A stretch of DNA of 38,674 bases. It comes from Patescibacteria group bacterium (GTDB lineage: Bacteria > Patescibacteriota > Minisyncoccia > Phycocordibacterales > JAKFXT01). The stretch covers positions 1-38,674 of the forward strand of contig JAKFXT010000006.1 of NCBI GenBank assembly GCA_021731245.1. The letters are read 5' to 3'. The notes beneath the pieces are model-generated. The model saw only the letters and a list, made by a program, of their open reading frames with translations, did not search any database and was not told where the DNA came from. A program made the position numbers and the translations under genes. Of this stretch, positions 1 to 38,674 are shown one piece after another. Position 1 is the first letter of the stretch; each line of letters opens with the position of its first letter.

Positions 1-195
1 GGGTTGGGGTTGGGGTAGGCGTTGGCAAGGGCACACTTGGGGGTGTTGGTGTTGGCAAGGGCACACTTGGGGGTGTTGGTGTTGGCAAGGGTACACTTGG
101 GGGTGTTGGAGTAGGAGTTGGCAAGGGTACACTTGGGGGTGTTGGAGTAGGAGTTGGCAAGGGTACACTTGGGGGTGTAGGTGTTGGGGTATTAA
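1..195. repeat. Coding tandem repeat, 30/36-bp units around GGCAAGGGYACACTTGGGGGTGTTGG
   Basis: The core AAGGG(C/T)ACACTT occurs at 27, 57, 87, 123 and 159 (spacing 30, 30, 36, 36). It encodes PTPTPPSVPL on the minus strand. Confidence 0.9.
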
Positions 196-865
196 CTACT
201 TGTGTTCCATCAACTTTGTAATAAAGAGATGGATTGAAAGCATAAGAAATACATTCACCGTAATCATTGCTACCCGAAGAATACTCACTGCAAGATCTTG
301 TGGAATCATAGGTATTTTTAACTGACTCCTTAATAAAGACACCCGGGCCTGCAGTATAAAGTGGTTCACTGGTTGAAATGGAGACTGTGTCCGTTTTGGG
401 TATATTGGTACATACTGTTTTTGAAGTAATTTCCTTAGAAATTTTTTCCAATTTGATACGAGTTAACGCGCCCACAAAACCACTACCTTTAGAAAGGCCT
501 GCTGGGGTTAGAGTTTCATTTCTATACTTATCTTGAAATTTTATAGTAGCCAATTTAGTTTTCCCACCAAAAAAATTTTTTTCCTTTCCTGGAGAGCCAT
601 CGCCTGATGAAGCAACTTGGGTATCAGGTGAACTATTTAATACTTTCTGTAAATTTATTACATCCGTTCCTTTAGACCCTAATGTTAAATTTCTAGGGAA
701 AGAATACCCCGCACCACTTTCTGTTTTACAGTTAGTTGTAGACGTAGAATTTGAAACTTGGGCCGTGATAGATATTTTTTCTATATCATTATTATTTAAT
801 GAAAAATAGCCTAAAAAAATTGCTACGGCGACAAAAGGAATAATGAATTTAAGAGATGTAATCAC
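1..865 (-). CDS. Secreted or membrane-anchored protein with a peptidoglycan-binding-like segment and a Pro/Thr-rich repeat tail; partial, runs off the window's left edge
   Basis: Manual translation of the minus strand from a GTG at 865: VITSLKFIIPFVAVAIFLGYFSLNNNDIEKISITAQ...LTLGSKGTDVINLQKVLNSS...FFGGKTKLATIKFQDKYRNE..., then (PTPTPTPPSVPL)n up to position 1. Not in the ORF track (non-ATG start, truncated). The LGSKGxDVxxLQxxL...T..A...FQ pattern resembles PG_binding_1. Confidence 0.75.
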   Translation of the reverse strand, partial: MITSLKFIIPFVAVAIFLGYFSLNNNDIEKISITAQVSNSTSTTNCKTESGAGYSFPRNLTLGSKGTDVINLQKVLNSSPDTQVASSGDGSPGKEKNFFGGKTKLATIKFQDKYRNETLTPAGLSKGSGFVGALTRIKLEKISKEITSKTVCTNIPKTDTVSISTSEPLYTAGPGVFIKESVKNTYDSTRSCSEYSSGSNDYGECISYAFNPSLYYKVDGTQVVNTPTPTPPSVPLPTPTPTPPSVPLPTPTPTPPSVPLPTPTPPSVPLPTPTPPSVPLPTPTPTPT

Positions 866-973
866 AAAAAGTAATATTAGAAATGATTATATAAGATTAA
901 TGTTATCTTAAAAAAAACGAATGGTAAACCCCAATCCCCTTTGTCCAATTAGGCACTGAAAGGAGCTGAGATA

Positions 974-1237
974 TTATTTTATTTTTGCAATTGCTTTTGC
1001 TAAACGAGATTTCTTACGAGACGCTGTCCCTTTTTTTATTAAATTTGTTTTAGCAGACTTATCCAACGCTTGAAAGGCCTTTTCAAGAGAGGCTTCTGCT
1101 TCCTTTTTCTTGCCAGCTATAATAAGGCCTCTCACTTCTTTCATGGCATTGCGAAGAGTATCTTTACGGCGCAAATTGAAAACACGGCGGTGTTTTGCCA
1201 CTCGTATTGCCTTTTTTGCTGATGAAGTTATTGCCAT
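974..1237 (-). CDS. rpsT: 30S ribosomal protein bS20
   Basis: MAITSSAKKAIRVAKHRRVFNLRRKDTLRNAMKEVRGLI... matches the bS20 pattern in size and basic residues. Confidence 0.93.
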   Translation of the reverse strand: MAITSSAKKAIRVAKHRRVFNLRRKDTLRNAMKEVRGLIIAGKKKEAEASLEKAFQALDKSAKTNLIKKGTASRKKSRLAKAIAKIK

Positions 1238-1304
1238 AGGTTGCTAGATTACATAAATATCCCCAAAAAAGCAAACCCAAATAAAATAAGGTATCATACG
1301 AATT

Positions 1305-1865
1305 ATGATTGGATACATTGAGGGGCCAGTGGTCTCAAAAGACGAAAAAAGCTTAGTAATACTTACAAGTGGCATTGGTTATCGCGTTTTCACTACAAAC
1401 GAAACCATAAGCAAAAACGGAAAGGAAGTGGCCTTCTTTACTCATTTGGCTGTGAGAGAAAATGCCCTGGACCTCTATGGTTTTGAGAGCAAAGAGGAGC
1501 TTTCATTCTTTGAAATGCTTCTCACTATTCCTGGCATTGGACCAAAGTCCGCTCTTTCTATATTAAATATGGCGCACGTAGACACATTAAGAAGTGCGAT
1601 CGGTTCTGGTGATGTTGGATATCTCACTAAAGTCTCCGGCATTGGTAGAAAAACAGCAGAAAAAATAGTTTTGGAACTCAGAGATAAAATTGGCGACATT
1701 GCTAAAGAAGAAAATCTTTCTATGAAAGAAACAGGAGACGCTATTTTGGCCCTTGTCTCTTTGGGATATTCCGAAAGAGATGTACGCGAAACCCTAAAAA
1801 AGGTTGGTAAAAATGAATTGAGCACAGAAGAGCTTATAAAAGAAGCTCTGAAACAACTTGGGTAA
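1305..1865 (+). CDS. ruvA: Holliday junction branch migration protein RuvA
   Basis: MIGYIEG start, helix-hairpin-helix segments (IPGIGPKSALSIL, VSGIGRKTAEKIVLELRDK), C-terminal domain. Confidence 0.96.
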   Translation: MIGYIEGPVVSKDEKSLVILTSGIGYRVFTTNETISKNGKEVAFFTHLAVRENALDLYGFESKEELSFFEMLLTIPGIGPKSALSILNMAHVDTLRSAIGSGDVGYLTKVSGIGRKTAEKIVLELRDKIGDIAKEENLSMKETGDAILALVSLGYSERDVRETLKKVGKNELSTEELIKEALKQLG

Positions 1866-1880
1866 ATAATTTTTACAGCA

Positions 1881-3140
1881 ATGGAAAAAATCCTGCGAAC
1901 AATAGAGAAGTTTATACCGAGTTTCTTGTATACCTTTTTTCAGCCTTTTTATCACTATTTATTATCAGTGTTTGGTGCTTTTTTTTATGACTTCCCTTCT
2001 AAAAAATTAATTGTAATTGGAGTTACGGGCACCAAGGGCAAAAGTACTACTGCAGAAATAATATATAAAATTTTTAAAGAAGCGGGTTTTAAAGTGGCTC
2101 TTGCAAACACGGTTGAATTCACAATCGGAGACATTAGCGAAAGAAATCAATTCAAAATGACAACGCCAGGAAGATTTTTCCTACAAAAATTTCTCCTTCG
2201 CGCCTTAAAAGAAAAATGTACTCATGTTGTTTTAGAATTAACTTCAGAAGCAGTGCTCCAATCGCGTCATAAATTTATTTATCTTGACGCATTAGTCGTA
2301 ACCAATATTTCTAAAGAACACATTGAAAGGCATGGCTCTTACGAAAATTACAAATTAGCAAAATTACAAATTGCAAAAGAAATGATTTCTGGAGTTAAGA
2401 AAAATCCGATTTTGGTTACAAATTTAGATGACAAAGAACTACAGATGTTCCGCGATTTACCAATTTCTAAACAATACACCTTTTCTCTTTCTAATTTCAG
2501 CCCCTATCACCTTTCACCAGTTGAAACTTCTTTTACTTTTAATGGCAAAAACATAAACTCTTCATTTGTTGGAAAATTTAATTTAGAAAATGTAGCCGCC
2601 GCCATTACTTTATCCGAAGGTTTTGAAATTCAAGAAGAAAAAATAATATCTGCCATTTCGAAATACAGGGGCACACTTGGGCGCGTACAAAAAATTGAAA
2701 ATTCTCACAATTTCACCGTGATAGTGGATTATGCTCACACGGCGGATTCTATGAAAAAACTTTATGAAACATTTCCTAGTCCGAGAATTTGCGTTTTCGG
2801 AGCAACGGGTGGAGGACGTGACACTTGGAAAAGACCAGAAATGGGTAAGGTAGCGTCTCTATATTGCGACACTATAATTCTCACTAATGATGACCCCTAT
2901 GATGAAGACCCAGAAAAAATAGTTGCGGAAATTAAAACGGGTATAAAGAATAAAGAAACAATTGTGGAAATTGATAGGAGGAAAGCCATTGCCTTAGGAT
3001 TGTCTTATGCAAAAGAGGGTTCAACTGTTTTAATCACTGGAAAAGGAACAGACCCATACCTAATGGAGAAAGGGGGTAAAAGAACTCCGTGGGACGACGC
3101 TTCAATTACTAAAGAAGAATTGCAGAAAATAAATGCCTGA
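1881..3140 (+). CDS. murE: Mur ligase family protein (MurE-type UDP-N-acetylmuramyl peptide synthetase)
   Basis: GVTGTKGKSTTAEII ATP-binding motif, HVVLELTSEA, VIVDYAHTADSM, FGATGGGRDTWKRPEMG, TNDDPYDEDP. Confidence 0.85.
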   Translation: MEKILRTIEKFIPSFLYTFFQPFYHYLLSVFGAFFYDFPSKKLIVIGVTGTKGKSTTAEIIYKIFKEAGFKVALANTVEFTIGDISERNQFKMTTPGRFFLQKFLLRALKEKCTHVVLELTSEAVLQSRHKFIYLDALVVTNISKEHIERHGSYENYKLAKLQIAKEMISGVKKNPILVTNLDDKELQMFRDLPISKQYTFSLSNFSPYHLSPVETSFTFNGKNINSSFVGKFNLENVAAAITLSEGFEIQEEKIISAISKYRGTLGRVQKIENSHNFTVIVDYAHTADSMKKLYETFPSPRICVFGATGGGRDTWKRPEMGKVASLYCDTIILTNDDPYDEDPEKIVAEIKTGIKNKETIVEIDRRKAIALGLSYAKEGSTVLITGKGTDPYLMEKGGKRTPWDDASITKEELQKINA

Positions 3141-4032
3141 ATTGCCTGAGGTACAAACTACAGTTTCTGGATTACAAAAAGCGTTACCTGGAATTGTCAT
3201 AAAAGATGTTTGGACCGATTGGGAGAAAATGTTTCACTCAATTGCTTTTTCTCGTTTCAAAAAAGAAATCATTGGGGGGAAAGTAATTTCTGCAGAAAGA
3301 CGCGCCAAAAATATTTTAATAAATCTCTCTCATAACAAAACGGTCCTTATTCATATGAAAATGACGGGGCACTTAATGATTGGTCTTTATAAGAAAGCTG
3401 GAAATAAATGGATTGTGCACGAAAAAGAAAAAAATGAAGCTCTGCGAGATCCCTTTAATCGTTTTATTCACATCGTTTTTACTTTAGGAAACGGAAAGCA
3501 CTTGGTTTTCTGTGACACCAGAAAATTTGGCAAAGTGGCTCTCATTGAAACTGATAAGCTTACTCACTCCTCTCACCTATCACATTTGGGGCCCGAACCT
3601 CTTCTTGAAAACTTTACTTACAAAATTTTCAAGGAGAGAATTTTCAAAAGGCTCAACACAAAAATAAAAACTGTTTTGATGGATCAAACGGTAATTTCTG
3701 GAATTGGAAATATTTATTCTGATGAAATACTTTTTCACTCCGGCGTAAACCCAGAAGAAAAGGTCAGAAATTTACAGGAAAAAACCTTGCGTGAAATTTT
3801 CAAAAATATAAAACCACAACTTAAGGGTGGCATTCGTTTTGGAGGCGACTCTACTTCTGACTATAGAAACGTGGAGGGCGAACGAGGCAAGTTCCAAAAT
3901 AAACACATGGCTTATAGAAAAACTGGTAAGCCGTGTGGCAAACGTGGCTGTAAGGGAGTTATTTTACGCAAAGTTGTAAATGGCCGAAGCGCTCATTTTT
4001 GCTCAATTCACCAAAAACTAAAGTTTTCCTAA
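3133..4032 (+). CDS. mutM: Formamidopyrimidine-DNA glycosylase
   Basis: MPELPEVQTTVSGL N-terminus, GIGNIYSDEILF, C-terminal zinc-finger-like CGKRGCKG...FCSIHQ. Confidence 0.95.
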   Translation: MPELPEVQTTVSGLQKALPGIVIKDVWTDWEKMFHSIAFSRFKKEIIGGKVISAERRAKNILINLSHNKTVLIHMKMTGHLMIGLYKKAGNKWIVHEKEKNEALRDPFNRFIHIVFTLGNGKHLVFCDTRKFGKVALIETDKLTHSSHLSHLGPEPLLENFTYKIFKERIFKRLNTKIKTVLMDQTVISGIGNIYSDEILFHSGVNPEEKVRNLQEKTLREIFKNIKPQLKGGIRFGGDSTSDYRNVEGERGKFQNKHMAYRKTGKPCGKRGCKGVILRKVVNGRSAHFCSIHQKLKFS

Positions 4033-4167
4033 TTTTCTACTCACTGCTATCATTAAACTATACTTGTCCCGTTAGAAAATCGGCTAAGTCCAGCAAATCC
4101 ATATAATGCCTATATCGAATAATTATGTTTAAAAGAGAAAATATTATTAGTTTAATTTTCTAATGGG

Positions 4168-5034
4168 ATGGCTTCAAAAAGTCCGGGTGATGATTTTGGT
4201 TTTTTCTTACTAATAATCGGTGTTGTCGCCTTGGCCTGGCTCGGTGCAGGTGCCCCCCAAGGAAATGGTACTTACAGAACTACCAACAACACTTCTGTTG
4301 AAAACAATACTCCACAAACGCAGGAAGAGAGGCGGGATGTGGCAAATAAAAAAATTATAGGGGCACTCTCCCCCCTTTCGAAACATGTTTCACTAAGAGC
4401 TGGCTCTCTCGGTGGCACCGACCCACAAAATGAGTATCTTGAAATTCAAATTTCAAACGAAGCTCCATCAAGAATAAATATAACTGGTTTTACTATTAAA
4501 AGCGGTATGTCCGGAGAAGGAACTACTTTAAAAAAAGCTGTTTTACTTCCATTTACCAACGTTATAAATGTAGAGGAAACTATTTCTCTTTCCCCAGGTG
4601 ACAGGGCTTACATAATAACTGGACGCTCTCCAAGCAGTTATTCTTTTAAAGAAAATAAGTGTATAGGATATTTGGGGGTAAATAAACATTACCCGACCTT
4701 GCCATATTGCCCATCGCCAAGAGACGAGGTTATACCTTTCATTGGAGCAACTTATAGAAACGCTTGTCTCGATTACATAGACAGTGTTCCTTCTTGCACG
4801 GTACCAAGTCCTGATTTTGAAACGTCTCTTTCAATTGGTCCTGACTGTGCTTCATATGTAACAACAAAAATAAATTATTCAGAGTGTGTAAAAATTCATA
4901 GAAGTAATTCTGATTTTTACGGCAAACAATGGTGGATATATTTAAATTATGATGAAACACTTTGGGATACTAGAAGAGAACTCATCCTTCTACAGGATCT
5001 AAATAAACAAACGGTTGCTTATTTTGAATATTAG
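4168..5034 (+). CDS. Hypothetical membrane-anchored protein (N-terminal TM; lamin-tail-like segment possible)
   Basis: Intact 288-aa ORF; hydrophobic FGFFLLIIGVVALAWLGAG near the N-terminus; EYLEIQISNEAPSRINITGFTIKS...LSPGDRAYIITGRSP resembles LTD-like text. Confidence 0.7.
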   Translation: MASKSPGDDFGFFLLIIGVVALAWLGAGAPQGNGTYRTTNNTSVENNTPQTQEERRDVANKKIIGALSPLSKHVSLRAGSLGGTDPQNEYLEIQISNEAPSRINITGFTIKSGMSGEGTTLKKAVLLPFTNVINVEETISLSPGDRAYIITGRSPSSYSFKENKCIGYLGVNKHYPTLPYCPSPRDEVIPFIGATYRNACLDYIDSVPSCTVPSPDFETSLSIGPDCASYVTTKINYSECVKIHRSNSDFYGKQWWIYLNYDETLWDTRRELILLQDLNKQTVAYFEY

Positions 5035-5039
5035 CTCCT

Positions 5040-5081
5040 ATAAACTATTCTAGTATTCTGCAGAATACCAGAATAGTTTAT
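5040..5081. terminator. Long perfect inverted repeat between convergent genes, probable bidirectional terminator
   Basis: ATAAACTATTCT-A-GTATTCTGCAGAATAC-C-AGAATAGTTTAT. Confidence 0.7.
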
Positions 5082-5557
5082 ATATTGAGAAGGCTATAAA
5101 GGGCAACTCCTGTTGCAACGGAAACATTTAAAGATTCTTTTTTGCCTTTCATAGGAATTTCTGCAATTACGTCCACCGTTTTTAATAATTCTTTAGAAAT
5201 CCCAGTCACTTCGTTACCTACAATTAAAGCCGTTCTGTTTTTGATTTTTACTTTTTTATAATCAGTTGCTTTCTCTCCTTGCTCAAGAGCAATTATCATA
5301 AATTTTTTCTTTTTTAAATCCGGCAAAAATTCTTTGGCACTTTTATAATATTGCCAAAGGATAGTTTCCTCCGCCCCCAAAGCAGATTTAGCAATATCTT
5401 TTCTTTTGCGACCAAATCTATCAATAGGAGCGGGGGTAATGCCAATTAAGAAAATTTTGGAAACCCCCGTGGCATCAGCCGTACGAAAGATAGAGCCCAC
5501 GTTTTCCGCACTCCTTATATTGTCTAAAATTAAACAAATCTCCTTTTTATCCTTCAT
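5078..5557 (-). CDS. TrmH/SpoU family RNA 2'-O-methyltransferase
   Basis: LDNIRSAENVGSIFRTADATGVSKIFLIGITP, ALIVGNEVTGISKELL, IPMKGKKESLNVSVATGVALY: SPOUT motifs 1-3. Confidence 0.93.
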   Translation of the reverse strand: MKDKKEICLILDNIRSAENVGSIFRTADATGVSKIFLIGITPAPIDRFGRKRKDIAKSALGAEETILWQYYKSAKEFLPDLKKKKFMIIALEQGEKATDYKKVKIKNRTALIVGNEVTGISKELLKTVDVIAEIPMKGKKESLNVSVATGVALYSLLNI

Positions 5558-5604
5558 AAAGTGCGACTATATCACAAACTTTAAATCATGCTAAAATAGC
5601 TTCC

Positions 5605-6012
5605 ATGGCTTTCGCAATTTTTGAAAACGCTCTCAATTATTGGTTTGTTGCTATTTCTTTCCTACGCATTGCCGTCGGCATTGTTACTTTGGTCATAGCG
5701 CGTCGCGCCCTGGGTGTTGAGCGCCACCACAATACCGAAATTTTCACTAAACTAAAATTGGTTCCTGGAAAATTCTTCTCTTTTATTTTTGGTTTTATTT
5801 TACTAGTTTCTGGTTTCCTTCTTTTAATAGGACTGTTCACACAGGTTGCCGCTCTTATCATCGGCATTCACTGTGTAGTTATGATTGTGCTCAAAATGGT
5901 AGGTAAATTTACAGAAACTGAAAGCGCCCTTTTCTTCGCCCTACTTGGAGCTGTTTGTTTTTCTTTAATCTACTTTGGCGCAGGAGCCATTGCGCTTGAT
6001 TTGCCTTTATAA
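5605..6012 (+). CDS. DoxX-like small integral membrane protein
   Basis: Four hydrophobic segments; FIFGFILLVSGFLLLIGLFTQVAALIIGIHCV resembles the DoxX/DoxD pattern. Confidence 0.55.
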   Translation: MAFAIFENALNYWFVAISFLRIAVGIVTLVIARRALGVERHHNTEIFTKLKLVPGKFFSFIFGFILLVSGFLLLIGLFTQVAALIIGIHCVVMIVLKMVGKFTETESALFFALLGAVCFSLIYFGAGAIALDLPL

Positions 6013-6061
6013 ACCTTCTCTTTTGGGGAATTATATTGTAAATTGCTACACTATTGATTAA

Positions 6062-6133
6062 CCGCCCGTAGCTCAGGGGTAGAGCAGTTGCCTTTTAAGC
6101 AATTGGTCGGAGGTTCGATTCCTCCCGGGCGGA
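6062..6133 (+). tRNA. tRNA-Lys (UUU), CCA not encoded
   Basis: Acceptor CCGCCCG/CGGGCGG, D-stem GCTC/GAGC, anticodon arm GTTGC-CTTTTAA-GCAAT, T-arm GGAGG-TTCGATT-CCTCC. Confidence 0.96.
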
Positions 6134-6138
6134 CTAAT

Positions 6139-6330
6139 GACACAAACTACCTGCCCTACGGCAGGTTTTGTGCTTTAGCCCGAGGCGCAACAATATTTTT
6201 GTTTTGCGAAGCAAAGGCAAAAATTGTGAGCCGGGGTCGCGAGATTTTTCCGTCAGGAAAAATACTTGTGACGACAAAGTCCACATCTTCCCGTAGGCAA
6301 AGATTCCATGACGACAAATTTTTTGAGAAA
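6139..6330. repeat. Cluster of short hairpins downstream of the tRNA
   Basis: CACAAA-ct-ACCTGCC-ctac-GGCAGGT-TTTGTG; TTTTGCgaaGCAAA; ATTTTTCC-gtca-GGAAAAAT; repeated TGACGACAAA. Confidence 0.55.
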
Positions 6331-6396
6331 TGAATGCCCCTTGAGCTTATATCTAATAAGCGTATAGTATAGACGTTTAAAAATTAGCTAAATAAC

Positions 6397-7545
6397 ATGA
6401 AAAAACTCATTTCAAGCATTGTAATTCTAGGGGTCCTCTTACCTCTTTCAGCTAGCGCCGCTCTTTTTCTACACGAGAAAGATGGCAATATTTTAATAAA
6501 AAGAGAGACAGAAATTCGTGACAATGTTTACGCAGCAGGAAATAGTATTTCCATTCAACAAGTAATTTTTGGTGATGTTTTAGCCGCAGGGGCAACTGTC
6601 TTGGTTTCCGAAAACATATCTGATGACGCTTGGCTTGCAGGAGCCACGGTTTCCTTACTTGGAAGTGTGGGCGGAGATGCACGTCTAGCCGGAAGCAATG
6701 TCTTGGTAAATTCAACAATTAATAAAGATCTCTTGGTTGCAGGCGGAACTGTCACAGTTTCTTCAAAAACAACTGTTGGTGGAGATTTGATTTTAGCGGG
6801 AGGCATTGTCACCTTTGATGGAGTAGCTTCAAAAAGCGCTCGCATAATGGGAGGAGAAATTGTAATCAATGGAGTAATAAATGGAGATGTAATAATAAAA
6901 GCGGATGAAAAACTTTCTTTTGGACCGAGTGCAAAAATAAAAGGTAATTTAAATTATAAATCTAAAAAGGAAGTAGAAATTCCAGCGGGTGTAGTTACTG
7001 GTAAAGTCACCTTCGAAGAAAAGATGCGCGGAAAAAACAAAGACAATTCTTCTGTTATGGGAGGAATTTTTGCAACTTTTGCTGCAGCGTCATTCTTAAT
7101 GACTTTAATTGGTGCCCTTGCTTTGCTTTACCTTCTTCCTAAATTCGCACACGAATTAACAACAACCGCTCTTACAAAATCTAGTAACTCAATGCTTAAG
7201 GGTTTCATCGTGGTAATTGTTATGCCAATTGCAGGAATTATTCTTCTTGCCACCATTCTAGGTTGGATTGTTGGCCTTAGTATTCTGGCTGTCTTTGGTC
7301 TTACCTTGATTCTTGCTAAGGCCGCAACAGCTCTTGTGCTCGGTTCCTTAATTGCAAAATGGGTAAAAAGAGATGGGATTATTCACTTGTCTTGGAAAAC
7401 GACAACTGTAGGGGCTCTCGCCATTTCTCTCCTTTGCTTTATTCCAATTATAGGATGGCTGGCCATTTCCCTTGTTTGGCTTATAACCTTTGGTGCAATA
7501 GTAACTTACTTCTACGAAAAACTTTGGCTCACTAGTCGAAATTAA
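6397..7545 (+). CDS. Bactofilin-like (polymer-forming) repeat protein with signal peptide and C-terminal TM domain
   Basis: Signal peptide MKKLISSIVILGVLLPLSASAA; repeating short beta units (GDVLAAGATVLV, DAWLAGATVSLLG, DLLVAGGTVTV, GDLILAGGIVTF, GDVIIKADEKLSFGPSAKIKGNLNY); several TM helices in the C-terminal half. Confidence 0.7.
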   Translation: MKKLISSIVILGVLLPLSASAALFLHEKDGNILIKRETEIRDNVYAAGNSISIQQVIFGDVLAAGATVLVSENISDDAWLAGATVSLLGSVGGDARLAGSNVLVNSTINKDLLVAGGTVTVSSKTTVGGDLILAGGIVTFDGVASKSARIMGGEIVINGVINGDVIIKADEKLSFGPSAKIKGNLNYKSKKEVEIPAGVVTGKVTFEEKMRGKNKDNSSVMGGIFATFAAASFLMTLIGALALLYLLPKFAHELTTTALTKSSNSMLKGFIVVIVMPIAGIILLATILGWIVGLSILAVFGLTLILAKAATALVLGSLIAKWVKRDGIIHLSWKTTTVGALAISLLCFIPIIGWLAISLVWLITFGAIVTYFYEKLWLTSRN

Positions 7546-7623
7546 ATAATAATTGACTTTCTCTTTGGCAAGAGTAACCTAGCTTTCAGAGCGAGAATTT
7601 TCTCGTACAACAAGGGGGTTCCG

Positions 7624-7902
7624 ATGATCAAAACCGCGCAAGAGGGCTTGGATATTTACAAAGCCACCCTCAAGAAATACAGGGAGTGGAGCGCCAAGCT
7701 CACGGAAAGTTACGACTCAATTTGTGGCAAAGGAAAGTGGAGCCCAATGGCAAACTTTTCCTCCACTGAATTGCAGGAGGCCAACGAGTGGAACGACCAG
7801 CTCCGGGGCATGGTGAAAGTTCTTGGTCTCAGCAAAGAGGAAGAGGCCGCCATCGACAAGGAGTGCGGCATTAAAACCGCAGAGGAACTGCAAGTCGCAT
7901 AA
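7624..7902 (+). CDS. Hypothetical 92-aa protein, compositionally atypical
   Basis: Intact ORF with AAGGGGG before ATG, GC-rich codons unlike neighbours, and a downstream terminator. Confidence 0.7.
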   Translation: MIKTAQEGLDIYKATLKKYREWSAKLTESYDSICGKGKWSPMANFSSTELQEANEWNDQLRGMVKVLGLSKEEEAAIDKECGIKTAEELQVA

Positions 7903-7923
7903 AACCAATGCCACCAGTTGAGA

Positions 7924-7952
7924 AACCCCGCCTTGTGCGGGGTTCGTTTTTT
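7924..7952 (+). terminator. Rho-independent terminator
   Basis: AACCCCGC-cttgt-GCGGGGTT followed by CGTTTTTT. Confidence 0.9.
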
Positions 7953-8640
7953 ATACAGACAAAATAAATCGCTCCAGAGCGGTTTCTAATTCAAATCGTC
8001 CACGACGGGATTCGTGGTATTTCTTTAGTAACTCAAAGGACATTCTTTCTATTTCTTCTTCTTTGTAATTTTTCAAAAATTGCTTGGCTTTGTTTGCAAC
8101 AAATGGGTTCAAAGAATCTCCTTCACCTTTAGCAACGAGAAGCATTGATTTCAGTTGCCAGAAAATTGTTCCGACAATTTCTTCTCCACTTTTTCCTGCG
8201 TCCAAGGCTTTAGTATATAAAACCCAAAGAGTTTTCTTATCGCGCAAACCAAAAGCATCGCTCAATTGAAAAATGTTAAATTTTTCTTTCTTTTTTTCTA
8301 ATAATTTAAATTCTTCTGCTTTTTCCGCGTAATTTTTTAAAATTTTAAGGGTGTCTGCTTTTATGGCACTTTCTATAAAAACAAAGGTGTTGGGTGAATC
8401 TTGAAATGATTTAGTGTATTTAAGTATTTCATCTCTATGAACACTCTCCAAAACCCCATCGCACTTAATAAATAGTTTTTCCGCAAACAAATCGTTAGTT
8501 GTTGCAAGTGACAAAAGTTCATTTGAGTTTTCCAAATTCTCATCAAAAACAATTCTTTTGCTGGAATCAGATTTTTCCAAAACTGCTTCAGCTGCTTTTA
8601 CAGCTTTCAGTCGATCCTGTCCATAAAAAACACATAGCAT
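7951..8640 (-). CDS. holA: DNA polymerase III delta subunit-like protein (HolA family)
   Basis: MLCVFYGQDRLKAVKAAEAVLE...; NTFVFIESAIKADTLKILKNYAEKAEEF; C-terminal helical region; next to polA. Divergent. Confidence 0.65.
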   Translation of the reverse strand: MLCVFYGQDRLKAVKAAEAVLEKSDSSKRIVFDENLENSNELLSLATTNDLFAEKLFIKCDGVLESVHRDEILKYTKSFQDSPNTFVFIESAIKADTLKILKNYAEKAEEFKLLEKKKEKFNIFQLSDAFGLRDKKTLWVLYTKALDAGKSGEEIVGTIFWQLKSMLLVAKGEGDSLNPFVANKAKQFLKNYKEEEIERMSFELLKKYHESRRGRFELETALERFILSV

Positions 8641-8656
8641 CCGCTTATATTATCAT

Positions 8657-11074
8657 TTAGTTCATCTCCCCCCAATTTTTACCTTTAGCAAAAGAAGTAG
8701 TGAGTTTAATTCCATAAATATCCTTTGGGTTTATTACTTCTTCCATAATTTTTTTAATTTTTGGAGCAACTTTTTCTACCAAGCTGTCTTTTATTTCATA
8801 CATAAGTTCATCGTGAATTTGCAGAAGTGGATAGACTTCTTTTTCTAACTCATCTTTTTTAATCATTTCATCAATTCTTGCCATAGCAATTTTCACAACA
8901 TCAGCATTTGTCCCTTGAATTGGAGCGTTGATTGCGGCGCGCTCCGCGGCCGCACGAATAAACGGAATGGGAGATTTTATTCCCTCAAAATATCTACGTC
9001 GTCCAAAAAATGTTTCTGTATAACCTTTTCTGTTTGCCTCGGACTTAACTTTATTCAAATAATTAGCCAGACCAGAAAATACTTTGAAGTATTCATTGTA
9101 AAATTTTTGCGCGTCCGCTCTGGTCGTCTTTTCCCCCAAATTTGCCCGTAAAGCATTTACTCCCATGCCATAGAGAATTCCGAAGTTTATAACTTTAGCT
9201 TGGCGACGCATTTCTTTATCCACCAATTCTTCTGGCACCCCAAAAACTTGTGCCGCAACTTCGGCATGAATATCTTTTTTGCTTTTAAAAATTTCAATTA
9301 ATTTTTCATCTTTTGAAAGAAAGGCGGCAATTTTTAATTCAATTTGAGCATAATCAAAAGAAACCAGAGAAAATCCTTTTTCAGACATAAAACCATTTCT
9401 AATTCTTCTTCCTAATTCACTTTTTATAGGGATGTTTTGCATATTAGGATTTGCCGAGGAAAAGCGTCCTGTAGTAGACCCCGTTGGTATAAAGTCAGGA
9501 TGCAATCGTCCGTCCTCCCCCACCATTTGAGGAATGTTGTCTATATAAGTTGAAAGCAGTTTTTGTAACTCTCTATATGAAAGAGTTTCTGCAATTATTG
9601 GATGCAGTTCTTTCATTTTTTCTAGTTCAGATTCACGAGTAGATTTTTGTCCTGTAGAAGTTTTCTTTTGATTCTTTAGACCCAAACCCATTTTTTCAAA
9701 TAAAGCTTCGCCAAGTTGCTTTGGAGAATTAATATTGAATTCAAAGCCAGCGTGTCTATAAATTATTTTCTCAAGCTTTTGTAATTCTGTTGTATATTCT
9801 TTAGAAAGCTCTTTAAAATATTTAACATCAACCGCAATTCCTCTATCGTGCATTTTTTTCAAAACAGGAATGAGAGGCTTCTCAATTTGCTCATATACAA
9901 AGTCTAGTTTTTGCTTTTTTATTTCAGCAAAAATTATTGTCTTGGCTTTTTCAAAATCAGTTGTTTTGGTGTAGTGATAAATATCATCTAATGTTGGATT
10001 GGTGTAATTAGAATTTATTACCCAAAGAGCAAGTCCCGCCTCATTTAAATCTGCGCTGTCTATTTTTTCTTCTCCCCCGACGCTCTGACCATCTTCAGAG
10101 GTCGGGGTCCCGACTCCTTCGGACGTCGGGATTTCTTTTCCAAAAACTTGCTTAATACGAGTAGACAAAGCTCTAAACTCTAAATCAATAAAAAGAGAGA
10201 GTGCGTTTTCAATATTAAACTCATCAATCCATTTATGAGATGGGGTTTTATAATCTATCGGGGCATCTTTTCTAATTGTAGCTAGCTCTTTACTGAACTC
10301 CGCTTCTTCTTCTCCTTCTTCAAGTAATTTAATTATTCTATCTTTGATACCGGCTTTAGTAAGTGCGCCCTTGTCTTTTTTGAGCTTTTTATAAATATCT
10401 TCAATTCCACCAAAATTAACAATTAAATCTGTGGCGGTCTTTTCTCCGATTCCCGCTATGCCAATAATATTGTCAGACGGATCTCCACGAAGACCCTTGT
10501 AGTCTGGTAAAAGTTTTGGGGGAAATCCAAAACGATCTAAAACAGCTTTTTCATCATAAAGAATTGTGTCATTTATTCCTTTTTTGAGAGTGTAGACCGT
10601 TACTTTTTTCCCATCAATAAGTTGCATGGTGTCCATGTCCCCTGAAGCAATAATTACATCTATGTCTTTGCCTTTTACTTGTTCCACAATTGTGCCGAGC
10701 ATATCGTCTGCTTCGAATCCGGGGTGTTCGTAAATCGGAATACTAAAAGCTTTAAAAATATCGCGACTGCGATTTATTTGCGAAATCAAAGAATCGTCTG
10801 TTTTAAGTCTCTTCGCTTTATATCCTTCATAAGCATCGTGTCTAAAAGTAGGTCCCGGTAAATCAAAACAGCCAGCAATATAATCTGGTTTTAAATCATT
10901 AATTATTTTTATGAGCATCGCAGAAAGTCCATAAAGAGCCCCTGTCGGCTCCCCCTTCGCCGTCGCAAAATCAGGGAGCGCGTGATAGGCACGATGCAAA
11001 ATAGCATGAGAATCAAGTAATACCAGTCGCTTTCTTTTAACCGTTTCTTTTCCTTCCTTTTTTTTCTTAACCAT
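8657..11074 (-). CDS. polA: DNA polymerase I (5'-3' exonuclease plus polymerase; 3'-5' exonuclease region shortened)
   Basis: Pol A motifs DFIPTGSTTGRFSSANPNMQNIPI, SFDYAQIELKIAAFLS, RRQAKVINFGILYGMG, LLQIHDELMYEI; N-terminal 5' nuclease LRGDPSDNIIGIAGIGEKTA. Confidence 0.96.
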   Translation of the reverse strand: MVKKKKEGKETVKRKRLVLLDSHAILHRAYHALPDFATAKGEPTGALYGLSAMLIKIINDLKPDYIAGCFDLPGPTFRHDAYEGYKAKRLKTDDSLISQINRSRDIFKAFSIPIYEHPGFEADDMLGTIVEQVKGKDIDVIIASGDMDTMQLIDGKKVTVYTLKKGINDTILYDEKAVLDRFGFPPKLLPDYKGLRGDPSDNIIGIAGIGEKTATDLIVNFGGIEDIYKKLKKDKGALTKAGIKDRIIKLLEEGEEEAEFSKELATIRKDAPIDYKTPSHKWIDEFNIENALSLFIDLEFRALSTRIKQVFGKEIPTSEGVGTPTSEDGQSVGGEEKIDSADLNEAGLALWVINSNYTNPTLDDIYHYTKTTDFEKAKTIIFAEIKKQKLDFVYEQIEKPLIPVLKKMHDRGIAVDVKYFKELSKEYTTELQKLEKIIYRHAGFEFNINSPKQLGEALFEKMGLGLKNQKKTSTGQKSTRESELEKMKELHPIIAETLSYRELQKLLSTYIDNIPQMVGEDGRLHPDFIPTGSTTGRFSSANPNMQNIPIKSELGRRIRNGFMSEKGFSLVSFDYAQIELKIAAFLSKDEKLIEIFKSKKDIHAEVAAQVFGVPEELVDKEMRRQAKVINFGILYGMGVNALRANLGEKTTRADAQKFYNEYFKVFSGLANYLNKVKSEANRKGYTETFFGRRRYFEGIKSPIPFIRAAAERAAINAPIQGTNADVVKIAMARIDEMIKKDELEKEVYPLLQIHDELMYEIKDSLVEKVAPKIKKIMEEVINPKDIYGIKLTTSFAKGKNWGEMN
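10075..10130. repeat. Two adjacent hairpin-forming palindromes inside the polA coding region
   Basis: CCCCGAC-g-CTCTGA-ccatct-TCAGAG-GTCGGGG followed by CCCGAC-TCC-ttc-GGA-c-GTCGGG. Confidence 0.85.
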
Positions 11075-11080
11075 AATTAG

Positions 11081-11512
11081 CTAAAGAGTAACACTTCGTG
11101 TCTTTTCATCAACAAATTTAAATTTTAGTTTTTTAGCAGTTTTAGGAATGATTTTTAGAACCCGCTCTGGCCATTCAATTGCTATTAAATTTTCAGGATT
11201 ATTTATTAAATCATTCCAGCCCAAAACTTCTAATTCTTTTTCTTTTTCTAAACGATAAGCATCAATGTGAATTAGTTTTTTATATTTTTTGTACGATATC
11301 TCGTACAATTTCATAATTATAAAAGTCGGACTTATTATTGTTTTCTTAATCCCAAGAGCTTTGCCCAGAGTTTTTACAAAAGCTGTTTTGCCACTTCCAA
11401 GATTTCCATCTAATGACAAAATTGTTGCCCTACTTTTTGCAGGCTTCAAGCTTTTCAAAAATTGATTAGCGAAATTCTGTAATTCCACCAAACTTTTTAT
11501 TTTTTTAATCAC
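11081..11512 (-). CDS. tsaE: tRNA threonylcarbamoyladenosine biosynthesis ATPase TsaE
   Basis: LSLDGNLGSGKTAFVKTLGKALGI Walker A, SPTFIIMKLYEI, HIDAYRLE, IEWPERV. GTG start. Confidence 0.93.
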   Translation of the reverse strand: MIKKIKSLVELQNFANQFLKSLKPAKSRATILSLDGNLGSGKTAFVKTLGKALGIKKTIISPTFIIMKLYEISYKKYKKLIHIDAYRLEKEKELEVLGWNDLINNPENLIAIEWPERVLKIIPKTAKKLKFKFVDEKTRSVTL

Positions 11513-11542
11513 AAAACCACCTTACCTTTATTTATGAAAAAT

Positions 11543-11586
11543 AAAAAGCCCGGCTCTAGTTCCCTTGCGGAAACTTTCACCGGGCC
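11543..11586 (-). terminator. Rho-independent terminator of the GC-rich lipoprotein gene
   Basis: On the minus strand AAGGCCCGG...CCGGGCTTTTTATTTTT, with an inner GTTTCCgcaaGGGAAC stem. Confidence 0.8.
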
Positions 11587-11601
11587 TTCGAACGGTTCGC
11601 G

Positions 11602-12042
11602 CTAGCGAACCGGAACTCGAACGGAGCCGCGTCCGAGATTGACGCCATTGTCCCAATCCTGCTGCTGACCCGCTCTCATTTGGGCTGCTACGGCGGCGTC
11701 ACCTTCCCGTGCAGCCTGCTCCAAAATGGCGCGCTCGATGGGATTCCCCGGGGACGCAACGCAGTCTGCAGAACCCGAAAACCATCCGCCGGGCCCAACG
11801 TGCCGACTTTCACGGCAAAGCTGAGCTTTCTTGTAGGCGTTATTCCGCATCTCAGTGGCTTGGAGCTCACGGACGTCCATTTCCCCCTTGATCACTCCGT
11901 TCCCGTAAGCCGAAAACGTGGGGCCGTAGAGCCAACCGCTGCTGCTTCCTGTTCGGAGATCGTAGTTTCCGAAACTGACACACCCCCCCTGCAGGCAAAG
12001 GCACAAGGGTACAAGCATTAGCAATTTCAAAATGCGAATCAT
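11602..12042 (-). CDS. Putative small lipoprotein, compositionally atypical
   Basis: MIRILKLLMLVPLCLCLQGGC signal/lipobox-like start; GGGGGAGGAAATAGCC before ATG; GC-rich codons; own promoter and terminator. Confidence 0.65.
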   Translation of the reverse strand: MIRILKLLMLVPLCLCLQGGCVSFGNYDLRTGSSSGWLYGPTFSAYGNGVIKGEMDVRELQATEMRNNAYKKAQLCRESRHVGPGGWFSGSADCVASPGNPIERAILEQAAREGDAAVAAQMRAGQQQDWDNGVNLGRGSVRVPVR

Positions 12043-12125
12043 GGCTATTTCCTCCCCCGCATATAGCGGAAAGTTAGGTTTTCAATTGGAAGCGTCTTAA
12101 AACTCGCCTCCACAATCTATCTTCT

Positions 12126-12154
12126 ATTATACACCATAATTATATAAAAGTCAA
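12126..12154 (-). promoter_or_regulatory. Sigma70-type promoter of the lipoprotein gene
   Basis: Minus strand TTGACT-N17-TATAAT. Confidence 0.8.
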
Positions 12155-12164
12155 GGGAAGCTCT

Positions 12165-12200
12165 CCCCCGAAAATGGCTAAGCCAAGCCATTTTCGGGGG
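12165..12200. repeat. Perfect 15-bp-stem inverted repeat upstream of pilB
   Basis: CCCCCGAAAATGGCT-AAGCCA-AGCCATTTTCGGGGG. Confidence 0.85.
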
Positions 12201-12205
12201 CCTTT

Positions 12206-13891
12206 GTGATATTATTTATGCAAATGATTAGCTTTGATGAAGATAAGGCCAATAAAAAAGTAGACGATCTCCTAAAAAAAGAGGAGGAGGACCTGGCTGT
12301 AATCCTTTCTCAAAAGTATGGGGTGGAATATTTGGACCTGTCCCGTATTTCAATTGAAACGGACGCTCTACGCCTACTTCCCGAAGACCAGGCTCGCCTT
12401 GCAAAAGTGGCTATTTTTGAAATTACAAATAAAAAATTAAAAATCGCCTCCCTTTCCCCTGAAAGCGACTCCACCAAAAGCGCCTTGGATGATTTAAAAC
12501 GAAAGGGATATGAAATAGAACTTTATATGGTTTCTAAGGCCTCCCTTGAAAGAGCTTGGGCGCGCTATAAAGAAATTTCTTTTGCTTCCGAAACAAAAGC
12601 GGGTGTACTTGATATATCAAATGAAGAAATAGAAAGTTTTCTTTCCAAAGTTCATACGCTCGAAGATGTTGTAAAACTTATTGAAGGAGTGCTGAATCAA
12701 AATAAAAGTTACAGAATTTCTCGCATTTTAGAAATTGTTATTTCTGGAGCTCTCGCTTTGGGAGCATCCGACGTGCACGTTGAACCAGAAGAAACAGATA
12801 CTCGTCTTCGCTACAGATTAGACGGAGTCTTAACAGACATTCTAAGATTTGATAAAGAAACTTTTCAGCTTTTGCTTTCTCGCATCAAACTTCTTTCTCG
12901 TTTAAAACTTAATGTGAAAAATCTTCCACAAGACGGAAGATTTTCTATAAAAGTGTCTGGCGAAGAAATAGAAATTCGTACTTCCCTTTTGCCTGGAGCA
13001 TACAGTGAATCTGTCGTGATGCGCATATTAAATCCAAAATCAATTCAGGTTCCAATGGAAGAATTGGGAATTCCAGAAAAACTTTTTAATATTCTTGACC
13101 ATGAAATAAAAAAGCCAAACGGAATGCTACTAACAACTGGTCCCACAGGTTCAGGTAAAACCACTACTCTTTATGCATTCCTGCGTCGAATACATAATCC
13201 AGAAATAAAAGTAATTACTATTGAAGACCCTATTGAATATCACTTGAAAGGAATTGTGCAGACCCAAGTCGATCACAAGCAATACACTTTTGCTGGAGGT
13301 CTTCGCTCCGCTCTTCGCCAAGACCCAGATGTAATCATGGTTGGTGAAATTCGTGATGCTGAAACCGCAGAAATTGCGATTCAATCAGCTAATACTGGGC
13401 ACTTTGTACTTTCAACTTTGCACACCAATTCTGCTGCTGGTGCTTTTCCTCGTCTCATTGATTTAGACGTAAACCCTAAAATTATAAGTTCAACTGTAAA
13501 TATGGTCTTGGCACAAAGGCTCCTGCGAAAACTTTGTAAAAATTGTGCCAAAGAAATTACTCCGACACCTGAACAAAAAAAGTTTATTGATTCTATTGTT
13601 GATGGAATAACAGACAAGCTAAAAGATTTGCAAACTGAAAAAATTTGGGAAGCTGTTGGCTGTGAGAAATGTAGCGGACTTGGATACAAAGGACGTATTG
13701 GAATTTATGAAGCAATAAAGATGGACGAGCAAATAGATAAAATAATAAATCAGAATCCATCGGAAGCAGAAATAGAAAAAATAGCCAAAACCCAAGGAAT
13801 AATGAATCTCAAAGAAGATGGTGTAGTAAAAGTTTTACAAGGAGTGACAACCTTGGACGAACTTGCGCGTGTTGTGGACCTTGAAATTTAA
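12206..13891 (+). CDS. pilB: Type IV pilus assembly ATPase (PilB/GspE family)
   Basis: LLTTGPTGSGKTTTLYAFLRRI Walker A, ITIEDPIEYHL, RSALRQDPDVIMVGEIRDAETAEIAIQSANTGHFVLSTLHTNSA, C-x2-C zinc site CKNC...CEKC. The ORF track uses GTG 12206; ATG 12218 or 12224 is a more likely start. Confidence 0.95.
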   Translation: MILFMQMISFDEDKANKKVDDLLKKEEEDLAVILSQKYGVEYLDLSRISIETDALRLLPEDQARLAKVAIFEITNKKLKIASLSPESDSTKSALDDLKRKGYEIELYMVSKASLERAWARYKEISFASETKAGVLDISNEEIESFLSKVHTLEDVVKLIEGVLNQNKSYRISRILEIVISGALALGASDVHVEPEETDTRLRYRLDGVLTDILRFDKETFQLLLSRIKLLSRLKLNVKNLPQDGRFSIKVSGEEIEIRTSLLPGAYSESVVMRILNPKSIQVPMEELGIPEKLFNILDHEIKKPNGMLLTTGPTGSGKTTTLYAFLRRIHNPEIKVITIEDPIEYHLKGIVQTQVDHKQYTFAGGLRSALRQDPDVIMVGEIRDAETAEIAIQSANTGHFVLSTLHTNSAAGAFPRLIDLDVNPKIISSTVNMVLAQRLLRKLCKNCAKEITPTPEQKKFIDSIVDGITDKLKDLQTEKIWEAVGCEKCSGLGYKGRIGIYEAIKMDEQIDKIINQNPSEAEIEKIAKTQGIMNLKEDGVVKVLQGVTTLDELARVVDLEI

Positions 13892-13921
13892 ATTCAAAAA
13901 TTAAGGCTTTAATTAGAAAGT

Positions 13922-13964
13922 AAAAAATGAAAAAGCGCCACTACCAAAAAATTATGGTGGGCGT
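13922..13964 (-). terminator. Rho-independent terminator (minus strand)
   Basis: CGCCCACCAtaattttttGGTAGTGGCG then CTTTTTCATTTTTT on the minus strand. Confidence 0.75.
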
Positions 13965-14219
13965 AGAGTGAAAAAAGATAAATTCAGTTCATTATTCTCT
14001 AAGGGATACTTTAAATGCGAAGCATAAAAAGTTAAGAATTTTCCTGAGGATAGAATCAGCGTTTTACCAATAAAGGTAAAGACCAAAACGTCCTTGCGAA
14101 AACACCAGTAAGTCCGGGGACTCAATTCCTTAGAGAATATTGTACTGAATTAAACCTTATGTTTGTTACTTTGGGCTCTTTTCTACAAAAGAAAAGGCCT
14201 GACTTAAGTTAACAGGCTA
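13922..14219 (-). ncRNA. Candidate structured non-coding RNA with own promoter and terminator, family unknown
   Basis: Minus-strand TTGACA-N17-TACACT (14249-14254 and 14226-14231); long closing helix AATTCAGT...ATTCTCTAAGG (13981-14004) with CCTTAGAGAAT...ACTGAATT (14128-14151); internal hairpins; terminator at 13935-13964 followed by CTTTTTCATTTTTT. Confidence 0.65.
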
Positions 14220-14225
14220 TTAGGA

Positions 14226-14254
14226 AGTGTAGCATAAAGAAGTCTTGCTGTCAA
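14226..14254 (-). promoter_or_regulatory. Sigma70-type promoter for the candidate ncRNA
   Basis: TTGACA-N17-TACACT on the minus strand. Confidence 0.8.
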
Positions 14255-14334
14255 GCTTTTTTAGCGATCATTTTCCTTTCTTTTTTGGCACCCTTTTTCG
14301 CGTGATACAATGGCCGTAACTGCGATATTTTAAT

Positions 14335-15348
14335 ATGAGCAAAAAAATAGACCCGCAAAACGGAAAAGATACTCATTTAGACCAAGCTTTAAGGCCTTCT
14401 TCTTTCGGTGAATACGTGGGGCAAGAGAAGATAAAGAAAAATTTACAAATATTACTATCTGCAGCCAAAGAACGTGAACATGCCCCAGAGCATTTGCTCT
14501 TTTATGGCCCACCTGGACTTGGCAAAACAACATTGGCTCACCTAATAGCCAAAGAGATAGGGAGCGGCATAAAAATTACATCGGGCCCAGCAATCGAAAA
14601 GGTGGGCGACCTCGCTTCAATTCTAACCAACCTCACACCAAAGGATGTTCTTTTTATAGATGAAATACATCGTTTAAACAAAACGATTGAGGAGGTGCTC
14701 TACCCCGCTATGGAGTCTGGGGTTTTGGATATTATTATTGGCAAAGGCCCATCAGCAAGAACCATACAACTTGAGCTTCCTCCTTTTACTTTAATCGCGG
14801 CAACCACTCGTATGGCACTTCTTTCTTCACCGCTGCGAAGTCGTTTTGGCGGTGGGGTGTTTCGTCTAGAATTTTATACACAAGAAGAAATAGAAAAAAT
14901 TATTGGGCGTTCTGCCAAGTTGCTTGGAGTAGAAGCAGAAAGTGGGGCAATTTCTGAAATTGGCAAGCGCAGTCGCTTCACCCCAAGAATTGCTAATTAT
15001 TTACTAAAGAGATGTCGTGATTTTGCTCAAGTGCAAAAAGAAAAGCTTAGTAAAAAAATTGTTGATGAGGCTCTTTTGCTTTTAGGGGTGGATACTTTGG
15101 GACTTCAAAACGCAGACCGATCTCTTTTAACAATGCTTATTGATAAATTTAACGGTGGCCCCGTCGGTCTTTCCACAATTGCCGCAGCTCTTTCAGAAGA
15201 CGAAGGAACGGTGGAAGAAGTGCATGAGCCATATTTAATGCAGCTCGGACTTTTGGAAAGAACTCCAAGAGGGCGCGTTGTGACCGACAGAGGTTTCGTA
15301 CATTTGGATAAAAAAATAAAAGAAAACTCTCAAGGTAAGTTACTTTAA
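14335..15348 (+). CDS. ruvB: Holliday junction branch migration helicase RuvB
   Basis: LRPSSFGEYVGQEKIKKNLQ, LLFYGPPGLGKTTLAHLIA, LFIDEIHRL, TLIAATTRMALLSSPLRSRF, GPVGLSTIAAALSE. Confidence 0.97.
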   Translation: MSKKIDPQNGKDTHLDQALRPSSFGEYVGQEKIKKNLQILLSAAKEREHAPEHLLFYGPPGLGKTTLAHLIAKEIGSGIKITSGPAIEKVGDLASILTNLTPKDVLFIDEIHRLNKTIEEVLYPAMESGVLDIIIGKGPSARTIQLELPPFTLIAATTRMALLSSPLRSRFGGGVFRLEFYTQEEIEKIIGRSAKLLGVEAESGAISEIGKRSRFTPRIANYLLKRCRDFAQVQKEKLSKKIVDEALLLLGVDTLGLQNADRSLLTMLIDKFNGGPVGLSTIAAALSEDEGTVEEVHEPYLMQLGLLERTPRGRVVTDRGFVHLDKKIKENSQGKLL

Positions 15349-15352
15349 AAAA

Positions 15353-15895
15353 ATGGCTGGTCACTCTAAATGGTCACAAATAAAAAGAGCTAAGGGGGCG
15401 GCAGATTCTGCTCGTTCTAAATTATTTGGAAAAATAGGACGATATCTTGCTGTTGCTTCTAAAAAAAGTAAGGGGAACGTGAACTCTCCAGAACTTCGGG
15501 CAGCGATTGAAAAAGCGAAAAAAGAAAATATGCCTAAAGACACAATAGAAAGAGCGATTAAAAAGGGGGCGAGCGCTGAAAGCGCAACAATGGAAAATCT
15601 AACCTATGAAGCATATGGGGCGGGAGGTGCCGCTATTTTAATTGAAGTTTTAACAGATAATAGAAATAAGGCTGCGCAAGAAATAAAACATATTCTTTCA
15701 AAGAATGGAACTGGGCTTGGTGCGAAAGGAAGCGCGATGTGGGCTTTTGAAAAAACAGAGGTCGGCAGTTATGAGCCGTCTATTATGACAACTCTTTCAA
15801 AAGAAGACAGTTCTTCTTTGATAGCCTTAATGGAAGAATTGGAAAATAATGATGAAGTTCAGGAAGTTTTTACTAATGCCGAACTACAAGAATAA
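15353..15895 (+). CDS. yebC: YebC/PmpR family protein (shortened)
   Basis: MAGHSKWSQIKRAKGAADSARSKLFGKIGR...YEAYGAGGAAILIEVLTDNRNKAAQEIKHILSKNG; ENNDEVQEVFTNAEL at the C-terminus. Confidence 0.93.
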   Translation: MAGHSKWSQIKRAKGAADSARSKLFGKIGRYLAVASKKSKGNVNSPELRAAIEKAKKENMPKDTIERAIKKGASAESATMENLTYEAYGAGGAAILIEVLTDNRNKAAQEIKHILSKNGTGLGAKGSAMWAFEKTEVGSYEPSIMTTLSKEDSSSLIALMEELENNDEVQEVFTNAELQE

Positions 15896-15900
15896 AATTT

Positions 15901-16380
15901 ATGAAAATAATAGGCATAGATCCTGGATACGAGAGGCTTGGTCTTGCTGTTATTGAAGGGAAAAGGGGCGAAGAAAAACTTTTACACTCTGAGTGTTTTA
16001 AAACATCTGCCAAAATTCCATTTGATGAGAGGCTGTTTTTAATTGGGGAAAGAGTAGAAAAAATTATAGAAAAATATAAACCAAACGTACTCTCAATTGA
16101 AAATTTATTTTTAAATACCAATCAAAAAACTGTTATGCGCGTTGCGGAAGTGCGGGGCTCAATTATATATATAGCTAAAAAAAATAAATTGGAGGTTGTT
16201 GAATACACTCCATTACAAATAAAAAGTGCGGTCATTGGCTACGGCCGAGCTGAGAAAAGACAGGTAGAATTTATGCTTTCTAAATTAATAGAAATGCCAA
16301 AAAGGAAAATGATTGATGATGAATATGATGCTATAGCAGTGGCTCTTACTGGGTCTACCTCTTATCCACAGAATTTATAA
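15901..16380 (+). CDS. ruvC: Holliday junction resolvase RuvC
   Basis: MKIIGIDPGYERLGLAVIE, LSIENLFLNTNQKTVMRVAEVRGSI, YTPLQIKSAVIGYGRAEKRQVEFM, DEYDAIAVAL. Confidence 0.95.
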   Translation: MKIIGIDPGYERLGLAVIEGKRGEEKLLHSECFKTSAKIPFDERLFLIGERVEKIIEKYKPNVLSIENLFLNTNQKTVMRVAEVRGSIIYIAKKNKLEVVEYTPLQIKSAVIGYGRAEKRQVEFMLSKLIEMPKRKMIDDEYDAIAVALTGSTSYPQNL

Positions 16381-16436
16381 TATTTACAAAAAAAACTGCT
16401 TATGTTACAAAATGTGCATATAAGTAATTAAACAGT

Positions 16437-16655
16437 ATGGATACAAACGAAGACGACCTTAACGCGGATTTTAAAAAAGAGAATATAGAAATAACGGCAA
16501 GCCCTAAACTGGGCGCGGATGACACCGATGACGATGCGGTTGGTGAAATTGACCCCGCTCTTGCTGAAAAAGTAGAGGTAGCAGAAAACTTTAGTGACGA
16601 TGAGCTAGACGCAGACAAAATGGACTTTGAGCCAGACGAAAAAAACTATCTCTAA
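16437..16655 (+). CDS. Hypothetical small acidic protein
   Basis: 72-aa Asp/Glu-rich ORF followed by a hairpin terminator. Confidence 0.55.
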   Translation: MDTNEDDLNADFKKENIEITASPKLGADDTDDDAVGEIDPALAEKVEVAENFSDDELDADKMDFEPDEKNYL

Positions 16656-16663
16656 ATCTGCCT

Positions 16664-16702
16664 AATCTAAAAATCTCGCTGTTTAGGCGAGATTTTTAGA
16701 TT
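16664..16702. terminator. Bidirectional terminator
   Basis: AATCTAAAAATCTCGC-tgtttag-GCGAGATTTTTAGATT between convergent genes. Confidence 0.88.
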
Positions 16703-17910
16703 ATTTTAAGAAATCTGTGCTTGCCTATTCTATAAGTTTTGTCTTTTAGAGCTGCTGCTTTGGGCTCTGTTATTTTTTCTCCACCAACAATTTCAATTGC
16801 TCCAGCTAAAATTAATCTCGAAAATTCTGATTTGGATTCAATTACTTTTGCGCGCAAAAAAACATCTGCCAAAAGTTCCTCCTCCTTTGTTTTTTCTACT
16901 GGGACATTTTCCGCCACAATTCCTTCGCTAAATTTTTTAATAAAGTTTTGCTCAACTTCAACTGCAACTTTTTCTCCGTAATACATTGCTGTAATAATTC
17001 TTCCCAATTTCATTTTTACATCTTTTGGATGCACCTTATTTTCTCTTAAAGCTGACATTAGTCCTTCAATTTCACCAAGGGGCATGTTTGTCGCTAATTT
17101 GAAATAAGTTTCAACCAAATCATCTCCAAGCCGCATTGTTTTACCAAACATATTTTCAGCACTGTCGTTTAAATTTATTGTATTCCCCCAACTAGAACTC
17201 ATTTTTCTACCATCTAGCCCCATTAAAAGTTCTAGGGTCATGAGGTTTTGTGGCTTCTGTTTGTAAAAGGCCTGCATGGTTCTTCCTGATAAAAGATTGA
17301 ATCTCTGGTCTGTTCCACCGAGTTCAACGTCTGCTTTTATCGCCACACTGTCATAGCCCTGCATAAGAGGGTAAAGAAGTTCGCGAAGTGAAACTCTTGT
17401 TCCTTTATCAAGGCGGCGTTTAATATTTTCTCTTGCTATAAAATCGGACAAGGCAAACTGATCGGACTGTCCTCCAAGTTCTGCGTAGGTTATTTTTGAA
17501 AGCCATTTTGAATTATAGTGCTGTTCCGCCTTAGAGAGGTCTATAACTTTGCCCATTTGAGAAAAGTAGCCCTTCATATTTTGTTTTACATCACTTTCCC
17601 TAAGCATTGGTCTTTCGCTTTCTTTGTCAGACGAGTCCCCGACAACTCCAGTAAAGTCTCCTATTATTAAAACTATTTTGTGTCCCCAGTCTTGAAGTTT
17701 TTTCATCTTCCAAAGTACGGTTGCACGGCCCAAATGAATGTCTGGACTTGTTGGATCAATACCAAGCTTAATACGCAAGGGCTTTCCGCTTAAAAGAAGC
17801 TTCTTTGTTTCATTTTTATCAATAACTTCACTTACTCCGCGCGTCAAAAACTCATCAACTTCTTTTTCCTCGGGTATAGATGGATTTTTATTTGAAGCAA
17901 AACCAAACAT
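16696..17910 (-). CDS. tyrS: Tyrosyl-tRNA synthetase
   Basis: LGIDPTSPDIHLGRATVLWKMKKLQDWGHKIVLIIGDFTGVVGD, GGTDQRFNLLSGR, GRKMSSSWGN; S4-like C-terminus. Confidence 0.93.
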   Translation of the reverse strand: MFGFASNKNPSIPEEKEVDEFLTRGVSEVIDKNETKKLLLSGKPLRIKLGIDPTSPDIHLGRATVLWKMKKLQDWGHKIVLIIGDFTGVVGDSSDKESERPMLRESDVKQNMKGYFSQMGKVIDLSKAEQHYNSKWLSKITYAELGGQSDQFALSDFIARENIKRRLDKGTRVSLRELLYPLMQGYDSVAIKADVELGGTDQRFNLLSGRTMQAFYKQKPQNLMTLELLMGLDGRKMSSSWGNTINLNDSAENMFGKTMRLGDDLVETYFKLATNMPLGEIEGLMSALRENKVHPKDVKMKLGRIITAMYYGEKVAVEVEQNFIKKFSEGIVAENVPVEKTKEEELLADVFLRAKVIESKSEFSRLILAGAIEIVGGEKITEPKAAALKDKTYRIGKHRFLKII

Positions 17911-17984
17911 TAATTAACTTTATCATGGGGCCTCAATTTATAAAATCTCTTGTTTGAGCGCTGTTTTTTGCTAGGATTAGTGAA

Positions 17985-20522
17985 ATGTATCAACGTGTTG
18001 TTCGAAAAAGTAAAAAAGCTCTCGTTCGCCAGATTTGGTTGAACTTATTTGCCTTAGGTTTTTTGCTGACTGGTCTATTTATAGTTTGGGCGGCAAGATT
18101 GCAATTGCCAGATGTTAATTCTTTTAATAGTCGTCTCGTTTCTCAATCTACTAAATTTTTTGATAGAACCGGAGTAATTCTTCTTTTTAATATTCAAGAG
18201 AACGTCCGCCGAAGTGAAGTCCCTCTTTCAGAAATTTCTCCATATCTACAAAAAGCTACTGTCGCAATTGAGGATGACACTTTCTATCAACACAGTGGCA
18301 TAAGGCCTTTGTCTTTTTTAAGAGCGGTTATAGCAAACGCCACTTCTTTAAGTTTTTCTCAGGGGGGTTCTACCATAACCCAGCAAGTGGTAAAAAATTC
18401 TCTTTTAACTGGAGATAAGAGTTTTTTTGGTGGTCCAATTCGTAAAATGAAAGAGTGGGTTTTGGCAACAAAACTTGAAAAAGTGGTTTCAAAAGATCAA
18501 ATATTAGAAATTTATTTGAATGAAAACCCTTACGGAGGAAACATCTATGGAGCCGAGGAGGCGAGCCAAGCATTCTTTGGCGTTAATGCCGCATCTTTAA
18601 ATTTGGCGCAAGCGGCATATTTGGCCGCCCTTCCTCAAGCGCCAAGCTACTACTCCCCTTATGGAAGCCACAAGGATGAATTAAGTAATAGAAAAAACTT
18701 GGTCTTACAAAGAATGTACGAACAAAAATTAATAACCGAAGCGGAACATGTTGCTGCAGAAAAAGAAGTTGTAGAATTCAGGCCACCACAAAGAACTGGT
18801 ATTATTGCACCTCATTTTGTTTTTTATTTAAGAAGTATTTTGGAAAATAAATACGGCAAACGCGCCTTGGAAGAAGAAGGTTTGAAAATTGTCACTACAA
18901 TTGATGTTCCAATGCAGCAAAAGGCGGAAGAGGTTGTAAAAAAATACGCCCTTTCAAATAAAGAAAAGTTTAACGCAGAAAACGCTGGCCTTGTAGCACT
19001 GGACCCTAAAACTGGGCAAATTTTGGCCATGGTTGGTTCTCGTGATTATTTTGATAAAGAAATAGATGGAAATGTAAACATAGCTCTGGCCAAACGCCAG
19101 CCTGGATCTTCTTTTAAACCTTTTGTTTATGCAACCGCTTTTAAAAAGGGATACACACCGGAAACAATTGTCTTTGATGTGCCTACTGAATTTTCTACTC
19201 GCTGTACCGATGAAGGGCGTCCAATCAATCCAAGTGACCCGCCAACAACTTGTTATAATCCGGAAAATTATGACCAAATATTTAGAGGTCCAGTAAATTT
19301 ACGTAGCGCTCTTGCTCAATCTTTAAATATTCCCGCTGTAAAAGTTTTGTATCTATCTGGAATGAGGGATGTTTTGCAAACAGCGCGCGACGTTGGTATC
19401 AATACTTTTAGTGACCCCGATCGCTACGGCCTTACTTTGGTTTTGGGAGGAGGAGAAGTAACTTTGCTACAGTTAACTGGCGCCTATGGTGCTTTTGCAA
19501 ATGACGGGATAGGAAGTGTTCCCGCTGGAATTTTGCGTGTTGAAAATGGAGAGGGAGAAATTTTAGAATCTTTTGAGGCTCAACAAAACAATGCCCTGCC
19601 GAGCGATGTGGCGCGAACGATTTCTGATATTTTGTCAGACGATGTAGCACGAACCCCACTTTATGGGGCAAGATCCAATCTTTATTTTGCAAACCGTCAG
19701 GTGGCCGCTAAAACTGGTACTACAAACGATTATAGAGACGCTTGGATAGTTGGATACACTCCTTCTCTTGTTGTTGGTTCTTGGGCAGGAAATAACGACA
19801 ATAGACCTATGGAAAAAAAGGTTTCTGGTCAAATTGTCGCTCCAATGTGGCGCGAATTCATGGACTATGCCATTTCTACTTTACCGGACGAAAGATTTTA
19901 TCAGGCCGCTCCTTTAAACACAGAGAGTCTCCCCCCTGTTTTGCGCGGTGTTTGGCAAGGAGGTGAAACTTATCTTGTTGATAAAGACACTGGGGCCATA
20001 GTTGATGAAAATTATCCTAAAGAAAAAACGGTAGAGAAGGCTGTTCCTGGGGTTCACTCTATACTGCGTTGGATAAACAAAAATGATCCGCAAAGTGTTA
20101 CCCCACCAGAAAATCCAACCGAAGATTCCCAGTACTCTCATTGGGAATTTGCCGTTAGAAAGTGGGCTGAGGCAAACGGCTACGGAGGAGAAGGTTCAAA
20201 GCCAACAGGATCGGTCTCGGCGACTCCCTTAAAAGAAGTTTCTTTTACTTTGAGTGGGTATAACGAAAATACTGAGCACAACTTTTCAGCGCCAGTATCT
20301 TTTACCGTTGTTTCTAATGGCTCCTCGCCCATTTCAAAGGTTGAAGTTTTCTTAAATAATAAATTAGTTGGTTCCTATAACAACAGCCCTTTTTACGTAT
20401 CTTTTAACGCAAGAGATGTAACGGGCATAATTCAAGCAAATAACACTCTAAAAGTAATCGGTTACAGCCCGCCTTTTCTTAAGGTTGAAAAGGATTTTTC
20501 TTTAAAATATAAGTTAAATTAG
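17985..20522 (+). CDS. Class A penicillin-binding protein (transglycosylase/transpeptidase, PBP1A-like)
   Basis: GT51 EDDTFYQHSGI...GGSTITQQVVKN; transpeptidase QPGSSFKPFVYATAF, AQSLNIPAV, KTGTTNDYRDAWIVGYTP; C-terminal Ig-like segment. Confidence 0.96.
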   Translation: MYQRVVRKSKKALVRQIWLNLFALGFLLTGLFIVWAARLQLPDVNSFNSRLVSQSTKFFDRTGVILLFNIQENVRRSEVPLSEISPYLQKATVAIEDDTFYQHSGIRPLSFLRAVIANATSLSFSQGGSTITQQVVKNSLLTGDKSFFGGPIRKMKEWVLATKLEKVVSKDQILEIYLNENPYGGNIYGAEEASQAFFGVNAASLNLAQAAYLAALPQAPSYYSPYGSHKDELSNRKNLVLQRMYEQKLITEAEHVAAEKEVVEFRPPQRTGIIAPHFVFYLRSILENKYGKRALEEEGLKIVTTIDVPMQQKAEEVVKKYALSNKEKFNAENAGLVALDPKTGQILAMVGSRDYFDKEIDGNVNIALAKRQPGSSFKPFVYATAFKKGYTPETIVFDVPTEFSTRCTDEGRPINPSDPPTTCYNPENYDQIFRGPVNLRSALAQSLNIPAVKVLYLSGMRDVLQTARDVGINTFSDPDRYGLTLVLGGGEVTLLQLTGAYGAFANDGIGSVPAGILRVENGEGEILESFEAQQNNALPSDVARTISDILSDDVARTPLYGARSNLYFANRQVAAKTGTTNDYRDAWIVGYTPSLVVGSWAGNNDNRPMEKKVSGQIVAPMWREFMDYAISTLPDERFYQAAPLNTESLPPVLRGVWQGGETYLVDKDTGAIVDENYPKEKTVEKAVPGVHSILRWINKNDPQSVTPPENPTEDSQYSHWEFAVRKWAEANGYGGEGSKPTGSVSATPLKEVSFTLSGYNENTEHNFSAPVSFTVVSNGSSPISKVEVFLNNKLVGSYNNSPFYVSFNARDVTGIIQANNTLKVIGYSPPFLKVEKDFSLKYKLN

Positions 20523-20526
20523 TTTT

Positions 20527-20781
20527 TTATTTAAAATCACCAATTGACGCTTTTGGAAATCGTTCTTTAATCATTTCTATTATCTTTTTTTGATTAACCA
20601 AAACGTCTCTTTTTGTATAAATATCAGTTTTAATAAAAATTGTTTTGCCTTGAAAAGATATTTTTATTTTAACTTTCTTTTTTTTGAGATCTAAAATAAA
20701 ACTTTCTATAATTCCTTCAATTACGTTTTCTGGCGGTATTGGTACTTTAAAATTTTTTAATATATCCCTGATTGATTTCAT
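20527..20781 (-). CDS. Hypothetical protein next to dnaN; possibly DUF721/DciA-like
   Basis: 84-aa ORF starting 1 nt after the dnaN stop on the same strand; position near dnaN/dnaA and basic short fold suggest DciA-like; weak. Confidence 0.45.
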   Translation of the reverse strand: MKSIRDILKNFKVPIPPENVIEGIIESFILDLKKKKVKIKISFQGKTIFIKTDIYTKRDVLVNQKKIIEMIKERFPKASIGDFK

Positions 20782-20782
20782 A

Positions 20783-21883
20783 TTAACGATTCATGGGCAT
20801 AACTAAATATCTAAAGTAACTACTTTTTCCACCCTCAATTAAAAGTGGGCGATGAGGACCTCCAAAAGTCAGGGTTATTGAGTCATCAAGAAATCCTCCG
20901 AAAGATTCTTTTATATATTGTTGATTAAAACTAACAGAAACATCTTCTCCCTCCCCTTTTATTTTTAACTTGTATTCCCCTTCTCCGACATCAGTATTTT
21001 TAGAGGAAAGAACAAGAAGCCCCTCTTTTGTTTTTGTAGTTAGGGTTACTTGATTAAATTTATCAAAAACAACAGTTATCGCCTTTAGCCCATCAAAAAG
21101 ATCTTGTTTTAAACAGTGGACAACCATTTCCCCTTTTTTGGGAATTATTTGTTTGTAATCAGGAAAGGCCCCATCCACAATTCTAGAAGTAAAGTAAATT
21201 GTCGGTGTGTTTATGCTAATTTGATTTTTACTAAAAAAAAGATCCGCTTCTTCATTGACTCCATCGAAAACCCTTATAAGCTCTAGGCAGTTTTTTTGGG
21301 GAATGAGCATTGAAGGAAAATTGCTTATTTGTTTTGAAATAATTCTTTTTTCTGCTAAGCGAAAAGAGTCTGTCGCAACAAAAACTAGTTCTTGATTTTC
21401 TGGATAAATATAAACACTTCCTAGTTCTGGTTTAATACTAGAAAGGGAGGCACTAAAAATAACGCTTTTTAGGCCTAAAATAAAATCTTTTATTTTAAAA
21501 TTAAAACCTTCCCCCTCTTCCCCCCTTGGAATAAGAGGAAAGTCTTGTGGGGATTGAGTTTTTAGTTGAACTTCAGAAAATTCATTTTTTATAACTAAAA
21601 ATCCATCTTTCTCCTCTAAAGAAATGATTTTACCTCCTTGAAAATTATTTATTGTTTGAGAAAAAATATTAGAAGGAATGGCTACAATCCCCTCTTTATT
21701 AACTTTCGCTGGAATTGAAACTTCAACTCCAATTTCTAAGTTTGTAGCTTTGTTTGTAAGAGTTTTATCTTTAGCTACTAAAAGTATACAAGAAAGGATC
21801 GGCAAACTTGCATTTTTGTTTGTTATTTTTTCAACCTTATTAACAAACTCACTTAATTTATCTCTCTGACATTCTATATACAT
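20783..21883 (-). CDS. dnaN: DNA polymerase III beta subunit (sliding clamp)
   Basis: 366 aa; LPILSCILLVAKDKTLTLKATNLEIG-like region, FVATDSFRLAEKRI, DGAFPDYKQIIPK, C-terminal RYLVMPMNR. Confidence 0.95.
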   Translation of the reverse strand: MYIECQRDKLSEFVNKVEKITNKNASLPILSCILLVAKDKTLTNKATNLEIGVEVSIPAKVNKEGIVAIPSNIFSQTINNFQGGKIISLEEKDGFLVIKNEFSEVQLKTQSPQDFPLIPRGEEGEGFNFKIKDFILGLKSVIFSASLSSIKPELGSVYIYPENQELVFVATDSFRLAEKRIISKQISNFPSMLIPQKNCLELIRVFDGVNEEADLFFSKNQISINTPTIYFTSRIVDGAFPDYKQIIPKKGEMVVHCLKQDLFDGLKAITVVFDKFNQVTLTTKTKEGLLVLSSKNTDVGEGEYKLKIKGEGEDVSVSFNQQYIKESFGGFLDDSITLTFGGPHRPLLIEGGKSSYFRYLVMPMNR

Positions 21884-22092
21884 ATTAGTATTATAGCGCT
21901 GTGGATTAGTTAATAACTCTAAATAATCTTTATTTATAAACCTTAAATTCCTTTTTACTTACTAACAACCTCTTCATTAATAATTCATTTTTAAAAGGCT
22001 TCATTTTTAGAGATTTTTATTGTTGATAAGTAAGGTTGTTTTCCTAAGGTTGTTGTTTTCTTACGCATGATTTTTCCACTGTCTTTTCCCCA
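21884..22092. promoter_or_regulatory. dnaN-dnaA intergenic region with DnaA-box-like site and repeats; possible oriC component
   Basis: TGTGGATTA at 21900-21908; direct repeats TAAGGTTGTT at 22031 and 22045; inverted copy TAACAACCT at 21963-21971; AT-rich. Confidence 0.4.
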
Positions 22093-23436
22093 CTAATTTA
22101 ACATCGTTCTAATATAGTCAATTTCCTCTACTAGAGTTGTGTCTGTTTTTAACTCATTCTTAATTTTTTCGCAAGAGTGTATTACAGTTGTGTGATCCCT
22201 CCCCCCCAACTTCTCTCCTATTGTTGGATAAGAAACCTTAAAGTCCTCTCTTAGAATATACATGATAATTTGTCTTGGTTTGACCACCTCCTTTCGACGA
22301 GTTTTCTCATAAATACTATTTTCTGGGACGTCATAAAAATCAGCTATAGTTTTTATTATTTCTTTAACAGAAAAAGTCCTTCTTGGCTTACTGGTTTCCC
22401 TTATAATATTTTTTATTTCCGTTATGGAGATAATCTTATTCTTTAATTGCATATGATAAGTAATAGTGTTCAAAGCCCCCTCCAGTTCACGAATGCTATT
22501 ATCAGAACCCGCCAAATACTCAATTATTTCAGGCGAAAGAGAGGTGTTTTGAGAGTTGCACTTCTTTTGAATTATGGCGACACGAGCGTCATAGTCTGGT
22601 GCCTGAATGTCCACCATCATTCCTGCCCCAAAGCGGGTGCGTATACGGTCTTCTAGATTAGGTATTTGGTTTATATGTTTATCAGAAGAAAAAATTATTT
22701 GCTTATTGTTGTCGTAGAGAGTGTTAAATAGGTGGAAAAGTTCATCTTGGGTTTTTTCTTTATTAGATAAGAACTGAACATCGTCCATTATAAGAAGGTC
22801 GTATTTTCTATACTTTTCTTTAAAAAGACTTATTTTGTTTTCTTGCATGGCATTCACTAGTCCCAGATAATAATTTTCTGAGGTGATGTAATAGACCTTC
22901 ATGCTAGGAGACATTGTTTTAATGTAGTTTCCCACAGCCTGAATCAAGTGGGTTTTTCCATAACCAGTGTTTCCATATATAAAAAGTGGGTTATAAGCAA
23001 TGCCCGGCTTTTTAATTACAGCTTGAACCGCGGCGTGAGCCAGGTCATTGAAAGAGCCAACGACAAAAGAGTCAAAGGTGTAACGAGGATTAAGATTGTC
23101 TTCTTTGTTCACATAAAAATCCGCAAGAGGCATCTCTGTTGTGGGGTTGTTATTGATTTTTCTTGTAGCCACTTCTTGTTTTGGAGGGTCTTTGCTTACA
23201 ATATATTCAATATTTCTTACTTGCTCTGCCCCTTCACGAAGTTTTTTGAGAATAGATTTGTGGTATTTGTTTATTAGCCACTCTTTTACGAATTGATTTG
23301 GCACAGAAAGAAAAACAACCCCATCCTCTACTCTTACGATGCCGGTATCTTTAAACCAAGTGCTAAATGTAGCTTCGGAAACATTTGTTTCAATGTCTCC
23401 CAAAACAGTATTCCAAAGCTCTTTAGTATCAAACAT
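22093..23436 (-). CDS. dnaA: Chromosomal replication initiator DnaA
   Basis: NPLFIYGNTGYGKTHLIQAVGNYI, LLIMDDVQFLSNKEKTQDELFHLFN, domain IV GGRDHTTVIHSCEKI. Confidence 0.97.
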   Translation of the reverse strand: MFDTKELWNTVLGDIETNVSEATFSTWFKDTGIVRVEDGVVFLSVPNQFVKEWLINKYHKSILKKLREGAEQVRNIEYIVSKDPPKQEVATRKINNNPTTEMPLADFYVNKEDNLNPRYTFDSFVVGSFNDLAHAAVQAVIKKPGIAYNPLFIYGNTGYGKTHLIQAVGNYIKTMSPSMKVYYITSENYYLGLVNAMQENKISLFKEKYRKYDLLIMDDVQFLSNKEKTQDELFHLFNTLYDNNKQIIFSSDKHINQIPNLEDRIRTRFGAGMMVDIQAPDYDARVAIIQKKCNSQNTSLSPEIIEYLAGSDNSIRELEGALNTITYHMQLKNKIISITEIKNIIRETSKPRRTFSVKEIIKTIADFYDVPENSIYEKTRRKEVVKPRQIIMYILREDFKVSYPTIGEKLGGRDHTTVIHSCEKIKNELKTDTTLVEEIDYIRTMLN

Positions 23437-23564
23437 AATTAGTTAAAATAATATTCATTATACAAAGGAGAAATAAATGCAACACTTACCTCGAGGACCA
23501 ATTTGTGGTGATAAAAAGGGGAAAAAGAGTGAATAGTGGGGTATTGCTTTTTTTATAAAAAACA

Positions 23565-23593
23565 TTGCCTAAGTTAGAAAATAAGATTATAAT
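23565..23593 (+). promoter_or_regulatory. rpmH promoter
   Basis: TTGCCT-N17-TATAAT, with TATAAT ending 7 nt before the rpmH ATG. Confidence 0.7.
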
Positions 23594-23600
23594 CACGCAC

Positions 23601-23735
23601 ATGTCTAGAACGTATCAACCAAAAAAGAAAAAAAGAGCAAAGAAGCACGGCTTCCTAATGAGAGCGAAAACTCCAGGGGGTCGCAAGGCGGTTTCCCGTC
23701 GCCGTAGAGTTGGACGCAAGCGTCTAAGTGTTTAG
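23601..23735 (+). CDS. rpmH: 50S ribosomal protein bL34
   Basis: [44 protein letters not shown], 44 aa; below the ORF-track size cutoff. Confidence 0.96.
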
Positions 23736-23759
23736 TTTTTAATATAAAAGACAGGTTTT

Positions 23760-24110
23760 ATGTTTCCTAAAAAACAAAGAATCTCCAGGAAGGAGTTTGT
23801 TTCTGTATATAAAAAAAGTCGCTCCTTTAATTTCCCTCCACTTAGTTTTAAAGTGTCCTTAATTCCTAAAGGACAGAAGTTTTCTGTTGTTTTACCAGGG
23901 AGCTGGCAAAAAAAGAAGTCTCTTAGAAATAAAATAAAAAGAAGGATTATTGATATTTTGAAAAAAAGCAAAGACTCTTTTCCTGAAAACCTGGCTGTTA
24001 TTTGTTTTGTTAAAAAAGAAGCAAGTCTTCTCCCCCACAAAGAACTTTCTTTAAAAATAAACACTTGTGTTGAAGTAATAAAAAACTCTTTTCCAAGAGG
24101 CGATAAATAA
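23760..24110 (+). CDS. rnpA: Ribonuclease P protein component
   Basis: Small basic protein between rpmH and yidC; RNKIKRRIIDILKK matches the RNR-type signature region. Confidence 0.85.
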   Translation: MFPKKQRISRKEFVSVYKKSRSFNFPPLSFKVSLIPKGQKFSVVLPGSWQKKKSLRNKIKRRIIDILKKSKDSFPENLAVICFVKKEASLLPHKELSLKINTCVEVIKNSFPRGDK

Positions 24111-24124
24111 GCTAGAATGGCCAA

Positions 24125-24847
24125 ATGAACGATGGAATATTTTTCAGCTTATTTTATCAGCCGATTTACAATCTTAACGTTTTTTTGATTGATGTTTTGC
24201 CAGGGGGGAATGTTGCTTTGGCTGTAATTTTGACTACCGTTTTGGTTAAACTCCTCCTTTTTCCTTTAACTAAAAAAGCTCTTTTAACTCAAATAAAAAT
24301 GAGGGAAATAGAGCCTAAAATGGAGGAAATTAAGAAAAAATATAAGGACGATCGCCAAGCCCTAGGGAAAGCAACCTTAGATTTATACAAAGAAGCCAAG
24401 GTCAATCCTTTTGCTAGTATTCTTGTTTTGATAATTCAAATACCAGTCGTCATTGCTCTTTACTGGATATTTTATAAAGGAGGGTTACCAGATATAAAAC
24501 CAGAAGCACTCTATGGATTCATTGGTTTTCCAGATTTGGTTACTATGAAACTCTTTATTTTTGATATGGCAGAAAAAAGTTGGATTTTAGCCGTTTCAGC
24601 GGGGGTTACTCAATACATACAAGCCACACTTTCTTTCCCTCCCCTTCCTCCTAAAAAAGAAGGAGAAGAAAAGTCTTTTAAGGATGATTTTGCAAGAAAC
24701 ATGCAATTTCAAATGAAATATTTCTTTCCTATACTGATTGTAATTATTAGTCACAGCCTGTCTTCAGCTGTAGCCCTTTACTTTGTGGTCAGTAATATTT
24801 TCACTATAGGTCAAGAGCTTGCCCTGAAGCGACACCGTAAGGTATAA
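24125..24847 (+). CDS. yidC: Membrane protein insertase YidC/Oxa1 family
   Basis: VALAVILTTVLVKLLLFPLTKKALLTQIKMREIEPKMEEIKKKYKDD; position after rnpA. Confidence 0.94.
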   Translation: MNDGIFFSLFYQPIYNLNVFLIDVLPGGNVALAVILTTVLVKLLLFPLTKKALLTQIKMREIEPKMEEIKKKYKDDRQALGKATLDLYKEAKVNPFASILVLIIQIPVVIALYWIFYKGGLPDIKPEALYGFIGFPDLVTMKLFIFDMAEKSWILAVSAGVTQYIQATLSFPPLPPKKEGEEKSFKDDFARNMQFQMKYFFPILIVIISHSLSSAVALYFVVSNIFTIGQELALKRHRKV

Positions 24848-24857
24848 GATAAACATT

Positions 24858-25340
24858 ATGAGTAACGAAGACCTAAAAAAAGAATTAGAAAATATATTAA
24901 AGGGATTAGGCCTTACTTACTCTGACATTTCTATTGAAAATGACGCAGAAAGAACACTGTTGTCGGTTGAATCATCGGATAGCGCAATTTTAATTGGAGG
25001 TTCTGGAGAAACCCTCGCTGCCCTAAACCACATTTTGCGCAAAATGATTGAAAAAAAGAATGGGGCTGATATGTCCGTCACAGTTGATGTTAATGGCTAC
25101 AGAAAAAAAGCAGAAGAAAAAGTGAAGGGAATAGCCTCGATGCTCGGAAACAGAGCTTTGATGTTTAAAAGTAGCGTAGAAATGGAACCGATGTCATCCT
25201 ATGAACGTCGCGTGGTGCACTCCTTTTTTCAAAATCACCCCAATATAGAAACCCATTCGGAGGGCTTTGGTAAATTCAGAAGAGTGGTACTTAAATACGT
25301 TGAAGAGAAAACAAAAAAACCAGAAGAACTTGTTGTTTAG
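24858..25340 (+). CDS. jag: Jag/KhpB-type KH-R3H RNA-binding protein
   Basis: ILIGGSGETLAALNHILRKM; R3H-like PMSSYERRVVHSFFQNHPNIETHSEGFGKFRRVVLKY; position after yidC. Confidence 0.9.
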   Translation: MSNEDLKKELENILKGLGLTYSDISIENDAERTLLSVESSDSAILIGGSGETLAALNHILRKMIEKKNGADMSVTVDVNGYRKKAEEKVKGIASMLGNRALMFKSSVEMEPMSSYERRVVHSFFQNHPNIETHSEGFGKFRRVVLKYVEEKTKKPEELVV

Positions 25341-25394
25341 GTTTTTATAAAATTATACCCAAAGGTATGAGCGTCCCCTCACGCCAAGGGCATA

Positions 25395-25433
25395 AGTGTT
25401 CGCTCTGCTCCCTTACCTTTCCAAGCGAACACT
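25395..25433 (-). terminator. Inverted repeat at the end of the T4SS-like gene block
   Basis: AGTGTTCGCT ... AGCGAACACT (10-bp perfect stem) spanning the stop codon of 25413-26645; no clear T-tract. Confidence 0.45.
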
Positions 25434-26645
25434 CCAAAGAGAGTTGTTTGTTTTGTTTTGTAAAATAAGGAATTTATCATCTTTACTTAAAGAGAAAGAA
25501 GCAATGTCAAAGAAATAAGAGTTTTTATAAAGATTAAGAAGTTCTCTCGTTGTGCCGCTTGTTGCATCTACTTCCCACAAATTATCATTAAAAGAAGTTT
25601 TTCCCTGATACCAATCATCAGGATAAATGCCAGTTGTAATATTGTTTGGTACGGCACAAACAATACGGCCAGTATTATTTTCGCTCCAGCGACACTTGTC
25701 GGCAAAGGTTCTAAGTGAGGTTTGAGTTGTGGTTTTTTTAGCTACGTCATAAATATAGAGAAGGGGGTAACCAAAGGGGGTGCTGGAAAACAAAACCAAA
25801 TCACCTTTTTTATTTGGGAGAACAGAAAGCCCTACTGTATTTGAAAGGGTCGGAGTCGTCACCCCAGTTTTTACATTTAAAGAAAAAAGAAAAGAGGGCG
25901 CGCGACCAGAAGATTTTGTTTGAATATAAGCCAAAGAATCGTTTATTCCAAAAACCAACCAATCTTTTAGAGAGGAAGAGTGAGTGCGGGCAATTTTACT
26001 GCCATCGTTTTCAGCAGTAAAAATCGAAGAGCCAGAACCTTCCGTTAAAGAATAAATTATTTTTGTAAGAGATGAAGTGTTGTTTATATTAAATAAACTC
26101 AAAGAAGAGATGTTTTCTGGTAAAAACTTTCCATTTAAACTTCCTTCGCCGGTAAGATTTTCTTTTAATGTGGCGTAAAAGCTCTGAATAGAATCATTTT
26201 CATCTAAGTAGCGCATTATAAAAGAATTTCCCCCTGGAGCCCAAATCACTTCGCGCACTTTCGGTATTGTAGTATTACTTATTCTTTTTTTAGAAACAAT
26301 CTCAAGTGGCGCATCATAAACGTTTCCCGTTTCTTGGTCTATATAACGAACAAGAGCAAACCCTAAATTATCACTAAGAGGTAAAAATCCTGCAACAGGA
26401 AGATTAGAGACTTCTCTAATTTCTGGGGCCTGTTCATTTTTTGTTTCCCCCTCATTTTCTTTTGTTTCCCCCTCATTGTTATTATTTGTTCCACCACCAT
26501 TTCCAAAAGGGAAAAAATTTATGCCACCACCATTTTCCTCACCGTTTTCTTGTGGTGAACTCAAATTAAAATACCACCAAGCTAGTCCCCCGCTTAAAAT
26601 TAGGAGAGTTACAACAATTATTGTTATGGCGGTTGATTTAGACAT
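25413..26645 (-). CDS. Hypothetical membrane-anchored protein, beta-propeller-like extracytoplasmic domain
   Basis: N-terminal TM ITIIVVTLLILSGGLAWWYF, low-complexity linker (NEGETKENEGETKNE), then repeated WAPGGNSFIMRY, LKDWLVFGINDSLAYIQTK, WSENNTGRIVCAVP blade-like segments. Confidence 0.65.
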   Translation of the reverse strand: MSKSTAITIIVVTLLILSGGLAWWYFNLSSPQENGEENGGGINFFPFGNGGGTNNNNEGETKENEGETKNEQAPEIREVSNLPVAGFLPLSDNLGFALVRYIDQETGNVYDAPLEIVSKKRISNTTIPKVREVIWAPGGNSFIMRYLDENDSIQSFYATLKENLTGEGSLNGKFLPENISSLSLFNINNTSSLTKIIYSLTEGSGSSIFTAENDGSKIARTHSSSLKDWLVFGINDSLAYIQTKSSGRAPSFLFSLNVKTGVTTPTLSNTVGLSVLPNKKGDLVLFSSTPFGYPLLYIYDVAKKTTTQTSLRTFADKCRWSENNTGRIVCAVPNNITTGIYPDDWYQGKTSFNDNLWEVDATSGTTRELLNLYKNSYFFDIASFSLSKDDKFLILQNKTNNSLWSVRLER

Positions 26646-26650
26646 AATTA

Positions 26651-27385
26651 TTAAAAGTCTCCAGATGCGCCCCCACTATTTTCTGGCCAACTTCCACTGG
26701 CTCCGCTGGTAGGGTAAGTACAGGTGTAGGTTATGTTTCCTCCCCCAGAAGGACGATTTTCCAATATTCTGGCATTGCTTCCGTGTGTTCCTCTACACTG
26801 AGTTTCAAGTCGGGCTCTTTCGGCGGCTCTTTGCACTGGAGTTAAATCATCTCTAACTACATAAGTTTCCGCACTAGATAATCCGGCATTTTCACGAGAC
26901 TGTCTCGTTGTTTGGTCTAGAGAAGTTGTTTGTGAACTTGGGGCAGCAGAGTTTGAATTCCCCGGGACGCCGACCGTTTGAATATTTAAATTAAAATTAA
27001 GAAGAGCGGGGTTTATTGTGTTTAGAATTAAAAAGGATGAAGCCAATATTACAAGGCCAAGAAACGCATTTTTTATTTTGTCCTTTCCTTCTTGTTTGAG
27101 TCCCATAGACTCACTTGTCATATATTGGAACCCGCCCAAAGTTATCATTACAACTGCCAAAACAGCAGCAATAACAATAGAGAGTTTTATTATTGCATTT
27201 ACATACTTGCCAATATCCCCTGTTTTATAGGTCTCATCAAACCCTGGAATAGGCGCCAGCAATTTATAATCAGTATTATTTTGAGCCAAAACTAAATTTA
27301 CAGAAAAAAGAAAAGAAAAAATTGAAAAAAGAACAAAAAGAAAAGCGAACCTTTTTGATAATGATTTTATAAATTTATTCTCCAT
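26651..27385 (-). CDS. VirB2/TrbC-like pilin-type membrane protein
   Basis: Signal peptide, then YVNAIIKLSIVIAAVLAVVMITLGGFQYMTSESMGLKQEGKDKIKNAFLGLVILASSFLILNTINPALL: two TM helices with a short basic loop. Confidence 0.7.
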   Translation of the reverse strand: MENKFIKSLSKRFAFLFVLFSIFSFLFSVNLVLAQNNTDYKLLAPIPGFDETYKTGDIGKYVNAIIKLSIVIAAVLAVVMITLGGFQYMTSESMGLKQEGKDKIKNAFLGLVILASSFLILNTINPALLNFNLNIQTVGVPGNSNSAAPSSQTTSLDQTTRQSRENAGLSSAETYVVRDDLTPVQRAAERARLETQCRGTHGSNARILENRPSGGGNITYTCTYPTSGASGSWPENSGGASGDF

Positions 27386-28373
27386 ATTTTACTAATATAT
27401 TAGACGCCGCTGCTTGGAAGATTCTATTAATGTTAGAAAGAGACACTCTTATAGATGATGAGCCAATTCCTTCAGGACTTCTTATTGTGAGAGTGCTTTT
27501 GTTTTTTGGAATATCTATAATTTTTTCATTGTTAATATACCATGTGTATTCAAAGCTTTGGGACTCTTTGTTTTTCCCAGAAAAGAAATATGGATAGGCT
27601 ACAAGCGACATTTCTTTTCCATTCAAATTCCCCTCTCTAGGAACAGCCTGATTTAAATTAACCCCAAGAATTGGATTGTCTTCATAAATAACAAGTTGGG
27701 GCTCTGTGGTTGGAAGTAACAATGAGGAATATCCCCTAATTCCTTCCTCGGGAGAGAGAACAGATACTTCTACCAGGGGGGTGTTTTCTGGCAATCTTCC
27801 TGTTGCAAAAGTGTAAGTATTTTTTCCTAAGCCGGACTTTGCCCCGTCCACCACCCCATCTTTTTTCCAAGTGAACATTAAATCTTTAGCTAAAATGGCG
27901 GCTCCATTTTTTTTGAAAAATTTTGGCAAAGTTAACAGCGTTACAGAGCTTTCTGCCGAAGGAAGGGCCTTTCCTTTATAAAAAGGCGGAGTATATGTAT
28001 TGGCTTCATAAATTAAATCAATTGATGCTGGGTTTATAACAATTTCTTTATTTAAGGCACCCGAAGAAGGACTGCTAACAGAAATTAAAATTTTTGTTTC
28101 TTTGCCAGCATCTTTCAATTTTGTTTCTAGTTTTCTGTTGTCACGGCTCTTACTTACTATTTTGCCATCAACACTCCAAGTTATTGTAGACAGAGAGAGG
28201 TCTACCAAAGAGCTTTCTAGGGTTATAGAAATTGTTTGGTTTGGCTGAGGGTTTGCAGGCGTAATAACGGTTCGCAAGGACTCATTATAGGAATCTATTG
28301 TTTGGGCGGATGTAATAATTGGTAAAAAAACTAAGGAAAGAATTATTAGAATTTTTTTAGTAAAAGCGATCAT
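27375..28373 (-). CDS. Hypothetical secreted protein in T4SS-like locus
   Basis: Signal peptide FTKKILIILSLVFLPIITSAQT; Ig-like segments (ISITLESSLVDLSLSTITWSVDGKIVS). Confidence 0.65.
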   Translation of the reverse strand: MIAFTKKILIILSLVFLPIITSAQTIDSYNESLRTVITPANPQPNQTISITLESSLVDLSLSTITWSVDGKIVSKSRDNRKLETKLKDAGKETKILISVSSPSSGALNKEIVINPASIDLIYEANTYTPPFYKGKALPSAESSVTLLTLPKFFKKNGAAILAKDLMFTWKKDGVVDGAKSGLGKNTYTFATGRLPENTPLVEVSVLSPEEGIRGYSSLLLPTTEPQLVIYEDNPILGVNLNQAVPREGNLNGKEMSLVAYPYFFSGKNKESQSFEYTWYINNEKIIDIPKNKSTLTIRSPEGIGSSSIRVSLSNINRIFQAAASNILVKYGE

Positions 28374-28384
28374 TTTTATGCATT

Positions 28385-28945
28385 TTATGCGGCTTTAATA
28401 AAACGGGAAGAGTCATCAGATGAGGCAATTCCCTTAAAGTCTCTATTAATTAAGGGTGGATTTTGGCGAGCGTTTACAGGGATTATATTAGAATTTCCCG
28501 ATTCATTCGGAGTGTAGCTTTCTTCGTTTGCTGCTTGGCGCGCTCTAGCTTTTTGTTGAATTTGCGTCTTTTTTTGTGCGGAATCAGCAGAAGTTTTTAT
28601 TGAAACTGTTTTGTTTGAAGCAAGGTCCTCTCCCTTAACAACAAGAATCATCAATGACGTAGAAATTGTCCAAGCTGGCAAGGCGTTCAAAAGAGGGACA
28701 AGTTCTAAAAGAAAACCAATTCCTGACAAAGCAATTTTTCTTGTGCCGTTATAGCTTACTCCTCGAAAATTGAACCAAAGAAAAAAAGTCAGAAAAGCAA
28801 CAACCCCAATTGCGGACGCTATAAGCCATCCTGCAACCGGTATAAAAGCAAGACCAAAACCCAAAAGATCAAACACAATAGCAACAGAAATCATAAGACC
28901 CGCAATGACAGAAGGGATTCTATTTATTTTTTGTGTTTTTTCCAT
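28385..28945 (-). CDS. Hypothetical membrane protein in T4SS-like locus
   Basis: Several TM segments, charged C-terminal tail; same strand and tight spacing. Confidence 0.65.
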   Translation of the reverse strand: MEKTQKINRIPSVIAGLMISVAIVFDLLGFGLAFIPVAGWLIASAIGVVAFLTFFLWFNFRGVSYNGTRKIALSGIGFLLELVPLLNALPAWTISTSLMILVVKGEDLASNKTVSIKTSADSAQKKTQIQQKARARQAANEESYTPNESGNSNIIPVNARQNPPLINRDFKGIASSDDSSRFIKAA

Positions 28946-28948
28946 TGG

Positions 28949-30790
28949 TTAATTTGAAAGACTTAATTCATTTTTTGCTTTGCGAATTGAAAGAACTTGG
29001 GATGGATCCGACGTAATAATTTGGTCTTCTGTATAAGAAGCTATTATTTTTATAGCCACATGTTTTAATCCAGCAAAGAAAATCCCCTCCCCCACATCGC
29101 TTTCAAGGAGCAAATACTTTTCTTCCTCAGTTAAATTGAAGGTTTTTTGCACCTCATCAATTGAAGAGGGCGATTGCTTTAGAAGCAGTTGAAGTGAGGA
29201 GTTGGTAATAATGGGCATGCCATATGGAGATTTTAAGAAATCCCCCACATCTTGTGTGATTGTGGCAACTCCCAAAAAATATTTTCTTCCTCTTTTAACC
29301 AAACTATAAAGAAAAGAAGCTGTGTCATCGGACTTCATCATCCACCACGCCTCATCCACTATCAAGAGACGCTTTTTAAGTTCGCGTCTAATTGCGTTCC
29401 ATATAAAGTGCATCACTATATACATAGCAACTGGCTTTAGTTCGTCTTCCATGTCGCGAACAGAAAAGACTACAAACTTTTTGTTTATATCTACGTTGGT
29501 TGGCCGATTTATAAAACCAGCCCAAGTGCCTTTAGTGTATTTGGTAAGACGCTGAGCCAAACTCTCCCCTCCTTCCATTCCAGTAAGAACCAATTCGAAA
29601 TCAGACATTAATGGGGGTTCAATATTTGAGAAGTCAGAATCCGGAGTTATGTCTTTCAGTGCATAAGTTTCACTTATAGCCCTATCAATAATGGCATCTT
29701 CTTCAGCGCTTAATCCTCCCATCATTACGCGGAAAAGACCAACCAAATTAACAATATTTGAACGCAAAACATCGGCCGTGGACTCGTCTTCCCTTGGAAT
29801 TGGTAAGTCAAAAGGATTTATGTGGTGTTCTGATGTTAAAGAAACATTGAAATATCTTCCTCCTGTTGCCTCCGCTAAATATTCGTATTCCCGCTCTGGG
29901 TCTAGAACAATTACTTCGGAATCAAACATAAGGGTGCGCAAAATTTCTAATTTTGTAGCATAGGATTTTCCTGAACCAGATTTAGCAAAAGTAACAGAGT
30001 TATAATTTTCTAAAGAAAACCTATCAAAAAGAACCAAGGATGCATTGTGGCGATTGATACCATAAAGAATTCCTTTGTCTGACGTTAAGTCAAAAGAAAT
30101 AAAAGGAAAAACACTAGAAAGTGGAGAAGAGTTTAATTTTGAGTGAACACCAAGCTCATCTGTCCCAATCGGGAGCACGCTTCTAAAACCTTGCTCTTGT
30201 TGGAAAAGAGCTGGTTTCATGTAAACAAGTTTTGATTCAAGAATAGATTTAACTTCAGATTCTACCTTGTCTAATTCTTGATCGGAGTCTCCATAAATTG
30301 AAATATAAAGACCAACATCAAATATTTTTTCTTGCGCTTGTTGCAAAGAGTCGCGTAAGTGTTCAAGGTCTTGGTAGGCGGTGTCTAGCATGGGGTCGCG
30401 CACCAAACCTTTTTCTTCGCGTTCATGTATTTGACTTTGGACTTCCGCTACCTTTTTTTGGAATTGGCGTAGTATCTTAGCTGTTTCTATTGGGTGAATA
30501 AAAATAGAAGCATCAAAAACCTTATCCAAATTTATTATTGGGGCAAACCAGCTTTCTGTAAGATAGCGCGGGTAAGATATTACAAAGAAGGTTCGAACAA
30601 TCTTTTCCCCAAGATTTATCTCTTTAGGGGAAATTTTTAAAGCAGAGGGCGCTATAACATCTTTCAGTTCCAAGACACCAGACTCGTAAATTTCTTGAGG
30701 CAAGATTGCTGTGAGTCGGGCTTCGTTTTTTGGTTTGGGTTTTAAAAAATCAAGGAATGCCATAAGAAAATTATACCAAAAATAAGCCAA
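28949..30790 (-). CDS. VirB4/TraC-family T4SS ATPase (ATPase domain)
   Basis: SVTFAKSGSGKSYATKLEILRTL Walker A; KKRLLIVDEAWWMMKSDDTASFLYSLVKRGRKYFLGVATITQDVGDFL. Likely true start at internal MAFLDFLKPKPKN. Confidence 0.9.
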   Translation of the reverse strand: MAYFWYNFLMAFLDFLKPKPKNEARLTAILPQEIYESGVLELKDVIAPSALKISPKEINLGEKIVRTFFVISYPRYLTESWFAPIINLDKVFDASIFIHPIETAKILRQFQKKVAEVQSQIHEREEKGLVRDPMLDTAYQDLEHLRDSLQQAQEKIFDVGLYISIYGDSDQELDKVESEVKSILESKLVYMKPALFQQEQGFRSVLPIGTDELGVHSKLNSSPLSSVFPFISFDLTSDKGILYGINRHNASLVLFDRFSLENYNSVTFAKSGSGKSYATKLEILRTLMFDSEVIVLDPEREYEYLAEATGGRYFNVSLTSEHHINPFDLPIPREDESTADVLRSNIVNLVGLFRVMMGGLSAEEDAIIDRAISETYALKDITPDSDFSNIEPPLMSDFELVLTGMEGGESLAQRLTKYTKGTWAGFINRPTNVDINKKFVVFSVRDMEDELKPVAMYIVMHFIWNAIRRELKKRLLIVDEAWWMMKSDDTASFLYSLVKRGRKYFLGVATITQDVGDFLKSPYGMPIITNSSLQLLLKQSPSSIDEVQKTFNLTEEEKYLLLESDVGEGIFFAGLKHVAIKIIASYTEDQIITSDPSQVLSIRKAKNELSLSN

Positions 30791-30851
30791 CCTTAATTTG
30801 TTGCTTGTTGGAAACTATTCCTCTTCTTATTTTTAGTAGAAAAGATGAAAC

Positions 30852-31484
30852 TTAAGAGAGTTTCATGGGCTTATCCTGTTCCCCCGGATTAAATATTTTA
30901 TAGTAAAGCTCTATGATTTCTTCTGTCCCGAGCTGCACCACCCTTACTCCAGTGCGAACTAGACCCTGTTCCACAACAGAGATTCTTTGCTCAAGTTGTG
31001 TTCTGTGTTCTTCAAATTGACCAGAAATCTCTTGAGGCGTCGGCTTTTTGTTTCCGCCAAAGAAATTACCCACAGAAGAACTTGTTAAAATTGGAGGGGT
31101 GTAAGGAATTACTATAAAAAAGCTTTTAGTCATAATGTTAGCGCTTTCGGTAAAGCTTTTTATAAACTCTATATATTCACGAGTTTGTATTTTAAGAAGA
31201 TCCACCACTTGTTCGCGGTATCGGTTCTCTAATAAAGAAAGATACGGTCTTATGTCTAATTTTCTAGATTGAATAAATATTTCCACAGGAAATTCGAGGG
31301 AGTTTAGAAAATTTTGAAATTGGAAAATTATAGAACTTTGCTCGTCCTGTGACTTAAGAGCGAAGTTTACAGAAGATGTTAAAAGTATAGCTCGCAGTCC
31401 CCCATCTTTAAGAACCACAACGCCATCGCGCACTTCTTTGATTGGGACGAAATCTTGCGTAGAGCCTGTTTGTTGTTGTGCCAT
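30852..31484 (-). CDS. TraC/VirB4 N-terminal-like protein
   Basis: VPIKEVRDGVVVLKDGGLRAILLTSSVNFALKSQDEQSSIIFQFQNFLNSLEFPVEIFIQSRKLD, typical of VirB4 N-terminal regions; lies directly upstream of the ATPase. Confidence 0.7.
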   Translation of the reverse strand: MAQQQTGSTQDFVPIKEVRDGVVVLKDGGLRAILLTSSVNFALKSQDEQSSIIFQFQNFLNSLEFPVEIFIQSRKLDIRPYLSLLENRYREQVVDLLKIQTREYIEFIKSFTESANIMTKSFFIVIPYTPPILTSSSVGNFFGGNKKPTPQEISGQFEEHRTQLEQRISVVEQGLVRTGVRVVQLGTEEIIELYYKIFNPGEQDKPMKLS

Positions 31485-31489
31485 AAAGT

Positions 31490-32011
31490 TTAATTGTGCC
31501 CCTTGGCACCAATATCATAGTTTTTGGAGAACTCGACCCTCTCTTTTTCTTCCTCAGTAAAAGAAAGATTTGATTCTTTGTATTTAGAAAGCGGACTTGC
31601 GTCTACTTTTTCCTTAACATCCAAACTCCAAGCTAAATCCTTAAGACGGCTATCAGAAAGACGCGGGGCTAACAGAGTATCTATAGAAGGACCTTCGTCC
31701 GCGGCTTCTTTTTTATGCTCAATTTTTTTAGCTGTTTTTTTCCAAATATAAAGTTTGCTTTTTAACCAATAACCAATAGCAGCTTCTAATGTAAAAATAA
31801 AAGGCTTGTTATTTATTTTATAAAAAGCTAAAGCCGCAGAAAAGGCCACAAAAGGAACGGCTAACAGGATGGCTATAAATTTAAAAGGAATAAAAATATA
31901 AAAAACAACAGCAAGGCCAACGCCACCAGCAAGATAAATAAATTGTTTTAAAGTTAAAGGACCAAAAAGTTTGTCCTCAACCTCTATAAATTGTGGAACT
32001 TGGTACTGCAT
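31490..32011 (-). CDS. PrgI-family T4SS membrane protein
   Basis: MQYQVPQFIEVEDKLFGPLTLKQFIYLAGGVGLAVVFYIF.. matches the PrgI pattern; adjacent to VirB4. Confidence 0.85.
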   Translation of the reverse strand: MQYQVPQFIEVEDKLFGPLTLKQFIYLAGGVGLAVVFYIFIPFKFIAILLAVPFVAFSAALAFYKINNKPFIFTLEAAIGYWLKSKLYIWKKTAKKIEHKKEAADEGPSIDTLLAPRLSDSRLKDLAWSLDVKEKVDASPLSKYKESNLSFTEEEKERVEFSKNYDIGAKGHN

Positions 32012-32013
32012 AT

Positions 32014-32916
32014 TTAAAAAGTTTCTCTGTAAGGGTCAGAGGTTTTATTTGAAGAAGAAGTTGCCCCAGTTGGCTGGCTTGTAACATTTACAGATTGTCT
32101 GGGTATACGAACAACACTATTTAACTTTTCTATTGAGGAAGTCGGCACTCCTGCGGGCTTGGGTATTTCTATAGAAGGGGGAAGTTTTTGAATTATCACA
32201 GGCGAAGGTAAGGGCACACTTATACCCTCGTGGTGCAAGGGCACACTCAGAGGGGTTGGTGTTGGAGGCGTTTTAATTTCAACTTTCTTTTGTGCCACCA
32301 AAACAGCTTCTTCCGCCAGTGATTTTTTAGGAGGAGTGAGGCTTCCTGCTAAAGGATTAATTTTCATTTTCTGTATCATTTCATTTCTTTGCTCCACGTA
32401 TTCTTTTGGATCACTGGTTTCCACATTTCTTTTTGGGCTATAATCGGCGCTTAATTTTTTCTCAACACTTTTTATCGGATCTTCAATTGCAGATAAAATA
32501 GCGTCGCGCGACATACTATTATAGTCGGCCTCATGAGGCATTGCTGGAGCTGGAGGGATAATTTCTGCTGCTTTAGGTGTAAAAGTTTGAACGGGACTCG
32601 GGGCGGGCTTATTATGTATAGACATTAAAGAAACTCTGATTGGTTTGAAAATTTTCTCATCAACTTCTTTTACTAAGCTGTTTCTAGCTACTTCTGGAAG
32701 GTTGAACAAAGAGCTAATTTTTTTGCCAAATTCATTTGGGTGAGTCATACCAAGCAAAACGAAACCGACTTCTTCAAAAAGCTGATCTAATTGATCAAGA
32801 TGTAAGCCACTGGTTTTACCAATTTCTTGCAACGACTTTGCAAAGTCCACGGAAGTTATGGCTTCCTTCAGCTCTTCGGGCAGTGTTTCAAATTTTCTTT
32901 GTAAATCGTTGTTCAT
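32014..32916 (-). CDS. Hypothetical protein with N-terminal helical domain and Pro-rich tail (paralogue of the upstream gene)
   Basis: Annotated ORF 32014-33027 overlaps the upstream gene; internal ATG at 32916 (MNNDLQRKFETLPEELKEAITSVDF...) aligns with the start of the upstream paralogue. Confidence 0.7.
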   Translation of the reverse strand: MNNDLQRKFETLPEELKEAITSVDFAKSLQEIGKTSGLHLDQLDQLFEEVGFVLLGMTHPNEFGKKISSLFNLPEVARNSLVKEVDEKIFKPIRVSLMSIHNKPAPSPVQTFTPKAAEIIPPAPAMPHEADYNSMSRDAILSAIEDPIKSVEKKLSADYSPKRNVETSDPKEYVEQRNEMIQKMKINPLAGSLTPPKKSLAEEAVLVAQKKVEIKTPPTPTPLSVPLHHEGISVPLPSPVIIQKLPPSIEIPKPAGVPTSSIEKLNSVVRIPRQSVNVTSQPTGATSSSNKTSDPYRETF

Positions 32917-32947
32917 ACTTTTTATATTATACGACGTTTCTAAAAAA

Positions 32948-33352
32948 TTATTTATTACTTCGTGCAAAAAGAACGCTTCCAATGGTTTTTTCTGCAGGCG
33001 GCCTGGTTGTCGGAGTTTCTGATGCAATCTTCTGGTAATTGTTTTGTGCTATTGCCAATAAGTCCCTGACTGGCCAAAAGATAGCCTTGTCTATTTCCCC
33101 AGCAATTTTCTGGGCTTTTAGACCCTCTATTTCGAAAGTTCTAAGTTTTTGGGAGAGACTTTCCACCCTCTCAATTCCAAGAAGAACATATAAAACAGCA
33201 ATCTCTGTTTTATCAATCTGGACTTGAGAGAGAGCGTTGTTTTTTCCAATACCGCGAGTGTCATCAATTGTTTTTATTGATGTGATAACCTCTTGCAATT
33301 CCTCCGGCACATTTCGGAAGGCCCTCCTTAATTGTTGTTGAGATGGATTCAT
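32948..33352 (-). CDS. Hypothetical protein (paralogue of the downstream gene's N-terminal domain)
   Basis: MNPSQQQLRRAFRNVPEELQEVITSIKTIDDTRGIGKNNALSQVQIDKTEIAVLYVLLGIERVESL...IDKAIFWPVRDLL. Confidence 0.7.
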   Translation of the reverse strand: MNPSQQQLRRAFRNVPEELQEVITSIKTIDDTRGIGKNNALSQVQIDKTEIAVLYVLLGIERVESLSQKLRTFEIEGLKAQKIAGEIDKAIFWPVRDLLAIAQNNYQKIASETPTTRPPAEKTIGSVLFARSNK

Positions 33353-33355
33353 AAA

Positions 33356-35767
33356 TTATGAGAATATTTGTCTGCCTCCTCCAGAATCAAACCACTTAGC
33401 CGTGTTCTCAGCGATAGAGTCTGCGGGCCGACCTACCTGTAGGGATCTGTTTCTAATAGATTCTTTTATTAAAGCTATGTCTGACGGCCTTAGATTTTCA
33501 GCTGCGTCGGCTAACTGTCTTGCTGAAACATAATCCTTGAACGTGTTCGAACCAGAACCTGTGGTCATTTCTTTTATATCCATTCTGGCTATTTCTTCCC
33601 CTACCATATTTCCTAGAATACTTTTTGCTTGATCAGGATTATATTGAAGAGCCGAAACAAAATGCTCCTCTCTCTTTTTCTTAAATTTATCTTTGTTAAG
33701 AGAAGAAATTTCTTTGCTATCTAACAAACTCTTTGTTTGTTTGCGAGAAAGATTTTCAACAAACTCTTGAATTTCAAATATATCATCAGAAATAATTTCC
33801 AACTCTTCAGCCCCTGTCTTTCTAAGATTTTTTACCGCATTCTCATATTCAGAGGAGCCTTTAGCTTTTGTTTTAATTATTACTAGATCATCTCGAAGTT
33901 TTTGTTCTCGAAGCTTGGTAATTTTTTCTTTTTCTTGAGGTGTTAGTCCAGCCTTTTTCTTTATAGCTTTGATGGCCGCTGGTGAAAGAGTCTCAATAAT
34001 TTCTTTTTGATCACCAATGTTTTTGAACCATTGTGTGGCAGTAGACATCATTTGGACCTGTTCTTCCTCAGAAAGCTTTGAAAGATTTTCTTTTAAGCGC
34101 GCTTTTGCCGTTTCTGCCGCAAGGGCTGGAGGTGTGCCAGCAACAGCTCCTGCCCCAGCACGCATATCTTTTATATCTTTTTCAATTTCAAGCTTCCTTT
34201 TATTACTGTCAAGGGCTTCAACAGATTCCTCGTCCCGCTGGAATACTTTGTCACGAAGAGTGCGGAACTTTTGTCTCTGTTCTATAAAACCACCCTCAAC
34301 TCCAGTTCCGAGACCAGCCCCTTGTAGTCCAGCTCCAACTAAGGTGGAAGCGCGAGCGTCAAAGCTCGAACTCGCCACTCCCTTAAAGCCTTTCTGTACA
34401 GCTAGGCCTAGACGATTTGTTTTAAGAGCGTTTATATTTGATAGTCCGCTAGCCATTCTTCCTACTGTCTGTCTCCCAGCAAATCCAGCTGCGCCAAAGG
34501 TCATTCCGCCCGCCACTTTTCTAGACCACTTATCAGCAACTCCTAAGACTGATCCACCGGCGGAGCCGCTAAAGCTTTTGGAAATGACAAGGGAGCCAAT
34601 TAACATTGCTATAAGAATTCCAAAATTTACTAATACCGCCATGGAATCTTTGCCGGTTTCGCTTATTGCGCTAAAGAATCCACCGGAGGTCTGACCGTTT
34701 CTGTTTATCGCATTTATAAAGGCCGGATTATTAACTATAGAAGCAACAATCCAAAGAAGAGCCATTATTGTTGGTGCAAAAATAGCCTCCCTTATTAGAG
34801 ACTCTTTCCACATAGACCAAACTTTCGAAAGTCCAGAAATAACCGTTCCTAGCAGGGCGATGGGAGACAGCATCATCAAGAAAAGTAAAACTACAAAACG
34901 AATTACAAACAGAATTCCTATGGCCAGAAAACAAAAAGAAAGAATAATGCCAAATATAAGCCCAAAAAAACCAATCAGAAGAATATTACTGCCCCTAAAT
35001 CCTCTCGCTTCGTTGGTCACTCCGTTAGTGCTGTCAGAAGAATAAATAGTGGTGAGACGTGAAGCGTTCATAAAAACCCAAGAGAAACCGTTACTTGAAG
35101 TGCTGGGGCCTTTGCTTATAGAGTTGTAAAATTGAATTGCTAAAATATTTGAGGCGTCTACCACAACCTTTGTAAAGAACATACTGAAGTTTATAAGTAG
35201 AGCAACTATTATTAATTGGACGAGCATTTTTTTAGTCTCACCGCTTGAGGCACCAACAATGGTCATTATTGCGATATAAATAAGAATAAAAATGAAAAAC
35301 ATGTTAGCGAGATCGCGAAAAGTTTTCCATCCAGCAGTGATAACTCCAACTTCATTAATAAATTTAGACATTTGCAATACCGTAATGTCGATTGAAAAGT
35401 TTAAAAATGTTCCTGTAATTCCTACGAAAGCCCCCCCTATTATTAAAAGAACATTACCTGTACAGTCAAAAATACTAAAGCCTGTTGTCCAGTCCCAAGA
35501 ACATAGTCCAGGTGGACTATTCTTATTTGTTTCTTTGTTTGCTTTTTGAGCTGCGGCTGATTCTGCTACAGCTGTTTCTGTCGACACATATTCTCCCCTA
35601 TTTAAATCATATATTTGTCCCGCAGGTTCTGTTGTGGACTCGTCACCAATCGGTTGATTAGTGTTTGGGTCAAGTAGGCCTGTTTGCGCTTGCGCGGGTA
35701 AAATAAATCCAAAAACACTTTGGAGAATTATTGTAGAAACGATAATGTAATTAATAATTTTTTTCAT
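33356..35767 (-). CDS. VirB6/TrbL-like polytopic membrane protein with long cytoplasmic C-terminal domain
   Basis: Signal peptide; several TM segments (VLLIIGGAFVGITGTFLNFSIDITVLQMSKFINE, ANMFFIFILIYIAIMTIVGA, LIIVALLINFSMFFTKVVVDASN, FVVLLFLMMLSPIALLG) in the VirB6 style. Confidence 0.75.
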   Translation of the reverse strand: MKKIINYIIVSTIILQSVFGFILPAQAQTGLLDPNTNQPIGDESTTEPAGQIYDLNRGEYVSTETAVAESAAAQKANKETNKNSPPGLCSWDWTTGFSIFDCTGNVLLIIGGAFVGITGTFLNFSIDITVLQMSKFINEVGVITAGWKTFRDLANMFFIFILIYIAIMTIVGASSGETKKMLVQLIIVALLINFSMFFTKVVVDASNILAIQFYNSISKGPSTSSNGFSWVFMNASRLTTIYSSDSTNGVTNEARGFRGSNILLIGFFGLIFGIILSFCFLAIGILFVIRFVVLLFLMMLSPIALLGTVISGLSKVWSMWKESLIREAIFAPTIMALLWIVASIVNNPAFINAINRNGQTSGGFFSAISETGKDSMAVLVNFGILIAMLIGSLVISKSFSGSAGGSVLGVADKWSRKVAGGMTFGAAGFAGRQTVGRMASGLSNINALKTNRLGLAVQKGFKGVASSSFDARASTLVGAGLQGAGLGTGVEGGFIEQRQKFRTLRDKVFQRDEESVEALDSNKRKLEIEKDIKDMRAGAGAVAGTPPALAAETAKARLKENLSKLSEEEQVQMMSTATQWFKNIGDQKEIIETLSPAAIKAIKKKAGLTPQEKEKITKLREQKLRDDLVIIKTKAKGSSEYENAVKNLRKTGAEELEIISDDIFEIQEFVENLSRKQTKSLLDSKEISSLNKDKFKKKREEHFVSALQYNPDQAKSILGNMVGEEIARMDIKEMTTGSGSNTFKDYVSARQLADAAENLRPSDIALIKESIRNRSLQVGRPADSIAENTAKWFDSGGGRQIFS

Positions 35768-35770
35768 ATA

Positions 35771-37429
35771 TTAAATACCGGCACCCCCCTCTGTACTGCC
35801 ACCACTATTGATATTTGGAGGATTAAGACAAAGATTCAAATCTCTAGCGATTTGCTCATCGATAGTTCTAAGTTGTTCTGGTAGATCATAATCTCTTTCA
35901 AATTCCGCTTGTATAACATCTCCTTGGTTATGCACTTGAGAAATTAAGTTTGCAAACTCATTTACGAGAGAACGAAAACTGTCTCTTCTCTCGTATGGCA
36001 GAGCGTCTATCCTGTCTCCCAATGAATTTAAATTGTTTATATTGTTTTCGGCTATAGAAATGTCTCTTTGCATGGGTGTTTTGAAGAGAAGTATTCGTGT
36101 CAATTGAGGGGTTGTTATGGGAGTGGTTGTTGCTGATTCTCGCAAACATATCGCAAGATCTCTTTCTTTTTGGGCGGATACCTCTACACGAGCGATGGAT
36201 TGATTTTTAGTTAGAATATAATTATTTTCAGCATTTAAATTAGAGTTTATTTGAGAAACAGTGTCATTTTTAGTGCTTTGAAAGGCCTGTCTGTTTTCCT
36301 GTTCTACTTGGGATTCATAATCATTCACATATCCACCCCCACCTCCTCCTGCACCAAACAAACCACTGTCTCCCAAAACATTGGTAACTAAGCCATATAA
36401 AACAGCACCAAGGACCTCACTTATTTCATCCGCTGCAATAAGTTCATTTACTCCTGCACCAAGAGAGCTGTTTATTTGATCAGCAATAACGCTTCCTGGG
36501 GTATAAACATCACATTTTTGATAATAGATTTGTCCTTGCCCCGCGTCTAATTGTTGACCTGGGGTTATTTCAAATCCAGCCATTTGGTTTGCTGTTAGCG
36601 TGACACTTCTACCCTGAACACCAGATTCATTATTAAATTCGTATGTAGCACGCAACTCTTCTGCCTGCCTATTTCTTTCTTTACAGCTCGGGTCTTCCCA
36701 AGAGAAAAATCCACCACCCCAATTTAAAAGATTGAGTTCGCGTTGCTTGTCGGTTGTGATGGCTGCATCAACTTGTAAATTAAATAAGGCATATGCGCCG
36801 TACGGATTATTTTCTGGCTGTGTCGCCATTACATTCCAGGCGTTCCATCCACCAAGGGAGCCAAGTTCATTATTAACACCATTAATAAATCCTTCGTAAT
36901 TCCCAATAACTTGAGTCAAAGTACATTGCGCTCTTTGTGTGAATGAACGATTGTAAATTAGCGCACGTTTAAGTTGAAGCCGAAACGGGCTACACATCCA
37001 CTGCAATCCGGCATTATTGTAAATAATATTTCCTATAGCTTGATCAGCCACATTTGCAAAAAATTGTGTCGGGTCTTGTATAAAAGATGGATTTCCTTGA
37101 AATCCAGTTGCTGCCCACTTGATAATGCTTTGAGTTATATTGCGCAAAATCGTACGCGCAATCATTTTGAACATTGGGTCTAAAATATATTCCTTTACTG
37201 AAAGGGAGGTAACCTCTTTTCCTATTATTGAACTAGAAATTGTGCTTATTGTGCTCACAATGCCGTTATTGTAAATATTTAGTCCCGCGTTGGTCGCGTC
37301 AATTACTGGTTCATCAGCCTGTATTTTCTTAGCAGGAAGAACTGGAGAAAACAAAAATGCTAAAATCACAAATGTATAAATAATCTTAAATATCAACCAT
37401 TTTTGTTTTTGTGGGGTAAAAATACTCAT
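35771..37429 (-). CDS. Hypothetical secreted protein in T4SS-like locus
   Basis: Signal peptide; glycine run GAGGGGGGYVNDYESQVEQENRQAF followed by coiled-coil-like text; overlaps the upstream gene by 4 bp. Confidence 0.7.
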   Translation of the reverse strand: MSIFTPQKQKWLIFKIIYTFVILAFLFSPVLPAKKIQADEPVIDATNAGLNIYNNGIVSTISTISSSIIGKEVTSLSVKEYILDPMFKMIARTILRNITQSIIKWAATGFQGNPSFIQDPTQFFANVADQAIGNIIYNNAGLQWMCSPFRLQLKRALIYNRSFTQRAQCTLTQVIGNYEGFINGVNNELGSLGGWNAWNVMATQPENNPYGAYALFNLQVDAAITTDKQRELNLLNWGGGFFSWEDPSCKERNRQAEELRATYEFNNESGVQGRSVTLTANQMAGFEITPGQQLDAGQGQIYYQKCDVYTPGSVIADQINSSLGAGVNELIAADEISEVLGAVLYGLVTNVLGDSGLFGAGGGGGGYVNDYESQVEQENRQAFQSTKNDTVSQINSNLNAENNYILTKNQSIARVEVSAQKERDLAICLRESATTTPITTPQLTRILLFKTPMQRDISIAENNINNLNSLGDRIDALPYERRDSFRSLVNEFANLISQVHNQGDVIQAEFERDYDLPEQLRTIDEQIARDLNLCLNPPNINSGGSTEGGAGI

Positions 37430-38487
37430 TGTTGTTTGCTTTTTAGTTCTACTATGTCGGCAAAATTGGCATAGTAATAACCACTGTCTTTTATAGGCTC
37501 ATAAATAATGTTATTTCTTTGGAAAAGACTACGAGCATCAATAAAAGCTTTATGAAGCTCGGTAATTATTTCTGGATATTTTCCAAATGTGGCAAGTGTG
37601 GTTACAGGGTCTTTGAAAACATTTTGAGCTGATTTAAGAGAGGAAATAATTTTTTCTATAGCATTCAATAAATCTAAATGAGTGGAGACGGCTTTTTCTG
37701 GTACAGAAATCTTCAGCATCTGCTCTTTCGTGGAAGTGTAGCCGTTTATGATCGGATCAAGTTGTTTTAAAACATTTTCATCTTCTTGTTCTAGAGCTTT
37801 TTGAATAATTTCCAACTCACTTTCTTTCCATGTAGCTGTATTTTTTATAATACTTCCCATTTTATCCCCGTAATTTTTTAAAGTTTCCGTGCCATTCTCT
37901 GTCTTAACATTTTTTTCTATTATTAAATCTCCTTCTCCATAGAGACGGAACAAACCTATTGTTTTTGTTTGAGACAAAACCGAAGAAGCTATTTGTTGTT
38001 GCAGAGTAGAATCAATTTCTTTGCCACTTTGTTTGGCAGCTACATACTTACTAAAGAAATCTCGCGCCACAATATCTGTAGCTGTTAATTTCTCCGTATC
38101 TTTGATTGTTGCACCATCACTTGTGTCAGTCAGTATATTTAAGGTGTCATTTGGCCCCTTAATTTTTGGATCTCTATTTTTCTCTATTTCTTCGCCATCC
38201 GTTGTGCCGTCACCGTCCGTATCAGCATTTTCCGCATCAGTTTGCCAGAGTATTTCTTCCCAATTTTTTAATCCATCATTGTCACCGTCCATTGAGTTGG
38301 CTTTTTCAAATGAAAGTCGCTCTATCTCACTACTTGCAATAAGTGAGGGGCTGTCAGCGATTAAAACAGAAGGATTTTTTGACATAGAAAGTGCTTTGGC
38401 TCCCCAAACTAAGGCAATAACAAAAACCAGCGACCCCAACACGGCCGAAAAGCGTCTGCTAGGCAGTATTTTTGCAAAGTTTGTCAT
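37426..38487 (-). CDS. Membrane-anchored protein with thrombospondin type 3/EF-hand-like calcium-binding repeats
   Basis: N-terminal TM; MDGDNDGLKNWEEILWQTDAENADTDGDGTTDGEEIEKNRDP. Confidence 0.8.
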   Translation of the reverse strand: MTNFAKILPSRRFSAVLGSLVFVIALVWGAKALSMSKNPSVLIADSPSLIASSEIERLSFEKANSMDGDNDGLKNWEEILWQTDAENADTDGDGTTDGEEIEKNRDPKIKGPNDTLNILTDTSDGATIKDTEKLTATDIVARDFFSKYVAAKQSGKEIDSTLQQQIASSVLSQTKTIGLFRLYGEGDLIIEKNVKTENGTETLKNYGDKMGSIIKNTATWKESELEIIQKALEQEDENVLKQLDPIINGYTSTKEQMLKISVPEKAVSTHLDLLNAIEKIISSLKSAQNVFKDPVTTLATFGKYPEIITELHKAFIDARSLFQRNNIIYEPIKDSGYYYANFADIVELKSKQQ

Positions 38488-38674
38488 CTTTGCCTTTAAA
38501 AATTATATCAGACAAATGTCTTTTAAATTTTAAAAGACAGCTAACTTTGGGGATAGTTTACTAAAATTCTATAAAAAGTATTTTTATCCTAAATTGAGGC
38601 GGCTAAATCTCTCCACTGTGATAAAGAAAGGTCCTCCCCCCTTATGTTTAGGGGGATATTTGCCTTTCTGAAGG

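Follow-up and report, generated by a model that had tools for sequence, protein, structure and literature searches.

Several RNAs described in bacteria invite comparison with the one that we report here. 6S RNA (RF00013) resembles it in size, in its long closing stem, in being a standalone gene with a strong promoter and in its broad conservation within a lineage, whereas the new RNA has no Rfam match and carries a multi-branched junction, formed by elements that we call P2, P3 and P4, where 6S RNA has an open bubble. Ms1 RNA of Actinobacteria, the relatives of which were recovered via their conserved gene neighbourhood (PMC9130861), is likewise a structured and lineage-restricted RNA, a likeness drawn by description only, but it belongs to another lineage. 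RNase P RNA and tmRNA share with the new RNA the property of being structured, as housekeeping RNAs, and both sit elsewhere in the genome considered here; divergent forms of RNase P RNA have been described in the CPR (Lui et al. 2021, PMC8172020). Finally, SRP RNA (RF00169) would similarly be the class-wide housekeeping RNA of a ribonucleoprotein (RNP); it differs from the new RNA, which does not match it and belongs to a lineage without Ffh. Neither ffh nor ffs was detected in Parcubacteria (Nelson and Stegen 2015, PMC4508563).

An RNA Gene in the pilB-ruvB Gap

The window, that is, the whole stretch of 38,674 nucleotides that was analysed, is contig C7 of a genome of 694,538 bases in 22 contigs. 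Its RuvB protein has its closest relatives in Yonathbacteria, Zambryskibacteria, Nomurabacteria and Kaiserbacteria (Paceibacteria/Parcubacteria), and the class label Paceibacteria that we use is a reading from the names of these relatives. The gap of interest is flanked by pilB, coding for a T2SSE/PilB ATPase (12206-13891, plus strand), and ruvB (14335-15348, plus strand), beyond which lie yebC and ruvC. A preliminary description, made from the sequence alone, had placed in this gap the parts of an RNA gene on the minus strand, and every sequence element that it named is present there (table 1). It saw no credible ORF in the gap; across the family, no frame is kept, any one frame is open in at most 6 of 42 sequences and the lengths cover all three residues modulo 3. 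The 333-nt stretch originally singled out folds with z=-6.1 relative to shuffles and the 190-nt RNA proper (13971-14160) with z=-7.1; no shuffle folds as well as the native sequence, the centroid structure of which is identical to that of minimum free energy.

That we are dealing with a real structured RNA gene is nearly certain, its identity, strand, structure, conservation and address having been established computationally. Our main reading, to which we give a probability of roughly 0.75, is that it encodes an undescribed, class-wide, single-copy structured RNA of Paceibacteria, most likely acting in trans as the RNA of an RNP.

Table 1. Coordinates of the RNA gene and of its elements in the window
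Feature	Position	Strand	Basis or remark
Promoter	14226..14254	-	TTGACA 14254-14249, 17-nt spacer, extended -10 TGC-TACACT 14234-14226
Variable 5' leader, one local hairpin (GGCCTTTTCTTTTGTAGAAAAGAGCC)	14160..14219	-	Fold; spacing in relatives
P0, 5' strand (AATTCAGTAC)	14142..14151	-	Pairs with 13981-13990; covarying flanks
P1, 5' strand, containing conserved CUCUAAG	14124..14141	-	18 pairs, covariation
P2 hairpin (GAGTCC CC.. GGACTT)	14110..14123	-	6 pairs, covariation
P3 long arm	14047..14106	-	Variable proximal part; its 3' strand continues to about 14035
P3 AGGA/UCCU	14094-14091 with 14050-14047	-	Invariant or near-invariant core of the family
P3 internal loop	C 14090 opposite UA 14052-14051	-	Conserved
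P3 helix containing tandem U-G/G-U wobbles	14089-14082 with 14060-14053	-	Beyond it, a variable tip
P4 hairpin (CTTTTTATGCTTCGCATTTAAAG)	14009..14031	-	5 pairs, covariation
P1, 3' strand	13991..14008	-	Alignment of 42 class-wide sequences
P0, 3' strand (13990-13981), then TATCTTTTTT (13980-13971)	13971..13990	-	Putative intrinsic terminator
Second hairpin resembling a terminator, CGCCCACCA...TGGTAGTGGCG plus T-run	13923..13963	-	Beyond the RNA

Promoter, Leader, and 3' End

The near-perfect promoter of the preliminary description, TTGACA-17-TACACT, is indeed found on the minus strand, in an arrangement that relatives have kept. At 79 loci that were detected with the RNA model only, their neighbours being ignored, the RNA strand has an exact TTGACA in 76, a spacing of 17 nt nearly always and a -10 element that is usually of the extended form TGn-TAnnnT, the mean promoter score being 11.6 versus 8.2 for shuffled sequences. 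The RNA strand thus has a promoter of its own, as befits an independent gene for a structured ncRNA, and the predicted start of transcription lies at about 14219. Among relatives, the distance between the -10 element and the core ranges from 16 to 134 nt; because the leader (14219-14160) varies in this way, the conserved RNA amounts to about 180 nt, and the approximately 300 nt proposed originally must be reduced by their 5' part. The leader, whose length is unconserved, could possibly be cleaved off. We put the folded RNA at about 180-250 nt; the RNA proper, of about 180 nt, is preceded by the variable leader.

At the other end, the RNA is probably released at the U-tract TATCTTTTTT, right after P0, with a 3' end near 13971. 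A run of T (at least six in eight positions) adjoins P0 in 40 of 78 loci, and because P0 is followed by such a run in about half of the loci, the closing helix would double as terminator. The terminator originally recognized, CGCCCACCA...TGGTAGTGGCG with its T-run, does exist, but the primary one is probably P0 with TATCTTTTTT instead; the CGCCCACCA hairpin, further downstream, may serve pilB from the opposite side, or either strand. A separate downstream terminator hairpin was also considered as a feature of the family and was discarded, since it is not reproducible (51 of 78 loci versus 35 of 78 after shuffling); P0 with its U-tract is.

Fold, Covariation, and Strand

The overall fold comprises a two-part closing rod, P0 plus P1, leading to a multi-branched core with P2, a long P3 and P4. 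Both portions of the interrupted closing helix that had been proposed, AATTCAGT/ACTGAATT and ATTCTCTAAGG/CCTTAGAGAAT, are present on the minus strand, and so are the internal hairpins, except that TTTACC..GGTAAA is no hairpin of its own and instead caps the long P3 stem.

Lack of covariation in relatives is among the outcomes that the preliminary description named as refuting it, and very strong covariation was obtained when relatives were aligned. In a plain MAFFT alignment of 14 sequences, which was the first and is independent of any model, two-sided changes that keep the pair occur in 20 of the 33 pairs of the consensus fold. Alignments made with covariance models lean towards the structure of the model; with 42 class-wide sequences they give standard pairs in 91.8% of cells versus 74.5% after shuffling, two-sided changes in 43 of 48 pairs and a covariation of 0.538 versus 0.097-0.154 for slid partners, and with 52 mostly order-level sequences standard pairs in 90.4% of cells, 41 of 48 pairs with two-sided changes and a covariation of 0.403 versus at most 0.152. 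Covariation exceeding that of shuffles and slid controls is, like the promoter, a mark of an independent structured ncRNA gene. Considering the helices singly, P1 has 95.6% of its cells paired and 17 pairs with changes on both sides, while P2 (91.0% paired) and P4 (91.9%) have two-sided changes in all their pairs; P3 is weaker in its proximal part and has a distal part of 12 bp. P0, which was derived from flanks outside the modelled core, has a helix score of 18.1 versus 8.1 with the flanks swapped between loci and is better in 76 of 78 loci; at single offsets up to 77 of 78 loci are paired, versus 49.8 after shuffling (offset 5), with up to six types of pair.

The structure is not uniform throughout the family. 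P2 is absent in four members (L022, L127, L128 and L131), two others (L121 and L169) have large insertions, and a further one (L133) carries about 40 nt inserted in apical P3, so that the P3 tip tolerates expansion.

Strand follows from the wobble pairs of P3. The tandem U-G/G-U pairs are conserved in 33 and 36 of 42 sequences, respectively, and since they would be A-C mismatches on the opposite strand, the RNA must be read from the minus strand; accordingly, the model scores 115 bits on this strand of the window versus 33 bits on the plus strand. The inverted repeats between convergent transcription units could by themselves recall a feature of the DNA, such as a bidirectional terminator or a cruciform, without any RNA function. 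This strand-specific conservation of G-U pairs, together with the promoter on the RNA strand and a covarying, multi-branched structure, refutes such a reading in practice and leaves it a negligible probability.

What is conserved is informative also with respect to function. Whereas conservation reaches 90% or more in 23 of 96 paired columns, a single unpaired column among 51 is conserved to at least 80%, namely the C of AGGAC in the P3 loop. The highly conserved columns are nearly all paired, which suits an RNA that binds a protein better than one that acts as an antisense. A regulatory sRNA that base-pairs with mRNAs would account for a standalone gene of sRNA size with its own promoter and a U-tract end, but it should possess a conserved single-stranded seed, which the family does not have beyond that one column. 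Moreover, sRNAs of this kind seldom keep their structure class-wide in single copy, and we consider it very unlikely that the RNA is one of them.

Comparison with Known RNA Families

The Rfam scan that the preliminary description recommended assigned the RNA to no known family, and the same held for 20 relatives. At gathering thresholds, Rfam (release 15) recognized only a tRNA in the whole window, and permissive thresholds added, for the gap as for the 20 relatives, nothing beyond isolated hits attributable to chance, which in the gap stayed sub-threshold.

The vague resemblance of the closing rod to 6S RNA had led to the guess of a highly divergent 6S; a second Ms1-like RNA that binds RNA polymerase as a promoter mimic is a variant of the same idea. 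Size, long closing rod and strong promoter are indeed alike, and a closing stem whose central bubble held hairpins would share the topology of the observed fold. The 6S model, on the other hand, finds nothing in the region 13850-14400 up to E 10, nor in the 20 relatives up to E 1. What had looked like a 6S rod is a rod bearing the P2/P3/P4 junction; helices take up the place of the open bubble, and the main ones have 84-94% of their cells paired with strong covariation. The same genome has, besides, a separate 6S-like candidate elsewhere (L004, G000:C6:18341-18450), with E 7.9e-4 and 25.8 bits, below the cut-off of 46.4; its fold has z=-3.7 and a strong closing stem, GGATCATTTC/GAAATGATCC, and it is perhaps the divergent 6S of the lineage. 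Altogether, a 6S or Ms1-like identity for the RNA of the gap seems quite unlikely. Identity with RNase P RNA or tmRNA was rejected, as neither has a match in the window and the genome has its own copies: that of RNase P RNA (RF00010) lies at C11:19476-19838 (L115), with 85.8 bits against a gathering score of 100, a sub-threshold match that fits the divergent CPR forms (PMC8172020), and that of tmRNA (RF00023) at C6:11523-11898, above the cut-off.

The case of the SRP is different, because here the lineage presents an RNA-shaped gap (RF00169; PMC4508563): SRP RNA was not found in 40 genomes of the order, including the one studied. Could the new RNA be the SRP RNA of the lineage, or a stand-in for it? 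The partner itself is missing, since the M domain of Ffh (PF02978) is absent in the same genome and in all 20 genomes of the order that were searched, and the helix-8 pattern is not seen in the alignments of the family. Other classes are also without Ffh, yet none of their sampled genomes shows the RNA; given that the rest of the phylum lacks Ffh and RNA alike, the RNA does not simply track the loss of the SRP. Replacement of SRP RNA was thus largely refuted by the distribution of Ffh and dropped as highly improbable. In the phylum sample, PF02978 was detected in 1 of 380 genomes and in 14 of 14 controls; the absence of Ffh published for Parcubacteria appears to extend to the phylum.

Distribution, Divergent Copies, and Losses

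A plain DNA search of relatives yielded fragments only, and the family emerged from a collection anchored on ruvB combined with a structure model. One genome (G011) shows a short identity with the window inside its own pilB-ruvB gap; a second apparent match there (L003), 90% identical along 30 bases that lie upstream of rpsL, was set aside as seemingly fortuitous. Upstream of ruvB in named Paceibacteria genomes, the minus-strand side carries the promoter, CUCUAAG...CUUAGAG and AGGAC...UAUCCU. Two covariance models, R1 from 14 sequences neighbouring ruvB and R2 from 52 sequences, match the core of the window (13991-14141, minus strand) with 115 and 111.5 bits, respectively, and find no further copy in its genome.

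Within the order, R1 has matches in 199 of 247 genomes, which cover 130 of 151 genera. R2, run under strict filters on 286 genomes drawn from the class, has matches in 89, which belong to many orders. The RNA was not found among about 350 genomes of the phylum outside the class, and all 17 matches in the phylum sample of 380 genomes fall within it. One copy per genome is the rule. In one genome (G038, L116) two copies lie in tandem (C1:65122-65282 and 65322-65482), near-identical to each other in P3 and P4 and entirely different in P2.

The genomes negative for the models deserve separate consideration. The ruvB match was fetched from 35 of them, of which 31 belong to the order or class; 9 of these 31 had no true ruvB match and 22 a true ruvB locus. 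A divergent copy of the RNA lies upstream of ruvB, on the correct strand, in 16 of the 22 (model R3, filters off, E<0.01, all our E-values being rough because of short calibrations). In some, such as L184, the sequence of P1 has been wholly rewritten (CCGGGCAATG/CATTGCCCGG in L184), with AGGAC...UAUCCU retained. True absence also occurs, for the RNA is missing though pilB and ruvB stay close in G083 (L180), G024 (L185) and G447 (L197), natural deletions that are useful in searching for a partner by co-loss. The RNA is therefore not strictly essential, given that some complete genomes lack it; it is class-wide and dispensable in a few lineages.

Genomic Address

Although neighbours had been ignored in their detection, 74 of the 79 loci have ruvB upstream (divergent) and pilB downstream (convergent) in the same orientation, and the remaining five are at contig ends or miss one neighbour. 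Such faithfulness of address could mean a role in cis, with the RNA regulating its neighbours, pilB as a convergent antisense or ruvB through back-to-back promoters. One might quote in favour of this also the single-contig genome G106 (L210-L247), in which the RNA is missing along with ruvB, yebC, ruvC and the pilB orthologue, all of them present in its congener G027; this may be a block loss or an assembly gap. The association can, however, be broken on either side. The RNA stays beside ruvB without adjacent pilB at four loci (L111, L172, L190 and L192), so that the address is ancestral while a functional link to pilB is not required, and the ruvB-pilB pair stays without the RNA in the three natural deletions. 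In many loci, furthermore, the U-tract would end the RNA ahead of pilB, and a cis-antisense has no need of so structured and covarying an RNA; regulation in cis is, consequently, unlikely. A riboswitch or 5' leader was rejected too, for no co-oriented gene follows directly downstream and the convergent pilB occupies this place in the 74 loci; only L111 departs from this, having a co-oriented gene further along.

Proposed Mode of Action and Significance

How would such an RNA work? An RNP component acting in trans is most likely because what the family has conserved is paired sequence, around the P3 loop and at the base of P1, with no antisense seed. We infer transcription, ends, action in trans and protein binding as follows. 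Transcription would start from the RNA's own strong promoter of sigma-70 type, run away from ruvB and end with release at the U-tract following the closing helix. The molecule, whose P0-P1 rod opens into the junction bearing P2, the long P3 and P4, would operate in trans, which we consider quite probable, and most likely as the RNA component of an RNP. A core protein or machine would dock on the near-invariant P3 element, namely AGGA/UCCU, the internal loop with C opposite UA and the helix containing tandem U-G/G-U wobbles, and on the conserved base of P1. We give docking of a protein through P3 about an even chance. More tentatively, and at rather less than even odds, the RNA could be the core of an RNP found only in Paceibacteria, with a job unlike that of any known bacterial RNA; it would have become fixed in the class ancestor and stayed in single copy since.

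The preliminary description had proposed an uncharacterised, possibly lineage-specific structured ncRNA, and this characterization is borne out by the absence of Rfam matches, the class-wide conservation, the covariation and the conserved minus-strand promoter. Our literature searches, confined to open-access papers, brought up no account of an RNA of this kind. It is new as an RNA family with respect to Rfam release 15 and these papers.

Paceibacteria form a very large and mostly uncultivated class with genomes below about 1 Mb, which have discarded the SRP. That genomes so streamlined keep the address, the promoter and the constrained fold of this RNA class-wide suggests that it likely does something important. 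Our results add to the class an RNA family missing from Rfam, with a covariance model ready for annotation, and make it testable which protein or machine binds the RNA.
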